Origin: Anaerolineae bacterium
GTDB lineage: Bacteria > Chloroflexota > Anaerolineae > Promineifilales > Promineifilaceae
DNA: 64,000 nt
Assembly (NCBI GenBank): GCA_023954475.1
Contig: JAMLHW010000014.1
Coordinates: 1-64,000, forward strand
Reading direction: 5' to 3'
In this document: positions 1 through 64,000 of the stretch, one piece after another
How the letters are laid out: the number at the start of each line of letters is the position of its first letter
How positions within the stretch are numbered: position 1 is the first letter of the stretch
Position numbers and translations under genes: made by a program
The notes under the pieces: generated by a model
Databases searched by the model: none
Told to the model about the DNA's origin: nothing
What the model saw: only the letters and a program-made list of their open reading frames with translations

Positions 1-510
1 GCACATACGATCCCGCTCATGACATTTCCCCTTTCCCGTTGAAACGAGGATAATCAACCTGGTTGTGTGTTATCGCTCTTTCCCTGCTAATCAAAAGGGC
101 AAGGATCGGCCGATACTCAAAAGCATATCGTTAGTGCAGCAGTTTTAGTAGTGACATTCTTCACGCTTGTGCGCGGTCAATGTCACGTGACACCATTTTG
201 CAAGCCATTGCAACGCGCACAGCCTTGGCATGTGACTGAGTAACTGCACGGCGCTAACTGCGGCGCAGCAACCGATAACAAGGTTTGTGAAACGTGGGCC
301 GGATGTTGACTGTTAACCAGTCAACCTGATGTAGGGGAGCCAAACGCTAAAATTATCAAGTCGACAGACAGCGTAGCGATCGGTCGGTGACTAAGTCTGT
401 TGTAGCGCACAGACAAGGTGATTCGCGCAGACTGTAACCCGTTCCGATGCATTTGGGATTGGTGGGGCGGCGTTTATGCATGTAAAACTGGTGGTGCAAA
501 TGGGCGATTG
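1..510. other. Non-coding left edge
   Basis: I find no convincing reading frame here on either strand. It holds one copy of the iterated palindrome TCGGCCGA (106-113) and a 21-base inverted repeat at 305-325. It lies downstream of the leftward GIY-YIG gene, so it may contain that gene's 3' region and the flank of a gene outside the window. Confidence 0.5.
305..325. repeat. Perfect 8-bp inverted repeat
   Basis: GTTGACTG (305-312) and CAGTCAAC (318-325) flank the five bases TTAAC. There is no T-run on either side, so it is not a typical intrinsic terminator. It could be a protein-binding operator or an mRNA hairpin. No adjacent gene identifies its role. Confidence 0.45.
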
Positions 511-1350
511 TCAAGTGCTGCGATGCACTTCATCTAGTGTTTTTCCGTCTTCATACTGCCACTCAAGCCATCCATTTGCCTCTCGTGCAAGAACAACTGC
601 GGCGGCGCGGCTGGGCGAAGAGAAAATGTGGTCCACGGTAAACTCATAGACGTTCCCATTCAGTTGCAGTATGCCTTCATCTTTGAGTGTTTGACGTGCA
701 TTACGTACGTATGGTTTTGCCGAGTTTACTTCGTTGAGATTGCATTTTGAGCCAGCAAACACGACCAAACCATCTTCCGTATATTCACCCCTAGCCGTAG
801 CATCTTTACCCGAGCAGAAAACAAGACGCTTTTTCTGAGGTTTGGCAATCTTATCAAATAAAGGGTGACCCAAAGTTGATACCAAAATCTTGATCGTCTC
901 AAAATTGTCGTGAAGATCGGCTTCCATTGGTTCCGATACATATGGCTTTGAAGGTACATTTGTATTATCAACCAAGTATCGCGCTGTGTTTTGGGCTTCA
1001 GCATGACACAACCACTCCAGATATTTGATGTGGGTCTTCGTCAAGTGTTGCGTCTTAGAAACAACAGCAATTGCTACTGCCCAGAAATCCTTGGCTCTAT
1101 TCTGCTGCTTGAGACGAGCTAGTCCATCCTCTGCCTCACCAATGTAGACGATTGGCTTTGTGTCTTCATCAGCTCCTCCAATAAGAAAGTAGACGGAACA
1201 CTGCCTAAGTTCAGGCCTACGATCAGCTGTCTCAAGCTTGGCACGTGGTATCAGAATGGCCTGGAGCGTGCGATTTGTGATTTCTGCAATCTTCAGACTG
1301 CGCGGATTTCCATCCGGCAAATATATCTGGATGGTTGTTCCAAAACTCAT
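511..1350 (-). CDS. GIY-YIG nuclease family protein with DUF4357-like C-terminus
   Basis: 279 aa. The segment around residues 53-71 (YFLIGG...VYIGEAEDG) has the GIY-YIG pattern, with an Arg soon after (LARLKQQ). The last ~60 residues (SSPSRAAAVVLAREANGWLEWQ) match the DUF4357 signature that often follows GIY-YIG domains in standalone bacterial proteins. Such proteins are presumed DNA nucleases and are sometimes linked to mobile DNA or defence, but the substrate is unknown here. The ATG at 1350 follows AAGGA at a suitable distance. No operon partner is visible. The gene looks more A/T-rich than its neighbours and contains no TCGGCCGA, which hints at recent acquisition. Confidence 0.82.
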   Translation of the reverse strand: MSFGTTIQIYLPDGNPRSLKIAEITNRTLQAILIPRAKLETADRRPELRQCSVYFLIGGADEDTKPIVYIGEAEDGLARLKQQNRAKDFWAVAIAVVSKTQHLTKTHIKYLEWLCHAEAQNTARYLVDNTNVPSKPYVSEPMEADLHDNFETIKILVSTLGHPLFDKIAKPQKKRLVFCSGKDATARGEYTEDGLVVFAGSKCNLNEVNSAKPYVRNARQTLKDEGILQLNGNVYEFTVDHIFSSPSRAAAVVLAREANGWLEWQYEDGKTLDEVHRST

Positions 1351-1911
1351 AGCACATCCTTGTTATTCCTATACTGAGTAGAGCATCGACAATTGGAATC
1401 GCGTCACGTCATCTTGCATTTACAGCGATAGCCTGCTAACTCTTACATCACCAGCGTAGATAAAGTAGAAAACCGTGTATCCTCGCGCTTTGATGCGTCT
1501 GGTACAAGCCCTGTTGCACGACAAGGCTATGGGGATTGTACACCCATTCACTTCGCCGTGTCGCTCGGCCTTACCTGTAGCTTTCAAGTTTGGACGCCCG
1601 TCATTGACCGGTTAACCTCAACATTAGCTCATTCCTGGCTGTTTTTCGTGGGTTAATCTGCTAATAGGCACATTCCTCCTACAAAATGCACTGCTATGAT
1701 ACGGCAACTGCCCATTTGCGGCGACTAGGATGCGTTGGTAACGTTTCGTGCCGCTGCCATTGCCCCAGTCTACACACTTCACACTGTTTCGGATCACGCT
1801 CAAGAGTACGCGATGTTGCCCATCATCATCATACGCTGACATCGCCGGATCAGATCGCCTATGGTATGATCCCAAATGTCATAACATTATAACAACACAC
1901 GAGACCGCAAA
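1351..1911. other. Intergenic region upstream of leuC-like gene
   Basis: This 561-base stretch separates the divergent GIY-YIG and LeuC-like genes. Short overlapping frames exist on both strands but have no ribosome-binding site or recognisable sequence, so I reject them. A TATGAT at 1865-1870 could be a -10 box for the rightward operon, but I see no matching -35. No repeat or RNA gene is evident. Confidence 0.4.
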
Positions 1912-3153
1912 ATGGGGCACACAATCGCTGAAAAGATCATCTCCCGCCATGCCGGGCGGCTTGTGCACGCCGCGGAAATTGCCATCGTCCCGATTGACGG
2001 CGCGATGGCGACCGATACCACCGCACCGCTGGCGATCAAGGCGTTTCATGAGATGGGTGGGCGGCGTGTGTGGGACGCAGGCAAAATGGCACTGGTTATC
2101 GACCACGCAGCACCTGCGCCAAATGAACGCATCGCCAACCTGCACCAGATGATGCGCGAATTTTCGGCCGAACAGCATCTTCCCCACTTCTACGACATCG
2201 GTTCCGGCATCTGCCACCAACTCATGGTCGAAAACGGCCACGTCCGACCGGGTGACATCTTCCTTGGCGCTGACTCACACACACCCACTTACGGGGCACT
2301 TGGCGCCTTTGCCGTCGGCGTCGGCTCCACTGACCTGGCCGCCGCCATGCTCACCGGCAAAACATGGCTCAAAGTGCCGCATACCATCAAAATCGTACTC
2401 GAAGGCACGCTGCGACCCGGCATCACAGCCAAAGACGTGATACTGCGGCTCGTCGGCGATCTCGGCATCGCCGGCGCAACCTACGATGCCGTTGAATTCA
2501 CCGGCCCAGTCGTCGCGCGCATGACGCTGGCGAGCCGCATGGTCCTCGCCAATATGGTCGCTGAAATGGGCGCAAAAACGGCGCTCATCGACACCATCGG
2601 CCTCGATCTCGACTACCCGTTCGACCCGATTCATCCCGATCCCGACGCCGTCTACAAAGCCGTGTATACCTTCGACGTTTCTGAACTGACACATCAAATT
2701 GCCGTGCCGCATTCGCCCGACAGCGTCGTGCCACTGACGCAGGTCGCCGGGCAACCGATCGCCATGGCATTCATCGGGTCTTGCACCAACAGTCGCCTGG
2801 AAGATTTGCACGCTGCCGCCGCTGTGCTGCGCGGACGGCATATTGCGCCAGACGTACGGATGATCGTCACTGCTGCCAGTCGCAAGATTTTCAACGAAGC
2901 GCTGCGCGACGGCACCATTGCCACGCTCTCAGAGGCTGGAGCAAGCTTCATCACGTCGGGCTGCGGACCGTGTGTCGGCACTCACCAGGGCGTACCGGGC
3001 GATGATGAAGTCGTCATTTCCAGCACGAATCGCAATTTTCGCGGGCGTATGGGCAATCCCAACGCACGTATCTTTCTCGCGTCGCCGGCGGTCGTGGCGG
3101 CGACAGCGGTGGCAGGCAGAATCATCGATCCGGCCGATTTACAGGCGCGTTGA
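1912..3153 (+). CDS. leuC: 3-isopropylmalate dehydratase / aconitase-type hydro-lyase, large subunit
   Basis: 413 aa, the short LeuC2/HacA-type length. The three [4Fe-4S] ligands are in place: Cys291 in IGSCTNSR, and Cys351 and Cys354 in SGCGPCVGTHQG. GADSHTPTYGALG near residue 119 is the conserved substrate-site segment. The enzyme dehydrates and rehydrates a hydroxy-diacid, such as isopropylmalate, homocitrate or methylmalate, with the small subunit encoded just downstream. No leuA or leuB is nearby. The next genes are a CoA-transferase and an amidohydrolase, so a catabolic substrate such as citramalate or dimethylmalate is a real alternative to leucine synthesis. The family is certain; the substrate is not. 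Confidence 0.88.
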   Translation: MGHTIAEKIISRHAGRLVHAAEIAIVPIDGAMATDTTAPLAIKAFHEMGGRRVWDAGKMALVIDHAAPAPNERIANLHQMMREFSAEQHLPHFYDIGSGICHQLMVENGHVRPGDIFLGADSHTPTYGALGAFAVGVGSTDLAAAMLTGKTWLKVPHTIKIVLEGTLRPGITAKDVILRLVGDLGIAGATYDAVEFTGPVVARMTLASRMVLANMVAEMGAKTALIDTIGLDLDYPFDPIHPDPDAVYKAVYTFDVSELTHQIAVPHSPDSVVPLTQVAGQPIAMAFIGSCTNSRLEDLHAAAAVLRGRHIAPDVRMIVTAASRKIFNEALRDGTIATLSEAGASFITSGCGPCVGTHQGVPGDDEVVISSTNRNFRGRMGNPNARIFLASPAVVAATAVAGRIIDPADLQAR

Positions 3154-3155
3154 AC

Positions 3156-3671
3156 ATGGCGTACAAGGCGAAACAGGTCATCCGTGGCGCAGCGCATGTT
3201 TACGGCGACAATATTGACACGGACCGCATCATTCCGGGCAAATATACGAAGACGCTCGACCTGAGTCATCTCGCCGACCATGTCCTCGAAGACCTCGACC
3301 CGACGTTTCGCGACCGCGTGCAACCGGGCGATATATTGGTGGCGGGTGACAATTTCGGCTGCGGCTCGTCGCGCGAGCAAGCGCCTTTGGCGTTGAAAGA
3401 GGCGGGCGTGAGCGTCGTTGTTGCGTCCTATTTTGCACGCATTTTCTTTCGCAATGCGATCAATATCGGTTTGCCGGTGGTCGAAATCGGCCGACATACA
3501 ATCGCCGACGGCACACAACTCGAAGTCGATCTGGCCCGAGGTGAAGTGCGCGATTTATCGGCCGAGCAAACCTACGCCGCCGCCCCACTCCCCGACATCA
3601 TGCTCGCCATCCTCGATGCGGGCGGATTGGTCCGTTATTTGCAAATCACTGGGGATTATGGGGACAGTTGA
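3156..3671 (+). CDS. leuD: 3-isopropylmalate dehydratase / aconitase-type hydro-lyase, small subunit
   Basis: 171 aa, the usual LeuD 'swivel' domain length. GDNFGCGSSREQAPLAL and the following YFARIFFRNAINIGLP are the family signatures. It forms a heterodimer with the large subunit and carries substrate-recognition residues. I chose the ATG at 3156, two bases after the leuC stop. An in-frame TTG at 3150 would add Met-Asn and overlap leuC. The tight spacing means translational coupling. The substrate ambiguity described for the large subunit applies here too. Confidence 0.88.
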   Translation: MAYKAKQVIRGAAHVYGDNIDTDRIIPGKYTKTLDLSHLADHVLEDLDPTFRDRVQPGDILVAGDNFGCGSSREQAPLALKEAGVSVVVASYFARIFFRNAINIGLPVVEIGRHTIADGTQLEVDLARGEVRDLSAEQTYAAAPLPDIMLAILDAGGLVRYLQITGDYGDS

Positions 3672-3733
3672 CAGTGGTCGGTGGTTGGTGGTGATTCTCC
3701 AATTTCCAGCAAACCACTCTCCGAAAACGCAAC

Positions 3734-4933
3734 ATGAACAACACCCCTTCGTCTCTCCCGCTTGACGGCATCCGTGTTCTTGAATTCAGTCATGCAGCGC
3801 TCGGCCCCACGTGCGGCATGGTGCTCGGCGACCTCGGTGCGGATGTGATTAAGATCGAGCCGACACCCAACGGCGACCCGACGCGCAAGCTCAAGGGCTT
3901 CGGTCTGGGCTACTTCCCTTACCTCAACCGCAATAAGCGCAGTCTGGTCGTCAATGCCAAATCGGCCGAAGGGCAGGCGATCATCCACGGTCTGCTGCAA
4001 TCGGCCGATGTTGTCATCGAAAATTTTGGGCCGGGCACGATGGAACGGCTTGGCCTGGGCTATGAACAACTGCAAGAACGCTATCCCCGTCTCGTCTATT
4101 GCGCGTTGAAAGGCTTTTTGCCCGGCCCGTACGAACAGCGCATGGCCCTCGACGAAGTCGTCCAGATGATGTCCGGGCTGGCCTACATGACCGGGCGACC
4201 GGGCGACCCATTGCGTGCCGGGGCATCGATCACCGACTTGATGACCGGCGTCTATGGGGCATTCGGCGTCGTATTGGCGCTGCAGCAGCGCGAACGCTCC
4301 GGCAAAGGGGAATTGGTGCGCACGGCGTTGTTTGAGACGACGGCGTTCATCATGGGCCATCACATGGCGTATGCAGCACGGACAACCGAACCCGTGCCGC
4401 CGATGCCGGCGCGAGTCAGCGCGTGGGCTATCTACCACCAATTTGCAACCAGCGACGACCGGCGCGTCTTTGTCGGCGTGACCAGCGACAAACAATGGCC
4501 GCGCTTTTGCACGGCGTTTGAACGGCCCGACCTGCTGGCTGACGGCTCGCTGGCGACCAACAACCAGCGCATCGATGCCCGGGACTGGCTGCTCGACGAT
4601 CTACGCACCATGTTCGGCCGAATGACCCGCGACGACATCCTGCACCGTTGCGAACAGGCCAACCTGCCGTTCGCGCCGATTGCGCGTCCCGAAGATCTAT
4701 TCGACGATCCGCAGCTCATTGCAGGCAACAGCTTGTTGGCCACGACGTTTCCCGATGGCACGCAGGCCAAATTGCCGCGTCTACCACTACGGTTTGGCGA
4801 CGATGCCTTGGCATTGCGCCGCAATCCGCCCCGAATGGGCCAACACACACGCGAAATCCTGTCTGAACTGGGTCATCTTCCGGCCGAAATCGATGCCCTG
4901 CTTGCCCAAAAGATAATTGTCAGTGAGGAATGA
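3734..4933 (+). CDS. Family III CoA-transferase (CaiB/BaiF)
   Basis: 399 aa, typical for the family. The N-terminal GIRVLEFSHAALGPTCGMVLGDLGADVIKIE segment is the classic CoA-binding start. Asp168 in ASITDLM sits where formyl-CoA transferase has its catalytic Asp169, which forms the acyl-aspartyl anhydride. The enzyme moves CoA between organic acids. Family members include succinyl-CoA:citramalate CoA-transferase and mesaconyl-CoA C1-C4 transferase of Chloroflexus. Its position between LeuCD-type subunits and an amidohydrolase suggests that the diacid made or used by LeuCD is activated as a CoA thioester. That link is inference. Confidence 0.87.
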   Translation: MNNTPSSLPLDGIRVLEFSHAALGPTCGMVLGDLGADVIKIEPTPNGDPTRKLKGFGLGYFPYLNRNKRSLVVNAKSAEGQAIIHGLLQSADVVIENFGPGTMERLGLGYEQLQERYPRLVYCALKGFLPGPYEQRMALDEVVQMMSGLAYMTGRPGDPLRAGASITDLMTGVYGAFGVVLALQQRERSGKGELVRTALFETTAFIMGHHMAYAARTTEPVPPMPARVSAWAIYHQFATSDDRRVFVGVTSDKQWPRFCTAFERPDLLADGSLATNNQRIDARDWLLDDLRTMFGRMTRDDILHRCEQANLPFAPIARPEDLFDDPQLIAGNSLLATTFPDGTQAKLPRLPLRFGDDALALRRNPPRMGQHTREILSELGHLPAEIDALLAQKIIVSEE

Positions 4934-6414
4934 TGATGTCTGACACGAAATTGTACGATTTGTTGATCAAAAATGTGCGTGTGGTTCGGCCGAAGCAAAC
5001 GAAGGTCAATTCGGCCGATATTGGCATCAAAAACGGTGTGATTGTGGCGGTTGCGGCAGGCTTATCGGCCGAAAACGCGTTCGAACTCCACGAGGGCAAC
5101 GGTTTACTCGCTTTTCCCGGCTTAGTCGATGCCCACATGCACGTCGGTATCTACAACCATCTGACCGCAGACGCGCCCACCGAAAGCAAAGCGGCCGCGA
5201 TGGGCGGCGTCACCAGCGCCATCACCTATTTCCGCACCGGTGACTACTACCTCAACAAAGGAGGCGCGTATGCCGATTTCTTCCCCGAAGTGCTTGACCT
5301 TTCCGCCGGGCGCTATTGGGTCGATTATGCATACCACCTCGCGCCGATCAACGGCGGTCACATCGACGAAATGCCCATGCTGCTCAACGATTTCGGCGTC
5401 TCCTCATTCAAGATTTTCATGTTTTACGGCGGGCACGGCCTACACGGGCGCTCCGACAAGCAGCACAATTTCCTGCGGCTGGCAGATGATGAACGGTACG
5501 ACTTCGCCCATTTTGAGTTTATCATGCGCCAGATGGCGGCAATGCTCGACGCCTATCCTGACAAAGCACCGTACATCAGTCTCAGTTTGCACTGCGAAAT
5601 CGCCGACATACTCAATGCCTATACGAAAATTGTCGAGGCTGATCCTGGATTGAGCGGCTTGCTGGCGTATCATCGCGCGCGCCCGCCCCACTCGGAAGGA
5701 TTGGCCGTCTTTATCGCCGGCTATCTCGCCTACGAAACCGATTGCCTCAACATCAATCTGTTGCACCTCTCGTCGCGCAAGGCGTTGGAAGCGGCGCTGA
5801 TGATGCAGACGCTGTTTCCGCACATCAATTTCCGGCGCGAGGTGACGGTCGGCCATTTGTTGCTCGATGTGGAGACGCCGACACAGGTGCTGGCGAAAGT
5901 CAATCCGCCGATTCGGCCGAGATCAGATGTCGAATTTCTGTGGCAAAGAGTGCTAAACGGTGACGTGGACTGGATCGTCAGTGATCACGCCTGCTGTCGC
6001 AGCGAGATGAAATATTCGGCCGAACATCCCGACGACATCTGGCTGGCAAAATCGGGCTTCGGCGGTACAGAATATTTGCTTTCCGGCGTCTACAGCGAAG
6101 GTCGCAAGCGCGGCCTGTCGCTCAACCGCATGGCGGAATTGACCAGTTGGAACACGGCGCAGCGCTTCGGCTTGTTGCGCAAAGGGGATATCGCGCCCGG
6201 TTATGATGCCGACATTGTGCTTTTCGACCCGTCGGAGACGTTTGTCGTCCGTGCGGCCGAATCGGCATCGCAGCAAGGCTATACGCCGTTTGAGGGACAG
6301 GAATTGACCGGGCGCGTCAAGCAAACATTTCTGCGCGGCAATCTGGTCTACGACAATGGCTCAATTATCGGCCCGGCGCGTGGCAACTATCTGTTTCGGC
6401 CGATGGGGAGCTAA
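4930..6414 (+). CDS. Dihydropyrimidinase/hydantoinase-type cyclic amidohydrolase
   Basis: 494 aa. The binuclear metal ligands of this superfamily are all visible: His69 and His71 (DAHMH), candidate carboxylated Lys161 (SSFKIFM), His221 (LSLHCE), His279 (LLHLSS) and Asp352 (SDHACC). The C-terminal DIVLFDPSE and late beta-strands complete the fold. It should hydrolyse a cyclic amide such as a hydantoin, dihydropyrimidine, allantoin or lactam. The first ATG overlaps the CoA-transferase stop (ATGA), and ATGs at 4933 and 4936 are equally possible starts. Operon context suggests degradation of an N-heterocycle to a diacid, but the substrate cannot be read from sequence. Confidence 0.85.
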   Translation: MMMSDTKLYDLLIKNVRVVRPKQTKVNSADIGIKNGVIVAVAAGLSAENAFELHEGNGLLAFPGLVDAHMHVGIYNHLTADAPTESKAAAMGGVTSAITYFRTGDYYLNKGGAYADFFPEVLDLSAGRYWVDYAYHLAPINGGHIDEMPMLLNDFGVSSFKIFMFYGGHGLHGRSDKQHNFLRLADDERYDFAHFEFIMRQMAAMLDAYPDKAPYISLSLHCEIADILNAYTKIVEADPGLSGLLAYHRARPPHSEGLAVFIAGYLAYETDCLNINLLHLSSRKALEAALMMQTLFPHINFRREVTVGHLLLDVETPTQVLAKVNPPIRPRSDVEFLWQRVLNGDVDWIVSDHACCRSEMKYSAEHPDDIWLAKSGFGGTEYLLSGVYSEGRKRGLSLNRMAELTSWNTAQRFGLLRKGDIAPGYDADIVLFDPSETFVVRAAESASQQGYTPFEGQELTGRVKQTFLRGNLVYDNGSIIGPARGNYLFRPMGS

Positions 6415-6469
6415 CGCGTCACACCCGATCGTCCCCGTATCACTCGGCGTTACTGACGTAGCCTCGCTC

Positions 6470-6817
6470 TTACTCAACTGAAAGCAGATGTACCTTGGCG
6501 TGTGTCACTGTTTCATACGCGCCAAAGTGAAACTTGATCGTGAACCCATAGCCCAGTTGCGGATACTCTTCTTCGTGCGCATGCGCCTCAGCAATGGCAA
6601 ATTGAACCAATTCGGCAAAGCGCGTCGGGTCTGCCTGGATCATCGCTTCAGTCGTCTCGTAATATTCAAACGGAACGGCCATCCAGTGAATAGCGCCTTC
6701 AGGATGAATGTTTTGAATGATGGCAAACCGCTTTTCATCATTGCGGGCGACGATTTTCCCCGGTTCCATACCCGCCAATATCTGGCTGAAAAGTGATGTT
6801 CTCTGAGTTGTTGTCAT
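6470..6817 (-). CDS. HIT-like (histidine triad) protein lacking the nucleophile His
   Basis: 115 aa, the size of a HIT/Hint protein. N-terminal LFSQILAGMEPGKIVARND and AIHWMAVP follow the HIT fold pattern. Near the C-terminus, residues 104-112 read VTHAKVHLL where HIT enzymes have H-x-H-x-H followed by two hydrophobics. The outer histidines (106, 110) are kept, but the middle, catalytic one is Lys108. The N-terminal Cys-x-x-Cys zinc site is also absent. It may bind nucleotides without hydrolysing them, or be a divergent relative with new chemistry. GGGAGA precedes the ATG. It stands alone between rightward and leftward units. Confidence 0.62.
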   Translation of the reverse strand: MTTTQRTSLFSQILAGMEPGKIVARNDEKRFAIIQNIHPEGAIHWMAVPFEYYETTEAMIQADPTRFAELVQFAIAEAHAHEEEYPQLGYGFTIKFHFGAYETVTHAKVHLLSVE

Positions 6818-6940
6818 CGTGTTTCTCCCAGGTCGGATGAGTTGACCACCGGATAGTAGCCAGCGATCCTCTTTTTGTCATGTTGCAAATGTCACATGAC
6901 GACCGGCAGAATGTAATATTTCGGCCGAAATTAGTATTGA

Positions 6941-9490
6941 CTACGGTACATCGAGTTGTCGCCGCAGTTCGTCGTCCAGCAGACGGCCGGCGTAATTGCG
7001 TGGCAAGTGCTGGACAAAGCGGAATTGATACGGTACGTGATTTTCCGGCAGGCGTTCGCTACAAAATGTGCGCAAAATATCGGCCGAAATCTCATTGTTT
7101 TCCACCGTAACAAGGCATGCCAGCAGCCCTTCCGGCTGCGACAAAACAGCGACATCATCCACTTCCGGCAATTCAATCAGCACTTCTTCGATGTCACGCG
7201 GTATGATCAAATCACCGGTTGGCGTCCGATGCAAAGCGCTGCAACGACCGAGAATGTAGAAATAGCCGTCATCGTCAATTTCAGCAATATCACCCGTCGC
7301 CAACCAGCCATCTTCCAGATAAACGCTGCCTGTCGCGTCGTGATCCAAATAGCCGCACATCACTTGCGGCCCACGCACAACCAATTCGCCGACATGGAAA
7401 AATGACTGCGGCTCACCACTCTGCAAATCGCGCACTTCAGCTTCAACACCAGGTAGCGGCAGGCCAACTGAGCCTGTCCGATTGCGCTGCAACGGGTTGC
7501 AATGGGTGACGGCTGCCGTTTCACTCATGCCATAACATTCGACCACGCGGGCATGTGACAAGCGTTCGAACACTTCTTGCTTCTCGAGTGGCAACGGCGC
7601 ACCCGTACTCAGAAAAACCGGGCCGGGTGATGCCACAAATTGGGCTAATCCGGGGAATTCACTAAAGCCCTTGAGCGTATGCGGTGTACTGACAACGATG
7701 GACGGCTTCCAGAGCCACATCGCACGCAGGAAAAGCTCTCTGTCTGCTTCCGGAAACAAGTCAATACGCGACGCGGCGTGTACAGCCAGATTGACGCCCA
7801 ATGTCAACCCAATGGCGGTACTGAACGGCACGGCGCTCATGATGCTACCGTGTCGAAGCTCAAGTGCCTGAGTCCAATCAACCATCTGTACCGCCGTCGT
7901 GACCAGATTGGTGTGGCTCAGTTGAATACCGCGTCTTGCCGAATCAGGAGTAAACAAGATGACAGCCGTGCTGTCCGGATCGGGAAAAGACTCCGGCTGC
8001 GTTTCTGGTTTCATCAATACCAGCTCACGCCAGGTCACGATGTGGGAATTGGCGAGCGGCTCATCATGTGTGGTCTTTGCCTCATCGCGCACTTTTTTAC
8101 GCCGTCCCTGGCGCCGCTCCTGGCGCCGCTCTCCGTAGTCGTCGTAGTCAGCGATGATGATTTTTTCGAGATCAGTGGTTGTGCGGAGCGTTTCGGCCGA
8201 ATCTTGCAGCGTATTCATCGCAATCAGCCACCGCGCATCCGTGATCTCAATCTGAGCCTGTATCTGTTCCAGCGCAGCACTTACGTCACCCAACACAGCA
8301 ACCGCATTGATCGCTTGCACAGCGTATAAAGCAACTAGAAAATGCGGCGTGTTGGGTAGCCACAAATAGACCCTCGCACCGGATCCGACACCTTGTGCAC
8401 GTAATCCAGCGGCGACAGAACGAACCTGTGCAGCAAATCCTTTATATTGCATTCGTTCGCGCCGATACTGCCACGCGGTAGCGTCGCCATTGTTACGCAC
8501 CGTATAGGCCAGCATTTGTGACAACGAAATGCGTATCGGGTCGATGTTATGGGGCACACTCTCGGCGTAACGGGCAATCCACGGGCGCGTCACCAACAAT
8601 GGCAAACCGGCAACGCCATCCATATTGCGTCGCCAACCGGGCTGTTTGCGCACGACTTCATCCGGCTCCAGAAACCGCTCCATCAACCGCACGACTGCTT
8701 GGGGACGCTCTAGCGGGATTTGATGCTTGGACACACCAATATCAACCATTTCCGCATTCGGCAACAGATCTGCAAAAACCGCATACGACTCATGTGAAAA
8801 TACACGGTCGCGTTCGCCACGAATAAACAATGTTTTGTGCGTGACCTTGGGCAACTTATCGTGTCCATCCCATGTCAACAACCCGTTCTGAAAAAGCTGT
8901 TTCAAACCCAACAAAGACGCTTCGCCGCGCGGATCGAGTTCGTAGAATGGCTGTGCCCAACGAAAAAGGAAGTCGGGCATTTTCATGATGCGACCGGCCG
9001 AACGCACGATGCCGCTGTCGGCAAATGAGACGGGTGTTGCAATAATAACGAGCTTGGCGACACGGTGTGGGTGGCGCAAGGCGAATTCAACCACGACCGC
9101 TCCACCCGTTGAGTGTCCGCCGACGACGACAGGCTCATCAATTCCAAGCTGATCGAGCACGGCGGCTGTGTCATCAGCTAACTGCTCAAACGAGTAGCCA
9201 GACGATGGACGTGAAGAGAGGCCACAACCGCGTTCGTCGATGGCTATAACGCGATAACGACAGCTAAGCGCCGGTATCTGCGGCTGCCACCACTTTGTGG
9301 AGGCTGCAAATCCGTGCAGCAAAACGATGACGCCCATTGGATTGTCGGGATATACGTCGAGGATACTCAAACGGACATCGTCACCCTCTGGATCGGGTAT
9401 CCATATATCGCGCCGGAACAGTTCGAGTCGTTCTGAGGCATGACTGATTTCGGCCGAAGCGATGGAGTCGAGAACGGCGCCAATATTCAT
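6941..9490 (-). CDS. Alpha/beta hydrolase - AMP-binding (adenylation) domain fusion
   Basis: 849 aa from the ATG at 9490; upstream in-frame starts would add a non-homologous 38 residues. Residues 50-275 are an alpha/beta hydrolase with oxyanion HG (59-60), nucleophile Ser127 (GGHSTGG) and candidate His256. Residues 325-849 are an acyl-CoA synthetase-like ANL domain with YGMSE (653-657), ATGD (731-734) and YILGR. The P-loop A3 motif is degenerate (FTPDSARRG, 513-521), and the A10 catalytic Lys is Arg836 (YAGRLL). A charged insert rich in Arg lies near 452-470. Adenylation may be weak or lost. OleB-OleC fusions have a similar order, but OleB uses Asp, not Ser, as nucleophile. Confidence 0.8.
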   Translation of the reverse strand: MNIGAVLDSIASAEISHASERLELFRRDIWIPDPEGDDVRLSILDVYPDNPMGVIVLLHGFAASTKWWQPQIPALSCRYRVIAIDERGCGLSSRPSSGYSFEQLADDTAAVLDQLGIDEPVVVGGHSTGGAVVVEFALRHPHRVAKLVIIATPVSFADSGIVRSAGRIMKMPDFLFRWAQPFYELDPRGEASLLGLKQLFQNGLLTWDGHDKLPKVTHKTLFIRGERDRVFSHESYAVFADLLPNAEMVDIGVSKHQIPLERPQAVVRLMERFLEPDEVVRKQPGWRRNMDGVAGLPLLVTRPWIARYAESVPHNIDPIRISLSQMLAYTVRNNGDATAWQYRRERMQYKGFAAQVRSVAAGLRAQGVGSGARVYLWLPNTPHFLVALYAVQAINAVAVLGDVSAALEQIQAQIEITDARWLIAMNTLQDSAETLRTTTDLEKIIIADYDDYGERRQERRQGRRKKVRDEAKTTHDEPLANSHIVTWRELVLMKPETQPESFPDPDSTAVILFTPDSARRGIQLSHTNLVTTAVQMVDWTQALELRHGSIMSAVPFSTAIGLTLGVNLAVHAASRIDLFPEADRELFLRAMWLWKPSIVVSTPHTLKGFSEFPGLAQFVASPGPVFLSTGAPLPLEKQEVFERLSHARVVECYGMSETAAVTHCNPLQRNRTGSVGLPLPGVEAEVRDLQSGEPQSFFHVGELVVRGPQVMCGYLDHDATGSVYLEDGWLATGDIAEIDDDGYFYILGRCSALHRTPTGDLIIPRDIEEVLIELPEVDDVAVLSQPEGLLACLVTVENNEISADILRTFCSERLPENHVPYQFRFVQHLPRNYAGRLLDDELRRQLDVP

Positions 9491-9497
9491 GAGCACC

Positions 9498-9503
9498 ATT
9501 ATA
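9498..9503 (-). promoter_or_regulatory. TATAAT -10 box seven bases before the hydrolase fusion start
   Basis: On the minus strand a perfect TATAAT ends seven bases before the ATG at 9490. Transcription starting 6-8 bases downstream would give a leaderless or near-leaderless mRNA, and I see no Shine-Dalgarno sequence here. I do not see a good -35 hexamer. Confidence 0.45.
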
Positions 9504-9649
9504 GCCGAACAAAACCTGTTTTTGACCATCACGATTACAACTGTGTGATATTGCGGCCAAACAAGTAGCCATGTATTGCTCCACTGCGGCAACTGGATTA
9601 ACATCGGCTTTATGCGCTATCTGGAAACCCTGGTGATGTGTCACACCTT

Positions 9650-10984
9650 ATGACCAAACGACTATCACGACGATTGCAAATAGTTTTGTTCGCACTTGTA
9701 TTGGGATTGTTGGCGGGCTGTACGAACATCAATTCGGCCGAAACGCTACCCACCTTCCAACCCATATCACCGTCAGCCACAGCAACACCACCACCCCAGC
9801 CCACCGCAACGGCGACACAAAAACCAGTGCCGACGGCAACCACACCGGCGACACCAACGCCATACAAACGTCCGGAACTAGGCTACTTGCAAGCGGAACT
9901 GGATCGAATCCTGGCAGACTTTGACGGTGTAAGCAGTTATGTCGTCATCGATTTAACGTCAGGACAGCGCATTGAACGCAATGCGGATGTTGCCATTTCC
10001 GGCATGAGCCTGTTGAAAATTCCGATTCTAATCGAAACATACGCTGCACTGAATCGTCCACCGGACATCGAACAGCAAAAATTAATCACCCAGACAACAG
10101 CGTTGTCCAGTAATTTTGCGGCCAACTTGCTATTGCGCACCGTTATTTCCGACCGCGATGACAGCTTTGATGGCGCTGAGCAAGTGACCAACGCTATGCG
10201 GGAATTGGGTTTGTTCGGTACGTTTATAACTGTTCCCTATGAACAAGACGCACGTGAAGGCCAACTGGCAACATTCCTCACGCCTGCCAACAGTCGTTCC
10301 GATGTGACCATGCAGCCGGATTCTTTTCGACAAACGACAATTGGCGATTTGAGTGTCGTATTGACCATGCTCTATGAGTGCGCAGAACATGGCCGTGGCA
10401 AGCTGGTGGAACAATACGGAGAACTTTTGACTCAGGCTGAGTGTCAGGAACTGCTGGCACAGCTAGAGCTCAACGATCTTGTCTTGTTGCTGGAAGCAGG
10501 GCTGCCGGACGACACGACGTTTGCGCACAAGATTGGATATGTGGATGAAACGTACGGTGACGTGGGCATTGTCTATTCTCCGGGTGGTGATTACGTATTG
10601 GGATTGGCACTCTATACACCTACCTGGCTGGAATGGTCAATCGCATCACCGGTATTTGCCGAGGTTTCTCGCCTGACGTACCGTCACTTTAACGATAGGG
10701 ACGCGTATTCGGCCGAAACCCTTGCCATCCCACCCGCCATCACGCCCGCCGCCACAAGAGAGCCATCTCCCTATCCGCAAGCGCTGGTTTACGGCACACG
10801 CGGTGTCGGTCTGACGATGCGGGAAACGCCTGGCGGCAACGAAGTCGCGATTCTGCCGGATGGCGCAGTTGTTGGTTTGTTGGCTGATCTGCCCGTAGTG
10901 GTCAATGGGGTATCGTGGCGCAGGATCGCAACTGCTGCCGGTCAGTCAGGTTGGGTCAGTGCCGATTATCTGATCACGGAATAG
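9650..10984 (+). CDS. Lipoprotein: class A beta-lactamase-fold serine hydrolase with C-terminal SH3 domain
   Basis: 444 aa from ATG 9650; a GTG at 9638 in frame is an alternative start. A signal peptide ends in a lipobox (LGLLAGC), followed by a Thr/Pro-rich tether to about residue 70. The catalytic domain has the SxxK pattern (MSLLK in SGMSLLKIP), an SSN in the SDN position and HKIG in the KTG position, as in class A beta-lactamase-like penicillin-interacting enzymes. The last ~75 residues (GVGLTMRETPGGNEVAILPDG...WVSADYL) form a bacterial SH3 domain that probably binds cell wall. It is expected on the outer face of the membrane and could act on peptidoglycan or beta-lactams. It is divergent from the upstream fusion gene. 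Confidence 0.8.
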   Translation: MTKRLSRRLQIVLFALVLGLLAGCTNINSAETLPTFQPISPSATATPPPQPTATATQKPVPTATTPATPTPYKRPELGYLQAELDRILADFDGVSSYVVIDLTSGQRIERNADVAISGMSLLKIPILIETYAALNRPPDIEQQKLITQTTALSSNFAANLLLRTVISDRDDSFDGAEQVTNAMRELGLFGTFITVPYEQDAREGQLATFLTPANSRSDVTMQPDSFRQTTIGDLSVVLTMLYECAEHGRGKLVEQYGELLTQAECQELLAQLELNDLVLLLEAGLPDDTTFAHKIGYVDETYGDVGIVYSPGGDYVLGLALYTPTWLEWSIASPVFAEVSRLTYRHFNDRDAYSAETLAIPPAITPAATREPSPYPQALVYGTRGVGLTMRETPGGNEVAILPDGAVVGLLADLPVVVNGVSWRRIATAAGQSGWVSADYLITE

Positions 10985-11094
10985 CGTGCGTACAGAAGTC
11001 GTTATGAGCGTCGATTCGGCCGAAAGCAAATATGATACGGAACGCTATCAAACTTGTCACAACATAACATCGTAACACGCTCAGAAACTGCTGA

Positions 11095-11295
11095 TTACGG
11101 CTCACTTTCCACCCGGGCAAGCCGCTCAGATAAAGCGGCATTGAGACGAGCCAGGCGTACAATCCCAACGCTCAAAAAGGCGGCAACAACTGCCAGGGCA
11201 ATGACGCCAACGGTGTCGTGGATAGATAGGGTAACCGTAACCGGATTGTAAATACCTTTTTCGTCATACGCTGCCATCGGATTTGTATCGTTCAT
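11095..11295 (-). CDS. Small single-pass membrane protein
   Basis: 66 aa. A strong GAGGAAAA ribosome-binding site lies just before the ATG, which is why I accept this short gene. One transmembrane helix spans about residues 29-47 (VGVIALAVVAAFLSVGIV), followed by a short amphipathic, Arg/Glu/Leu-rich tail (LARLNAALSERLARVES) that could form a coiled coil. The function is unknown. It converges with the upstream lipoprotein gene and is not in an obvious operon. Confidence 0.6.
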   Translation of the reverse strand: MNDTNPMAAYDEKGIYNPVTVTLSIHDTVGVIALAVVAAFLSVGIVRLARLNAALSERLARVESEP

Positions 11296-11454
11296 GATTT
11301 TCCTCGCTTACTATTTAGCGCTAATCATAGCGCATGCATGCCATTCATACGATCCGGCGCGTAGCCGATTTGCGTTCAAGACACCGACTATAAGACCTTT
11401 GCAAATTCATCATCACACCAACGATTTTCAGATGTCCATACGGCCAACCTCTAT

Positions 11455-11460
11455 TATAAT
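11455..11460 (+). promoter_or_regulatory. Candidate -10 box for myo-inositol-1-phosphate synthase
   Basis: A perfect TATAAT lies 91 bases before the ATG at 11552. No clear -35 is seen at 16-18 bases. Transcription from here would give a leader of about 85 bases containing the AAGGAGA ribosome-binding site near 11534. Confidence 0.35.
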
Positions 11461-11551
11461 TGCATGATCAATTGCATCTGCAATCGCTACGGTCAGTCTG
11501 GAACCTGTTCCAGGTACGCCGCGACATTGATTTAAGGAGAATTTCTTCAAC

Positions 11552-12637
11552 ATGGCAAACACACGCAAGAAAGTACGCGTCGCAATCATCGGTGTCGGCA
11601 ATTGTGCCAACGCCCTTGTGCAAGGTGTACATTACTATCAAAATGCGGCCGAAGACGCCGAAATCCCGGGTCTGATGCATGCTACAGTCGGTGGCTACCA
11701 CGTGAGCGATATCGAGTTTTCAGCCGCATTCGACGTCGTCAAAGGCAAAGTCGGCAAGGATTTGAGCGAAGCCATCTGGGCACATCCCAATGACACGATC
11801 AAATTCGCCGAAGTACCGTATCTGAATGTGCCTGTTTATCGTGGTATGACCCACGATGGCATTGGCCAGTATGTCAGCACGGTTGTCGAAAAAGCACCTG
11901 GCCCTACCGACAATATTGTCAAGATTCTCAAAGATACCGGCACAGACATCGTCGTCAATTTCATGCCCGTCGGTTCTGAAATGGCAACAAAATGGTATGT
12001 TGAGCAGGTGATGGAAGCTGGCTGCGGTTTTGTCAACGGCATCCCGGTCTTTATCGCCACGTCGCCGTATTGGAGCGAACGGTTTCGTGAACGCGGCCTG
12101 CCCATCATCGGTGACGATATCAAAAGCCAGGTCGGTGCCACGATTACGCACCGCGTTTTGACCAATTTATTCAAGGATCGCGGCATCCATCTCGACCGCA
12201 CTTACCAGCTCAACTTTGGCGGCAACATGGACTTTTACAACATGCTGGAGCGCAGCCGTCTGGAGTCGAAAAAAATCTCCAAGACAAATGCCGTCACCAG
12301 TCAGTTGCCCTATGATTTGGGAGAAGGCAATGTCCATGTCGGTCCCAGCGACTACGTGCCGTGGCTAACCGATCGCAAATGGTGCCACATTCGTATGGAA
12401 GGCCGTGCGTTTGGCAATGTCCCGCTGCAACTGGAGCTCAAACTGGAAGTATGGGATTCACCTAATTCGGCCGGTGTGATGATTGACGCGGTGCGCTGCG
12501 CTAAATTGGCACTAGACCGGGGCATTGGCGGCCCACTAATTGCGCCCTCTTCCTATTTTATGAAGTCCCCACCACAACAGTTCACCGACGATGAGGCTCG
12601 CGAATTGACAGAAGCCTATATTCGCGGTGATGTTTAG
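11552..12637 (+). CDS. ino1: Myo-inositol-1-phosphate synthase
   Basis: 361 aa, the length of actinobacterial and archaeal enzymes and shorter than eukaryotic INO1. The N-terminal [16 protein letters not shown] is the NAD-binding turn. [17 protein letters not shown] and [13 protein letters not shown] are conserved active-site blocks, with lysines in [11 protein letters not shown]. It converts glucose-6-phosphate to inositol-3-phosphate (1L-myo-inositol-1-phosphate), the entry to inositol phospholipids or inositol-based solutes. AAGGAGA precedes the ATG, and a strong terminator follows, so it is a single-gene unit. The function is well supported by sequence. Confidence 0.93.
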
Positions 12638-12674
12638 GTATCGTTTTACGAAACAACACAAACAGCAATCAGAA

Positions 12675-12708
12675 AAGCTCTTGCGCAGCCATGCGCAGGG
12701 GCTTTTTT
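12675..12708 (+). terminator. Intrinsic terminator after ino1
   Basis: A 13-bp stem (12675-12687 with 12692-12704, three G-U pairs), a GCCA loop and a run of six T (12703-12708). It lies 38 bases after the ino1 stop codon. Confidence 0.9.
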
Positions 12709-12826
12709 GTTTCAGACAGCATTATCTACAACACGATCAGGATGGCGCGAATGAAATTCTGCCATTGTCGCAGTCAGCAGGTTTATTAGCTACAGTGCAA
12801 TACTTTTTCAATACTTGTGCAAAGTA

Positions 12827-12855
12827 TTGACAAATGAATGATTTTCGGATATGAT
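12827..12855 (+). promoter_or_regulatory. Sigma-70 promoter of ABC exporter operon
   Basis: TTGACA (12827-12832), a 17-base spacer and TATGAT (12850-12855). It is 72 bases before the ATP-binding-protein start codon and follows the ino1 terminator, so it should drive the two-gene ABC exporter operon. Confidence 0.8.
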
Positions 12856-12926
12856 GGGGGCATAGCGTACGAAAATTGGATAAATCGTGGTTGCCTGGCA
12901 ACCAAAAACATGAAAGAGGAAACGAG

Positions 12927-13709
12927 ATGGACAATACAATTATTCGGGCACATGCTGTTAAGAAAAACTACAACACGGGCGTCGTCGTTGTTGAAGCCCT
13001 TAAAGGCATTGACATGACCGTGGAGCGCGGTGAAATGGTGGCCGTTATGGGGCCGTCTGGCTGCGGCAAAACGACATTGCTCAATACCCTGTCCGGTCTG
13101 GACACAATCAACAGCGGCATTATTGAAATCGACGGACAAGATCTGGCCAAGATGAATGACCGCAAACGTACCGCCTATCGCGCGGCCAACATGGGATTCG
13201 TCTTCCAGTTCTACAATTTGCTGCCCGTGCTTTCGGCAGTTGAAAATGTCGAAATGCCCCTATTGCTCGACACGACACAGCGCATCAAGCCGAAGCTGGC
13301 GCGTGAAATGGCGCTGGACGCACTCGACTCGGTTGGACTTGCCGACCAAGCATTTCAGCGTCCGGCTGAACTATCAGGCGGACAGCGGCAGCGTGTGACC
13401 ATTGCCCGTGCATTGGTCAATCGTCCCGCCATCGTCTGGGCTGATGAGCCGACCGGTGACCTGGATTCCAAAACTTCGCAGGATATTGTCAATTTGATGT
13501 TGCGTTTGAACCAAGAGAACAATCAGACGTTTGTGATTGTGACCCATTCGGCCGAAATTGGTGAGCAGTTCAACCGCATCATCTGGATGCGCGACGGCTT
13601 GATCGAAAGCAACGGACTCCAACCACAGGCCATCGACATCCCCCAAGCCATCCCACAACAGAACGGCATGTTCCCGCGCACCGCGATCGGACTACCACAG
13701 GCAGCCTAA
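12927..13709 (+). CDS. ABC transporter ATP-binding protein (LolD/MacB type)
   Basis: 260 aa. I chose ATG 12927 because AGAGGA precedes it; the in-frame ATG at 12876 lies close to the promoter and lacks such a site. Walker A is GPSGCGKTT (residues 42-50), the signature is LSGGQRQ, Walker B is [12 protein letters not shown], and the switch His is in VTHS. The sequence is closest to the LolD/MacB/FtsE class, which powers extrusion of lipoproteins, peptides or drugs by mechanotransmission. The C-terminal ~35 residues are Pro/Gln-rich and unusual for the family. The permease starts three bases after its stop codon. Confidence 0.9.
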
Positions 13710-13712
13710 ATC

Positions 13713-16700
13713 ATGGAAACTCTATTCGGCATTCCTGCCAACACACTTTTATCTGCATTACTGATTGCTCTGGCGATCATCTTTGCGATTGTCGCGTATT
13801 CGGCCGTGCGTTACCCTCTGCCATTCCGGCTTGGTATCCGCAACCTGACACGTCGCAAATCGCAGACATTGCTCATCGTCTCCGGATTGGCATTGTCCAC
13901 TGTGATCATCACCAGCGCCCTTGGTATTGGCGATACCATCAATTATTCGGTCAGTTCAGGCGTGTTTGAAACGCTGGGTGGCATCGACATGGAAGTTAGC
14001 ACCGTACGTCAGGAAGCGACGGCTGCTATCGGCTTTGGTAACGGTGGCCCTAATGATACAGGTGATTCGGCCGAATGGTTCTCACAATCCATCGCCGATG
14101 ACATTGCTGCCACCGTTGGCGGCGTCACGCTAGACGCATCTGTAGCGGCTATCATTCAGACGTTGCCTGTTGCCAACACAAATTCATCGCTTTCCGAGCC
14201 TGCCGTCGAAATACGTGGAGTGGGCAATGTAGTCGGGGATGGTTTGGCTGTGCCTGGCGGTCTGGCAACACTTGCAGATGACGAAGTTTTGATTAATAGT
14301 GCGCTGGCGACGGAATTGGATGCCGCCGTCGGTGACACATTACTGCTAGTTAAAGGTGCACCGACGCCATTCAGTATCGCCGGCATTGTCGAAAATGGTG
14401 AATTGGCGGGCACCGATCCGACCGTGTTGTGGACTTTGACCCAGGCACAGACATTTTTCGGCCGACCCGATGAGATCACCACGGTGTTCGCATCCAATGT
14501 CGGTGACGTGGAGACCGGCGTTGACAGAAGCGCCAGTGCAAAATCATTACTGGCAGGGTTTGGCGCTGATCTGGTCGTCAATGAACTAAAAGCCGATCAA
14601 CTCGAAGCCGCAGCAACCAGTGCCGAATTCATCACTACGCTGTTCATCACCTTCGGCACCTTCTCGATCTTTTCCGGCATCCTCCTCATTTTCCTGATTT
14701 TCTCGGTGCTCGCCGCCGAACGGAAATCTGAATTGGGCATGGGACGTGCCGTTGGATTGCAACGCGCTGACCTCGTGCGCCAGTTCATCAGTGAAGGGCT
14801 GGCTTACAACTTCGTTGCCGCCTTCATCGGCGCCACAATTGGCGCTGTAGCCGCCCTGCTCCTAGCACGGGTCATCGGCAACCTACTCGGCGGCAGCGAT
14901 CTGAACATCACCCCGTATGTTTCGCCGCGTTCGGTCGCCATCGGTTATTCGATGGGGCTGGTCGTGAGCTTTATCACCGTGTCCATTGCAGCGATTCGCA
15001 TCAGCCGCGTCAACATCATTGCCGCCATCCGCGACCTCGATTTGCCGTCGCTGCCGCGTGAACGGCAATGGACATTGTTCCTGCGTCCATTCACTGTCTG
15101 GCGTGCTGCCCTGCAAAAGGCAGGCAAGGGCAACGTTCGCGAAGCCACGCGCCTGTTCTTGCTGGCCGCACCGAAAGCAATTATCGCTTTCTGGGGCGGT
15201 TTATTGGCACGCGGCCCGGTTCTGATGGGCCTCGGTTATCTGTTTGCCTGGGTTGGTGTTAACGTAGCCGAACAAAGTGGTGTCTATGGCCTGGGCGTGT
15301 CGCTGTTCATCATCGGACTGGGTCAATTGGCACACTGGATTGGTGTGTCGAGCCGGATTTCTTTCTCGCTGGTTGGATTGGGGCTGGTTATCTACTGGGC
15401 ACTGGGACTGAACGGTGTTGGTGCGCTGAGTGAATTGGGTAGCAATCCCGGTGACTTCTTCATCAGTGGCATGTTCCTCGTCGGTGGCGCCATTGTCCTG
15501 TTCCTATACAACGCGGACAGCTTGCTGACATTGTTCGCCGGGCTGCTGGGTCGCATCGGCCGATTGTTGCCGGTCGCCCGTGTTGCCATCGCTTATCCGC
15601 TGATGGCCAAAGGACGCACCGCGACCACATTGGCTATGTTTAGTCTGATCATCTTCACGCTGGTCAGTACGACGACGATTACCAATACATTTAGCAATTT
15701 TGTCGACCCGGAAGCAGGTAGTGGTGGCTATGATGTCGTAGTTCAGACCAATCCATTTAATCCGGTTTCGGCCGATGAGATCCAAGCCTCACTCGACACT
15801 TTGGTTGCTGATGAAACTATACCGGCGCCGACAGCACTGGCAGCGGCAGCATTTGCACCAATTCAGGCGCAAAGCCCGTCGATGAGCCAGTTTGCCAACT
15901 ATGTAATCAATGGCGTCGATGATGATTTCTTTGCCACACAGCGCCTGGAATTGGGTAGTATTGCACAGGGTTATGATTCGGCCGAAGAGGTTTGGGCTGC
16001 CATCCAGTCCAATCCGACGCTTGCCGTAATGGACGACTTCTCAGTTGATCGAGGTGGCGATCCGACCTTCCAGCCTGACCCGGATGCATTCCTCGTCTCG
16101 TCAATTTCGGCCGCCGAAAGCGGGTTTGCGCCAGTCACAATTGACATTCTCGCTGCTGACGGCACGACGCAGCAGGTGACGGTCATTGGGCTGCTCAGTT
16201 CCGCACCCAACTTTTTTGGCCTGACGATGAATGCCGCAGCAGCTGCTGCACTCGGCGCAGATAGTCCAAATCGTTTCTTCATCCGCGTCGCTGACGGCGC
16301 CGATGCGCGTGCGACCGCCAACGCAATTGAAGCCAATTTCAGCCAGAGCGGTTTGCAGACGTCGCTGCCCAAAGAGCAATTGGAAGCCAGTCGTGAATCG
16401 ATTCGCGGCATCTTCTACTTGATTCAAGGCTTTATCGGTCTGGGATTGCTGGTCGGTATTGCCGCTCTCGGTGTGATCACGATTCGCGCCGTCGTCGAGC
16501 GTCGTCAACAAATCGGTGTCCTGCGAGCGATCGGTTTTCAACGCAGCATGGTGCAAAATGTCTTTCTCTTCGAAGGCTTTTTCATCGCGGCCATGGGCAC
16601 GATTATCGGCTACTCGCTGGCGCTTACTTTTGCGTACAACCTGTACTTGCAGGTGGCGTCAGAGCAAGGGTTGGCATTCTTGCCACCCTGGCCCACATTG

Positions 16701-16805
16701 ATCGCGATTGGTGTAGCCATCTTCACCGCAAGTTTATTAACCGCGTGGCTACCAGCCCGCTCGACCTCGAATATTGTCATTGCGGAGGCGCTGCGCTACG
16801 AGTAG
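13713..16805 (+). CDS. FtsX/MacB-type ABC transporter permease (double FtsX)
   Basis: 1030 aa. It has an N-terminal transmembrane helix, a large extracytoplasmic domain (about residues 55-300), an FtsX-like helix bundle (about 305-440), a middle block of hydrophobic helices (about 490-660), a second exported domain and a C-terminal FtsX bundle (about 890-1025). This double-FtsX layout, larger than MacB, fits exporters that handle lipoproteins or antimicrobial peptides. The signature IGVLRAIGFQRSMVQNVFLFEG marks the C-terminal bundle. It works with the ATPase encoded just before it. The substrate is unknown. A terminator follows. Confidence 0.88.
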   Translation: METLFGIPANTLLSALLIALAIIFAIVAYSAVRYPLPFRLGIRNLTRRKSQTLLIVSGLALSTVIITSALGIGDTINYSVSSGVFETLGGIDMEVSTVRQEATAAIGFGNGGPNDTGDSAEWFSQSIADDIAATVGGVTLDASVAAIIQTLPVANTNSSLSEPAVEIRGVGNVVGDGLAVPGGLATLADDEVLINSALATELDAAVGDTLLLVKGAPTPFSIAGIVENGELAGTDPTVLWTLTQAQTFFGRPDEITTVFASNVGDVETGVDRSASAKSLLAGFGADLVVNELKADQLEAAATSAEFITTLFITFGTFSIFSGILLIFLIFSVLAAERKSELGMGRAVGLQRADLVRQFISEGLAYNFVAAFIGATIGAVAALLLARVIGNLLGGSDLNITPYVSPRSVAIGYSMGLVVSFITVSIAAIRISRVNIIAAIRDLDLPSLPRERQWTLFLRPFTVWRAALQKAGKGNVREATRLFLLAAPKAIIAFWGGLLARGPVLMGLGYLFAWVGVNVAEQSGVYGLGVSLFIIGLGQLAHWIGVSSRISFSLVGLGLVIYWALGLNGVGALSELGSNPGDFFISGMFLVGGAIVLFLYNADSLLTLFAGLLGRIGRLLPVARVAIAYPLMAKGRTATTLAMFSLIIFTLVSTTTITNTFSNFVDPEAGSGGYDVVVQTNPFNPVSADEIQASLDTLVADETIPAPTALAAAAFAPIQAQSPSMSQFANYVINGVDDDFFATQRLELGSIAQGYDSAEEVWAAIQSNPTLAVMDDFSVDRGGDPTFQPDPDAFLVSSISAAESGFAPVTIDILAADGTTQQVTVIGLLSSAPNFFGLTMNAAAAAALGADSPNRFFIRVADGADARATANAIEANFSQSGLQTSLPKEQLEASRESIRGIFYLIQGFIGLGLLVGIAALGVITIRAVVERRQQIGVLRAIGFQRSMVQNVFLFEGFFIAAMGTIIGYSLALTFAYNLYLQVASEQGLAFLPPWPTLIAIGVAIFTASLLTAWLPARSTSNIVIAEALRYE

Positions 16806-16830
16806 ACCATTCGCAAACATAAAGGATAGC

Positions 16831-16870
16831 AAAAGCCTGCAGATTCGTTACAGCGACTGCAGGCTTTTTT
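16831..16870 (+). terminator. Intrinsic terminator after FtsX-type permease
   Basis: AAAAGCCTGCAG (16831-16842) pairs with CTGCAGGCTTTT (16857-16868) around a 14-base loop, and the T-run continues to 16870. It lies 26 bases after the permease stop codon. Confidence 0.88.
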
Positions 16871-17029
16871 CTTTTCACCGCGACCTGATTGCTATTCGAG
16901 GGCACCAATTCAACTTCAATTTGCTCGATCTGCATTCGCGTCAATGCACAATCGATGGGACATGCCTTTTTTCGGCCGAATCCACAAAGTCGCGGAAACC
17001 ATAGCAAGTTCTTCTTCGTCTACCACACA

Positions 17030-17058
17030 TTGACAGCCATCTGACGTTCCTTTATGAT
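17030..17058 (+). promoter_or_regulatory. Sigma-70 promoter of the 146-aa protein gene
   Basis: TTGACA (17030-17035), a 17-base spacer and TATGAT (17053-17058), the same hexamers and spacing as the promoter at 12827-12855. The predicted leader is about 125 bases. Confidence 0.75.
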
Positions 17059-17190
17059 GCAGCTACCATATCAACAGCAAAGACGCTTTACTCCACGATG
17101 GCAACATAACTGGTCAAGCTCAACAAGCAAATCATGTCGGCACCATTATCACAACAATCTAGGTCCGGCACTGAAATGAGGTAAATCAGG

Positions 17191-17631
17191 ATGAACAACG
17201 ACGATTTGTATAGAGACGACCCACCGGATTGGTTCAACGAAGTAAACCCGGACGAAGTGGCCGCCGAACTCGACGCTCAATTGCGCGATCTGCTTGCACA
17301 AAGCATAGCAAATGGTGATCTCGACGGCGAATTAGGTGTAGCCCTGGCTGAGCGGCTGACAACATCAAAATACGATGATTTGCACGACCCGGGAACGGAA
17401 CCTGTGCAACAGTACGACTCCGGCGAAGAGATTCTCAGTGCCATCACGTTCCAATTGAGTGAACACCTAAAAGAAATACTGAGAGAAAACGGTGCCGACG
17501 AAGATGATGTCAAATTCGCGGTCGTACGCCGCTGGGATATGCTGGCAGCGTCTCACAATCAATGCAGGTGGATCAAAGTGTGGAACGGTGGACCCAACGG
17601 CAATTGGTGCTGGACGAAAGTGTGTTGCTAG
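17191..17631 (+). CDS. Acidic protein with Trp/Cys-rich C-terminal tail, unknown function
   Basis: 146 aa. No family is recognised. Residues 1-115 are acidic and helical, with little Cys or Trp. The last 27 residues change abruptly: four Cys (124, 140, 145, 146) and four Trp among Gly, Asn and Lys, ending in two cysteines. GAGG lies upstream of the ATG and a strong promoter is present, so the gene is probably real. The contrast between a long acidic part and a short Cys/Trp tail resembles leader-core peptides, but it could equally be a metal- or disulfide-stabilised tail. It converges with an FGE-like membrane protein gene 54 bases away. Confidence 0.6.
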   Translation: MNNDDLYRDDPPDWFNEVNPDEVAAELDAQLRDLLAQSIANGDLDGELGVALAERLTTSKYDDLHDPGTEPVQQYDSGEEILSAITFQLSEHLKEILRENGADEDDVKFAVVRRWDMLAASHNQCRWIKVWNGGPNGNWCWTKVCC

Positions 17632-17685
17632 CTACAAATCGGAGATTACAGGCCGTAGATGATACGCTCTGTTGAGCCACCAACT

Positions 17686-18930
17686 CTAGGGCGTCACGTC
17701 TGCTGCGCAGCGGAACCCTACTTCGTCGACAAAAAGCTCTGCCGGTGCCTGGCTGCGAACCGTGCAGCTTCCTTGTGCCTGCCCGATAGTCCACGAGCCG
17801 CCGCGCATGGTGCGAAATTCGGCCGAATCCCGAGCCACAATCCACTCATCTGAAAACGGGTAAGGTCGAAAAACAGTACCAACCCACTCCAAGACGTTGC
17901 CTGCCAGATCAGCAACGCCGAATGCACTGTCGCCGTCTGGTGAGTAACTGCCAACCGACTGCGCCTGCGCACAGGCATTCTCCAGCGTATTGGCGTTGGC
18001 AGGGGCAATGTCATCACCCCAGGGAAAGCGCCAGCCTTCCGGGCCGCGGCACGCATATTCCCACTCCGCTTCTGTCGGCAGCCGCTTGTCCTGCGCGGCG
18101 CAGTATGCGACTGCGTCGTACCATGTTACATTGACGACAGGCTGAAACGCCGTCTGTCCGTCTGGAAATTCCGTACCATTCCAGCCAGCAGGCTCTTTTA
18201 CGCCTGTTGCCAACAGGTATTGTTGGTATTGTTGATTGGTCACTTCGAAGCGATCAATCATAAAGGCGTCCAGGGTTACTTCGTGTTGGGGCCGCTCGCC
18301 GAGATTGTCGCCCATCACAAAAGTTGTCGCCGGAATCTGAATCAATTCGTTCAATTCGGCCGAACTTGGAGCGACGCCCGCGACACAAACTGCAGCCGAG
18401 CCGGTTGTGGTCGGTTCGACGGCTTGTGAATCTGACCGCTGCCCACGCACCACAACGACGAGCGTCAGCACCACGATGACCAGAATCGTGATCAGCACCG
18501 CCAGCCACCACCACGGCCAATCCGCGTAATTCCAGAAATTAATAACACTATCGCTGACATTCCCTGTGATGATGGGGGCGTTGGCATCGCCACCAACTGT
18601 CACATTGCCACCTGGCTGCGAAGTCGATGGTGCAACAACATCGCCACGTTCAGCCTCACTCTGAACCGATTCCCAATCCTCTGCCAATTGGGCCAGACGA
18701 CGATTGCCTGGATTGTAGTGAGTGGCACCACGAACGAGATCATCTGTCCAACCTTCACGCTCGGCCGCCTCGATGACGGCTGCGACAATGTCGGGAAAGG
18801 CGATTTTTTCGGACGCATACTGTGACAGTTTTCGCCCCAATTCAGCACGCAGCATGGTGGCAAGCGATGACGCATCATATGCATCGAGCAGTGCCTGTTG
18901 GAGTTGGCGGTAAGCGTTTTCCGATAACAT
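17686..18930 (-). CDS. EAD1-transmembrane-FGE/SUMF1-like protein
   Basis: 414 aa. Residues 1-80 (LATMLRAELGRKL...EGWTDDLVRGATHYNPGNRRL) match effector-associated domain 1. A Gly-rich NVTVGGDANAPIITG linker follows (109-123), then one transmembrane helix (138-161). Residues 195-412 form a formylglycine-generating-enzyme/SUMF1-type domain (PTEAEWEYA 285-293, GNVLEWV 344-350, GGSW 377-380, GFRC 405-408). Comparison with SUMF1 shows the two copper-binding catalytic cysteines are missing, so a ligand-binding or other role is likely. EAD1 domains usually recruit partners in NTPase-dependent conflict systems. No partner carrying a second EAD1 is in this window. Confidence 0.78.
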   Translation of the reverse strand: MLSENAYRQLQQALLDAYDASSLATMLRAELGRKLSQYASEKIAFPDIVAAVIEAAEREGWTDDLVRGATHYNPGNRRLAQLAEDWESVQSEAERGDVVAPSTSQPGGNVTVGGDANAPIITGNVSDSVINFWNYADWPWWWLAVLITILVIVVLTLVVVVRGQRSDSQAVEPTTTGSAAVCVAGVAPSSAELNELIQIPATTFVMGDNLGERPQHEVTLDAFMIDRFEVTNQQYQQYLLATGVKEPAGWNGTEFPDGQTAFQPVVNVTWYDAVAYCAAQDKRLPTEAEWEYACRGPEGWRFPWGDDIAPANANTLENACAQAQSVGSYSPDGDSAFGVADLAGNVLEWVGTVFRPYPFSDEWIVARDSAEFRTMRGGSWTIGQAQGSCTVRSQAPAELFVDEVGFRCAADVTP

Positions 18931-19068
18931 GTCGATAAATCAATCAAACGGGCTACATCGCTATGATAGGGCTTCAGGTGACTACAAGTCAAGCAGCACA
19001 ATGCAGATGCGGGCGTTGTGCCTGGTGTGACTCGTTTCGGCCGAACACGATAACCTTTAGCCAGCCAA

Positions 19069-19102
19069 ATAAAAAGAGGCTCACCTGGACGGGCAAGCCT
19101 CT
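19069..19102 (-). terminator. Intrinsic terminator after lipoprotein gene (leftward)
   Basis: On the minus strand, AGAGGCT and AGCCTCT form a 7-bp stem around a 14-base loop, followed by TTTTATTT. It lies 27 bases downstream of the lipoprotein stop codon at 19129. Confidence 0.75.
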
Positions 19103-19128
19103 ACCACAATCGGAATCGAGCCGGCTCG

Positions 19129-20814
19129 TTACTCCGGCATTTCGACACTGTTCAGGGCCGGTACAAAGAATTCGACCATGTCGCCTTTATTCGTTGTGCC
19201 GGCAAACCGCCAGATTGGGACGAGATGTCCATTGGGTTCGCTGCTGAACACTTCATACGTAGACGGCACCATTTCGCCCGGATACAGATAATGATACACG
19301 AGGGCGATGTTGTCGATAGTGACGCCGGTAATATTGGCATACGGATCATCGACTGGTTGCGGCTCAATGTAAGGCTGATTGATGAGATCGACATAGATCC
19401 AGTCCAGAATTGCGCCGCAGCCATCGTCAGCGGTGCGTATACCGGAGCTGTAGACGCCAACGGCCGTGTCGGTCGGCAGGTCAGACGGCGCATCATTGAG
19501 CTGGACGCTGAATCCGCCAGGCAATTCCAGCCAGGCCTGATTGTCGAGGATGCGCGTTGTGCCATTCAGGTATAAATCAGACGCGCCAACCACCGGTTCC
19601 CATGCACTCAATTCCAATGTTTGTGAGCCGGGTTCACCATTGATGACACCGGTCAACCGCATATTGCCACCGGAAGCACCCGAAGTCGCATCGGCAATTT
19701 CGTTGAGCGTCTGCGTATCGGCCGAAAGCACAATATTGCGATCGGTCATGATACGTGGCGGCAACGATCCGTCAGCGGCACGGAAGATTTGCAGCCATGA
19801 CGTAAAACTGCTTGTCTGTCCCGGCTGCGGTGTCCGCTCCCAATGCGTTTTTACGCCTTCCGGAAATGGTTGTGCGTAGTAGTCCTGATTAGCAGGAATA
19901 ATATTGTACCAAAGCTGACCTTCTGCCAGATGGTCACGCACATATTGCAATGCGCTTTCAGCCGAACGCAATTCGGCCGATTCCATTGGTTCCGGCGTGC
20001 CGTAGGGGCGCACATTCACCGTGCCGACTTCACCGGACGGCATCACCTGAATGATAAGCACCGGCCAGGTAACCATCAAATTATCCAGCTGTGAACGGAA
20101 CTGCACTTCGTGACCCCAGCCGGATATCATCTCATAGGAACCATCCAACAATCCGTGATCAAGTGCAAACTGTTCGGCTATGCGTGCGCGTTCAGCAAAA
20201 GGCAGCGGTTTGAGGCTGTACTGGTCGCGGGTAACTGTATAGTTTTCATAATAGGCTTCACCACTGGTAAAACCCATGACACGTTCTTGACCGTCAAAAA
20301 TATGATAGGTCAATTGCATGGTATCGTCAGCGCCATCTATAGGCAGACCGGGATACCATTCATAGTAGAGCGGCCCTTCAACACCGAGCTTTTGCGCAGT
20401 CGCAATTGTCAAGTCTGCGTTGATCTGACCTTCATATGGATTCGGTAGGCGATAGACATTGGATTCGGCCTGATCCGGCAATGCTGCCGTGACCGTCAAC
20501 TCCGTATCGACAAACGGGCCACCGGGGCCAAAATAGTAGCCGCCACCGCCACCACCGCCTTGTCCGCGCACTTGCGATGCGACTGCGTCCTCACTCACCA
20601 TGCTAACCGCAGCTTCTTCGGCCGCCGGCACAGGCGGAGCAACCGCCGGATCGGCGCTGTCTGTCATACCGGAATCAGTTGCAACGCTTGGAGCGGGAAT
20701 GGCGTTGGGTTCGGCATTGGATGATGTAGTCGGCGATGTTCCAACTGATGTACAAGCTGTCATGACAAACATCAGCAGCACAACGAAAAACCATAGAAAT
20801 GTGGAACGTTTCAT
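19129..20814 (-). CDS. Large secreted lipoprotein, unknown function
   Basis: 561 aa. A signal peptide ends in a lipobox (FVMTAC, Cys21), then comes a low-complexity Ala/Ser/Pro region and a seven-glycine run (about residues 81-87). The rest is a globular exported domain rich in aromatic and acidic residues. I recognise no family. AGAGG precedes the ATG at 20814. The stop is followed by a leftward terminator, so it is probably monocistronic. It is expected to be anchored outside the membrane. Confidence 0.7.
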   Translation of the reverse strand: MKRSTFLWFFVVLLMFVMTACTSVGTSPTTSSNAEPNAIPAPSVATDSGMTDSADPAVAPPVPAAEEAAVSMVSEDAVASQVRGQGGGGGGGYYFGPGGPFVDTELTVTAALPDQAESNVYRLPNPYEGQINADLTIATAQKLGVEGPLYYEWYPGLPIDGADDTMQLTYHIFDGQERVMGFTSGEAYYENYTVTRDQYSLKPLPFAERARIAEQFALDHGLLDGSYEMISGWGHEVQFRSQLDNLMVTWPVLIIQVMPSGEVGTVNVRPYGTPEPMESAELRSAESALQYVRDHLAEGQLWYNIIPANQDYYAQPFPEGVKTHWERTPQPGQTSSFTSWLQIFRAADGSLPPRIMTDRNIVLSADTQTLNEIADATSGASGGNMRLTGVINGEPGSQTLELSAWEPVVGASDLYLNGTTRILDNQAWLELPGGFSVQLNDAPSDLPTDTAVGVYSSGIRTADDGCGAILDWIYVDLINQPYIEPQPVDDPYANITGVTIDNIALVYHYLYPGEMVPSTYEVFSSEPNGHLVPIWRFAGTTNKGDMVEFFVPALNSVEMPE

Positions 20815-21123
20815 ACTGCACCTCTTGACTGTTCTAACAGATCATTTGTTGGTTGTCGGACACCTGTATCAAATAAGTAGCGTCTAGTGGGTATCCGTGA
20901 ACACAGACACTACGGAAAGTTCGGAGCGTTGCACCGTATTGATACAACGCGCAGCATCTGCAATTTGTTCCCAAATGTGCTTGCGAACTTTTCGAATTTC
21001 GCAGGCAATCGTATAGATTAACAGATTTTTGGCAGCACGAATCCAACGTTTGACGTATCTTTTCGGCCGAATAGTGTATTTGGCTGCAATTTATGAAGGT
21101 TTTGAGGGAAGTATGGGTTACAA
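20815..21123. other. Intergenic region between lipoprotein and helicase
   Basis: This 309-base stretch holds one TTCGGCCGAA (21062-21071) and a small palindrome, CTGTTCTAACAG, just upstream of the lipoprotein's ribosome-binding site. It should include the lipoprotein promoter, but I cannot identify it with confidence. No gene is seen. Confidence 0.4.
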
Positions 21124-23235
21124 CTAAGCCGACCACTCTTCCCAAACAGAGTGGTAAGCGCCGATCGCTTCCCAATGTTCGATAAGTCGGGCATAAAACG
21201 GATCGGCCGTCACAGTGGCACTGTCGCCAATCACGATCAGTTTGCGTCGCGCACGCGTCAGCGCAACGTTCATGCGCCGCGTCTCAGCCAGAAATCCGAC
21301 ATCACCTTTGCTGTTGGAACGCACCAGGGAGATGACAATACACTCCTTTTCGCGCCCCTGAAACCCGTCAACCGAATTGACTTCGAGCGTTTCCGGCAGC
21401 AGCATGCGTAGCGTACGGACCTGGGCTGAATACGGCGTGATGATACCGATTTGCTCCGGTGCCACACCCGCGTTTAGCAAGTCGCTGACTTTCCGTGCCA
21501 CGAGTTCGGCTTCCTGTGGATTGAGTCGGCTTTGACCGTCCGGCTCTTCTTCTTCATCATAGCCTGCTCCGGCCGTATCGATGAATGTGACCGGTGTTGT
21601 CGTCAATACATCGGCCGAAACACCATCCAAATCGCACAATAGGTGATCGGCAACCGCTGCATGGGCAATCAAGGTGTCGTCATAGAATTCGGCCGAACTG
21701 AATGCCATAATATCACGGTGCATCCGGTACTGTTCATCCAAACGCCGGGCGACGGTTGCGCTATCGCGCAGCATCATGCGTTCCAGCAAACTGATGCCAA
21801 ACCCTTCGCGCTCTGCCTGCTGCGACAAAATCGTCGGCGGCAGTTGTTGATGATCGCCGGCCAGCACCAGGCGGCGTGAACGTGGCACCGGAATCCAGGT
21901 CGCCGGTTCGGTGCTTTGACCGGCCTCATCGATCACGCACAGGTCGAATTGGCGCTGGCCAATAAGCGCGCTGTCCAGACCCGTCAACGTCGCAAGCACG
22001 ACCGTGGCTGCGTCCAGTACGCGCTCAACGGCATTGACCTCAAGCTGTCGTGCTTCGTCAAATAATGCATCAGCTTCCTGTCGCAGTGCCTGTTTCGCAC
22101 CTTTTTCAGGACGTGTCCGTCGGAATTTGCCCGCCTCACTCAGCAGCGCTGCCGCTTCACGGCGCAGTTTACGCGCCAGACGAAAGTCACTGTGCTGCTC
22201 GACCAGCGCATCCAACGTATGCGCCTGTACTTGTGGTGTGACGCGTGCTGGATGGCCCAATCGTACAATTGGCTCGCCGACCGCCAGCAGTGATTCACAG
22301 AGGTTGTCAACGGCCAGATTGCTCGGCGCACACGCCAGCACACGGTCTCCCTGACGCAGTGCAGCCCGGATGACGGCAACCAATGTCGTCGTCTTGCCGG
22401 TTCCCGGTGGGCCGTGAATGACGGCTACATCCTGCGCGCTGAGGGCATGGGTGACTGCTGCATGCTGGGCATTATTCAGGTTCGCAACGATGTCGGAGGC
22501 AATGGGCATTGTGGAGCCAAACATCGGTGCGGCACGCCCCAGCAAGATGTCGCGCAGTTCGGCCAGGCGGTTCGATTCGGCCGAAATGACACGCATCAGC
22601 GCCCGTTCCATCCGTTGTCGGCCGATTGCATCACTCGACAAATCCACACGATACTGCGGCCGGTCCGCAGTCGATTCCGGCAGATGCGTGAGCGCGATTT
22701 CAACCTGGCGCGTGCGCAGTTGGGTGATCACGCCGCGCCAACTGGTTTTGCTGTCACTTCCCTCTTCCGAAAGCAACACCGGTGACCCTACACCGAGATT
22801 CGTCCACGGCAAGTCGGCCTGGTCATTGCGTGGTGTCAGCAATACCAGTGACCGCCCACCCAATCCAATTGACTCTTCTTTGATAACCAGCCGCTGCAAT
22901 GAATTTTCCGAGTGACGCTTGTCTGTTTCAAACTGGGCTTGTTCGGCATCGGCTTCGAGCTTGAGCCACCGCTTCATTTGGTCAAAATGCGGGTCGTTGA
23001 TTTGCTCGGTAGCGTCGCGCCATGCGCGAATATGGCGTTGGCCGATTTGTGCACCGTCGATGCGGCGTGCAACGCGACCGGACCAGCCATCGGCAACTTC
23101 CACCGTCGCAAATGTGCCCTGGACATCAATTCGGCCGATGCGTTGCTGCGCCAATCTGCCCTGCTCAACCAGCAGTTGAAAGATGGCACCATTGCGTGTC
23201 TGCCGTGGCAATCCGTCGATGAACAGCTTTTCCAT
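21124..23235 (-). CDS. UPF1/IGHMBP2-like SF1B helicase with DbpA-like RNA-binding N-terminus
   Basis: 703 aa from ATG 23235; a TTG 57 bases upstream is less likely. Residues 30-72 (RIGRIDVQGTFATVEVAD...GAQIGQRHIRAW) resemble the small RRM-like domain at the C-terminus of DbpA-type helicases. Walker A is GPPGTGKTT (275-283) and motif II is DEAG (436-439). GDHQQLPPT, EQYRMH, VDGFQGREKECIVIS and NVALTRARRKL are later SF1B motifs. It should unwind RNA or DNA 5'-3' using ATP. The smpB terminator upstream shows it has its own promoter. Placing an RNA-binding module at the N-terminus suggests RNA or RNA-DNA hybrid substrates. Confidence 0.88.
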   Translation of the reverse strand: MEKLFIDGLPRQTRNGAIFQLLVEQGRLAQQRIGRIDVQGTFATVEVADGWSGRVARRIDGAQIGQRHIRAWRDATEQINDPHFDQMKRWLKLEADAEQAQFETDKRHSENSLQRLVIKEESIGLGGRSLVLLTPRNDQADLPWTNLGVGSPVLLSEEGSDSKTSWRGVITQLRTRQVEIALTHLPESTADRPQYRVDLSSDAIGRQRMERALMRVISAESNRLAELRDILLGRAAPMFGSTMPIASDIVANLNNAQHAAVTHALSAQDVAVIHGPPGTGKTTTLVAVIRAALRQGDRVLACAPSNLAVDNLCESLLAVGEPIVRLGHPARVTPQVQAHTLDALVEQHSDFRLARKLRREAAALLSEAGKFRRTRPEKGAKQALRQEADALFDEARQLEVNAVERVLDAATVVLATLTGLDSALIGQRQFDLCVIDEAGQSTEPATWIPVPRSRRLVLAGDHQQLPPTILSQQAEREGFGISLLERMMLRDSATVARRLDEQYRMHRDIMAFSSAEFYDDTLIAHAAVADHLLCDLDGVSADVLTTTPVTFIDTAGAGYDEEEEPDGQSRLNPQEAELVARKVSDLLNAGVAPEQIGIITPYSAQVRTLRMLLPETLEVNSVDGFQGREKECIVISLVRSNSKGDVGFLAETRRMNVALTRARRKLIVIGDSATVTADPFYARLIEHWEAIGAYHSVWEEWSA

Positions 23236-23289
23236 GATGCAGAACTGTAACCTTTCCCAGCCGGATAGTCGAATCAACTTGTCGGGGAT

Positions 23290-23317
23290 CAAAAAACGAC
23301 CCGTCGCAATGGGTCGT
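23290..23317 (-). terminator. Intrinsic terminator after smpB (leftward)
   Basis: On the minus strand ACGACCC and GGGTCGT form a 7-bp stem with an 8-base loop, followed by six T. It ends smpB transcription before the helicase gene. Confidence 0.8.
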
Positions 23318-23370
23318 CAATTGAAGCGCTCAAAAACCGATTGTTTCCGAAATAACCCGATTTCCAGCAA

Positions 23371-23841
23371 TTAATACTGGTTGCTGTCACGGAAAGCACG
23401 TTCGACCTGCCGCTCGGCATCCCGTTTGGCCAAATCCTGGCGCTTGTCAAACTTCTTCTTGCCACGAGCAACGGCAAACTCCAGCTTAGCACGACCATTC
23501 TTCAAATACATCAAAGTTGGCACAGCCGTCAAACCTTTTGTCGTGATGTCACTGATAATGGCGTCAATCTCGCGGCGATGCAACAACAGCTTACGCGGTC
23601 GCTTGGGATCATGGTTGTCGCGATTGCCGTGAATGTATTCAGCAATATTGGCTTCCACCAGCCATAACTCGCCGCCCTTTGCCTGAACATATGCCTGCTG
23701 CAAGCTGACGCGATTAGCTCGCACCGATTTGATTTCGGTGCCGGTCAGCACCAAGCCGGCCTCATAGAACTCCAGCAACTCATAGTCATGCCGGGCACGC
23801 CTGTTTTTGGCAATAATTTTGATCCCTTTCCGTTCTGCCAT
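23371..23841 (-). CDS. smpB: SsrA-binding protein SmpB
   Basis: 156 aa, the normal length. KNRRARHDYELLEFYEAGLVLTGTEIKSVR, the VEANIAEY/HDPKRPRKLLLHRREI region and the basic C-terminal tail (GKKKFDKRQDLAKRDAERQVERAFR) are the SmpB signatures. It delivers tmRNA to stalled ribosomes for trans-translation. The tmRNA gene is not in this window. It is ended by the hairpin at 23290-23317, separating it from the helicase. Confidence 0.96.
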   Translation of the reverse strand: MAERKGIKIIAKNRRARHDYELLEFYEAGLVLTGTEIKSVRANRVSLQQAYVQAKGGELWLVEANIAEYIHGNRDNHDPKRPRKLLLHRREIDAIISDITTKGLTAVPTLMYLKNGRAKLEFAVARGKKKFDKRQDLAKRDAERQVERAFRDSNQY

Positions 23842-23965
23842 GTCGTCTCATGTGCCGTGCAGGCACACGCTCCGCTAAAAAATCAACTCCCAAACGTGTT
23901 CAACGCTAAGCATTCTCCTGATGCAGCTGAGTACGCCACTCATTTGTGTTGATTGCTGCAGTACT

Positions 23966-25333
23966 CTACTGACCGGTCTCAATGTATTCGATGGCGCGTT
24001 GTAACTGCACGTCATCTTCGCCACCTAATTCTACCGGTGTTCCGTCAATAATAATATCGGGCGTCACGCCGACTTCATTTATGACGATGTCATTCGGCGA
24101 ATAGAATCGCGCCGTCGTCACTTTCATCTCGGAGCCATCTGACAATGTGTAAATTGTCTGCACAGACCCTTTACCAAATGTAACCGTTCCAATAATCGTC
24201 GCCCGTTCGTAATCGCGAAATGCAGCAGCCAACAACTCCGATGCACTGGCACTGGCTTCGTTAACGAGCAGCACGATGGGAATTTCTTCGGCAATATCGC
24301 CGGTATTGGGTAATCTCAAAACCTCTTCGTTACCTGCTGAGTCGCGAATGATAACGAGATCACTTTTCGGCAAGAATAAATCGCCGACTTCAATAGCTGA
24401 GGAAAGCAAACCACCGCCATTATAACGCAGATCGAGAATCAAATATTGCGCACCCTGGTCGATCAAGGCGTTGATGGCGTCTTCCAACTGCATGCGTGAT
24501 AACTGATTGAAGCTGCTCAACTGCACGTAGGCAATGTTGTCGTTGCGCATTTCAGCGATGACGACTGGTATCTCGACGCGTGCACGTACAATGGTGACAT
24601 CGAACGGCTCTTCGACACCTTCTCTGTAGATGGTCAGTATGACCGCTTCGCCGGCAGGCCCACGCACAATGGCGACGATTTCGTCTTGTGTCATGCCAAA
24701 AACGTCGCGTCCATCGACTTTGAGGACGATATCATCCGGTTCGATGCCGGCGGCTTCGGCCGGTGTGCCTGGTATCGGCCGAACAATGTAGAAAAATCCA
24801 TCGTCATTGGTGTCGACATACGCGCCGATTCCTTCAAAGTCGCCGGTCATGCGACTGTCGATAAAATCAACGACATCTTCGGGGTAATAATCGGCAAACC
24901 GGTCTCCCAACTCGTCTATTACTGCTTCAATAATTGCTTCACGCAAGGCTTTGTCTGTAGGCAGATTGCCGTAATATTGCGATTCGACGATGTCCCACAC
25001 TTCGTAGAGCAATGCTAAATCTTCCTCTGTGAAATCACCGCGCTCACCGTATTCGGTTGGTGTAGCGGTCGGGAAAGGCGTGGGGATCGGTGTCGGATCA
25101 AGATTTGCGGCAGCATCGGTGCTACTGTCGCTTTCGGCCGAATCAGTGACTTCATCAACCATTCCTGAATCGACAAATACTTCGCGGGTGACAATCACCT
25201 CACGAGTGACCTCGACCGTCACCGGCACTTCGACAATCTGCGTCTCCGTCGCTGGGGCTGATTGCGCACAAGCCGCCACCATCATAATCAGAATTAAGCC
25301 AACGATTGTGCTCAAAATAATCTGCTTTCGCAT
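23966..25333 (-). CDS. ctpA: S41 carboxyl-terminal processing protease, lipoprotein
   Basis: 455 aa from the ATG at 25333, which AGGTGG precedes; an in-frame GTG at 25342 is the alternative. A lipobox (MMVAAC) is followed by a Val/Glu/Thr/Arg tether (VEVPVTVEVTREV) and a Pro/Thr stretch. A PDZ domain spans about 165-245. The S41 core has RYNGGG, catalytic Ser363 (ASASASE) and Lys388 (TFGKGS), 25 residues apart as in E. coli Prc. It is an outer-face protease that trims or degrades exported proteins. It is the second gene of a tandem S41 pair, 14 bases after the first. Confidence 0.92.
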   Translation of the reverse strand: MRKQIILSTIVGLILIMMVAACAQSAPATETQIVEVPVTVEVTREVIVTREVFVDSGMVDEVTDSAESDSSTDAAANLDPTPIPTPFPTATPTEYGERGDFTEEDLALLYEVWDIVESQYYGNLPTDKALREAIIEAVIDELGDRFADYYPEDVVDFIDSRMTGDFEGIGAYVDTNDDGFFYIVRPIPGTPAEAAGIEPDDIVLKVDGRDVFGMTQDEIVAIVRGPAGEAVILTIYREGVEEPFDVTIVRARVEIPVVIAEMRNDNIAYVQLSSFNQLSRMQLEDAINALIDQGAQYLILDLRYNGGGLLSSAIEVGDLFLPKSDLVIIRDSAGNEEVLRLPNTGDIAEEIPIVLLVNEASASASELLAAAFRDYERATIIGTVTFGKGSVQTIYTLSDGSEMKVTTARFYSPNDIVINEVGVTPDIIIDGTPVELGGEDDVQLQRAIEYIETGQ

Positions 25334-25347
25334 CAAAACCACCTGTC

Positions 25348-26544
25348 TTATTGTCCATTCTGCAGGAAAGCGACAGCACGAGCCAACGTGTCATCACGAC
25401 CGGCGTCAATCGCTTCTTGCGTTAAATCTACTTCAATGTCGGGCGTCAACCCATTCTGATCGATCTGTTGGCGATCGGGCGTGAACCAACGTGCCGAAGT
25501 CACGTGCACCGATGATCCGTCGCTCAAATCATATACCAATTGTACCGATCCTTTACCAAATGTCTGTGAGCCGATCAACGTAGCCCGTCCCAAATCCTGC
25601 AGCGCACCGGCCACAATTTCAGAGGAACTGGCAGTGCCTTCGTTGACCAAAACAACCAGCGGCGCATCAGGAACCAGTGTCTCGGCATTGGTTCGCACTG
25701 TCTGTTCCCCACTTGCGCGCGTGAGCTGGTAGTAGACCGGCTGATCGGCCAGAAAGTGATCGACAACGGCTACGGAGGCGTCGAGCAGTCCGCCGCCGTT
25801 GTACCGCAAATCGAGGATGAATTTGTCTGCCCCTAGCGCCATCAAGTCCGTGAGGGCAGCACCGACTTCGGTACCGCTTTCGGCCGAAAAGCGTGCCAAT
25901 TGTACATAACCGACAGTCGGATCAGCTTCAAGCAAACGGTAGTCGACAGACGGCAACAGGATGACGGCGCGAATGACCTCGAGATCGACCGATTCGGCCG
26001 AATCGGGATGCAATACCGTGATCACAACCGGTGTGCCAACCTCGCCGCGCACCATCTGCACTATCTGCTCAACCGTAGCGTCTGCACTGACCGGTTCCCC
26101 ATCGACGGCGATCAGAATATCACCCGATAGCACACCGGCTGCTTCAGCCGGGTTGCCTGCAATCGGCTCGAGCACGACATTGCCGTTCTCATCACGAAAA
26201 ACGTTCGCACCAATGCCGCCGAAGGTTCCCTGCAGGCGCACGCGCTCTTGTTCGCGGGCAACTGGTTCGATAAATACGGTGTACGGATCGTTGAGTTCAC
26301 GCAAGGAACCGCGAATGGCACCGTAGACGACTTCGTTGGAAGCAGGCAGCTCATCGATAAACGTCTCCTGAACGCGATCCCAGGCTTCCCAGAACACACC
26401 AAACTCTTCGGCCGATACGGTTGTTCGATCTTCGGCACGGACACCACGCGCGAAATCGTTAGCCAGAAAGCCGGCGGCAAACGCCGCAACGGCCATCATG
26501 ACAACCATAAACACAGTGGCTATATTTCGCATACGGTGTGACAT
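25348..26544 (-). CDS. ctpA: S41 carboxyl-terminal processing protease, membrane anchored
   Basis: 398 aa. An N-terminal transmembrane or signal-anchor helix (about residues 8-28) has no lipobox. A PDZ domain lies at about 105-190. Catalytic Ser306 (TASSSE) and Lys331 (TFGKGS) keep the Ser+25=Lys spacing. It probably cuts exported proteins near their C-termini and shares substrates with the lipoprotein S41 protease encoded next to it. The ATG at 26544 is used; a second ATG at 26532 is possible. The pair probably arose by gene duplication, with one copy becoming a lipoprotein. Confidence 0.92.
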   Translation of the reverse strand: MSHRMRNIATVFMVVMMAVAAFAAGFLANDFARGVRAEDRTTVSAEEFGVFWEAWDRVQETFIDELPASNEVVYGAIRGSLRELNDPYTVFIEPVAREQERVRLQGTFGGIGANVFRDENGNVVLEPIAGNPAEAAGVLSGDILIAVDGEPVSADATVEQIVQMVRGEVGTPVVITVLHPDSAESVDLEVIRAVILLPSVDYRLLEADPTVGYVQLARFSAESGTEVGAALTDLMALGADKFILDLRYNGGGLLDASVAVVDHFLADQPVYYQLTRASGEQTVRTNAETLVPDAPLVVLVNEGTASSSEIVAGALQDLGRATLIGSQTFGKGSVQLVYDLSDGSSVHVTSARWFTPDRQQIDQNGLTPDIEVDLTQEAIDAGRDDTLARAVAFLQNGQ

Positions 26545-26739
26545 CGTGTGTAACTCAAATTCTTGTGAAAATCCCTGCTAATTTGTGACTATACGAATCA
26601 AATTCATACGACTCCGCATTTTAACACAGGAGCAGACGAAAGTAACCGAGTTCTGTCGATCCTTAATCAAGCCGCAAGCCTGGTATAAGTTTCTCTTAAG
26701 ACAAGGAAACACGTTAGTCTATATGCGCCTGGCGACAGC

Positions 26740-26768
26740 TTGTCCCTCACCTGGACACTCAGTATACT
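26740..26768 (+). promoter_or_regulatory. Promoter with very short leader for GH3-like gene
   Basis: TTGTCC (26740-26745), a 17-base spacer and TATACT (26763-26768). The start codon of the GH3-like gene is only 12 bases further on, so the leader would be about five bases. No Shine-Dalgarno sequence is seen. Confidence 0.65.
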
Positions 26769-26780
26769 TCAAATGATCTG

Positions 26781-29774
26781 ATGCTTACATTTACCCGTTC
26801 AACATACCGTTCTTTGACGCACCTGCTTTGGCTGGTGATCCTATTCGCGCTGGTCATCAGTGCGCTGACACCGTCAGTCAGTGCGCAGGTTGACACCGGC
26901 ACAACACCGGTGGCGTCGCCGTACGCCGACCAGGCGCAGGCGCAATGGGAGCAGATGACGGTGGCCGAACGGGTTGGACAGCTTTTTTTAGTGACATTTG
27001 AAGGGGATTCGGCCGAAATCAATACCGATATTGCCGATCTCATCCTCAACTACCAAATCGGTGGTGTCGTTCTCGAAGCCGCCAACGACAACATCATCAA
27101 TGCCGTCCAGGTCGCTGCGCTGACCGAGCAACTCCAACATCTCGCGCTGCACAGTCCCATCATCGACACAGAAAGTGAAGAGATCGATGCAGCGCTAATC
27201 GACGCACTCACACTGGACGGCGTCGCACTGCCCCTTCTAATCGCCGTGCAACACGAAGGAGACAACGCACCGCACACACAAATCATCGACGGCTTGAGCG
27301 CATTGCCCAACGAAATGGCATTGGGAGCAACCTGGAACCCGGCCAATGCTGAACTGGTTGGTGCCATTGTGGGGCGCGAATTGAGCACGATTGGGGTCAA
27401 TATGCTGCTCGGCCCGTCACTCGATGTGCTGGAAAATCCCGAACCGAGTTCCACCAGCGATCTCGGCACGCGCACGTTTGGCGGCGACCCGTATTGGGTA
27501 AGCATCATGGGCCAGGCGTATACGACAGGTGCGAAACAGGGCAGCGACGGTCGTCTGGCTGTCATCGCCAAACATTTTCCGGGATACGGTGGTAGTGACC
27601 GGTCTACCAATATTGAAATTGCTACCGTTCGACGATCATTGGCAGAAATGCAACAAATCGATCTCGTGCCGTTCTTTGCCGTAACTGCACCAATTTCCGG
27701 CACAGCAACGGCTGACGGCCTGCTGACAACGCACATCCGTTACCAGGGCCTCAGCGGCAACATACGCGCCACGACAGCACCGGTCAGCTTTTCGCCAAGC
27801 GCACAAGCGGCACTCATGGCGCTGCCGCAATTGGCGACATGGCGGGCCAATGGCGGATTGATCGTTTCTGATGCGTTGGGGGTGCAGGCGGTGCAGCGTT
27901 TCTATGACGATACCGGCCAGGTTTTCCCGCATCGCCAGGTTGCCAAAGACGCATTTTTAGCAGGCAATGATTTGCTCTATCTCTCTGAATTTGCACTGGG
28001 TGCGTCGAATTCGCGCTATCAGGAACAGTTGACCAATATCAAAGATACGATTGATTGGTTTGCCGAGCGGTATGAGAGTGAACCATCGTTTCGCCAGCGG
28101 GTTGATGCATCGGTGCTGCGCATCCTGGAGCTTAAATTGCGGCTCTACGGCGGTGAGCAGACGGTAAGCGCTATAGTACCCAATTCGGCCGAATTGCCGG
28201 CGATCATCAAAGAACATCAATCGATGCTTCTCAATCTGCCTGCCGAAGCCATCACCCTGCTTGCGCCCAGCCCGGACGAATTCCCGGACCGTTTTCCGGC
28301 GCCGCCCGCTGAAAATGAAAACATCATCATTTTCACCGATGTGCGCGCCTGGCAGCAATGTTCGGAATGCGATCCACAGTCGTGGATTGGAGAAACTGCC
28401 ATTGCCGACAGCTTACTTACTCTCTACGGGCCAACAGCCAGCAATCAGATCGATCCCGATCAGATACAAAGCTTTTCATTTGCCGATTTGAATGCCTTTC
28501 TAGCAGCCGGCGGTGTGCCCATCGTTTTGCCGACGCCGGAACCGACAGCAACACCTGATCCGGAGGTGCAACCGACACCGGATGAGTTCGACACGACGCC
28601 GACACCAACGCCGGAGCCGCCACCTGCATTCCAGGTGCAACAGGCGTTTAATTCGGCCGATTGGATTGTTTTCGCCATGCAGGATGTGACAGATGAATCG
28701 GCCGATTCCACCGCCCTGATCAACTTTCTCGATCAGCGGCCCGATCTGGCGCGCAACGCCAACATCGTCGTCTTCGCCTTTAATGCACCATACTATCTCG
28801 ACGCAACTGACATCAGCAAACTAGACATCTATTTCGGCGTCTACAGCAAAATTCAAAGCTTTATCGACACATCTGTCCAGGCACTGTTCCAGGATGTACC
28901 CGTTACAGGGCGGTCACCGGTAAACATCAACGGTATCGGTTATGATCTTTTTGCCGCAACACAACCCGATCCCGGACAACGCATCCCCTTGTATATCGTG
29001 CAAGACGGCGAACTGCTGACGCCTTCGAGCGAGGAGCCCATACAACAGGAAGGTGCCGATTCGCTGGAGCTGCGCACCGGTGTAATCCTCGACAAAAACG
29101 GCAATCCGGTTCCAGACGGCACCATAGTCCGTTTCGTTCAGGAGGATTTGTTTGAAAATCAGCTCAATGTTTCCAGCGAACGGCCCACAGTAGACGGTGT
29201 CGCATCGCTGACCTTCGTACTTCCTGAAGGTGTCAGCGGCCGTTTTCGCATTACAGCCAAGGCGGGGGATGCCGTTCGGTCTGACGAAGTCAATATTATC
29301 GGCAATGAGGCATCCATCGCTACGCCAACACCAGAGCCGACAGCCACGCCGACTGCCGTGCCGCCGACGCCGACGCCCAGCCCCACCTCCACCCCATCAC
29401 CGACACCGACGCCGAACGCTATGGCTGTGACACCGCCGCCACCAAACGAACCAACGCTGCGCATCACGTTGTCGGAAGCGTTGCAGTTATTCGGCGCTGT
29501 GGTCGGGCTGGTCATTATTGTCAGCGGTGCGATGTTGCTGGCCGCTCGTGCAAACACCACGCGCACCATGCGCATTAAAGTGGTATTGTGGGGCGTCATC
29601 GGCAGTCTCCTCGTGTACAATTATGTCACGCTACAATTGCCCGGCACTGCCTGGTTGACCGTGTTGAATGGGTGGCAGGGGTTCCTGGCGATAGTTCTGG
29701 GTGGCACTATTGGCATTGGCCTGTTCTATTGGCGCTATCGGCCGAAAACGCAAACCGAACCAACACCTCAATAG
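26781..29774 (+). CDS. Exported GH3-fold (beta-N-acetylhexosaminidase-like) membrane-anchored protein
   Basis: 997 aa. A signal peptide (about 1-35) is followed by a GH3 barrel (about 55-460) with KHFPGYG (264-270) and the candidate nucleophile Asp364 (IVSDALG). The NagZ Asp-Ser-His loop is absent: the sequence after KHFPG reads YGGSDRSTN. Activity or specificity may therefore differ from NagZ. A Pro/Thr tether (about 578-615) leads to a further domain, an Ig-like segment (about 750-835), a second Pro/Thr tether and three C-terminal transmembrane helices (about 900-990). It probably remodels cell-wall or surface glycans while fixed to the membrane. Confidence 0.78.
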   Translation: MLTFTRSTYRSLTHLLWLVILFALVISALTPSVSAQVDTGTTPVASPYADQAQAQWEQMTVAERVGQLFLVTFEGDSAEINTDIADLILNYQIGGVVLEAANDNIINAVQVAALTEQLQHLALHSPIIDTESEEIDAALIDALTLDGVALPLLIAVQHEGDNAPHTQIIDGLSALPNEMALGATWNPANAELVGAIVGRELSTIGVNMLLGPSLDVLENPEPSSTSDLGTRTFGGDPYWVSIMGQAYTTGAKQGSDGRLAVIAKHFPGYGGSDRSTNIEIATVRRSLAEMQQIDLVPFFAVTAPISGTATADGLLTTHIRYQGLSGNIRATTAPVSFSPSAQAALMALPQLATWRANGGLIVSDALGVQAVQRFYDDTGQVFPHRQVAKDAFLAGNDLLYLSEFALGASNSRYQEQLTNIKDTIDWFAERYESEPSFRQRVDASVLRILELKLRLYGGEQTVSAIVPNSAELPAIIKEHQSMLLNLPAEAITLLAPSPDEFPDRFPAPPAENENIIIFTDVRAWQQCSECDPQSWIGETAIADSLLTLYGPTASNQIDPDQIQSFSFADLNAFLAAGGVPIVLPTPEPTATPDPEVQPTPDEFDTTPTPTPEPPPAFQVQQAFNSADWIVFAMQDVTDESADSTALINFLDQRPDLARNANIVVFAFNAPYYLDATDISKLDIYFGVYSKIQSFIDTSVQALFQDVPVTGRSPVNINGIGYDLFAATQPDPGQRIPLYIVQDGELLTPSSEEPIQQEGADSLELRTGVILDKNGNPVPDGTIVRFVQEDLFENQLNVSSERPTVDGVASLTFVLPEGVSGRFRITAKAGDAVRSDEVNIIGNEASIATPTPEPTATPTAVPPTPTPSPTSTPSPTPTPNAMAVTPPPPNEPTLRITLSEALQLFGAVVGLVIIVSGAMLLAARANTTRTMRIKVVLWGVIGSLLVYNYVTLQLPGTAWLTVLNGWQGFLAIVLGGTIGIGLFYWRYRPKTQTEPTPQ

Positions 29775-29862
29775 CTGCAAACTGCTGAACTGGTTTGCTA
29801 CAATACATCAGCCCGGTTCCTGCAACTGAAACAACTACCCTACATCCTGAATGGAGAATGCT

Positions 29863-31869
29863 ATGACTACCTTCCGCTCACTTTTCGTCTTACTCATCGT
29901 CCTTTCGGCGCTACTCATTGCATGTGGCGGTGAGGAAGCAACACCGACACCTGAACCAACGGCAACGGCAGAACCGACGGCAACGGCAACACCAGTTCCT
30001 CCGACTGATACGCCGGAGCCGACGGCAACGCCCGTACCAACGGCAACGCCTGAACCGGAGATTTCGGCCGATTTTACGCCTCATATCGACAGCACGCGTG
30101 GCCTTTTCTTCGAATACCCGACTGACTGGGTGCTCGATCCAGAATTTGACGACAATGCATTAACCCTGGCAAACAGTCAGGAAGTTGTCGATTCAGACAC
30201 TTATGAAGGCGGCATTTTCATGCTGCTGCAGGTCGCCGGTGCAGAGGAAGAATCCGATCTGGAGACGTTGCAGGAAGATGCGGTCACCTACATTTTCGGC
30301 GGATCTGAAGAAGAGGCAGTTGTTGTCGAAGAACCGATCTTGACGGAAATAAACGGATACCCTGCCGTTGTGACGGGTTACGAGTTGACAATTGATGACA
30401 TCGAGTTACGAGTCACACTGATCACCCTTGTCAACGAGGATGCAGCGCGTACTGCTACGCTGGCTGCCTTTACCGGTGTAGAGGAAGCAGACATGTGGCA
30501 CCCATACGTCACTGCCATTGCGGATACCGTTCGTCTATCGGCCGTAAAAGCCACTACAGCGGCTGAAACAACGCCGGTAGCCGGTGCAACAGCGGTCGTC
30601 GTCTCTCCGCTTGACGTTGATTTGAGTGGTGATATGGACTTACTGAATGAAACGGCTTTGGATACCGACACATTTGATTTTTATGACATTTCCCTGTTGA
30701 CCGGTCAACCGATTATAGTAGCTGCCATACCGGCCAATGAAATTGATCTCGAATTGTCAGTTAACGATGCCGACGGCAATCTCGTTGAAGAAGTGGATGA
30801 TTCGTTCAGTGGCGACATTGAAGGGTTGCTGTTCGTCGCACCGGCTGATGGCGACTACCAGATCAATGTAAGCGAGTTCAGCAGCCAGGCGGGTAGCTAT
30901 GTGTTGGCTGTGAGCAGTGCCAATTTGTATGAAACAGGCTCACTCGATTCGGCCGAAGCTGTGGCTCAATATCCCGTTTCCGGTTCGGCCGATCGCAGCA
31001 TTCTGGCCATTGTAGACGGCAGCGACAACCTCGACGCGATTCTTACGCTGCTGGATGCAGACGGCAACGTACTGGTCTCAGTCGATAACACCTTGTCCGG
31101 CAGCCGTGAAACGCTCCTGTACCAACCTGAAAACGATGGTGAATACACGCTGCAGGTGACGGCTTACGGCGGTGAAACCGGCGATTTCGTCCTGGCGGCA
31201 GGCAGCAGTTCGGCCGAACCGACTGAAGTCGTTGTCGGGGTAACCACCACGCTGACTGAGCCGGGCAGCACCATTGAGACCTACTATGATGTTTCGGCCG
31301 ATGAAGAACAATTCTTCCCAATCTGGCTCTTCGCAGGCGATACCGTCACCTTTTTTGTCTACTCAGAAGACGGCTTTGATGCACTGGTAGAAGTGCAAGA
31401 CTTCGACGGCAACGTCCTGTTATCTGCCGATGAATCCTTTACGGAAGAAAACGTGGAATTTACGGCAGAGACAGACGACATTTACTACTTCGTCGTGCGC
31501 AGTTTTGACGAAAATCCAGGCAGTTACGACGTACTCATCACGGCTCCCGCATCGGCCATACCTGATGTGGCTGTTGGCGATCTGGTCAACGGCAAAATCG
31601 AAGAAGACGGCTATCTGGAGTTCGGTTATCTCGGTGATGCCGGTGAGCGTTTTGCTGTCGAAGTGATACCGGAACAAGCCCTAGATGTGATTGTGCAAAT
31701 CCTGGACCTCGACAACAATATATTGGCCGAAATAGATGATCAATTCAACGGCGAAACAGAATATCTTGAGTTTGAATTACCGGAGAACAGCACGTATTTC
31801 ATCCGTATCTTCGGTTACGACGGTGCCGGCGGTGACTTTGTGATGAACGTACTCAGCCTGGACGAGTAA
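29863..31869 (+). CDS. Lipoprotein with PPC-like beta repeats
   Basis: 668 aa from ATG 29863, chosen because GGAG lies seven bases before it; the upstream ATG at 29851 has no site. A lipobox (SALLIAC) is followed by a Thr-Pro-Glu-Pro tether of ~45 residues. A first globular domain (about 70-230, beginning FTPHIDSTRGLFFEYPTDW) resembles PsbP-like or surface lipoprotein folds. It is followed by about four repeats of ~110 residues with the pattern 'DISLLTGQPI...L.V.DADGN.V...DDSFSG..E.L.F.AP.DGDY.I.V..F....G.Y.L', typical of bacterial pre-peptidase C-terminal (PPC) domains. It is likely a surface binding protein; the ligand is unknown. Confidence 0.75.
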   Translation: MTTFRSLFVLLIVLSALLIACGGEEATPTPEPTATAEPTATATPVPPTDTPEPTATPVPTATPEPEISADFTPHIDSTRGLFFEYPTDWVLDPEFDDNALTLANSQEVVDSDTYEGGIFMLLQVAGAEEESDLETLQEDAVTYIFGGSEEEAVVVEEPILTEINGYPAVVTGYELTIDDIELRVTLITLVNEDAARTATLAAFTGVEEADMWHPYVTAIADTVRLSAVKATTAAETTPVAGATAVVVSPLDVDLSGDMDLLNETALDTDTFDFYDISLLTGQPIIVAAIPANEIDLELSVNDADGNLVEEVDDSFSGDIEGLLFVAPADGDYQINVSEFSSQAGSYVLAVSSANLYETGSLDSAEAVAQYPVSGSADRSILAIVDGSDNLDAILTLLDADGNVLVSVDNTLSGSRETLLYQPENDGEYTLQVTAYGGETGDFVLAAGSSSAEPTEVVVGVTTTLTEPGSTIETYYDVSADEEQFFPIWLFAGDTVTFFVYSEDGFDALVEVQDFDGNVLLSADESFTEENVEFTAETDDIYYFVVRSFDENPGSYDVLITAPASAIPDVAVGDLVNGKIEEDGYLEFGYLGDAGERFAVEVIPEQALDVIVQILDLDNNILAEIDDQFNGETEYLEFELPENSTYFIRIFGYDGAGGDFVMNVLSLDE

Positions 31870-31906
31870 AGACGGATTGAACAAAACCGAGTTTCGTGAC
31901 AATTTG

Positions 31907-32698
31907 TCAGCGGCTCAACAAAGTTCCAAACGCCCCGTGCGGTTCGCGCAGGGCGTTTTGTATTGCACCGGGTTGCAAACCGGAAAAAATGCGAATGGAG
32001 AGACCCGGTTGTGCATCAACCAGATCGAGCATCGTCAGCACTTTGGTCAACATGCCGCCGGTGACATCTGTCCCACGCGATCCACCGAGTGCGGCGCGGA
32101 TGTGCGGCAGATTGGCGCGTGTAATGGTTGGTATCACGCTGCTCTCAGCATCGTAGACACCGTCGGTTTCGCCGGCCAGCAGCAACCAGGACGGCTGTAG
32201 CGTGGTGGCAAGTGCGGTCATCACTTCTTCCGTGGAGATGATGGTGCCGCCGCGCACGCTGTCAAAAGCAACATCACCATAAATGATGGGCAGCAGCCCG
32301 GCAGCAAGCGCTTTTTGTATTGGCTGCAAGGCTATGTGACGAATCGTACCGTCTTCACATTCGGCCGATGCGGACGGCGACAAGCTCATTGCCGGAATAC
32401 CGGCGTCGAGCAGATAGCGCCGTACAATGGCATTGAGCCGTGTAGCCGCATCGCTGACCTCAGCAAAACCTGCCCACTGTTCGGCCGAATGGACACCTTG
32501 GCGCGTTCCATACGACGCTGCAGCGACGTGACCAAATGAACCACTGCCGTGTCCCAGCACGACTTTCAGATCAGGATTTTCGGTGAGTGCCGCCTTGATT
32601 TCACGAGCAACACGTGCAAGTACAGTCGGCCGAATCGTTTCCGGCTGCGTCTTATCTGTAATCAATGAACCACCGAGCTTGAGAAAAACAAGGGTCAT
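31907..32698 (-). CDS. Isopentenyl phosphate kinase
   Basis: 263 aa, amino-acid-kinase fold. LKLGGSLITDK (residues 6-16) and GHGSGSFGH, with His57 as the conserved isopentenyl phosphate kinase histidine, separate this from aspartate and fosfomycin kinases. GTDVTGGML near 213-221 is the late Gly-rich loop. It phosphorylates isopentenyl phosphate to isopentenyl diphosphate, the last step of the alternative mevalonate route described for archaea and for Roseiflexus (Chloroflexota). Its ATG overlaps the LOG-family stop by four bases (ATGA). The rest of the mevalonate route is not in the window. Confidence 0.86.
   Translation of the reverse strand: MTLVFLKLGGSLITDKTQPETIRPTVLARVAREIKAALTENPDLKVVLGHGSGSFGHVAAASYGTRQGVHSAEQWAGFAEVSDAATRLNAIVRRYLLDAGIPAMSLSPSASAECEDGTIRHIALQPIQKALAAGLLPIIYGDVAFDSVRGGTIISTEEVMTALATTLQPSWLLLAGETDGVYDAESSVIPTITRANLPHIRAALGGSRGTDVTGGMLTKVLTMLDLVDAQPGLSIRIFSGLQPGAIQNALREPHGAFGTLLSR
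31928..31962 (+). terminator. Hairpin ending the lipoprotein transcript, inside the IPK 3' end
   Basis: AAACGCCC (31928-31935) pairs with GGGCGTTT (31951-31958), with an inner TGCG/CGCA stem, followed by TTGT. It lies 58 bases after the rightward lipoprotein stop but within the last codons of the convergent isopentenyl phosphate kinase gene. It is probably a terminator for the rightward transcript. The T-run is short. Confidence 0.5.
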
Positions 32699-33246
32699 CC
32701 TGTTGCTCCGTTGTGATAGGCAACGACATGGTTTACGGCTTCATCCGCCGTCATTGCAAATGTCAGCATCGCTACAAAGCGTGCATCGACATACGTTTCA
32801 TGCACAAACGCATCAACTGTGTCACGCCACATCCTGCCCAGCAAAACCAGCGGACGCTGCGGTATCTCGCCGACCTGCATCATGTTCCATGTGAGTGACA
32901 GTTCGCCCAGTGTGCCGATCCCACCGGGTAGTACGACCGCGCCGTCATTGTGCAACACGAGATGCATGAGCCGGTCACGCAAAGAATCGTAGCGAATCTC
33001 TTCGGCGACCCATCGATTGGCTTGTATCGGCCGAAAGCGCTCGATCTGCGCCGATGTGACACCAATCACATGACCACCGGCCTCCGACGCGCCCCGACTA
33101 ACCGCTTCCATCGTGCCAACATAGCCGCCAGTCGCCACTGCGTAACCAGCTTCAGCCAATCCGCGACCGACTGCCAGCGCCTGTTTATATGCCATCGTGC
33201 CGGGCTGCGGCGCGGCACTGCCAAATACGCTGATAACCTTCATCAT
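32695..33246 (-). CDS. LOG-family protein (TIGR00730-like)
   Basis: 183 aa. VFGSAAPQPGTMAY at the N-terminus and LPGGIGTLGEL (106-116) give the PGGxGTxxE motif of LOG/lysine-decarboxylase-like proteins. Members hydrolyse nucleoside 5'-monophosphates of modified adenines (cytokinin phosphoribohydrolase); others have unclear roles. The middle gene of a P1 peptidase-LOG-IPK operon, it begins seven bases before the P1 stop codon is reached on the plus coordinates, with GGGAGAATAGGGTG as a ribosome-binding region. Two adjacent ATGs (33246, 33243) are possible starts. Coupling to isopentenyl phosphate kinase is intriguing because prenylated adenine is the LOG substrate. Confidence 0.85.
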   Translation of the reverse strand: MMKVISVFGSAAPQPGTMAYKQALAVGRGLAEAGYAVATGGYVGTMEAVSRGASEAGGHVIGVTSAQIERFRPIQANRWVAEEIRYDSLRDRLMHLVLHNDGAVVLPGGIGTLGELSLTWNMMQVGEIPQRPLVLLGRMWRDTVDAFVHETYVDARFVAMLTFAMTADEAVNHVVAYHNGATG

Positions 33247-33252
33247 GTCACC

Positions 33253-34194
33253 CTATTCTCCCAACCCATAGATATCTCCGACCGTCCGCGCATGACGCAC
33301 GGCGTCGCGAATGGCCTGCGCGGTCAACTCAACACCCATGTTGGCCACCGCTTCCAGATGCGCTTCTATGTTGCCGGTAGAAACACCATAAACTGTGTCG
33401 CCGTCATGAGTTGAATGCACCGGACGAATCGCCTGCGCCAAACCGTCATGCGCCCGTTGTGCCAGCAAAAAACATTCGATTTTGGACAAGCGCACATTGG
33501 TTGCCACCAAAACCAAGGTCGTATTTATCATCTCCATACCTGGAATGTCGTAATGGCGAAAATGGCGATACAGATTATCAGCCACAGCCCATTGTCCATC
33601 GCTGCGTCGCGCTCCTGCCAAAACAGTGCCGTCTGTATCCAAAACATCGCCCATTGCATTGACGGCAGCGGCGGCAAATACGGCAACTTCGCCGACGCGA
33701 TCCCCGGCAACGCCAAAACCACCTTTCATTGGGCCGGGAAATCCGTTCCATTTGCCGACAATCGCGCCGGTGCCTGCACCGACATTGCCCTGCGCCGCGT
33801 TGTTGAGAATAGCGTTTTCGCACGCTGCGTAGGCCATTTCGGCCGATGGAATCACGGCACCTTTATTGAAAAACAGGTCAAAGAGGATGGATGTTGGGAC
33901 GAGGGGAATCGGCCGAATCGGAGTCTGATAACCCATCCCGCGTTCAACATGCCACTGCACAACACCTTCCGCAGCTCCCAACCCCAAGGCACTGCCGCCG
34001 GCAAACAAGATCGCATTGGGATGCTTGTCCGGTCGGGTCGGTTGCATCAACGCTGCCTCACGCGAACCCGGCCCACCCCCACGTACTTCAACACTGGCAA
34101 CCGTATCAGGTGGACATAAGAAAACCGTACAACCCGTATAATTGGCTTTGTCTGTGGCATGGCCAATCTTGAGACCTAGTGAATCTAGAGGCAT
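33253..34194 (-). CDS. P1-family (DmpA/NylC-like) self-processing peptidase
   Basis: 313 aa. LKIGHATDKANYTGCTVFLCP and RGGGPGSREAALMQP are N-terminal family signatures, and GGSALGLGAAEGV and GNVGAGTGAIVGK follow. Asn224-Thr225-Thr226 (INTTLVLVATN) matches the autocleavage site of NylC/DmpA, so the precursor should split into two chains with Thr225 as the N-terminal nucleophile. It cleaves N-terminal amino acids, beta-peptides or amide oligomers. It is the first gene of a three-gene leftward operon with the LOG-family protein and isopentenyl phosphate kinase; the functional link is unclear. Confidence 0.9.
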   Translation of the reverse strand: MPLDSLGLKIGHATDKANYTGCTVFLCPPDTVASVEVRGGGPGSREAALMQPTRPDKHPNAILFAGGSALGLGAAEGVVQWHVERGMGYQTPIRPIPLVPTSILFDLFFNKGAVIPSAEMAYAACENAILNNAAQGNVGAGTGAIVGKWNGFPGPMKGGFGVAGDRVGEVAVFAAAAVNAMGDVLDTDGTVLAGARRSDGQWAVADNLYRHFRHYDIPGMEMINTTLVLVATNVRLSKIECFLLAQRAHDGLAQAIRPVHSTHDGDTVYGVSTGNIEAHLEAVANMGVELTAQAIRDAVRHARTVGDIYGLGE

Positions 34195-34356
34195 AAATTA
34201 GTACTCGTATTCAAGTGAAAATCAAATATAATCGAATTATCAGTCAGATCAAAACCTGCTTGCGTCGACTGTCAACCACACAGCAGAACCGATACAGAAA
34301 ATATAGTCGAAATAACAGTTGCCGACCACCTCAAAAGCGGATAAAACTGTGCGCTC

Positions 34357-34839
34357 ATGAACAGATTTGCACTACAACCCATCGATCTGGTACTTCTCGT
34401 CATACTGACTACGATTGCATTGTGCTGTGGAAGTATGGCTATCCTGATCCTGTTTTCTTCGTTTTTTACTGAACCAGAGTACATAACACTGGCACCTGTG
34501 TTTCTGGGACCAACGGCGGGAGCTATAGGTGCCGGATTAATGATACTGTATCGTCAACGCCTGCATATTGGTTGGGTACCGTTACTGATAGCCGCGTCAC
34601 TCTGGTTCATTGGTGCATCTCTGCTGGCTTTTACCGGCTTTGCCGCGTTTGATGTCAACGAACCAAGTGAATTCTGGTCTAATCTAGGCTTTTCACTCGG
34701 ATTGTGTCTTGTACCGGGTATCTTGCTGGCTGGAATGGGAATAGTTCTCTATTGGTCAGATGCAGCGAGAAATCGCTCGCAAAAGGCACCTGATGAAGCC
34801 ACAATCGTCACAGATCTCAAGCAAAATGAGCAACATTAG
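34357..34839 (+). CDS. Four-helix membrane protein, unknown function
   Basis: 160 aa. Four hydrophobic segments (about residues 9-34, 42-64, 71-93 and 107-132) are followed by a hydrophilic, charged C-terminal tail. I recognise no family. The ATG has no strong ribosome-binding site, and a -10-like TATAAT lies 125 bases upstream without a clear -35. The length and the continuous hydrophobic pattern support a real gene. It ends just before the promoter of the ABC importer binding-protein gene. Confidence 0.55.
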   Translation: MNRFALQPIDLVLLVILTTIALCCGSMAILILFSSFFTEPEYITLAPVFLGPTAGAIGAGLMILYRQRLHIGWVPLLIAASLWFIGASLLAFTGFAAFDVNEPSEFWSNLGFSLGLCLVPGILLAGMGIVLYWSDAARNRSQKAPDEATIVTDLKQNEQH

Positions 34840-34859
34840 AATACTTTTTAATTGCCTAC

Positions 34860-34889
34860 TTGATTAAACGGTACGTTTACTGATATAAT
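34860..34889 (+). promoter_or_regulatory. Extended -10 promoter of binding-protein gene
   Basis: TTGATT (34860-34865), an 18-base spacer and TATAAT (34884-34889), with an extended TG at 34881-34882. The start codon is at 35202, so the transcript would carry an unusually long leader of about 305 bases. Confidence 0.6.
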
Positions 34890-35201
34890 GCCGTTGCGCG
34901 GGTGGCATTTAAGTGGTTTTTTGGTGACATTATTTGGTCACAGATCAACAAACCGAGGAGGAAACGCTTATCGAACAAGAATGCTGATACGCAACGAAAA
35001 CACATATATCCAAGGCGCATATCACCAAAACACAAGCGGTACGCACTTAGGATATGTTGTTTTCCAAAGCGAGAGCCAACTGAAATACTGACGTGAATGC
35101 AGCAAAACACGTAACAATCGTTGAAAATATGATTGCGTTCACATGTATTCAGGCAACTCTGATCAAACTGTTTCAACATCTAACCTGGAGAGAAAAATAA
35201 A
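34890..35201 (+). other. Long 5' leader of the binding-protein mRNA
   Basis: About 310 bases between the predicted promoter and the start codon. It contains GAGGAGG near 34955 that is not followed closely by a start codon, a GTGAC/GTCAC inverted repeat near 34925-34943, and the real GGAGA just before ATG 35202. No riboswitch class is recognised. Two short overlapping frames here look random. Confidence 0.35.
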
Positions 35202-37796
35202 ATGAAGAAAGTGTTGTTTCTTGTTTTAGCTGTAATGCTGGCAGCCCTTGCGGCGTGTTCGGCCGAACCTGAAGTCGTCGAGGTAACCAGAGTCGTTACC
35301 GAAGAGCAGGTCGTCGAAGTCGAAGTCACAACCGTTGTCCAAGAAGAAGTACAAGTTGAAGTTACACGCGAAGTGGAAGTTATGGTTGAAGCCACAATTG
35401 CACCCGTTGATCGCAATGGCGGCTGGCTTGATACCATCGTCTTCACGCAGGAGCCCAATCAGGATTCTGCCATTGCCCGTCTCGCGGCTGGCGACATCGA
35501 CATGTTTGCTGACGACGTAGCCGGCGCGGCTATTTTGTCCGCCATTGCCGATGCCGGCAATATCCAGACGCGCACGCAATATGGTCTCTATGACGAAATC
35601 TTCTTCAACAACGGAGCTTGTGCCGATGAGGCCGTACTCAATCCATTCCACAACCAGAAGATTCGCGAAGCAATGAACTGGGCCATCGACCGTGATTACG
35701 TCGCTGACGAACTATATGCCGGTCTGGCAGTGCCAAAATTCACAACCATTTCAGAAGCTGGTGCTGACCGCGGACGCTTTGCAGCAGAAATCCGCGCCAT
35801 TGAAGCCAAATATGCTTATGATTTGGAAAAAGCACGCGAAATTATCACTGCTGAAATGGAAGGCTTGGGAGCTACCCTGGAAGACGGCAAATGGGTGTAC
35901 AACGGTGAACCGGTCACACTGATCGGCCTCATCCGTATTGAAGATACCCGTCTCCAAATCGGCAACTATGTTGCCAATCAGCTCGAAGATCTCGGCTTCA
36001 CCATTGAGCGCGTCGAGCGTACCTCTGGCGAACTGAGCCCCTTGTGGATCAGCTCTGATCCGGCCGAATGTCAATGGAACTGGTACACCGGTGCCTGGAG
36101 TCAAACCGCAGTTGATCGCAGCAATGCTGACAACTTCGACTTCTTCTACAATCCGCGTGGCGTACCGTGGCCATCCTGGCAAGTCTATGAGCCAACACCG
36201 GAATTTGACGCGCTGTCCCTGCGCCTGTTCAACAACGACTATGCCGATCTAGACGAACGCGCCGAAATGATGGCACAAGCATTGGAAATGGCTTCCGAAA
36301 TGGCGACCCGTGTCTGGGTGACAAGCCGCACAACATTGGTTCCGTTTAGCAACGACGTTAGCGTAACGACTGACCTGGCAGGTGGTGTTAGTGGTGCTGC
36401 TCTCTGGTCTAAAACCGCTCGCTTCGCCGATGAAGTTGGTGGCTCTATGACTATCGCTCTGCCCAGTGTCTTTACCGAACCGTGGAACCCCATTGGTGGC
36501 TCCAACTGGGTGTTTGACAATATGGTGAAGCGTGGTGCCGGCGAACCTGCGTTCTACAGCGATCCGAATACCGGTTTGCGGATTCCTAATCGCGCAGAGC
36601 GTGCAGAAGTCGTCGTTGAAGAAGGTTTCCCGATGAGCAAGACGCTTGATTGGGTCGACCTGTCGTTTGCACCGGAAATCGCCGTTCCTGACGATGCCTG
36701 GGCCGGTTGGGATGCAGTAAATCAAGTCTTCCTGACTGCGGCTGATGTCTATACTGAGCCGCAAACTGCTGTCTTCAAGAGCACGGTTTACTATCCGGAA
36801 GATATGTTTGAAACTGTCAAGTGGCACGATGGCAGCCCCATTAGCGTCGCAGACTTTGTCATGGGCATGATCATCAACTTCGATCTCGGTAACCCCGATA
36901 GCCCGTATTACGATGAATCAAAAGCACCAGACCTGGATCAGTTCCTGTCTGCGTTCAAAGGTATCCGTATTGTTTCCACGGATCCGCTTGTCATCGAACA
37001 CTACGGAGATAACCCGAGTCTGGATGCTGAGAACTCCATTTACTCATGGTGGCCCGGTACTGGTGGCGGTGAGGCCTACGACTTCGCTGACGTTGCCTGG
37101 CACAATATGGCCATTATGTTGCGTGGTGAAGAGAATGGTGGATTTGCCTTCACACCAGACAAAGCTGAAGCCAATGAGATCGAACGCACCAACATGATTG
37201 CTGGTCCATCGCTCGAAGTATGGGCAACTGAACTTGCTGCTGCGATCGAAGAAGGCTGGATTCCGTACGCTGCAACATTGGGTGAGTACATTGATGACCC
37301 AATGACAAGCTACAACAACCTGTCAGAATTTGCCCGTCGTTATGGACATTACTATCTCGGTACGGGTGCTTACTTCTTGTCAGGTGTCTTCCCGGTTGAA
37401 GGTCAGGCTATTATGACCCACAATCCTAACCATCCGGATGCTGCAAATCGCTGGGATCGTTTCTCTGCTCCTGCAATTGCCGAAGTGGAAGTTGACGGAC
37501 CGGGTCGTGTGACCATCGGAGATGAGGCTGTGTTTGACGTATATGTCGATGCTCTTGGAGAGACATATGCAGTCGATGACATTAACAATGTCCAGTACTT
37601 GCTGTTTGACGCGACTGGCCAACAGATCGAACAAGGTCTGGCAGAAGCAGTTGAAGATGGCTTGTGGTCTGTCACCCTGAGTGCTGATACGACCAGCATG
37701 CTCGCCGAAGGTTCTAACCGGCTAGAAGTCGTGGTCGTATCTAACCTGGTAGCGATTCCGAGCTTGGGCTCATTTGAGTTCGTTACGGCTCCGTAA
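35202..37796 (+). CDS. Peptide/nickel-type (family 5) ABC binding lipoprotein, circularly permuted
   Basis: 864 aa. Lipobox (ALAAC, Cys19), then a Val/Glu/Thr/Arg tether (22-65). Segments that normally end family 5 binding proteins come first: LDTIVF (76-81), GDID (97-100), KIREAMNWAIDRDYV (153-167), YDLEKAREI (206-214). The usual N-terminal part follows: MTIALP (416-421), VKWHDGSPISVADFV (539-553), GTGAYFL (720-726) and HNPN (740-743). The order is thus rotated, with the break between the HNPN-x-W and LDxIVF blocks. A C-terminal Ig-like domain (about 756-864) is added. It should capture a peptide or similar solute for the permeases encoded downstream. GGAGA precedes the ATG. Confidence 0.85.
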   Translation: MKKVLFLVLAVMLAALAACSAEPEVVEVTRVVTEEQVVEVEVTTVVQEEVQVEVTREVEVMVEATIAPVDRNGGWLDTIVFTQEPNQDSAIARLAAGDIDMFADDVAGAAILSAIADAGNIQTRTQYGLYDEIFFNNGACADEAVLNPFHNQKIREAMNWAIDRDYVADELYAGLAVPKFTTISEAGADRGRFAAEIRAIEAKYAYDLEKAREIITAEMEGLGATLEDGKWVYNGEPVTLIGLIRIEDTRLQIGNYVANQLEDLGFTIERVERTSGELSPLWISSDPAECQWNWYTGAWSQTAVDRSNADNFDFFYNPRGVPWPSWQVYEPTPEFDALSLRLFNNDYADLDERAEMMAQALEMASEMATRVWVTSRTTLVPFSNDVSVTTDLAGGVSGAALWSKTARFADEVGGSMTIALPSVFTEPWNPIGGSNWVFDNMVKRGAGEPAFYSDPNTGLRIPNRAERAEVVVEEGFPMSKTLDWVDLSFAPEIAVPDDAWAGWDAVNQVFLTAADVYTEPQTAVFKSTVYYPEDMFETVKWHDGSPISVADFVMGMIINFDLGNPDSPYYDESKAPDLDQFLSAFKGIRIVSTDPLVIEHYGDNPSLDAENSIYSWWPGTGGGEAYDFADVAWHNMAIMLRGEENGGFAFTPDKAEANEIERTNMIAGPSLEVWATELAAAIEEGWIPYAATLGEYIDDPMTSYNNLSEFARRYGHYYLGTGAYFLSGVFPVEGQAIMTHNPNHPDAANRWDRFSAPAIAEVEVDGPGRVTIGDEAVFDVYVDALGETYAVDDINNVQYLLFDATGQQIEQGLAEAVEDGLWSVTLSADTTSMLAEGSNRLEVVVVSNLVAIPSLGSFEFVTAP

Positions 37797-37899
37797 CAGT
37801 TTATATGTAGCCTTGAGTGAATATTTTAAGGCCATTGCATGTCACTGCGACGCTCAATGGCAAAGGGATAATTGTTCAAGGCTATGAGAATCAATGGTT

Positions 37900-37930
37900 G
37901 GAATCGGCCGATCATATGGAATCGGCCGAT
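37900..37930. repeat. Tandem 13-base repeat carrying two palindromes
   Basis: GGAATCGGCCGAT occurs at 37900-37912 and again at 37918-37930, an 18-base period. These are the closest pair of TCGGCCGA palindromes in the window and lie outside any gene. Confidence 0.7.
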
Positions 37931-38027
37931 TCTGACCTTCCTAATCCAGAAGGTGTCACACATATAGAACAGTTACGTCAAACAAACCCAGACTGAGCTT
38001 ACTAAAACTATGCACCTTCGCCAACTG

Positions 38028-38073
38028 ACAAACACTCTCGAGGTAAATCTACTATCCCCGAGAGTGTTTGTTT
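38028..38073 (+). terminator. Intrinsic terminator after binding-protein gene
   Basis: ACAAACACTCTCG (38028-38040) pairs perfectly over 13 bp with CGAGAGTGTTTGT (38059-38071), followed by TT. It is 232 bases after the stop codon, leaving a long 3' leader. The T-tract is short, but the stem is strong. Confidence 0.7.
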
Positions 38074-38180
38074 ATAATGTTATTGGGCAAGCACAATATC
38101 AGTCGTCAAACAGTCTAGATCCAAGATACTTCATGTTCAATAATGGTCAAACACAAAGAAAAGACCGCTATTGCATTCAG

Positions 38181-38208
38181 CAGATGCCGCGAATCAGATG
38201 CCGCGAAT
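38181..38208. repeat. 14-bp perfect tandem duplication at the permease promoter
   Basis: CAGATGCCGCGAAT is repeated head to tail at 38181-38194 and 38195-38208, four bases upstream of the -35 hexamer TTGGCT (38212). The position suits an activator- or repressor-binding site, or a recent duplication. Confidence 0.75.
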
Positions 38209-38211
38209 TCA

Positions 38212-38240
38212 TTGGCTAGCCTTGCCATGTTCTCTATAAT
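38212..38240 (+). promoter_or_regulatory. Promoter of ABC importer permease/ATPase operon
   Basis: TTGGCT (38212-38217), a 17-base spacer and a perfect TATAAT (38235-38240), about 110 bases before the GTG start at 38351. It follows the terminator of the binding-protein gene. Confidence 0.72.
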
Positions 38241-38350
38241 CTCGTTATATCGTTTTCCCTCTATTCGAGTTTGGTTAAATCGAGGTAGCTGCTACATAGC
38301 TTTTCGCAATGTAAGCACACTGCCTTGACGCACAAGGAAAAGGTGATGAA

Positions 38351-39526
38351 GTGAGCCAGGAAATCCTACAGCCTGAGTTTTCAGATGAGGTGTTCAGTCA
38401 AGATGTAGATCTTGACGAAATGCGAGCAACAGAACGCAAAGCCAAAAGACAGGCAACGGTGCGTATGATCCGCTATACGTTGCTCAAGTTGCTTGCTCTG
38501 ATATTCACAGTTGCGGTAGGCGTCTACTTCACTGTGCTCATTGCTAACATGGGAGGCTACGTCGATGAAATTCGTCGTGGCCAAATTCGCGAGACGATTG
38601 TTCTCGCAGCCAGTCTTGACCCAGAATTTCGCCAACTACCGGAATCTGAACGCACGGCCATTATTGAGCAACGCGTTGCCAATGAAGAAGCACGCTACGG
38701 TCTGGATCGGCCATTCATCCTACGTAGTTTCAGCTATCTCGCCGATGCCATGACTCTTAATCTCGGCTTCTCACAGCAGTTGAGCAGTGACAGTGGGTCG
38801 CGGCTGGTCAGGAATATCATTCTCGAACGCCTTCCGTCAACATTAGTTTTATTCGGCACGTCTAATCTCCTCTTGTTTTTCATCAGTCTGTTTTTTGGCC
38901 TCACTTTATCTCGACGATACGGGAGTATTTCAGATAAGCTGGTTTTGGGGCTGGCACCGACATCTGCGGCACCAGCTTGGTTCTACGGCCTGTTTCTCAT
39001 TCTGATTTTTGCCGGTTTGTTTAGTCTTCTACCATTCGGCGGCATGGTCAGCGCGCCGCCGCCCGACAATCCTCTGGATTATTCCCTCAGTGTCCTGCAA
39101 CATATGATACTTCCAGTTGGTGCCTGGCTAATCAGTGGCATCTTTCTGACTATCTATCAATGGCGCACATTCTTCCTAATCTACGCCAGTGAAGACTACG
39201 TTGACATGGCAAAAGCGAAGGGCTTGACCGATCGCATGATTGAGCGGCGCTATGTTCTGCGACCTACATTGCCCAACATTATCACCCAATTTGCTTTGCT
39301 CTTGATAACTCTATGGACTGGGGCCATTATTCTGGAAACAGTGTTCAACTGGCCCGGAATTGGACAACTTTATTTCAGAGCTATTGGTGTTTTTGACATC
39401 CCGGTTATTCTGGCTAATACGGTAGTCTACGCTTACTTGTTGGCCTTAACCGTGTTCCTACTTGATTTCATCTATGCGTTGGTTGATCCACGCGTTCGTA
39501 TCGGTGGCGGAGGAGAAAAATCATGA
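38351..39526 (+). CDS. Peptide-type ABC permease, DppB/OppB family
   Basis: 391 aa. A cytoplasmic N-terminal extension (about 1-35) precedes the first helix (about 43-65). A periplasmic stretch holds RPFILRSFSYLADAMTLNLGFS, the usual DppB pattern, then about five helices. DMAKAKGLTDRMIERRYVLRPTLPN is the EAA-type loop that contacts the ATPases. The start is GTG, with AAGGAAAAGGTG upstream. The final residues overlap the next permease (ATGA). It pairs with the DppC-like protein to form the channel. Confidence 0.9.
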   Translation: MSQEILQPEFSDEVFSQDVDLDEMRATERKAKRQATVRMIRYTLLKLLALIFTVAVGVYFTVLIANMGGYVDEIRRGQIRETIVLAASLDPEFRQLPESERTAIIEQRVANEEARYGLDRPFILRSFSYLADAMTLNLGFSQQLSSDSGSRLVRNIILERLPSTLVLFGTSNLLLFFISLFFGLTLSRRYGSISDKLVLGLAPTSAAPAWFYGLFLILIFAGLFSLLPFGGMVSAPPPDNPLDYSLSVLQHMILPVGAWLISGIFLTIYQWRTFFLIYASEDYVDMAKAKGLTDRMIERRYVLRPTLPNIITQFALLLITLWTGAIILETVFNWPGIGQLYFRAIGVFDIPVILANTVVYAYLLALTVFLLDFIYALVDPRVRIGGGGEKS

Positions 39527-40884
39527 TTCGTCTGAGACGTTTTTTAACCGAACTGCGACGTTATCCTTCAGCGCTCGCAGGTATCATCATTATTCTCTTG
39601 TTGCTCATCACTTCAATTGTCGTTCCGATAATGACACCTTATAGCGAGGCCCTCCGCCTGTGGCGTGGCGGTGAAGATATCTGGGCACAATATCCCCGCA
39701 ATGCATGGCCAGTCTGGTACAACCTGTTTGTTGAAGGGACTTTACCCGAAACAATCGTTTTCGATAGCTCTAAAGAGGATGGGGTAATAACAGAACAGCA
39801 GCTATCAGAGGGTACACGTGAAATCCTCTTTTCATACGAGTTTGATTATCAATACGATGATTTCCCGCCTGAAATGAATGTGTTCACCAAGGCAAAATAT
39901 ACGGAAAAACAACCTTTTGTGGAAATGACCTGGTATACACCGGATGGACGCGACATTCGCCTGGGCGAATTCTCATCCGGACCAACCACATCTTTCCGCT
40001 TTGCCCAGGAAGAACGCTTGCAACGTCGATTAGAACGCGAAACCGGTATTGACAATGTGGCGGCGAACAAAGCGCTATTTGACGATCCCAGTCAAGAGGG
40101 GCTGCAACCGCTCAAGGGCACATACAGAATCGAGCTGGCTGGCCTTCTGTTCGAAGAAGATTCGGAACTGGAGACTACATTTGTGTCCTATGGATTGGTT
40201 CACGGCATCGCAGGCACAGACCATCGCAGGCGCGACCTGTCTGTAGCATTGCTATGGGGAACACCGATCGCCATGGCATTTGGCTTACTGGCTGCCATCG
40301 GTACAACTGTGACAACCATGGGTATTGCTGCAGTCGGTGTCTGGTATGGCGGCTGGCTTGATGGGCTTATTCAGCGCATCACAGAGATAAATGCTATCAT
40401 TCCGCTTTTACCCATTCTTATTATGGTGGGCACGTTTTATTCTCGAAGTATCTGGCTGATGCTGGGTTTAGTCATCCTGCTCAGCATCTTTGGTCTGTCC
40501 ATCAAGAATTATCGCGCCATCTTCCTTCAGGTGCGTGAACTTCCTTACATCGATGCCGCCAAAGCATATGGTGCCGGCAATCTGCGTATCATCTTCCGTT
40601 ACTTAATTCCGCGGGTGCTGCCATTGATCATCCCATCGCTGATTTTGCTTATCCCGAGTTTCGTCTTCCTTGAAGCATCTCTAGCAGTACTTGGATTAGG
40701 TGATCCTGTTTTGCCTACCTGGGGCAAATTGATCAACGATGCCAATTCAGAAGGTGCCCTATTCAACGGATTTTATTACTGGATTCTGGAACCTGCGGGG
40801 TTGTTGATGTTAGCAGGCTTTGGTTTTGCACTGGTTGGATTTGCTCTGGATCGTATTTTTAATCCGAGATTGAGGGAGCTGTAG
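39523..40884 (+). CDS. Peptide-type ABC permease, DppC/OppC family
   Basis: 453 aa, about 150 longer than most DppC proteins. The first helix (about 17-38) is followed by a long extracytoplasmic insertion (about 45-225) rich in acidic and aromatic residues, then HGIAGTDHRRRDLSVALLWGTPIAMAFG, the usual start of the permease core. EAA-type loop: YIDAAKAYGAGNLRIIFRYLIPRVLPL. The insertion may contact the enlarged, rearranged binding protein. The ATG overlaps the DppB-like stop. Confidence 0.9.
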   Translation: MIRLRRFLTELRRYPSALAGIIIILLLLITSIVVPIMTPYSEALRLWRGGEDIWAQYPRNAWPVWYNLFVEGTLPETIVFDSSKEDGVITEQQLSEGTREILFSYEFDYQYDDFPPEMNVFTKAKYTEKQPFVEMTWYTPDGRDIRLGEFSSGPTTSFRFAQEERLQRRLERETGIDNVAANKALFDDPSQEGLQPLKGTYRIELAGLLFEEDSELETTFVSYGLVHGIAGTDHRRRDLSVALLWGTPIAMAFGLLAAIGTTVTTMGIAAVGVWYGGWLDGLIQRITEINAIIPLLPILIMVGTFYSRSIWLMLGLVILLSIFGLSIKNYRAIFLQVRELPYIDAAKAYGAGNLRIIFRYLIPRVLPLIIPSLILLIPSFVFLEASLAVLGLGDPVLPTWGKLINDANSEGALFNGFYYWILEPAGLLMLAGFGFALVGFALDRIFNPRLREL

Positions 40885-40888
40885 CGCG

Positions 40889-41854
40889 ATGGAAAACAAA
40901 AACGATGACAAGCTGCTTGAGATCAAAAACCTGCGCCTCCATTTTTCAACACGTGGTGGTACGGTGCAGGCTGTCGACAGTGTCAATTTCGAATTAAAAC
41001 GCAATCATGCGACGGTCGTTATCGGTGAATCCGGATGCGGCAAGAGCAGCCTTGCCAAGGCTGTGCTGCGCTTATTACCGCGCAACATCAAGACCTATGA
41101 CGGACAAGTGATACTTGCCGGTGAAGATATTATGGCACTCGATGATGAGACCTTTCGCAGGACGATTCGCTGGAAACGTATTTCGATGGTGCCACAGGCA
41201 GCGATGAATGCACTCAATCCGGTTATGCGCATTGGTGAGCAGGTCGCAGAGCCAGCAATGGTTCATTTGTCGCTCACTAAAAAAGAAGCCCTACAGCAAG
41301 CGGTGCGCATGTTTGAACAAGTCGGCGTACCTACGGATTTTGTTTATCGGTACGCATTTGAACTGAGTGGCGGTATGCGACAACGTGCAGCACTGGCAAT
41401 GTCACTGGTGACACTGCCTGATCTCGTCATTCTGGATGAGCCGACTTCGGCACTAGATGTTTTGACGCAAGCCAGTATTATGAATTTAATGAAGCGCGTC
41501 AAGAATCAGCTTGAGACGAGCTTTATTCTGATTACGCATGATATTGCAACGTCAAGCGAATTAGCTGATAGTGTGGCTGTCATGTATGCGGGTCAAATCG
41601 TAGAGGTCAGCGATGCATTCCAGTTTTTCTCCGCACCATTGCATCCATATTCGCGCAAACTGATGGCGAGCGTGCCGCGATTGCGGATGGATGTGGAGCC
41701 TGAGTTTATCACGGGACAACCTCCAAGTTTGATCAACCCGCCTACCGGCTGTCGTTTTGCCGCCCGCTGTCCGGCCCGTTTCAGTAAATGTGATGAAGAA
41801 CCACCGATGCTGCAGATTGGTGATCGTCAAGTTAAGTGTTGGCTACACGCGTAA
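40889..41854 (+). CDS. Peptide-type ABC ATPase, DppD/OppD family
   Basis: 321 aa. Walker A GESGCGKSS, signature LSGGMRQRAA, Walker B LVILDEPTSALD and switch His in LITHD. The C-terminal oligopeptide-transporter motif PPSLINPPTGCRFAARCP carries two of the cysteines that bind an iron-sulfur cluster in DppD-type ATPases; CDEEPPMLQ...KCWLHA adds the remaining two. It pairs with the DppF-like ATPase. Confidence 0.93.
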   Translation: MENKNDDKLLEIKNLRLHFSTRGGTVQAVDSVNFELKRNHATVVIGESGCGKSSLAKAVLRLLPRNIKTYDGQVILAGEDIMALDDETFRRTIRWKRISMVPQAAMNALNPVMRIGEQVAEPAMVHLSLTKKEALQQAVRMFEQVGVPTDFVYRYAFELSGGMRQRAALAMSLVTLPDLVILDEPTSALDVLTQASIMNLMKRVKNQLETSFILITHDIATSSELADSVAVMYAGQIVEVSDAFQFFSAPLHPYSRKLMASVPRLRMDVEPEFITGQPPSLINPPTGCRFAARCPARFSKCDEEPPMLQIGDRQVKCWLHA

Positions 41855-41868
41855 TTGGGGAGAGCAAA

Positions 41869-42894
41869 ATGAGTGAAATGCAAGAAAAATCCAAAGAAGT
41901 TCTGCTCTCTATTCAAGATTTACATGTCTGGTATGAATTGAAGCGTTTCGGCTTTGGACATGCAGGATTTGTGCGGGCAGTTGATGGCGTGTCGTTTGAT
42001 CTAATGCAAGGTGAAGCGATGGCTTGCGTCGGCGAAAGTGGCTGTGGCAAGTCAAGCTTAATGAAAACGATTATGGGGTTAAATCGGCCGACTAAAGGCG
42101 ATATCGTTTTTGACGGCACGAAACTAACCGAAACACAGGGCGAAGCCTTGCGTCTGTATCGGTCGAAGATCGGTTATGTGCAGCAAGATCCATTCGGCGC
42201 ACTGCCGCCGTTTATGTCAATTCAACGTATTTTAGAAGAGCCGCTGATCGTCAACGGCATCAAGGACAAAGCCGAACGACTGGATCGCATCAGACGCACC
42301 CTGACAGAGGTCAAACTCACGCCGGTTGAAGAGGTGCTACCCAAATACCCACACATGTTGAGCGGTGGTCAGCAGCAGCGCGTTGTAATTGCGCGGGCTA
42401 TGATTTTGGAACCTCAGTTACTCGTAGCCGATGAGCCCGTTTCGATGTTGGATGCTTCGGTCCGCGTTGAGATTCTCAAATTGCTGCGCGGTTTGCAAGA
42501 AACACACAATCTGGCCGTAATTTATATCACGCATGATTTGTCTACTGTGCGCTACTTCTCCGAATATATCTTCGTCATGTATGCTGGAGAAGTCGTAGAG
42601 ATTGCGGAAATGGAAACGCTGCTGAACAACCCACAGCATCCCTATACGCAAGCACTGCTGACAGCATCTTCTGATCCTGACGCTAATAACGCGTTGGTGA
42701 TGCGTGACATCCCACCCGGCGAGCCGCCCAGCCTGGTCAATCCGCCAGAAGGATGCCGGTTTAACCCGCGATGCCCAGAGATGATTCCCGGTAAATGTGA
42801 TGTAAAGCGCCCGCCTTCATTTGAGACAGAAAAGCATCACAAAGTGCTTTGCTGGCTATACGAAGGAGAAAAAATCGTCGATGCGACCGGGTAG
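41869..42894 (+). CDS. Peptide-type ABC ATPase, DppF/OppF family
   Basis: 341 aa from ATG 41869, preceded by GGGGAG; an in-frame TTG at 41836 would overlap the DppD-like gene. Walker A GESGCGKSS, signature LSGGQQQRVV, Walker B LVADEPVSMLD, switch His in ITHDLS. The C-terminus has the peptide-transporter motif PPSLVNPPEGCRFNPRCP and further cysteines (KCDVKRPP, KVLCWLY). Contains one of only four TCGGCCGA copies in this gene block (42084-42091). Confidence 0.93.
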   Translation: MSEMQEKSKEVLLSIQDLHVWYELKRFGFGHAGFVRAVDGVSFDLMQGEAMACVGESGCGKSSLMKTIMGLNRPTKGDIVFDGTKLTETQGEALRLYRSKIGYVQQDPFGALPPFMSIQRILEEPLIVNGIKDKAERLDRIRRTLTEVKLTPVEEVLPKYPHMLSGGQQQRVVIARAMILEPQLLVADEPVSMLDASVRVEILKLLRGLQETHNLAVIYITHDLSTVRYFSEYIFVMYAGEVVEIAEMETLLNNPQHPYTQALLTASSDPDANNALVMRDIPPGEPPSLVNPPEGCRFNPRCPEMIPGKCDVKRPPSFETEKHHKVLCWLYEGEKIVDATG

Positions 42895-43102
42895 ACTGAT
42901 TGTGATTGGTTTTTTTCTGGTGTTGATTGGTGCTGTGCTGCCATTTTTAATGGTAATCAGGACCGTTGAATCGACTTTCCTGTTGAATGGCGTGGCTTTT
43001 ATGGCGTCGGTATGTGGCATTTTTCTGGGTGTGATTGGTGCCGCACAATATGTCGGAAATGCAAAGGAACGGCATGACCGCCATGATCGATACGATCGGT
43101 AA
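42881..43102 (+). CDS. Small two-helix membrane protein with His/Asp/Arg tail
   Basis: 73 aa from ATG 42881, which overlaps the end of the DppF-like gene by 14 bases and has AAGGAGA upstream. Two transmembrane helices (about 5-25 and 34-56) are followed by a repetitive tail ERHDRHDRYDR. Coupled to the ABC importer genes by overlap. The function is unknown; the tail could bind a metal ion. It is too short and lacks any family I recognise. Confidence 0.65.
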   Translation: MRPGRLIVIGFFLVLIGAVLPFLMVIRTVESTFLLNGVAFMASVCGIFLGVIGAAQYVGNAKERHDRHDRYDR

Positions 43103-43124
43103 ATAAATCAATTTCGGCCGAATA

Positions 43125-43160
43125 ACAAAAAAGGGTCACCATTCAGGCGACCCTTGATTT
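43125..43160. terminator. Bidirectional terminator
   Basis: AAGGGTC (43131-43137) and GACCCTT (43149-43155) form a 7-bp stem. Leftward it is followed by six T (43127-43132 on the plus strand are A), ending the DUF1269 gene. Rightward GATTTTG gives a weaker tail, ending the ABC importer operon. Confidence 0.75.
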
Positions 43161-43177
43161 TGTGATCAAGTTATCCG

Positions 43178-44041
43178 TTATGCGGTTTCGGGGCTCGCGC
43201 TATCGGCCGAATCATCTTCATCCTCAGCACTCTCTTCACCGTCCGCATCTTCCGCTTCTTCGTCATCTTCCATCATAACAGCCGCGATTGCTTCAGTCCC
43301 TTCAGCGGTTGTCAAAGAAGCAGCCACTACGGCAGCATCTTCGGTTGCAGCCACCATCTCGCTATAAGTACCGTCTTCGGTTGCAATCGTACGTTCGGCG
43401 GCAATACCCTCTGCCGTTGCAATCGCAGCTTCAGAAACGACAGCATCGTCAGTTATCAACATGCTGTCATGCTCCACCATGTCATCACCAACTACAGTGT
43501 GCTCCATAGAAAGCGCATTATCAGTGGCGAGCATCGACATCTCAACATCGCGTCCAGCATCCAGTTGAGCCGCAATTTCAGCTTTGAGTGCTTGCGTCAT
43601 CACATCTGCGCCAGCCTCGGCCATCATCGCTTCAACTTCATCAACCCAGACATGCTCAATAACAGCAACAATAGCCGATGTGCCTGGCTTGAGGGCATCG
43701 CCAATTTCCTTAAGGCGTTTATCTGAAAATCCGGAATCGCGATATTTGGCAGCTATACCGCCAATCAATGCGCCCGCACCTACGGCGAGGCCAACCGGGC
43801 CAGCCAGCAAACCGACGGCTAAACCAAGCGCACCACCCAGCACAGCGCCTTTGCCGCCACCCATGTCGTGCACTTCTTTGATGTGTAGTTTGTTCTTCTC
43901 ATCGCGGCGAATAACGGCTGCGTTGTCAATAGCGATCAATCCCTCACGCTTGGCCTGTTTGAGTTGTTTCAAGGCCTCATCTGCCGCGTTTTCTTCAGTA
44001 AATGCAGCAACAATTAATTCTACTGGTGTATGGTCGCTCAT
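43178..44041 (-). CDS. DUF1269-type membrane-associated stress protein
   Basis: 287 aa from ATG 44041, preceded by GGAG; an upstream in-frame start adds 11 residues. Residues 5-150 match DUF1269 (ELIVAAFTEENAADEALKQL...GKGAVLGGALGLAVGLLAGPVGLAVGAGALIGG), with a Gly-rich hydrophobic hairpin. The C-terminal ~130 residues are low-complexity, Ala/Glu/Asp/Thr-rich, with loose ATxEG/ATEDG repeats and a very acidic end (EDDEEAEDADGEESAEDEDD). The DUF1269 family is common but not characterised. The acidic tail is an unusual addition. Confidence 0.8.
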   Translation of the reverse strand: MSDHTPVELIVAAFTEENAADEALKQLKQAKREGLIAIDNAAVIRRDEKNKLHIKEVHDMGGGKGAVLGGALGLAVGLLAGPVGLAVGAGALIGGIAAKYRDSGFSDKRLKEIGDALKPGTSAIVAVIEHVWVDEVEAMMAEAGADVMTQALKAEIAAQLDAGRDVEMSMLATDNALSMEHTVVGDDMVEHDSMLITDDAVVSEAAIATAEGIAAERTIATEDGTYSEMVAATEDAAVVAASLTTAEGTEAIAAVMMEDDEEAEDADGEESAEDEDDSADSASPETA

Positions 44042-44169
44042 GTTTTTTCTCCATTGAACTGTAACGTCTGACAAGTTTTGCGAAAGTAGCTTCGGCCGAA
44101 ATTAACCGACCTTCAACCAAAGACTATAACGGATTTCAGCGCAAATTCCATTATCATTTCGTATGAAGA

Positions 44170-44781
44170 TCAGTCGAGTAACATGCGCACATCATCGAGT
44201 TTGCGGCGTGTTTTTGACCGTGACTGCGCCGGGTTTCCCAGCGTAATCAACCCTTGTGGTTCCCAATCTATCGGCAAAGACAGAGCGCTGCGGACGACAT
44301 CCGGGCAAAATAACGGCGCGCACATCCAGCAGGCACCCAAACCGTGGGCATGGGCAGCCAGCAACAAATTTTGACCGGCCATCGCAACGCTTTGGACAGC
44401 CATAATCCACTCCTTGCGGCGGCGCTTTTTGTCCGGATAGCTGTCCATGTCGGTGATCGTCAGGCACAGTAGGATTAATGCCGGTGCGCCGGTGATGCGT
44501 GCATAAGAGCGGGCCATATCGCTTTCAATGATGGCTGACGCGACGTCATCGGCCGATAAATCAATTCGCAACTGATTCCCCATAGCCACAGCGAGTCGAT
44601 GTTTCGTTTCGGCCGAATCGATAACAACAAAACGCCACGGCTGGCGATTGTGCGCCGACGGTGCCCAGGTCGCAGCTGTGAGCAACCGGTCGATCAGTTC
44701 GCGTGACAATGGTTCGTCTGTGTAGCGACGAATCGAGCGGCGTGATTGGAGCAACTGGTCAAAGTCGGCGGGATTGAGCAT
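44170..44781 (-). CDS. Nitroreductase-family flavoprotein resembling the FbiB C-terminal domain
   Basis: 203 aa. RRSIRRYTDEPLSRELIDRLL and ATWAPSAHNRQPWRFVVI are the FMN-binding segments. QSVAMAGQNLLLAAHAHGLGACWMCAPLFCPDVV and LPIDWEPQGLITLGNPA closely follow the C-terminal FMN domain of FbiB, the enzyme that completes coenzyme F420. Here it stands alone, without the gamma-glutamyl ligase domain. It may be a dehydro-F420-0 reductase-type enzyme or a general nitroreductase. It lies 16 bases from a methyltransferase gene on the same strand. Confidence 0.85.
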   Translation of the reverse strand: MLNPADFDQLLQSRRSIRRYTDEPLSRELIDRLLTAATWAPSAHNRQPWRFVVIDSAETKHRLAVAMGNQLRIDLSADDVASAIIESDMARSYARITGAPALILLCLTITDMDSYPDKKRRRKEWIMAVQSVAMAGQNLLLAAHAHGLGACWMCAPLFCPDVVRSALSLPIDWEPQGLITLGNPAQSRSKTRRKLDDVRMLLD

Positions 44782-44796
44782 CGGATAAGGGAAAAG

Positions 44797-45597
44797 CTAT
44801 TTGCAGACGAAAACACCTGTTTGTTTATTGACGCGGAATGCGCCATGTTCGTCGATTTCAGATTGCACTAATTCAGTGAGAACGACGACGAGATCATTCC
44901 AGGTTACACCGGCGGGAAGCCGTGCAACGTGCCGTTCTCTGGTCGTAGACAGGTAATCAATAACCGGTTGCGCCTCAGGAAAAACAAACGCAGCGTCGAG
45001 GACATCACATGTGACGTTGGCGAATTGTTGTTCGAGCAGAGCGGCACCATTTTCCAGCGTGAAGGTCAGCACGCTGCTCGCTGTGCGCAATGGCTGTGCG
45101 CCGAGGCGCTGCGTTGCGGCTTGCAGAATCGTATCGAGTTCAGCCATTGAGTGGCGCGAGTTGGTTGCCGCCAATAATGTGCCGCCTTGCCGTAACACGC
45201 GCCGAAATTCGCGAACGGCTGCCGGGGCGTCCATGATGTGGTAGATCATGTGGTTGGCGAGGATGACATCGGCCGAATTCGATGCGTAGGGCAACTTCTC
45301 GGCATTCAAGTTCACACGCTCCAGTCCGTCAAACTCCAGGCCGGATAACATACCAAAGGAAAAGTCGTTGGCAACATAATGCCTTGCGTGTGGTCGGGTA
45401 GCAGCGACATAGTTGCCGGAGCCGCAACCCACATCGAGTACAACTTCATCACCGCGCCAGTTAATATGATCGAGTACCCATGCGACGAAATCCAGTTTCG
45501 GTTCGGTGTAGTGTTTGTGCGTGCGGATGCGGATCGCCAGATTGTCCTCTGCTGCGTACTGGCGTTTGACGTAGGCTAATTCGGCCGAATGCGACAT
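44797..45597 (-). CDS. Class I SAM-dependent methyltransferase
   Basis: 266 aa from ATG 45597, which has AAGGAG nine bases upstream; the longer frame adds 31 residues with no homology. VVLDVGCGSGNYVAATRP is motif I, followed by ADVILANHMIYHI and LRQGGTLLAATNS, the pattern of UbiE/small-molecule methyltransferases. The substrate is unknown. It precedes the FbiB-like flavin protein in the same direction with a 16-base gap, so they probably form an operon. Confidence 0.85.
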   Translation of the reverse strand: MSHSAELAYVKRQYAAEDNLAIRIRTHKHYTEPKLDFVAWVLDHINWRGDEVVLDVGCGSGNYVAATRPHARHYVANDFSFGMLSGLEFDGLERVNLNAEKLPYASNSADVILANHMIYHIMDAPAAVREFRRVLRQGGTLLAATNSRHSMAELDTILQAATQRLGAQPLRTASSVLTFTLENGAALLEQQFANVTCDVLDAAFVFPEAQPVIDYLSTTRERHVARLPAGVTWNDLVVVLTELVQSEIDEHGAFRVNKQTGVFVCK

Positions 45598-45723
45598 CGA
45601 ATAACTCCTTATTGTTGACCACGTCAGCATAACCGAACATCCGGCGAAACGCAAAACAAACGAACCACAATCTCCAATCTCCAACCCCAAGCCCTATTAA
45701 CCATTAACCATTCCCCCTATTCC

Positions 45724-45752
45724 TTGCCGCACCGATCCCGGCCCAGTACAAT
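45724..45752 (+). promoter_or_regulatory. Promoter for leaderless yqhQ-like mRNA
   Basis: TTGCCG (45724-45729), a 17-base spacer and TACAAT (45747-45752). The ATG at 45760 is only seven bases after the -10 box and has no Shine-Dalgarno sequence, so transcription probably begins at or just before the start codon. Confidence 0.6.
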
Positions 45753-45759
45753 CCCACCC

Positions 45760-46764
45760 ATGTCTGAATCGAAACTATTCAACTACGGCGGCCAGGCCGT
45801 CATCGAAGGCGTCATGATGCGCGGCTCCAAACTGCTCGCTGTCGCCGTGCGCAATCCTGAACACGATATTGTCGTCCATGTCGAACCGCTTGACGAGCGC
45901 ATCTACGGTGGTCGGCTGATTAAAACACCCTTTCTGCGCGGTCTGGTGCTGCTCTGGGATGCGCTGGGATTGGGTATCAAGAGCTTGATGTTCGCTGCCG
46001 ATGTGGCACTGGACGAGGGTGACGGCAACGGTGAGGGTGATGAACCGGGGCAGGCGTTCAGCACACCGGTGCAGATCGGCACCATTTTGCTTTCGCTGAC
46101 GCTGGCAATCGGGCTGTTTTTTGTGCTGCCCGCCATCGTGGGTGGTCTGGTAGAACAATGGCTGGACACGTCTTACGCGGCATTTATCAGCCATGTGGTC
46201 GAAGGCACTATTCGGTTGGCGCTGTTGATCGGTTATATCTGGGGCATCGGCCGATTGGAGGACGTCAAGCGACTCTACGGCTATCACGGCGCCGAACACA
46301 AGACCATCAACGCCTATGAAGCAGGTGCGGAATTGACCCCTGAAGTCGTGGCCAACTACCCTATTGAACATCCGCGCTGCGGCACCGCATTTCTACTCAC
46401 CGTCGTCGTCTTTTCGATCATCCTGTTTACGCTAATTCCGTCGACTTGGGTGATTCACGACAGCGCGGCCGGTGCCATCATCACGCGCATCATCACGCGC
46501 ATTTTGCTCATCCCTGTCGTGGCCGGCATCGCCTATGAATACATCCGCTGGACGGCGAAGCACCTTGACAGCCGTTTTGTCCAGACATTGATCAAGCCCA
46601 ATTTATGGCTGCAACATCTGACAACGCGCGATCCCGATGAATCGATGTTGGAAGTCGCCATCGCAGCGTTCAAACAGGTGCGCCTGGCGGAAAACCCCCA
46701 CGAACCGCTGGAAAGCAAGACATTTACCCTCTACCAACAAACGCCTGAACCGGCCATCGAATGA
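45760..46764 (+). CDS. DUF1385 (YqhQ-like) membrane protein
   Basis: 334 aa from ATG 45760. YGGQAVIEGVMMRG at the start and GRLEDVKRLYGYHGAEHKTINAYE with IEHPRCGTAFLL are the DUF1385 signatures. Four to five transmembrane helices are visible (about 105-140, 150-170, 210-230, 245-270). YqhQ homologues are widespread in Gram-positive and related bacteria; the function is not established, though in Bacillus it lies near lipid and protein-quality genes. A likely leaderless mRNA makes the chosen start plausible; the upstream in-frame ATG at 45724 lies inside the promoter. Confidence 0.86.
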   Translation: MSESKLFNYGGQAVIEGVMMRGSKLLAVAVRNPEHDIVVHVEPLDERIYGGRLIKTPFLRGLVLLWDALGLGIKSLMFAADVALDEGDGNGEGDEPGQAFSTPVQIGTILLSLTLAIGLFFVLPAIVGGLVEQWLDTSYAAFISHVVEGTIRLALLIGYIWGIGRLEDVKRLYGYHGAEHKTINAYEAGAELTPEVVANYPIEHPRCGTAFLLTVVVFSIILFTLIPSTWVIHDSAAGAIITRIITRILLIPVVAGIAYEYIRWTAKHLDSRFVQTLIKPNLWLQHLTTRDPDESMLEVAIAAFKQVRLAENPHEPLESKTFTLYQQTPEPAIE

Positions 46765-46844
46765 CGCCTTGGTACGTCTACATCAACCGCATCGGCAGGA
46801 TTGTGGTTAGTCTTGCGCTTTCTGCTCACTGCCATGCTGGTACT

Positions 46845-48083
46845 CTAGCCAAATGCAAACAGGCATTTGAGATAGGCGCCTTCGGGAAATGTGACAGGAT
46901 GATCGAGGGCATGACCGGTTCGGCCGATTTCTTGCAGCGGACGCTCCTCTAATCGAGCCGCTTCGTGAATCGTGTCAAAAAACAATTCGGCCGAAATCCG
47001 ACTCGAACACGACGCCTGCACCAACACCCCACCGGGCCGCAACACGCCCAGACCCAACTTTGTCAACCGTGCATAGGCGTGCAAGGCATTTTCAATATCT
47101 GCCTGCCGTTGCGCAAACGACGGCGGATCGAGAATAACCAGATCAAATTGCTGTTGAGCATGTGCCATGCTGGACAGCGTGGCAAAGGCGTCCCCGACAA
47201 CTACGTCGTGCTGTACCTGCGCCACGTTGTGGTCGCGACGATTAAGCGCCATGTTGCGTCGGGCGGCATCGAGCGCCGGCCGGCTGGCATCAATACTCAA
47301 CACCGACTTTGCGCCGCCGGCAGCCGCGTAAACAGAGAAACCGCCTGACGCTGCAAACACGTCGACTACCTGCTTGTCGTTCGCCAATTCGCGCACTCGG
47401 GCACGATTGTCGCGTTGATCGAGAAAGAATCCCGTTTTCTGGCCTTCAATTACATCGGCTTCAAAGAGTAGATTATTCTCACTAAACCGGATTGGCCCAG
47501 ATGGCAAGTCGCCAACTAATACCATGCCGTCACGCAAGGCGTCGGTCTGGTTTTGTACACGCCGACTGAGACGCAAAATGATGGTTTCGGCCGAAACCGC
47601 ATCTTGTAACGCTGTCACGAAACCCTGCAAATAGGGCATCCACGCCAACGTATACAATTTCACCACCAAAACGCGTTCGTACCTATCGACAATCAGACCG
47701 GGAAACCTGTCATTTTCGCCGTTGACTAGGCGATAACCGGTTGTGCTGGTGGCTGTTAACGGCGCACGCACAGCAATGGCATCGCCAAGGCGGGCACGAA
47801 ACCACGAAGCGTCAATGATGGCCGGCGAGCCGTGATGTAACAGTTTGACACGAATCGGTGAATCAGGATCGTACAGACCGATAGCCAGAAAGCGTCGCTT
47901 GCGATCAAACACAACGGCCAGCGTGCCCGGTTGTCCTGCTCGGCTTACAGAAGTGATGCCGCTTTCATACAACCACGGATGACCGGCGCGAATCGCTTTT
48001 TCGGCCGATGAGGTCACCCGCACGGCAATTCGCGATGTAGACGAGTCAGGCTGGTCAGAATAGTTGAATGCGTTCTGTTTCAT
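46845..48083 (-). CDS. rlmI: 23S rRNA (cytosine-C5) methyltransferase, RlmI-like
   Basis: 412 aa from ATG 48083; the ORF extends 15 codons further but those residues are not conserved. An N-terminal PUA domain (about 15-90: AIRAGHPWLYESGI) is followed by an RNA-binding middle region (RLVNGENDRFPGLIVDRY) and a Rossmann methyltransferase domain (QKTGFFLDQRDNR, VVDVFAASGGFSVYAAAGGA, VILDPPSFA, LVQASCSS). This is the RlmI/COG1092 layout, which makes m5C in 23S rRNA. Contains several TCGGCCGA copies. Convergent with the yqhQ-like gene. Confidence 0.88.
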   Translation of the reverse strand: MKQNAFNYSDQPDSSTSRIAVRVTSSAEKAIRAGHPWLYESGITSVSRAGQPGTLAVVFDRKRRFLAIGLYDPDSPIRVKLLHHGSPAIIDASWFRARLGDAIAVRAPLTATSTTGYRLVNGENDRFPGLIVDRYERVLVVKLYTLAWMPYLQGFVTALQDAVSAETIILRLSRRVQNQTDALRDGMVLVGDLPSGPIRFSENNLLFEADVIEGQKTGFFLDQRDNRARVRELANDKQVVDVFAASGGFSVYAAAGGAKSVLSIDASRPALDAARRNMALNRRDHNVAQVQHDVVVGDAFATLSSMAHAQQQFDLVILDPPSFAQRQADIENALHAYARLTKLGLGVLRPGGVLVQASCSSRISAELFFDTIHEAARLEERPLQEIGRTGHALDHPVTFPEGAYLKCLFAFG

Positions 48084-48172
48084 GATACACTCGCTTATGT
48101 CTCCATCATACCTGACAGCTACTGACAAACAAAGGCAAACCGCTCATAACCGTTTCCAAAAGGATTGAAGCC

Positions 48173-50404
48173 ATGCAGCCTACAACAGCCACTCGTTCAA
48201 CAATGCATAAGCGGCGTGAACTGATACCTGCGCTGTCTGCCGGGTTCCTCATTGGCGTCATCATAGTCATTGTCCAGGTATCCTATGCAGCTATGATATT
48301 TTCCGGCAGCCTGGATACGTTTGTAGCACAGGGAATCGGCATTCTCTTGTTTGGCACGTTGGTGTTGGCTGTCGTCGTTGCGCTTGCAAGCTCGTTTCGC
48401 GGTGCAATCGCCAACCCGCAGGACACGTCAGCCGCTATTCTGGCAGTGGTAGGTGCTGCAATCGTGGCTGCTATGCCGGACGCAACGCCGGAGACACAAT
48501 TTGCCACCGTTGTCGCTGCCATGATGCTGTCAGCGCTATTGGCGGGACTCTTTTTCTGGCTGCTCGGGCAATTCAATCTCGGCCGATTGGTGCGTTTCGT
48601 ACCCTACCCTGTCGTCGGCGGATTTTTGGCCGGCGTCGGCTGGCTGATCGTAATGGGAGCGATCGGCGTCATGACCGAGTCTGCGTTTGGGCTGTCGCTA
48701 TTAGCTCCATCGGCCCTGACTCACTGGTTGCCCGGCTTGCTATTGGCGGTGGTGCTGCTGATTATTCAGCGCCGCTCCAGACGCTCATGGCTGCTGCCTG
48801 TACTGCTGCTGGTTGCCATTGGCGTTTTTTATCTGTTTTATTTTTTGATCAACGGCACGATCACATCCGCAGCGGCGGGAGGATGGCTGCTTGGCCCTTT
48901 TCCGCAAGGGAGCCTTTGGCAACCTGCCACATCGCAGGCTGTGACTCAGGCAGACTGGAGTATCGTGCTGCGCAATGCCGTAAACTTGAGCACAATCGCT
49001 CTTGTCGGTGCTATCTCACTCTTACTCAACGCCAGCAGTCTGGAGATCGCCACCCATACTGATATCGATCTGAATCGCGAATTGAAGGCGGCCGGTACAG
49101 CCAATTTGATTGCCGCAATCGGTGGCAGCTCTCCAGGCTACCATTCACTGAGCATGTCGACACTCTCCTACCGTATGGGCGGGACTTCTCGTCTCACAGG
49201 ATTATTCGCGGCAAGTATCGTTGCCTTTATTATGTTTTTTGGTGCGGATCTCCTTTCGATTTTCCCACGGATGGTTGCAGGTGGGTTTCTACTTTATCTT
49301 GGCCTCAGTTTTTTGACAGAATGGCTGTACGATGCGTGGTTCAAACTGCCGATTGGGGATTATTTGCTGATCTGGCTGATTTTGATTGCCATTGCATCTA
49401 TCGGCTTACTGGAGGGCGTCACCGTCGGTATTTTTATTGCCGTTGTGCTGTTTGTCATCACATACACGCGCAGCAACGTCATCCGGCATACTGTTACCGG
49501 TGAAAATTACCAGAGTCACGTCATGCGCACGCGCGAATATGAGCAATTGCTTTTGCACGAGGGCAGCAGTTATGTCATTCTGGAGTTGCAGGGGTTCATC
49601 TTTTTTGGCACGGCGCACCGGTTAGTGGACCAGATCAAGTTGCGTCTCGAACAAGCAGAGCTGCCCCGCCTACGTTTTCTTTTGCTCGATTTTCGACTGG
49701 TGACCGGTATCGATTCGTCGGCCATGCTGAGTTTTGCCAAGCTGCGACAATTGTTGGGTGAAACCAACATGGAACTGGTGTTGACGCACATGACGCCTAC
49801 AGTGCAGAACCAATTGGAATATGGTGTGTTTTCGGCCGAAAATGGTGCTCCGATCCATTTCTTTCCCGATCTCGATTTGGGCGTTGCCTGGATCGAGGAG
49901 CAACTCATCGCCACCCTGACGCCTACAGGCGAGTCGGCTGCGCCGCAAACGCTCGTTCAGTATCTCGAAGAAACGCTGCCACCCATATCGGCCGAAGATC
50001 ACGCACTACCTCCTCAAGCACGAATACGGCACTACATGCGGCGCATCGATGTTGCTGCAGGCGAAGTAGTGCTGGAAGAGGGGGCTCCCGTTCCGGAAAT
50101 GTATTTCGTCGAGGACGGCAAAGTCGTTATTCAAGCAACCGGAGAAGATGGTACAACACGCGAATTGCGTATTCAGGAAGTCGGTACCGTGTTTGGCGAA
50201 ATTGGTGTGTACACCGGGCAAACAGCTACAGCAACAGTCGTCGCACGTGGTAAAGCTGTTCTTTATGCGCTGTCGCTCAACGATCTCACCCGTATGGAAA
50301 GACAAGACCCTGAACTGGCACTCGCCGTACACCGACTGATAGCCAGAATTCTGGGTCGGAAGCTGACCCAGGCAAACCGGACATTGACTGCCTTGCAGAA
50401 GTGA
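48173..50404 (+). CDS. SulP-family anion transporter with STAS and cyclic-nucleotide-binding domains
   Basis: 743 aa. The transmembrane core (about 18-440) resembles SulP/SLC26 transporters. A STAS domain (about 455-575; VILELQGFIFFGTAHRLVDQI, RFLLLDFRLVTGIDSSAMLSF) is followed by a CRP-like cNMP-binding domain (about 610-735; VVLEEGAPVPEMYFVEDGKVVIQ, VGTVFGEIGVYTGQTATATVVA). It probably moves sulfate, bicarbonate or another anion, gated by nucleotide binding. AAAGGA precedes the ATG. A 12-bp inverted repeat spans its stop codon. Confidence 0.88.
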   Translation: MQPTTATRSTMHKRRELIPALSAGFLIGVIIVIVQVSYAAMIFSGSLDTFVAQGIGILLFGTLVLAVVVALASSFRGAIANPQDTSAAILAVVGAAIVAAMPDATPETQFATVVAAMMLSALLAGLFFWLLGQFNLGRLVRFVPYPVVGGFLAGVGWLIVMGAIGVMTESAFGLSLLAPSALTHWLPGLLLAVVLLIIQRRSRRSWLLPVLLLVAIGVFYLFYFLINGTITSAAAGGWLLGPFPQGSLWQPATSQAVTQADWSIVLRNAVNLSTIALVGAISLLLNASSLEIATHTDIDLNRELKAAGTANLIAAIGGSSPGYHSLSMSTLSYRMGGTSRLTGLFAASIVAFIMFFGADLLSIFPRMVAGGFLLYLGLSFLTEWLYDAWFKLPIGDYLLIWLILIAIASIGLLEGVTVGIFIAVVLFVITYTRSNVIRHTVTGENYQSHVMRTREYEQLLLHEGSSYVILELQGFIFFGTAHRLVDQIKLRLEQAELPRLRFLLLDFRLVTGIDSSAMLSFAKLRQLLGETNMELVLTHMTPTVQNQLEYGVFSAENGAPIHFFPDLDLGVAWIEEQLIATLTPTGESAAPQTLVQYLEETLPPISAEDHALPPQARIRHYMRRIDVAAGEVVLEEGAPVPEMYFVEDGKVVIQATGEDGTTRELRIQEVGTVFGEIGVYTGQTATATVVARGKAVLYALSLNDLTRMERQDPELALAVHRLIARILGRKLTQANRTLTALQK

Positions 50405-50416
50405 CAAGGCAGTCAA
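50384..50416. repeat. 12-bp perfect inverted repeat across the sulP-like stop codon
   Basis: TTGACTGCCTTG (50384-50395) and CAAGGCAGTCAA (50405-50416) flank nine bases that include the stop codon (50402-50404). No T-run follows in either direction. It may stabilise mRNA ends between the convergent transporter and MscS genes. Confidence 0.7.
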
Positions 50417-50438
50417 CTATTGGCTCGGAAGTCCCAGG

Positions 50439-52208
50439 TTATTTCAAGCTAATGCCACACTCCTGACAGCGATACCGGATATCTTTGCGCAGCTCTGATT
50501 CGACACGCGATTGTCGGCCGAAATATTCGAGCAAGATGTCGTCGATCTGTACCTCAAGATGGAGCTTCATCGAATCCTGATCATAGCTGACCAAACTGAC
50601 TGCGGGATATTTCCACTCCGGCGTCGTTTCTTTGAAATGCGTATGAATCCAATCCTCGAATTGTCGCACGCGATCATCCAGGCGCTGCTCATTGCCGGCC
50701 TCGGTATCTTCGTAAAGTTCATTCAGCTTCTCGCGTAAATCACAGACACGATAATCCCAGGAACGAATCAGATTTTCCAGTTCACGACGATTTTCGACAT
50801 CATTGAAGCCACGATCAAACCCGTCAACGCCATGCCGCAATACAAGACGTGAAATAGCGCGTTTGACTTCGATTTGTGTCACATCGCCTTCGGGCAATGT
50901 GCCCACAATAGGTAGCTCGTCACCCAGCCGCTCACTGACCCATGCCATATAATCGTCAGCCCTTTGGTACAGCACTTCCAGCATACCGGCTGTATAGGTA
51001 TCTTCTATCGGCTGTGCCATCCGGTAGCGAATCGCCATCAGCCATCGTGTCAGTTGCCTTGCCATCGCATCGATTTGCAAGCCGATTTCGTCCAATTCAC
51101 GATTGATCACGGTGCGTTCCTCTGTGTCCAAACCGTCTTCTTCCATGACATCGACGCGATCTGCCAGTTGTTCAATATGGAAACTCAATGCGTTTATGCG
51201 TTCGTTGAGGATATGCTCCTCCTCAAGGCGCGTGATTTCTTCCGTGTAAACGATGACGCGCGCCCAATCTTCCCGGCTCAGTGCACTGACCAACCGATCG
51301 CCAATCAAATTGATTTTAGTGGGGATGGGAGCGAGGATGTTGGGGTGTGAAACGGCAACCTCACGTACTACAGATGACACATAACGTGGATCAGCATCGG
51401 CACTGACGACGATGTCGATTGTTGTGCGCAAATCAATAGTCGGGCGTGTCAAATTGACCAGTTTCTCGTTTGTCAAATGGGAATTGGGCATAAAAATGAT
51501 GGTATGGGTATGTGTGTCGTACAACTCGGTCACGCGCATTCCGATGCGCTCAACGCGAAAAATGTCGCCATCCAGTTCGATAAAGTCGCCGTATTTGAAT
51601 GGTGTGTCGACCAGCATCGCCAGTGACGCAAACATATTGGAGAGGATGTCTTGTAAAGCGAAGGCGAGGATAAAGGCGGCACCGCCGAGTGCAATCCAGA
51701 CGCCGGTCAGATCAATGCCGAGTTGTTGCAGCGTGAAAAATGTTCCCAGCACAAGGATGATGATTCGGCCGAATTGATCCACGATCGGCAGCAAAATATC
51801 GTCAAAATTGTCAACCGACCGCTGCGCATGTTGCTTGCCATAATAGATCACCACTTCACCAAATAAACGCCACACCGCCCAAACGATCGCCAATGAAATC
51901 ACAAAATTGCGGATGCGTTGCGTCCAGTCCAGAATCTGTACCGGCAACGGCAACACGCCTACCGCTGCGGCAAAGCCAAAAACCATCAGGATAACCAGCA
52001 GCGGTGTCCGCACAATATCGAGAATCGTGTCATCAATATCACCTTTAATCCGGCGCACTAACCATTTGGCCAGGTGAAAGAGAATGAAATAAACGACATA
52101 GCTGACGATCAGCCAAAACGCCAGGTTGATTACGAACTGGAAAAAGGTTGCAGTCAAAAACTGGAGGGCTTCGGGTAAGGTGAACTGATAGCCGGCAATT
52201 TCAATCAT
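50439..52208 (-). CDS. MscS-family mechanosensitive channel with C-terminal extension
   Basis: 589 aa. About four N-terminal transmembrane helices (15-200) are followed by the MscS pore helix and beta domain (DLTGVWIALGGAAFILAFALQDILSNMFASLAMLVDTPFKYGDFIEL, VERIGMRVTELYDTHTHTIIFMPNSHLTNEKLVNLTRP). About 300 further residues hold a coiled-coil-like region (about 310-390) and a charged C-terminal domain with two final cysteines (YRCQECG). It should open under membrane tension during osmotic down-shock. AGGAGA precedes the ATG. Confidence 0.88.
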   Translation of the reverse strand: MIEIAGYQFTLPEALQFLTATFFQFVINLAFWLIVSYVVYFILFHLAKWLVRRIKGDIDDTILDIVRTPLLVILMVFGFAAAVGVLPLPVQILDWTQRIRNFVISLAIVWAVWRLFGEVVIYYGKQHAQRSVDNFDDILLPIVDQFGRIIILVLGTFFTLQQLGIDLTGVWIALGGAAFILAFALQDILSNMFASLAMLVDTPFKYGDFIELDGDIFRVERIGMRVTELYDTHTHTIIFMPNSHLTNEKLVNLTRPTIDLRTTIDIVVSADADPRYVSSVVREVAVSHPNILAPIPTKINLIGDRLVSALSREDWARVIVYTEEITRLEEEHILNERINALSFHIEQLADRVDVMEEDGLDTEERTVINRELDEIGLQIDAMARQLTRWLMAIRYRMAQPIEDTYTAGMLEVLYQRADDYMAWVSERLGDELPIVGTLPEGDVTQIEVKRAISRLVLRHGVDGFDRGFNDVENRRELENLIRSWDYRVCDLREKLNELYEDTEAGNEQRLDDRVRQFEDWIHTHFKETTPEWKYPAVSLVSYDQDSMKLHLEVQIDDILLEYFGRQSRVESELRKDIRYRCQECGISLK

Positions 52209-52411
52209 TGGGATTCTCCTGACAGCGCAGCCGCCAGACGTACTCGACCCGCACAGCGCTGCGACTTGTGCTCAGACTTGATTTGGCGACGACACTAACA
52301 GTCGCGTTGCATTGTCAACTTAATGACGATTGAAGCGGCCGACTCTTTGCAATTCGGCCGAATGTTGCTCCGCAAAAGCATGCGGTGAAAATACACAACT
52401 CAGTAACCAGT

Positions 52412-53197
52412 TTACTCTAAATCAAGGCGACACCAAAATTGCAGCCACGGCGGCGCGACAGCAACTAGATGTTCCCATGTTCCCGGCGCTGCGTTCGGGT
52501 TGAGCGGTTGCACTTCCCAGAAACCGATAACCTGCAATCGGTTGGCAACCAGCGTATTGATCATCGTGCTCATCGAGTGACTGAACTCGCGTGGGCCAGG
52601 AACGCGAATAATGCTGCCGTCTTCCTGTTCAACATCCCATAAATCATCATCCCAAACCAATTCGCCATCCCCATAGCGCCGACGCAACGGATAGCCCCGG
52701 TCACGCCATTCACTCTCTTCAAGCACACCGGTAAACGGATTCATGAATTCGATGCGGAATAGGCCGCCTGGACGCAACACACGTGCAACCTCAGCCAAAA
52801 CCGGACGCGGATTAGGCACAAAATTGATCGAATACGCTTGCCAGACGATGTCAAACGCGTTGTCAGCGAACACGGACAAATCCCGCATATCACCCTGTAC
52901 CGTGCGCACAGACAGACCATAGTGGGCTGCGGCTTCACGGTCACGAGCCAATTGTGTTGCAGACAGGTCAAACACAGTGACATCAGCACCGAGCAAACCA
53001 AAAGCAACCGATTGCTGTCCGCCACCACTTGCCAGACATAGCACGCGTTGACCGGTTACATCGCCGAGCACGTCATGCGGATCCACTTTTTCCCGGGCAG
53101 CATCAATGTTCAGGTCAAGTAAAGGGCGTGAATAGGCGATATTGGCAGCCGCTAATGCATCCCAACGCTGTTGATTAAAACGGGCTAAATCATCCAT
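52412..53197 (-). CDS. Class I SAM-dependent methyltransferase
   Basis: 261 aa. VLCLASGGGQQSVAFGLLGADVTVFDLS is motif I with an unusual ASGGGQQ, followed by FDIVWQAYSINFV and VLRPGGLFRIEFMNPF. This pattern is common in UbiE-like small-molecule methyltransferases. It overlaps the 3' end of the Vps62-like gene by eight bases, so the two are co-transcribed. Substrate unknown. Confidence 0.85.
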   Translation of the reverse strand: MDDLARFNQQRWDALAAANIAYSRPLLDLNIDAAREKVDPHDVLGDVTGQRVLCLASGGGQQSVAFGLLGADVTVFDLSATQLARDREAAAHYGLSVRTVQGDMRDLSVFADNAFDIVWQAYSINFVPNPRPVLAEVARVLRPGGLFRIEFMNPFTGVLEESEWRDRGYPLRRRYGDGELVWDDDLWDVEQEDGSIIRVPGPREFSHSMSTMINTLVANRLQVIGFWEVQPLNPNAAPGTWEHLVAVAPPWLQFWCRLDLE

Positions 53198-54374
53198 TGC
53201 GTTCTTCTATTTTGTCGACGCCGGCCCAGCGTACGGGATGGGCGTATTGCTCGCGATGAGGCCCCATTGGTCCGCGCGGCGCACTAACGCCAGGTAGCTC
53301 GATCTCATCTGGGACATTGACAGTCAGCGAACTCAGCACTGGCAGGGCACCCAGAGCAAGTTGTAGTGCGGTGCGAAGATGACGTGTTAGTAACCAATAG
53401 CGCGTTCCCCACGAACCGGCATACTGGCCAACCCAGGGCGCTGTATCGAGATCGATGCGATGCACCCAATCGTCGTGATCGATAGTCTCGCCATCGGCCG
53501 TAGCGTAATCAAAAAGATTGTAAATCGCCATCAACGCCTGTTTGCCGTTCTTGGGATAGGTAGCATGTGAACCGGCACCGACAAAGCCTACCGGATGTGT
53601 GCCGATGCGGGTTACAGCGTCATCATCCCAGGCTTTTGTCTGACATGATTCATGGTCGGCGTAGGTAACATAGGCAGGCGGCTCTTGTGGCTTTCCATTT
53701 CGGCCGATACGGAAATACAGCGACATACCCTCCCAATCCCCTTCATGATCATTCATGCCGCCAAACCGGTTGCCCCAATCATTGAACGCATAGAAAAACC
53801 AATATTGCAAACAGTAGTAGTCGCCATCCCGCAAACCACGATAATAATAAGTATACGCCCGTTTCTGCGGGTCTACAGCACGGTAGCGCTCGGCTGCGTT
53901 GCGCTGGATTACACCCGGCAAAACGAGACGGGGCAGCCCATTATCGACCGTTTGCAGCGCTCCGTCGCTTACTTGAGCGACAAGCCCATTCCACCAAAAC
54001 TTGCGTGCTGCCGGTTCCGTTTTAGGAGAAAACCAACTGTAGACACGTTGTGCCAGCACTTCCGGCAATGTACGCTGCTGATCAACTGACCAGCGGTACA
54101 GTAACTCAACAACGTCTTCACTCCATTCAGCGGCAATACCTTTGCCCCACAACGGACCGTCAGTCACTGTACGTACAAATGCATCGCGATTGCCACCGCT
54201 GCGCACGAGCATGTCTGGTGTCACATCGCCTTCGCGCACAATCGGCCGATCATTGTCTTTCACATATAAAGCACTGTAGCGCATCAGGTCTTCCAGCCGC
54301 ATCGGGAAAAATTCTTCATTGCGGGCAAAGCGAAGGATAGGGGCGTATTTGATGTGCAATTCAGTCATGGGCAT
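53190..54374 (-). CDS. Vps62/DUF946-like protein
   Basis: 394 aa. NDHEGDWEGMSLYF (about 224-237) and GSHATYP, with ADHESC between, follow the pattern of the Vps62/DUF946 domain, which also resembles the HDWE motif of NPP1 toxins. In eukaryotes Vps62 is linked to vacuolar sorting; bacterial members have no agreed role and may be metal-dependent hydrolases. No signal peptide is seen. It is the first of a two-gene operon with a methyltransferase. Confidence 0.7.
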   Translation of the reverse strand: MPMTELHIKYAPILRFARNEEFFPMRLEDLMRYSALYVKDNDRPIVREGDVTPDMLVRSGGNRDAFVRTVTDGPLWGKGIAAEWSEDVVELLYRWSVDQQRTLPEVLAQRVYSWFSPKTEPAARKFWWNGLVAQVSDGALQTVDNGLPRLVLPGVIQRNAAERYRAVDPQKRAYTYYYRGLRDGDYYCLQYWFFYAFNDWGNRFGGMNDHEGDWEGMSLYFRIGRNGKPQEPPAYVTYADHESCQTKAWDDDAVTRIGTHPVGFVGAGSHATYPKNGKQALMAIYNLFDYATADGETIDHDDWVHRIDLDTAPWVGQYAGSWGTRYWLLTRHLRTALQLALGALPVLSSLTVNVPDEIELPGVSAPRGPMGPHREQYAHPVRWAGVDKIEERNG

Positions 54375-54414
54375 TTTCTTTGAAACCGGATGGGGTTTAT
54401 TCTGCGCGGTTAGC

Positions 54415-55239
54415 TTAACGTAGTTCGTTTGTCAGGGCAACCCATTCTAACACAGATAGCGTCTCAGCGCGTCGCGATCCATCGATACCGACGCGCTGTA
54501 AAGCCTGATTGATCTCGGGCTTGGAAAGTGGCAAGGCGCGCAAATTATTTTTCAGTTGCTTGCGCTTCTGCGCAAAACCTGCCCGAACGACCCGGAAAAA
54601 AGCTACTTCGTCGGTGTCGTAAATGGGGGCGTCGGGTTGTAATGTGATGCGAATCACAGCGGAGTCAACGTCGGGCGGAGGCCAGAATGAACCGGCGCGG
54701 ATAACATCCACTTGCTCCACCACGCCATAACATTGAACGCTGATTGCAAGCAGGCTAAGGTTACCAGGTTCGGCCGATAATCGGCCGGCAACTTCGCGCT
54801 GCACCGTCAAAACCAGCAAATCGGGCTTATGCGTGGCACTAAGCAAATGCTTGAGAATGGCCCCGGTAATGTAATAAGGCACATTGGCAACGACTTTATA
54901 CGGCAAATCGTGGAAAAGTAATGACGGATCTTGCTCCAGAATGTCGCCGTGAATCAGCGTTATGTTAGGTGCATCACCAAACTCAGTTTGTAGAATCGGT
55001 AGCAGACGGTCATCCAATTCTACCGCGGTTACCGTTTCGGCCGAATTGACCAGCAATCGCGTCAATGCACCGATACCCGGCCCAATTTCCAGCACATGAT
55101 CGAGCCGGCTCACGTTGGCTGCGTCGACAATGCGCTGCAAAATATTCTCGTCAAAGAGAAAATTCTGCCCCAGACCTTTTTTTGCCGTAACGCCATATTG
55201 GTCCAATACGTGTTTGGGATGCGGTCCACTCATGAGCAA
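54415..55239 (-). CDS. rsmA: 16S rRNA dimethyladenosine transferase RsmA (KsgA)
   Basis: 274 aa. GLGQNFLFDENILQRIV, EIGPGIGALT (51-60) and catalytic NVPYYIT (119-125) are diagnostic. It dimethylates A1518 and A1519 of 16S rRNA late in small-subunit assembly. It begins just after the G5/3D-domain gene on the same strand (7-base gap). The yabE-ksgA neighbourhood is also seen in Bacillus. The start could be ATG at 55239 or 55233. Confidence 0.95.
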   Translation of the reverse strand: MLMSGPHPKHVLDQYGVTAKKGLGQNFLFDENILQRIVDAANVSRLDHVLEIGPGIGALTRLLVNSAETVTAVELDDRLLPILQTEFGDAPNITLIHGDILEQDPSLLFHDLPYKVVANVPYYITGAILKHLLSATHKPDLLVLTVQREVAGRLSAEPGNLSLLAISVQCYGVVEQVDVIRAGSFWPPPDVDSAVIRITLQPDAPIYDTDEVAFFRVVRAGFAQKRKQLKNNLRALPLSKPEINQALQRVGIDGSRRAETLSVLEWVALTNELR

Positions 55240-55245
55240 AAGCTG

Positions 55246-56661
55246 TTACGGCAGCCAGGTAGGAATACGGTAATTGATCTCATCTGGTTCAGGAACCGGC
55301 GTCAAATAATACACATCCACGTAGCCGTGCCACGGTTCATAATCATCATCGGAAAAAGCAAGATCGATCCAACGTCCTTTCACACCACCGCCCGTATCCC
55401 CAACGAAGGCAACACCGTAACCCGGTACGTAGACATCTGAACGAAACGGTACAACCGAAGGATCGACAGCAACTACGCCACGCTCAGCGACGACACCGCT
55501 GGCCGTTATGCCGTAGCGGGGATGGCCAGGCGGCTTGCCCGACGACGCCGGCTTGTAAGACGTAACCCGCATTCTTACAACGCGCCAGTAGTTGCGCGTA
55601 CCAAGTTCCGTATCGACAACGTTGATGACGATATTGGTACCGTAACCCATTACTTCGTGTACCGGCTCGAGTGCCGTCCACTCACCGTCAATAGTACGCC
55701 CAATCTCGACACCGTTCTCGTAGCGCACGCGGACACGCTGCCGCGCCAGACCGGCTTGCCCCGCTGTCAAGAGCGCAAACTGATCCAAATCCAATTGGTC
55801 CGTTCCCTGCCAGATTGTTTCAAACGGGATCGGCTCATCGACAATCAGGAAATCTTCGGTCACGCGTACCACTTCGATGATGTCGTTGGGTTGGAGGGCT
55901 GTTTCGGGACCTGGGCGTGCATAATCGAGACCGACGAGGCCAATGCCTGTTTCAGCAAGCACATCGAGCGCATTGGCATGGTGGCTGCGCGTCTGAATGA
56001 CTCTACCGTCTACGTGGATGGTCAACGGTTGTGATCGTTTGACGGTAATCGTCATACCAGGCGTGATCCAGTTGCCTTGCGCCGGTTCAACGCCATCAGC
56101 CGCGTAGAGTGTAATGCCGACTTCCTGCAACGCAGCACCGACAGTTTCCGCGCCTGTACGCAATGTTGTCTGTTGTCCGTTATCGAAAATGGTAACGGTG
56201 TTGATTCGGCCGATTTCGAGCACAGCAGGAACAGGAACGCCATCGAGTTGAGCGAGTGTCAACTGCTGACCATCAGCAACGACGCGATCAGTGCGGCTGA
56301 GCGACAAATGTGCTTCATGCAAGAAAGCGTCTAGGGTCGGCTGGTGGGTTGCATACGTTTCTGATCCGTCCTCTGTTCGGACAATCACCGTTTTGGCACG
56401 CAATAGTTGAATGGCGTTCTCCGGAGAGGCCGGCATTTCAGGCAGCGGAAAGAGCCTGTCAGCGGCCGAAACCGTCATATTAGCCGCTTGCAGTACATCA
56501 GCGACCGTATCGAAGTTGCCGCGCACAGTAACAGGCTCATTGTCAGCATACACTGTGTAAACGTCCTGTGTGGCGATGTATCCGAAGATGAGAAGTCCCA
56601 TCAGGACAACAAAGCCTATGATGATGAGGAGAGGACGCGAACGTAACATACAGTGGAGCAA
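55246..56661 (-). CDS. Cell-wall protein with ubiquitin-like (DUF348), G5 and 3D domains (YabE/RpfB-like)
   Basis: 471 aa. A signal-anchor helix (about 11-30) is followed by DUF348 repeats (about 35-75, 87-130, 150-260), a G5 domain (about 260-340; PIPFETIWQGTDQLDLDQFALLTAGQAGLARQRVRVRYENGVEIGR) and a C-terminal 3D domain. The three Asp are in VAVDPSVVPF, GDTGG and WIDLAF. The 3D domain is the lytic transglycosylase-like fold of MltA/YabE/RpfB. It should act on peptidoglycan outside the membrane. It is next to rsmA, as in Bacillus. Confidence 0.88.
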   Translation of the reverse strand: MLHCMLRSRPLLIIIGFVVLMGLLIFGYIATQDVYTVYADNEPVTVRGNFDTVADVLQAANMTVSAADRLFPLPEMPASPENAIQLLRAKTVIVRTEDGSETYATHQPTLDAFLHEAHLSLSRTDRVVADGQQLTLAQLDGVPVPAVLEIGRINTVTIFDNGQQTTLRTGAETVGAALQEVGITLYAADGVEPAQGNWITPGMTITVKRSQPLTIHVDGRVIQTRSHHANALDVLAETGIGLVGLDYARPGPETALQPNDIIEVVRVTEDFLIVDEPIPFETIWQGTDQLDLDQFALLTAGQAGLARQRVRVRYENGVEIGRTIDGEWTALEPVHEVMGYGTNIVINVVDTELGTRNYWRVVRMRVTSYKPASSGKPPGHPRYGITASGVVAERGVVAVDPSVVPFRSDVYVPGYGVAFVGDTGGGVKGRWIDLAFSDDDYEPWHGYVDVYYLTPVPEPDEINYRIPTWLP

Positions 56662-56758
56662 TTGGTCAACGTGACTTTCTGTCAGCTATCTCTGTGATAA
56701 TAGCGTATCAGGTGAAAAATCGGCCGATTTTCCACAACAGTATCAATCGTATAAAAAT

Positions 56759-56894
56759 ATGCCCATGGAGCCGGTGGCGACCAGGTTATCCTAGGCACCC
56801 GAAGAATACGCCTTAGTGCTGCTTCCTTCCGGACCTGACACGGTTCAACGGTCTCCGCCGCTAGGGACCCAATCGTCACCGACCTCATGGGCAT
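56759..56894 (-). ncRNA. ffs: Signal recognition particle RNA (4.5S-like)
   Basis: About 136 nt. The strand carries the invariant SRP core GGTCCGGAAGGAAGCAGC inside the apical hairpin, with GTCAGG before it and ACTAAGGCG after it. The two ends, ATGCCCATG and CATGGGCAT, pair to close the long rod. A T-run (TTTTTA) follows directly on the minus strand and ends transcription. This RNA binds Ffh to target membrane proteins. The length is between E. coli 4.5S (114 nt) and Bacillus scRNA (271 nt). Confidence 0.93.
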
Positions 56895-56906
56895 AGTAGC
56901 GCTGAG

Positions 56907-56935
56907 ATCGTAGCCCAACGCTGATCGTTGGTCAA
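56907..56935 (-). promoter_or_regulatory. Promoter of SRP RNA gene
   Basis: On the minus strand: TTGACC (56930-56935), a 17-base spacer and TACGAT (56907-56912), 12 bases before the predicted start of the RNA. Confidence 0.7.
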
Positions 56936-56995
56936 CTTTTCACAAGCAAGTCTAAGCGTTTGTGCAACACCGAACAGGCAAATGGATGGGATTGG

Positions 56996-57502
56996 CTAAT
57001 TCCAGACGCTGGTTGCTTCAATATCGCGATCAATTTCCCACGGATACACGATGAAAGCATCCGTTACGGCTGCATAATAGGTCGGTGTGTGGCCGGGATA
57101 AAGCGAAAGTGCCGGTTTGTAATGCAGCACACACGTTTCGGGCATGCCACCGGCTGCATCGATGCGACCGGCGACAGTCACGATATTGCGTCCTCGAGTC
57201 CACACATCATCGACGACCAGAACACGGCGATCGACGAGCAAATCATCGTCCGGGAACTGCAGGAATTCGGGAACAGCAAAGCGCTGTTCGGGATGTATGC
57301 CGCCCAAACCAGTATAATCCGCCGGAAAACGGACGGCAGCGGTCAACACATACGTGATGTCGAGCGCTTCAGCTAACATGCCACCGGGTACGATCCCGCC
57401 ACGCGTGATGATTACCATTGAGTCAAAACGACCATGTATCTGGGGAATCAAATAGTCAACGAGTTTGTCCACATCGGACCAGGAAAGAATTTCACGGCGC
57501 AT
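56996..57502 (-). CDS. Xanthine/hypoxanthine-type phosphoribosyltransferase
   Basis: 168 aa from ATG 57502, which AGGAG precedes; a TTG one codon upstream is possible. VLVVDDVWTRGRNIVTV (about 93-109) is the PRPP-binding loop, and MVIITRGGIVPGGMLAEAL the early PPi-loop. The C-terminal VYPWEIDRD resembles the Gpt/Xpt hood. It would salvage a purine base with PRPP, but the base cannot be assigned. Confidence 0.83.
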   Translation of the reverse strand: MRREILSWSDVDKLVDYLIPQIHGRFDSMVIITRGGIVPGGMLAEALDITYVLTAAVRFPADYTGLGGIHPEQRFAVPEFLQFPDDDLLVDRRVLVVDDVWTRGRNIVTVAGRIDAAGGMPETCVLHYKPALSLYPGHTPTYYAAVTDAFIVYPWEIDRDIEATSVWN

Positions 57503-57809
57503 CAACTGCTCCTAGAGGCGTATATTACGTTATGTCTTTTGTAATATGTGAGTGAGGTTGTGGAAGTTGCGACTTGAAGGACGCGAATATATCGGAATAC
57601 AACTCGGTTTTTAGTGAGGATATCGGCCGATTGTGCGTTCATATGCGCAGCTTCAAATGAGATAATAAGCCTTAATGGTATACGGGCACAACGCGCCTGT
57701 CAACTGTGAAACGCAATAAGCCGTATTGTATCTAGGCACTTTCCCCCAACGCTCGCCCTTGCACAGCGCGACCCTACCGCAGAAGGCGAATCAGAAAATC
57801 CGTGCGCCG
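57503..57809. other. Intergenic region
   Basis: This 307-base gap lies between the phosphoribosyltransferase start and the histidine kinase stop, both leftward. It holds one TCGGCCGA (57623-57630) and presumably the phosphoribosyltransferase promoter. I see no clear terminator or gene. Confidence 0.4.
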
Positions 57810-59828
57810 CTAGCGCTGCACCGGCAGATAAATCGTGGCGGTCGTACCATGTTCCAGCAAACTATTGAGTTCGATCACACCGCCATGTGCATCAATAATG
57901 CGCTTGCATGTGAACAATCCCAGCCCAACACCTTTCCCGCTCGCCTTAGTCGTGAAAAACGGCTCAAACGCATGCGTCAATTGTTCCGGCGACATCCCTT
58001 TACCCGTATCCCGGATAGTGACAACAGCGTGGTTTTTGTCAGACGATAACTTTGTTGCCATCTGAATACTACGGGTACCTGGCGTTTCCTGCAGAGCGTC
58101 ACGTGCGTTGAGTAAAAAGCTGACCCAAGCTGTTTTCAAATGCTGCCAACTGGCGGAAATGAGAGGCAAGTTTGGATCGAAGTCGACGGCTGTGATGATG
58201 TCGACCGAATGTATCTGGTATTTCATCAGATCAAGTGCCGACTGTAATGAGTCGTTGAGATCGCCTTCTCGAAATACATACTGTCCCTGCCTGCCCAACT
58301 CTAGCAAGCCACGGATGCCCTGCGCGACACGCTCGGTCGCATTGCCCATCCACTCGATAATCTGGCCTGTTTCTTCATCTGGAGACAAATCAACACGCAG
58401 CAGTTCGATGCCGGTAGAAATGACGGTAAGCGGATTGTTCAGTTCATGGGCGATACCGGCTGTCAATCGGCCGACAGCCGATAGCTTGGCTGACTGAATC
58501 AACGATCGTTCGAGACGCCGCTCCTCCGTTCGATCTTGCCAGACAACAACGGCAGCAGCATCACCATCGCGGAACTTGGGAAGTGGGTATGCATGTACAT
58601 CCCATTCTGCATCCGTCTGGTCAGCACCCGGCTGTTGCACTGACCAATTTTGTGGCGTTTGTTCTGCAAACAAAATGGCCACTTGACAATGTTCACAAGG
58701 TGAACTGCGCTGATACAGTACTTCGTAACAAAACCGCCGTTCACCCGTGAGGCTGAGATTATCGGCTGCACTAGCCTGACGGGCGTTGAGTGATGTGATC
58801 TGCCAACGCGTATTGATTGTGTAAATCGGATTCTGTATGCCGTCAATGATCGCTTGCAGTTTGTTGCGACTGTTGCTCAGAGATTCCTTTTGCTGTTCAA
58901 TGCTGTGCAAATGCCATGCATTCTCAAAAGCAAGGCTCATGGTTCCGATCAGGGATGCAAACAAATCAATATCAGTTTCGTTGAACTGCTTGTCGCTTTT
59001 GTTGTACGCTGTGAGTACACCCATTGGCCTGCCGTGCATGTAAACGGGCGCGGCAACCATACAGGTAACGGAAAGTGATGCAGGTGCATCCTCATTCGGC
59101 CGAAAACGCGTATCGGACTCAACCTCGTTGGCAACGACAATGTGTGCTTTGCAAAAGGCGTCAACAACGATCCCGGGTCCTGTCGTTTCCAATACGGCAT
59201 AATCATCCGCTGTCAATGTCATGCCCCAGGATTTGGCATATTGGCAGCGCAAATATTGCCGGGTTGCGCTGGCCATAAACATGGCGACCGCTTCAATCTC
59301 AAATAGTTGACGCACACTGCCCAGAGCAACGTCAAACATTGCCGTCGGATCAAGCACGCTCAATAGTTGATTGCTGAGTTGATTGAGCATACTCAACTGG
59401 TTCTGCTGCCACTGCAAACGCTTCTCAAGCGACTGGGTACGCAGTGTGCTGCTGACACGGGCCAACAGTTCGCGGGGATGAAATGGCTTGGTAATGTAGT
59501 CATCCGCACCGAGTGACAATGCTTCAACCACAGTTTGTTTGTCATCCCGTGCCGTGATCATGATGACGCGCGTGTAGGCGAAACGAGCGTCGTTCCTGAT
59601 CCAACGCAATACTTCTATACTACCCATGCCGGGCATCGTGATGTCGAGCAATATCAAATCCAACTGTTTGTCGGGCTGATCAAGTGAAGCGGTGAGCTTT
59701 TCGAGTGCTTCATACCCGCTATGAGCCGTTAGCACCTCATAATCGGCCGAAATCTGCAGCAAATCCATTATCGACTGCAGAATGCGGGCACTATCGTCAA
59801 TGACAAGAACACGGGGAGAATGCGGCAT
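57810..59828 (-). CDS. Hybrid histidine kinase: REC-GAF-PAS-HisKA-HATPase
   Basis: 672 aa. An N-terminal receiver (1-125) has Asp62 and Lys114. GAF (about 150-310) and PAS-like (about 320-435) domains follow; the PAS region has Cys367, Cys378 and Cys381 in a CYEVL...PCEHC pattern. The HisKA H-box holds phospho-acceptor His461 (AGIAHELNNPL). The HATPase N-box is at Asn574 and DTGKGM at 607-612. No transmembrane helix is present, so it is a soluble sensor. The receiver-first order suggests it receives phosphate from another kinase before signalling. It lies 70 bases downstream of an OmpR-type regulator on the same strand. Confidence 0.92.
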   Translation of the reverse strand: MPHSPRVLVIDDSARILQSIMDLLQISADYEVLTAHSGYEALEKLTASLDQPDKQLDLILLDITMPGMGSIEVLRWIRNDARFAYTRVIMITARDDKQTVVEALSLGADDYITKPFHPRELLARVSSTLRTQSLEKRLQWQQNQLSMLNQLSNQLLSVLDPTAMFDVALGSVRQLFEIEAVAMFMASATRQYLRCQYAKSWGMTLTADDYAVLETTGPGIVVDAFCKAHIVVANEVESDTRFRPNEDAPASLSVTCMVAAPVYMHGRPMGVLTAYNKSDKQFNETDIDLFASLIGTMSLAFENAWHLHSIEQQKESLSNSRNKLQAIIDGIQNPIYTINTRWQITSLNARQASAADNLSLTGERRFCYEVLYQRSSPCEHCQVAILFAEQTPQNWSVQQPGADQTDAEWDVHAYPLPKFRDGDAAAVVVWQDRTEERRLERSLIQSAKLSAVGRLTAGIAHELNNPLTVISTGIELLRVDLSPDEETGQIIEWMGNATERVAQGIRGLLELGRQGQYVFREGDLNDSLQSALDLMKYQIHSVDIITAVDFDPNLPLISASWQHLKTAWVSFLLNARDALQETPGTRSIQMATKLSSDKNHAVVTIRDTGKGMSPEQLTHAFEPFFTTKASGKGVGLGLFTCKRIIDAHGGVIELNSLLEHGTTATIYLPVQR

Positions 59829-59898
59829 GTTTATTACGTGGTACGACTCGGCTTAGGCACATCGGCCGAAATCGAATTGCCTACTGGTTTTGAGCGTC

Positions 59899-60606
59899 TT
59901 AATGCTGAGCAAACATGTAGCCATGCCCTTTTATGGTGCGTACATAACGGGGCTTGCTGGACTCCGGTTCAATTTTCTCGCGCAAATTACGCACATGTGC
60001 CCGGACAAGTTCAGTACTACCCGCACGTGGCGGATAATCCCATACGTCCTGCAACAACTGCTGCGCCGAAAAAATCTGTCCTGGATTGCTCATCAGATGA
60101 TACAGTAAATCGAATTGCACATTGGTCAGCAATTCAGTACCTACCGGTGTCGATACTTCAAATGTGCGGCAGTTGAGTGAAACATCGCCAACTTGCACCA
60201 TGTATTGAGTAGCTAATGACTGAGCCGTGGTGGGTTTCGACCGACGTAGTAAAGCGCGTAAGCGCAGGTTTAATTCCTGCAAATTAAACGGCTTCGTCAG
60301 GTAGTCGTCGCCGCCGGCCAAGAAACCTTCAATGCGATCCGTTTCTTCACCTTTCGCAGTCAGAAACAGTACGGGCAGATCCTTGAGCAGCGGATCGCGG
60401 CGCATTTCGCGACATACGTCGAAACCGCTCATGCCGGGCATCATGACATCAAGCACAACAACATCTGGCCGGTAGCGACGCGCATGCTGCAAGCCACTCC
60501 GACCATTCAGCGTTGCAAAAACTTGATAGCCAAACTTCTTTAAGGCGGTCTGCACTGTAAGTGCGACCAGTTCGTCATCTTCAATTACCAGGATTCGATC
60601 AGACAT
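59899..60606 (-). CDS. OmpR/PhoB-family response regulator
   Basis: 235 aa. Receiver domain with acidic pocket (VIEDDE) and phospho-acceptor Asp53 (VVVLDVMMPG), Lys in LTKPFNLQEL, then a winged-helix DNA-binding domain (VQFDLLYHLMSNPGQIFSAQQLLQDVW, VRAHVRNLREKIEP, VRTIKGHGYMF). It controls genes in response to a histidine kinase, likely the hybrid kinase encoded next. Confidence 0.95.
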   Translation of the reverse strand: MSDRILVIEDDELVALTVQTALKKFGYQVFATLNGRSGLQHARRYRPDVVVLDVMMPGMSGFDVCREMRRDPLLKDLPVLFLTAKGEETDRIEGFLAGGDDYLTKPFNLQELNLRLRALLRRSKPTTAQSLATQYMVQVGDVSLNCRTFEVSTPVGTELLTNVQFDLLYHLMSNPGQIFSAQQLLQDVWDYPPRAGSTELVRAHVRNLREKIEPESSKPRYVRTIKGHGYMFAQH

Positions 60607-60646
60607 CGTTTACTTCTCGCATGATGTGAAATTGTGCCATAAAAGC

Positions 60647-60672
60647 AATTGCAGGAATCAATTCCTGCAATT
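60647..60672 (-). terminator. Terminator of the 2-oxoacid dehydrogenase operon
   Basis: AATTGCAGGAAT (60647-60658) and ATTCCTGCAATT (60661-60672) form a perfect 12-bp inverted repeat around CA. On the minus strand it is followed by GCTTTTAT. It lies 76 bases past the E2 stop codon. Confidence 0.7.
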
Positions 60673-60697
60673 ATAAGGTAATATTCTTGCAACTCAA
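60670..60697 (-). promoter_or_regulatory. Candidate promoter for response regulator
   Basis: On the minus strand TTGAGT (60692-60697), a 16-base spacer and TATAAT (60670-60675), 64 bases before the response-regulator ATG. It overlaps the 5' arm of the terminator hairpin. Confidence 0.4.
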
Positions 60698-60747
60698 CTT
60701 ACGATTAATTCACAAATTGGCTACTTCATCATGGATTTCCTGGCTTG

Positions 60748-62028
60748 CTACAGTAAAAGTCGAATCGGTTGCTCCAGGTTGGCTTTCACTGCCTTGAGAA
60801 ATTCCGCAACTTCTGCCCCGTCTGTCACACGATGATCGGCGGAACAGGTCACTTTCATGATGCTGCGCACTACCGGCTCGCCATCGCGAAACACCATTGT
60901 CGGAACGGCCGAACCAATAGCCAGGATACCGGCTTCAGGCGGACTGATGATAGCGATGAACGTGTCCACATCTGAAGCGCCCAAATTACTCGTCGAGAAT
61001 GTGCTGCCCGAAACATCTTCCGGTTGAACCTTGCCGGAACGCGCACGCGCAATCATTTCGCGATTTTGGCGTGCAACAGCGACTAGTGGCGTGATATCGG
61101 TATTTTTCTGCGTGACTGTGAGCAAGCCACCTTCTACGGCAACGGCTGTACTGACATTGACGCGATTGTTGCGAATTACTTTGTCACCACCCCAACTCGA
61201 GTTCAAATTGGGATACTGACGCAAAGCCAGGCCACACGCTTTGACAATCAGATCATTGACAGTCACTTTTTCTCCATCGGGCAGTGAATCGTTGATCTGT
61301 TTGCGCAGTGCGAGCGCGTCGGTCATATCAACGGCACTGGTGACGTAGAATTGCGGAATGGTCTGTTTGCTTTCCGTCATGCGGCGGGCGATGGCTTTAC
61401 GCAGACGTGAAATCGAAATTTCTTCTGTTTCCGGCCCGGTTGGGACACTGGAAGGTGTGTAACTGACGGCTGAGGCGGCAGGTGCTGCTGCCGTTTTGGG
61501 AGCAGTCAAATACGTTTCAACATCCGATTTGCGAATACGGCCACCCGGCCCACTACCACCACCAATAGCAGTCAAATCGACATTATTATCGCGAGCCAGA
61601 CGGCGTGCAACAGGTGTCGCTTTCACACCATCGGGAAATTCGGCGCTGACGGCTGTAGCTGCGGCTATGGGCTGAACGGGCGTAGATTCGGCCGATCCAG
61701 ACGCTTCTTCATCTGCCACAGGTGCCGCTGCCGCCTTCGGCGCAGATGCACCGCCCGCCAACTCAGCCTCCATCGCACTGATATCCTCGCCTGCTTCACC
61801 AATAATGCCCAGATTGGCGCCGACCAATAACGCATCACCAGGTTCGCCGATACGAGCCAGCAGAATACCATCGTGGCGTGCCTGCAATTCCTGAGTTACC
61901 TTGTCCGATTCGATCTCGGCAAGTACATCACCTTTCTTGACCTCGTCGCCCACGTCTTTGAGCCAGACACCAAGCGTACCTTCTTCCATATCAAAGCCCA
62001 GCGTAGGCATTTTGATGAATTCAGCCAT
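60748..62028 (-). CDS. pdhC: 2-oxoacid dehydrogenase E2 (dihydrolipoamide acyltransferase)
   Basis: 426 aa. One lipoyl domain (1-78) with the lipoylated Lys in EIESDKVTQE. An Ala/Pro linker leads to a peripheral-subunit-binding domain (about 135-172; ATPVARRLARDNNVDLTAIGGGSGPGGRIRKSDVETYL) and an acyltransferase domain (about 205-426) with catalytic ADHRVTDGAE near the C-terminus. It transfers the acyl group to CoA. It overlaps the E1beta stop by one base (TAATG). E3 is not in the window. Confidence 0.93.
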   Translation of the reverse strand: MAEFIKMPTLGFDMEEGTLGVWLKDVGDEVKKGDVLAEIESDKVTQELQARHDGILLARIGEPGDALLVGANLGIIGEAGEDISAMEAELAGGASAPKAAAAPVADEEASGSAESTPVQPIAAATAVSAEFPDGVKATPVARRLARDNNVDLTAIGGGSGPGGRIRKSDVETYLTAPKTAAAPAASAVSYTPSSVPTGPETEEISISRLRKAIARRMTESKQTIPQFYVTSAVDMTDALALRKQINDSLPDGEKVTVNDLIVKACGLALRQYPNLNSSWGGDKVIRNNRVNVSTAVAVEGGLLTVTQKNTDITPLVAVARQNREMIARARSGKVQPEDVSGSTFSTSNLGASDVDTFIAIISPPEAGILAIGSAVPTMVFRDGEPVVRSIMKVTCSADHRVTDGAEVAEFLKAVKANLEQPIRLLL

Positions 62029-63008
62029 TAGAGTATCTCCTTAACTGCCGCGATAACTTTTTCAGCGTTGGGCAATGCCGATTTTTCCAGCGCACCTGCA
62101 TAGGGAGCCGGAGCTTGCGCCTGTGCCACGCGCTTGATCGGGGCGTCGAGATAGTCAAACCCTTTTTCCTGCAACTGGGCCGCGACCTCCGCGCCAATGC
62201 CATAGGTGCCGTGACCAAACTCGACAACGACACACTTAAACGTCTTCTTGAACGATGCCAGTGCTTTTGATAAATCGAGAGGTTGAAGCGAACGCAAATC
62301 AATGATCTCCGCTTCGATACCCTCTTTTGCCAGTTGATTAGCGGCATCAAGCGCTGTGTGCAACCCTTCACCGTACGTCACAATCGTAACGTCTCGGCCT
62401 TCGCGTTTAATATCAGAGACACCGATAGGCACGATATAGTCGCCATCCGGCACATCGTCGCGTACACGCGGTGACGTATAAAGTGGCACCGGCTCGATAA
62501 ACATGACCGGCGCATCGTCGCGGATGGCGGCTTTCATCAAGCCTTTGGCATCGTATGGTGTTGCTGGACTGACCACTTTGAGGCCAGGGAAATGGGCAAA
62601 TATGACATCCGGTGTGTGGCTGTGGGTCGCACCTAACTGCTTACCGCCGCCACCTGGGGCGCGAAAAACGACCGGTGCCTTGATCTCACCGTTGAACATA
62701 TGGCTGACCTTGGCGGCATGATTGACAATGGCATCAAATGCGACGAAGGCGAAGTTGATCGTCATGAATTCGGCGACAGGCCGCAAACCGGCCATTGCTG
62801 CACCAGTTGCGGCACCGGCGATCACCATTTCAGAAATCGGTGTGTCACGAACACGTCTTTCGCCAAATTCCTCAAGAAAGCCCTTGGTAACAGCATATGT
62901 GCCGCCCCATTCACCAACTTCTTCGCCCATGATAAATACGTTGGGATCGCGCTGCATTTCTTCGCGCAGCGCTTCCGAGATAGCTTCGCGCAATGTTAAA
63001 CGAGGCAT
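62028..63008 (-). CDS. pdhB: 2-oxoacid dehydrogenase E1 component, beta subunit
   Basis: 326 aa. MPRLTLREAISEALREEMQRDPNVFIMGEEVGEWGG, GAATGAAMAGLRPVAEFMTINF and the transketolase C-terminal block (DVTIVTYGEGLHTAL) define it. With E1alpha it decarboxylates pyruvate or a branched 2-oxoacid using thiamine diphosphate. One-base overlaps (TAATG) with both neighbours show tight coupling. Confidence 0.94.
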   Translation of the reverse strand: MPRLTLREAISEALREEMQRDPNVFIMGEEVGEWGGTYAVTKGFLEEFGERRVRDTPISEMVIAGAATGAAMAGLRPVAEFMTINFAFVAFDAIVNHAAKVSHMFNGEIKAPVVFRAPGGGGKQLGATHSHTPDVIFAHFPGLKVVSPATPYDAKGLMKAAIRDDAPVMFIEPVPLYTSPRVRDDVPDGDYIVPIGVSDIKREGRDVTIVTYGEGLHTALDAANQLAKEGIEAEIIDLRSLQPLDLSKALASFKKTFKCVVVEFGHGTYGIGAEVAAQLQEKGFDYLDAPIKRVAQAQAPAPYAGALEKSALPNAEKVIAAVKEIL

Positions 63009-63988
63009 TAGTTAACCTCCCCAATGACACCAGGATAGATATGGTCGTAAAGTGAATCAAGCGCAGGATCAGGCGATTCATCTGCAAATTTCGCCGCAGC
63101 ATCGACTTCAGCCATTACTTCATTTTGGATGGCGAGTAATTCGTCTTCAGTCACATCGTAGTCGTTGAGCAAGACCGCTTGCAGGGTCGCAATAGGGTCT
63201 TTTTCGTCGCGCCACTGGTCGAGTTCGCCTTGTGGCCGGTAGCGGGTGCGGTCACCAATGCTGTGGCCTTCGTAACGATAGGTTTGCATTTCGAGGAATT
63301 GGGGACCTTCGCCTTTGCGTGCGGCATCGATGGCGGCCGTTGTCGCTTCGTAGACTTCGATTACATTCATGCCATCCACGCGTCGTCCCGGCATATTGTA
63401 AGCCATACCTTTTTTGAGGAGATCGGTTTCGGCCGAAGCGCGTTCCACCGATGTACCCATGCCATACTTGTTATTTTCCAGAATGAAAATGACAGGCAAA
63501 TTCCACACCTTCGCCAGATTGAGGGATTCGTGATAATAACCGATATTAGTCGAGCCATCACCAAAGTAGACGAGGCAAACGCGATCGGTGCCTTTGTAAT
63601 CTTCGGCCAAAGCGAGGCCGACGGCCAGGCTGAGATGGGCACCGACAATGCCGTAGCCACCCCAGAACGTGCGCTCTGTATCGACCAGATGCATCGAACC
63701 ACCTCTTCCGCCCGTCACGCCGGTTGCCTTACCCATCAACTCGGCCAGTACGCGACCGGGATCACTGCCGACTGTCAGCGCATGGCCATGATCGCGATAG
63801 GCGGTGATAACATGGTCGCCCGATTCACGTGCGCCAATGCTGCCGACGGCAACCGCTTCCTGACCAATGTAGAGGTGCAGAAAACCTTTGATTTTACCTT
63901 CAAGCTGGTACAACTCATCGCATCGCTCTTCAAAGCGACGAATGAGTACCATTTGACGGTACCACTCCAGGAGTGTTGCTTTTTCCAT
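63008..63988 (-). CDS. pdhA: 2-oxoacid dehydrogenase E1 component, alpha subunit
   Basis: 326 aa. The thiamine diphosphate motif GDGSTNIGYYHESLNLAKVWNLPVIFILENN and HGHALTVGSDP, GRGGSMHLVD and YRYEGHS(I)GD segments match PdhA/AcoA. The start ATG at 63988 lies 12 bases from the window edge; the promoter is outside. It is the first gene of the E1alpha-E1beta-E2 operon. Pyruvate is the likely substrate; acetoin (AcoA) is an alternative. Confidence 0.93.
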   Translation of the reverse strand: MEKATLLEWYRQMVLIRRFEERCDELYQLEGKIKGFLHLYIGQEAVAVGSIGARESGDHVITAYRDHGHALTVGSDPGRVLAELMGKATGVTGGRGGSMHLVDTERTFWGGYGIVGAHLSLAVGLALAEDYKGTDRVCLVYFGDGSTNIGYYHESLNLAKVWNLPVIFILENNKYGMGTSVERASAETDLLKKGMAYNMPGRRVDGMNVIEVYEATTAAIDAARKGEGPQFLEMQTYRYEGHSIGDRTRYRPQGELDQWRDEKDPIATLQAVLLNDYDVTEDELLAIQNEVMAEVDAAAKFADESPDPALDSLYDHIYPGVIGEVN

Positions 63989-64000
63989 TTTCGAGAATCT

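Follow-up and report, generated by a model that had tools for sequence, protein, structure and literature searches.

Does a fatty acid-activating domain that appears to have lost the motifs for adenylation still serve the enzyme to which it is fused? This question is raised by one gene on the minus strand of the window (the whole stretch of Anaerolineae DNA that was analysed, 64,000 nucleotides). Its frame at 6941–9490 is uninterrupted and encodes one 849-aa protein from the ATG at 9490. The longest ORF runs from 9604 to 6941 on the same strand (887 aa from its first ATG); the start at 9490 is supported because the nearest relative, L009, which belongs to another genus, aligns from residue 1 of the 849-aa protein. 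A TATAAT just upstream of this ATG was spotted by eye and is absent from the promoter-scan output.

6941–9490, minus strand: hydrolase-ANL fusion gene, 849 aa (ORF open to 9604)
8666–9427, minus strand: alpha/beta hydrolase domain, residues 22–275 (Pfam, AlphaFold2 model, family alignment)
6956–8590, minus strand: ANL domain (AMP-binding plus AMP-binding_C), residues 301–845 (Pfam, NCBIfam FadD-like models, fold matches)

The sequence-only reading of this locus had proposed a Ser hydrolase fused to an ANL domain, and this architecture holds: a single frame carries Pfam matches to Abhydrolase_1 (54–154) and Abhydrolase_6 (55–268), then to AMP-binding (330–715, E 7.9e-56) and AMP-binding_C (767–835), and the Ser127-Asp228-His256 triad is present. 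In an AlphaFold2 model built from 31 homologues (mean pLDDT 85.2, pTM 0.86), the hydrolase is followed by a complete ANL fold. A model was also made for the intact fusion L016; the Foldseek search used the window model alone. In that search about 540 columns align to ATP-bound MatB, MatB chimeras, 4-coumarate:CoA ligase and luciferases, the first three PDB matches being ATP-bound MatB or MatB chimeras (TM 0.88 by target length). The C-terminal half belongs to the ANL superfamily by fold and descent.

Homologous fusions were sought and found. Matches to both halves occur in 33 of 52 genomes of the window's family (E up to 1e-70), as a single copy in 32 of these 33. Of 396 genomes drawn from the window's class, 115 have such a match (1e-90). 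A single-sequence scan of genome contigs gave no match; a profile scan of named genomes retained 80 loci, the best 80 of 350 relatives among at least 587 stretches. By title these are mostly Chloroflexota or Anaerolineae, the others being Ktedonobacterales, Deltaproteobacteria, Kiritimatiellae, Collimonas, Gallionella, Nitrosomonadales, Burkholderiales and the archaeon Candidatus Harpocratesius. Both halves lie in one frame in 73 of the 80; the remaining seven, which include one of the two deltaproteobacterial loci, lie at contig ends, have broken frames or carry a single half. Repeat removal left an alignment of 181 rows, window included. The archaeal fusion (L214, 3953–6445 of its contig) has intact motifs and lies at the base of a mostly chloroflexote clade on the hydrolase tree, which is likely to reflect transfer between domains but may instead reflect contamination. 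Neither this fusion nor a protein pairing a hydrolase with an inactive ANL domain came up in the open-access literature searched, in which broad topics were sampled only in small part.

The window genome has one full-length fusion, all 43 candidates having been scored, and intact stand-alone ANLs (L002, L003, L004 and L006). No intact fusion paralogue accompanies the non-adenylating copy there (43 of 43 candidates) or in G029 (18 of 33 candidates scored); G075, G226 and G417 gave one fusion match each at 1e-90 among two candidates scored per genome.

The N-terminal half has the GxSxG elbow, Asp and His of a serine alpha/beta hydrolase. All three catalytic residues are invariant in the 179 of 181 rows that have the positions; in the remaining two the frame used does not include the hydrolase half. 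Among 40 conserved hydrolase columns, the window retains 34 and loses six, and L009 retains 35.

9110–9112, minus strand: nucleophile Ser127 in GGHSTGG, with a GHSTG elbow (S in 179 of 179 rows)
8807–8809, minus strand: acid Asp228 (D in 179 of 179 rows)
8723–8725, minus strand: His256 (H in 179 of 179 rows)

The ANL half gives a different picture, with some motifs retained and others lost.

7910–7963, minus strand: rewritten A3 phosphate loop VILFTPDSARRGIQLSHT, residues 510–527 (a permissive A3 pattern matches 166 of 178 rows with letters there, the window not among the 166)
7520–7543, minus strand: A5 motif VECYGMSE, residues 650–657, retained (family alignment)
7289–7291, minus strand: A7 Asp734 (TGD), retained (D in 176 of 176 rows with the position)
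7199–7246, minus strand: A8 loop Arg749–Pro764 RCSALHRTPTGDLIIP (Arg retained, hinge Asp/Lys lost, Gly five before Pro)
6983–6985, minus strand: A10 position, Arg836 replacing the catalytic Lys (K in 165 of 172 rows whose frame reaches the region)

Both the Ser/Thr/Gly-rich A3 phosphate loop and the A10 Gly-Lys of an active acyl-CoA synthetase are missing in the window. At A3 the window protein has FTPDSARRGIQLSH, against FTSGTTGxPKGxxLSH or something near it in most of the family; the loop is changed throughout and shorter rather than altered at a single residue. Its A10 reads AGRLLDDEL, with Gly-Arg836, where the family has IGKVLRREL or near it. The alignment thus bears out the proposal that A3 is rewritten and that the catalytic Lys has become Arg836. 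According to passages in PMC2793005, K487A at A10 of FadD13 removes 96% of activity, and K172A at A3 raises the Km for ATP about 10-fold and leaves about a third of Vmax. Features of an active synthetase that the window does retain are A5 (Y653 and E657), the A7 Asp (D734) and the A8 Arg (R749). The sequence-only reading had A5 and A7/A8 kept, which is accurate for these residues and not for the rest of A8: there is no hinge Asp/Lys, and the loop exceeds its usual 14 residues by one. Against the pattern RX(D/K)X6G, a CoA-tunnel Gly can be assigned only when this longer loop is anchored at Pro764.

This loss extends beyond the named motifs. Among 113 ANL columns conserved at 95% or more in 168 intact rows, the window retains 84 and loses 29, the A3 Gly/Thr and A10 Lys among them, and L009 retains 77; 11 of 12 random intact rows retain 111–113 and the twelfth, L237, retains 106, these rows having helped to define the columns. 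The table omits L129 and L195, the latter a fragment that starts inside a broken frame. The motif loss in the window is not chance. By the motifs examined its ANL half is not an active acyl-CoA synthetase and, because A3 and the A10 Lys are both gone, should not make acyl-AMP, in line with the earlier suggestion that it may not activate the acyl groups that it would bind.

Examining A3 and the Arg836 position across the family, we found most relatives intact and both features lost jointly in seven of the 172 rows that reach A10 (the other nine of 181 end earlier). At A10 these seven have Arg (window), Thr (L142) or Val (L034), or miss the strand altogether (L009 and the betaproteobacterial rows L229, Collimonas; L238, Nitrosomonadales; and L239, Gallionella); all seven retain A5 Tyr and Glu, A7 Asp and A8 Arg. 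A3 alone is lost in L122, L134 and L135. Two further rows are altered in part: L021 fits the permissive A3 pattern despite its altered loop, and L241 fails it, with an inserted residue and no A3 Lys. We take the changes as losses because stand-alone ANL relatives are intact in all 24 correctly read controls.

On the hydrolase tree (a quick, hydrolase-only tree with SH-aLRT support of 80 of the 181 rows, in which every non-adenylating or partly altered row was joined by intact rows of at least 780 aa thinned at 72% identity), L009 is the sister of the window (support 100), and the two sit within a group of eight rows from their own family that has support 99. L241 lies next to a clade (97) made up of the three betaproteobacterial rows. 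L034 groups with intact rows (96), and L142 falls outside that group. At least four changes are needed to account for the seven losses. Forcing all seven together into one clade lowers the log-likelihood by 171 and is rejected (p-AU 6.5e-9).

Two simple accounts can be set aside on these results. Sequencing error or a frameshift is excluded because the loss is common to L009, from another genus and genome, and the frame is uninterrupted; a unique local event is excluded by the recurrence of the loss in the family and the rejection of a single clade. Intact homologues, which the sequence-only reading had linked to local decay or sequencing error, do exist, but the consequence fails, since the loss is shared and recurrent. 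A separate set of fusions, L245 and L250–L253, is sister to the non-adenylating betaproteobacterial clade, with L245 in the genome of L241 (titled Burkholderiales); they have lost the A3 Lys (SGTTGAxPAG and alike), retain the glycines, and have the A10 Lys in all four that reach it, so it is possible that they represent an intermediate.

Rates in the two halves were compared on a fixed topology with motif columns omitted, using 79 rows (L129, with a long branch, was dropped) and leaving the four partly altered rows out of the statistics. The ratio of ANL to hydrolase end branches has a median of 0.95 in 68 intact rows; it is 2.34 in the window (surpassed by three of the 68 intact tips), 2.32 in L009, 2.60 in L034, 1.92 in L142 and 1.19–1.62 in the three betaproteobacterial rows. 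The seven differ from the 68 (p 0.00015; p 0.0009 with one value per origin), and 19 intact rows with similar hydrolase branches (0.4–0.8) have ratios of 0.41–1.24. The stem shared by the window and L009 has a ratio of 1.02, and that of the betaproteobacterial clade 2.88. Because the stem ratio is 1.02 against 2.3 on the end branches, the ANL excess in the window lineage follows the shared loss rather than accompanying it. This stem is also long in the hydrolase tree (1.39), so the hydrolase half changed much too, and it may have acquired a new substrate.

The window's own non-adenylating lineage consists of two distant members, 42–44% identical overall, 53% in the hydrolase and 36% in the ANL half. 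Free drift of the ANL half would be expected to give a roughly tenfold ratio, assuming a hydrolase dN/dS of about 0.1 there; the half looks relaxed but below that level. Given the retained frame, the retained columns and a ratio below this rough neutral expectation, we infer that it is still constrained. More can be said for the betaproteobacterial clade. When the search was extended, the non-adenylating form turned up in Collimonas, in one relative from the same order (90% identical) and in eight of 158 genomes of the Gallionella family, one of these copies being a fragment; the Collimonas and Gallionella-family copies have similar rewritten A3 loops and no A10 strand. Their dN/dS (NG86) is 0.06–0.11 in the ANL half (15 of 17 pairs gave a value) and 0.04–0.12 in the hydrolase (16 of 17), compared with 0.28–0.39 and 0.15–0.31 over eight pairs of the A10-keeping sister clade; several dS values are at or near saturation, and the Collimonas pair is the cleanest (dS 0.65 and 0.67). 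The A3- and A10-less ANL domain of this clade is under strong purifying selection. Plain decay does not explain the whole set, because the loss recurs and the betaproteobacterial domain is under such selection; in the window's own lineage decay may still be at work.

The A8 Gly lines the tunnel for the CoA pantetheine, according to a passage in PMC11255334. It is present in all 24 correctly read stand-alone ANLs (a further control, L266, was read in the wrong frame and is uncounted). Among the fusions it stands at the usual distance from the Arg (R+9) in only seven of 166 rows with A3/A10 intact or partly altered. Counted from the next Pro, it is found in 22 of 162 intact rows versus six of seven non-adenylating ones (Fisher p 8e-5), an excess that comes from few independent origins and depends on how a variable loop is anchored; it is absent from L009. 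Most intact fusions may therefore be enzymes that adenylate without the usual CoA step, passing the acyl group to a non-CoA acceptor.

Seven neighbours were scanned in the window: aconitase-type large and small subunits, CoA-transferase III, amidohydrolase, HIT-like, beta-lactamase-like and inositol-phosphate synthase. In nine loci of the window's family, a Methyltransf_4 gene of the trmB type adjoins the fusion or sits one gene away. The other neighbours scanned at the fusion loci are housekeeping or unrelated genes, and no conserved neighbour hints at a substrate. In Collimonas the gene that comes directly after the non-adenylating fusion is an intact FadD-like one. Within the window, the genes at 1912–6414 encode the aconitase/homoaconitase-type large and small subunits, the class III CoA-transferase and the amidohydrolase, which is allantoinase/hydantoinase-like; they all point the same way, their ends overlap or lie close together, and the set looks like a pathway operon. 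Divergent from the fusion, 9638–10984 encodes a Beta-lactamase2-type protein (Pfam) with, by eye, a lipoprotein-like start and a low-complexity linker; 11552–12637 encodes an inositol-3-phosphate synthase of the mycothiol INO1 type (528 bits, under the 638 cut-off).

What, then, is the ANL half for? We lean towards the view that the protein combines a serine hydrolase that is still active with an ANL domain that has ceased to form acyl-AMP and is kept for ligand binding, regulation or scaffolding. The N-terminal half would be a serine esterase, lipase or thioesterase still catalytic through Ser127-His256-Asp228, and the C-terminal domain, of FadD-like descent, would have lost the first half-reaction (ATP + fatty acid -> acyl-AMP + PPi). 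Since the triad is kept wherever ANL motifs are lost, the hydrolase probably acts before the ANL domain or without need of it, and would release acyl groups from an ester or thioester. In intact members the ANL half would then act on the released acyl groups; in non-adenylating members the cell's ordinary acyl-CoA ligases would activate them in trans, and candidates for this role are the intact stand-alone ANLs of the window genome and the adjoining FadD-like gene of Collimonas. The remaining domain might bind an acyl chain, acyl-CoA or AMP, regulate, or scaffold the hydrolase. Most likely the hydrolase is the constant element of the family and ANL catalysis the dispensable one. Counting against this explanation are the origin of the dN/dS values, which come from the betaproteobacterial clade rather than the window lineage, the window-lineage stem ratio of 1.02, the six of 40 hydrolase columns lost, the finding of no conserved neighbour that hints at a substrate, and the A10 strand missing in L009, which can be read as continuing decay.

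Such decay, with the ANL half a dead appendage drifting under a still-selected hydrolase in the window lineage, fits the end-branch ratio of 2.34, the 29 of 113 lost columns and the missing A10 strand of L009. It sits poorly with a full frame retained in both genera at 36% ANL identity, a complete predicted fold (mean pLDDT 85) and a parallel betaproteobacterial clade with a fixed rewritten A3 and dN/dS near 0.1, and we regard it as distinctly unlikely. Another account, which we hold to be rather unlikely, is that the domain has lost adenylation only and still binds acyl-CoA + AMP and acyl-AMP + CoA or converts one pair into the other, thereby supplying or gating a thioesterase activity of the hydrolase. 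It is favoured by the A5 Tyr and Glu, the A7 Asp and the A8 Arg, none of which is lost in any of the seven non-adenylating rows, and by the tunnel Gly, which six of them share with the stand-alone ANLs and few intact fusions. These rows are not independent, however: three of the six are one clade whose A10-keeping sisters also have the Gly, L009 lacks it, the window has it only if its longer loop is anchored at Pro, and the A8 hinge residue is lost there.

The fold that is predicted complete, the retained A5, A7 and A8 Arg, and the conservative change to Arg836 would also suit a domain that still adenylates with a non-canonical phosphate loop and Arg for Lys. A single A3 change need not abolish activity, as the residual third of Vmax in FadD13 K172A indicates (a passage in PMC2793005). 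But here the whole loop is changed and shorter, L009 has no A10 strand, and loss of the A10 Lys in K487A costs FadD13 96% of activity, albeit with Ala in that mutant where the window has Arg; we consider continued adenylation very improbable. We hardly credit a beta-lactone decarboxylase/synthetase fusion of the OleB-OleC type. A hydrolase and an ANL enzyme do share one chain here, and oleBC fusions exist (a passage in PMC7064751), but the elbow Ser is present in 179 of 179 rows, whereas OleB is dehalogenase-like. FadD-type NCBIfam models score best for the window and match all 32 members scanned, and no oleA- or oleD-like gene is among the seven neighbours scanned. Returning to the catalytically silent but retained domain that we prefer, it is tempting to go further and suppose that ANL domains turned several times independently into nucleotide- or acyl-CoA-sensing regulators gating the fused serine hydrolase. 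This would make the protein an AMP/acyl-CoA-controlled lipase or thioesterase acting through a synthetase that has given up the use of ATP, for which the CoA-tunnel Gly and ribose-binding residues were kept; we offer this as speculation that is probably wrong in at least part. If true, it would be a new regulatory use of a very common metabolic fold.

Comparison with known systems places the fusion more closely. The nucleophile of OleB is an Asp. The parallel drawn by the sequence-only reading with OleB-OleC stands for the domain order, hydrolase and ANL in one chain; it fails in the nucleophile and the ANL subfamily, and the genes scanned next to the fusion in the window include none recognisable as ole. 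A title cited in PMC7158056 describes OleB as resembling haloalkane dehalogenases. For the hydrolase half, the closest solved relatives by profile are esterase 5egn, related bacterial esterases and the PHB depolymerase 8ynv, whose best matched stretches span roughly the first 130 of the profile's 304 positions; the matches listed show no ANL half. PRK06814, an acyl-[ACP]--phospholipid O-acyltransferase that scores 118.8 bits to the window, is an acyltransferase-ANL fusion. It likewise has a lipid-acting N-terminal part followed by ANL, with an N-terminal partner from another family than the window's. FadD-type long-chain acyl-CoA ligases (PRK05605, PRK06187 and PRK06710) share the ANL fold and are the top-scoring NCBIfam models for the window ANL half, which differs in its score (293 bits against the PRK05605 cut-off of 766), in the loss of A3 and the A10 Lys and in the added N-terminal hydrolase. 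The best family matches would name such a gene long-chain-fatty-acid--CoA ligase, a label that is probably wrong about catalysis here. Nearest of all are the intact hydrolase-FadD fusions of Anaerolineae and others, with the same architecture and triad; unlike the window, most have A3 and the A10 Lys intact, and most have replaced the A8 CoA-tunnel Gly. Together, the intact, partly altered and non-adenylating fusions form a natural series for asking what a non-adenylating ANL domain does.

Follow-up and report, generated by a model that had tools for sequence, protein, structure and literature searches.

The window, that is, the whole stretch of 64,000 nucleotides that was analysed, contains on its plus strand an open reading frame (ORF) of 864 aa at 35202-37796 with no stops inside. 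Judging by sequence, the encoded protein starts with a signal peptide (residues 1-20, 35202..35261) bearing the lipobox LAAC with Cys 19, followed by a VEVT-rich stalk (residues 21-70, 35262..35411). Three segments come next on the same strand: segment A (residues 71-411, 35412..36434), which by profiles and fold match corresponds to the canonical C-terminal half of SBP_bac_5; segment B (residues 412-745, 36435..37436), which on the same grounds corresponds to the canonical N-terminal half; and segment C (residues 746-864, 37437..37793), an additional beta-rich domain that follows the permuted core. A lipobox-like motif was present in 76 of 80 relatives, and for three of the four exceptions the fetched frame did not reach the start of the gene. 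Many other ORFs of this genome and its relatives, including linear solute-binding proteins (SBPs), had a lipoprotein leader and stalk resembling this one, and their matches were confined to approximately residues 1-70. A scan for promoters and terminators gave results at chance level only.

Genes for an ABC importer were found further along the plus strand, namely oppB (38351..39526) and oppC (39523..40884), encoding permease subunits, and oppD (40889..41854) and oppF (41836..42894), encoding ABC ATPases with oligo_HPY. Two adjacent permease genes and two oligo_HPY ATPase genes are thus present, as in an Opp/Dpp importer, and oppB/C/D/F occurred near the permuted SBP gene in 65-67 of the 69 loci tested. 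OppB has a long loop after TM1. OppC is long because about 205 residues lie between its TM1 and TM2 (TM segments by hydropathy), and OppC has stayed this long across the family (median ORF of 458 aa) and in its divergent branch. The TM1-TM2 stretch of OppC may serve to dock the permuted protein. On the minus strand, three consecutive genes (31907-34194) encode an amino acid kinase, a LOG/lysine-decarboxylase-like protein and a peptidase S58; genes related to the second and third were also seen near the permuted SBP operon of locus L059. Another contig of the same genome (C20, L163:6104-8692) encodes an 862 aa OppB-OppC fusion, paralogous to the pair in the window (41% and 48%). It is surrounded by SUF-type iron-sulfur assembly genes (by eye from their sequences, sufC-, sufB-, sufD-, sulfurtransferase-, sufS- and sufU-like), and neither a binding protein nor an ATPase belonging to it was seen alongside.

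The 864 aa protein matched the Pfam family SBP_bac_5 (PF00496) with an E-value of 9.8e-23 and 81.3 bits against a gathering threshold of 32.4, a resemblance that, on this score, is far beyond chance. All the strong matches listed for it are cluster C family 5 proteins. However, in its best-matching stretch (residues 76-305) only positions 148-352 of the profile, its second half, are aligned, and the profile does not run from start to end along the chain, as its C-terminal part comes first. Seven other SBP_bac_5 proteins of the same genome have the ordinary order (profile about 1-360). The motifs LDTIVF (76-81), GDIDM (97-101), KIREAMNWAIDR (153-164) and YDLEKAREI (206-214) are followed, in the later part of the protein, by MTIALP (416-421), WHDGSPISVADFV (541-553), GTGAYFL (720-726) and HNPN (740-743). 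Every one of these coordinates, on which the original prediction of a circularly permuted family 5 SBP had been built, was correct on re-checking. Based on score and predicted fold, the protein is a member of family 5 but lacks the chain order of that family.

A phmmer search of solved structures with the single protein matched TkOppA of Thermococcus kodakaraensis (7fi3) in two pieces in reversed order: query 536-731 aligned with chain 102-293, and query 140-306 with chain 396-573. With a profile of 74 relatives, 423-678 aligned with chain 64-309 (E 1e-14) and 12-253 with chain 324-585 (E 7e-31); the two pieces are almost contiguous in TkOppA (chain 309 to 324) and swapped in the window protein. 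For segment B, 7fi3 was the sole strong sequence match. Profile-profile comparison with a linear SBP5 alignment, assembled from this genome and related ones (single length 544), agreed with these matches, and the linear profile was then doubled. Using hhalign, residues 74-570 were placed on columns 252-718 of the doubled profile in one alignment across the junction at 544, with a score of 174.8 versus 153.1 on the single linear profile; the match was poor right at the junction, and the weight was carried by the flanks. The profile searches, the predicted structure and the fold comparisons agree on the permuted order. Based on these sequence and model results, we suggest that the gene very probably encodes the functional substrate-binding lipoprotein of an Opp/Dpp-type peptide ABC importer, a circularly permuted form of the family 5 (cluster C) fold.

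The protein could also be permuted and yet serve a transporter of non-peptide substrates, such as oligosaccharides, metal chelates or opines, as several family 5 proteins do. This family is functionally broad, and binders of chitin oligosaccharides, mannobiose, nickel and EDTA were among the fold hits. We consider a non-peptide substrate unlikely. TkOppA, which was crystallized with a bound pentapeptide according to its entry title, is by far the nearest relative; both ATPases contain oligo_HPY; and a peptidase S58 gene (33253-34194) lies near the operon, though this linkage was seen in one other locus only. The peptide ligand is putative, since it is deduced from TkOppA and from the operon. 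If peptides are transported, oligopeptides would be captured by Venus flytrap closure and then delivered to OppBC. By analogy, such a mechanism is most likely of the same kind as that of E. coli DppABCDF, where the scoop motif of DppB inserts in the cleft between the DppA lobes (PMC12136057).

AlphaFold2, run on the mature protein with 74 sequences, predicted a single confident fold (pLDDT 91.9, pTM 0.87). Foldseek and VIA report one linear alignment per chain and cannot show a permutation on the full model alone; therefore, segment B was modelled separately, and residues 409-754 folded alone with a pLDDT of 92.2 and a pTM of 0.92. In VIA-align, residues 1-345 of the full model matched 7fi3 332-755 (Z 26.2, rmsd 3.1, 341 aligned), segment A of this model matched AppA 205-520 (Z 22.8), and residues 1-343 matched DppA (1dpp) 202-507 (Z 20.8). 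The segment B model matched 7fi3 34-347 (Z 29.3, rmsd 2.4, 293 aligned), DppA (1dpe) 1-210 (Z 8.6, rmsd 3.6, 188 aligned) and the N-terminal halves of many other family 5 proteins, the last with a modest Z of 8.5-10. An alignment to DppA in the normal linear order, set in advance as the outcome that would speak against a permutation, did not occur. The predicted model has the cluster C fold: across many family 5 structures, A corresponds to the C-terminal half and B to the N-terminal half. In these models, the two segments jointly cover the linear cluster C fold in swapped order. Profiles and separate model alignments agree in giving the fold of the linear relatives with a swapped order, which is what characterizes permuted SBPs.

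It might be argued that A and B are half-SBP modules fused by domain shuffling without reconstituting the linear fold. Segment B is only weakly similar in sequence to general family 5 N-terminal halves and has large extra parts, and the relative placement of the two segments was judged from pTM and from separate alignments of each part to linear folds. Nevertheless, both segments match TkOppA, almost without a gap between them (chain 309 to 324) and with a joint fold coverage of 34-755, and a single confident fold is predicted for the whole. Moreover, the GGSMTIAL strand (E349-354), which is the old N-terminus and the first strand of B, was formed in the whole model and absent in isolated segment B, as it should be if segment A supplies the sheet to which this strand belongs. 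We regard such shuffling as very improbable. For the circular permutation, the expectation that the fold could still close in the new order agrees with the one confident body predicted by AlphaFold2, whose halves cover the linear fold.

A search for homologues sharing this order found many of them, and the same A-B order was present in about 100 Chloroflexota loci. Full-length collinear homologues showed 48-77% identity in related genomes and about 45-78% over many independent assemblies. A profile scan of genome contigs yielded 376 relatives. The best 80 of these 376 were examined and were nearly all labelled Chloroflexota, with one contig from a Spirochaetaceae-labelled MAG; among them are the cultured Bellilinea caldifistulae GOMI-1 (L058) and the chromosome-level Caldilineaceae assembly OY282376.1 (L109). 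Most members come from metagenome-assembled genomes, but we reject a misassembly, a chimeric contig or a frameshifted fusion of neighbouring gene pieces as the source of the order, with next to no probability left to it, because collinear full-length homologues occur in independent assemblies, including L058 and L109, the frames are open with no internal stops, and the downstream operon is the same.

In a survey of fetched ORFs with segment HMMs, in which some loci duplicate one another, 108 ORFs had the arrangement ABC, 11 had AB, and one had ABC with an insert in B. None of the ORFs surveyed had B before A, as a linear member would. Neither linear-order nor duplicated intermediates were found in the fetched loci or in 400 genomes of the phylum. 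The 'ABBC' ORF of L141 was considered as a duplicated intermediate and rejected, as it represents an insertion inside B; about 87 aa are inserted within segment B of this permuted member (975 aa ORF, genome G224), and a similar gap in the match was seen in genome G395. A family member was detected at an E-value of 1e-30 or better in 38 of the 400 Chloroflexota genomes. When TkOppA was used as the query on these 400 genomes, the hits at E<=1e-10 were ORFs of the permuted family only. A tblastn search of plasmids gave no match. As judged from these comparisons, a large family of Chloroflexota proteins has retained the permuted order, and the nearest solved relative of this family is the linear archaeal TkOppA.

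In the segment A tree, TkOppA grouped with the permuted family against the other linear proteins with support of 100/99, and its position outside the permuted family was not strongly resolved (69/31). A divergent branch (L034, L134-L138) stood apart from the main branch. The members share their breakpoints; therefore, one permutation event is suggested. A single origin from a TkOppA-like linear gene would be likely, via the usual route of duplication and trimming. On the Spirochaetaceae-labelled MAG contig (L094), the whole operon was present, with OppBCDF 57-66% identical to those of the window, and this label may reflect either transfer or misbinning.

The new termini are located in the loop between the HNPN-W and LDxIVF strands, where the original prediction had placed the break between the HNPN-x-W and LDxIVF blocks. 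In sequence and in the predicted structure, the chain begins at the strand past the HNPN-W loop and continues with the old C-terminal half. The old C-terminus then crosses to the old N-terminus, and the core ends where LDxIVF would normally come next. This old C-to-N junction lies around residues 400-416, where the old C-terminus DLAGGVSGAALW (LAGGVSGAALW...) is followed by about ten residues and then by the old N-terminus GGSMTIALP. The join is alignable among the members listed.

The lipid stalk would now enter at the former HNPN-W/LDxIVF loop, beside the end of segment B. The new chain order, with A before B, is as had been proposed, and the new position of the lipid anchor would be so as well. 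Since the stalk entry adjoins the end of segment B, either terminus could carry the membrane anchor. The proteins of L034, L135 and L136 have no clear lipobox and possess a C-terminal transmembrane-like helix, which suggests that membrane attachment through either end is possible. In L138, a divergent permuted member (838 aa ORF), an N-terminal twin-arginine-like signal SRRHFLSAAAALG was observed in place of the lipobox.

Segment C comprises about 119 aa and is beta-rich in the model. Sequence and profile searches of Pfam families and solved structures gave no credible match for it. Of the earlier description of this part as an extra Ig-like domain, the separate beta-rich domain stands and the secondary structure fits an Ig-like one, but no sequence match in Pfam or PDB supports this assignment. 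Segment C is absent in L139 and L142, and therefore the permuted core can stand without it. The 1082 aa ORF of L142 (genome G443), which has no segment C, is extended at its N-terminus, and the extension contains a metzincin-like zinc motif, HEIGHTLGLDD. This sequence suggests that a protease domain and a peptide-binding protein have been fused.

Taken further, these permuted cluster C proteins would form a peptide-binding family that is ancient and spans the phylum, whose termini at one loop enable membrane anchors (a lipid stalk or a C-terminal helix) and extra domains to be attached, and whose OppC has a large extracytoplasmic insert co-adapted for docking the permuted protein; we offer this broader picture tentatively, as somewhat less probable than its opposite. 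Pfam and NCBIfam match these proteins partially, and therefore their unusual order has been missed in annotation. Few natural circular permutations have been described in the binding proteins of transporters. In the literature searched, with partial coverage and few subscription journals, no account of a family 5 SBP in permuted order came up, so that its novelty is provisional.

Compared with known systems, the window protein shares with E. coli DppA/OppA and other cluster C family 5 SBPs the fold elements, the family motifs and the oppBCDF-type partners. It differs from them in that their order is linear, their N-terminal half is shorter, and they have no added beta-rich domain. OppC of E. 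coli-type DppA/OppA systems is also shorter, about 300 aa. TkOppA resembles it in the sequence and fold of both halves, the long segment B included, and has the family 5 fold; its order is the ordinary one, B then A, while the window protein has A, then B, then domain C. Its linear structure is already solved and can serve for direct comparison. The permutation itself is paralleled by TpMglB-2 (Tp0684) of Treponema, a glucose-binding lipoprotein shown crystallographically to be permuted ('Type Ic / Cluster Bc'), for which membrane tethering was put forward by its authors as a possible reason for the permutation (PMC4990184). Both are natural circular permutations of SBPs that are conserved across a species group and membrane tethered. 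TpMglB-2, however, is a Type I / cluster B sugar binder with a different fold cluster and a different breakpoint, which points to an independent permutation event. As the only precedent found is a sugar binder, this second, independent case, from the large peptide-binding cluster, allows a test of whether tethering accompanies permutation.
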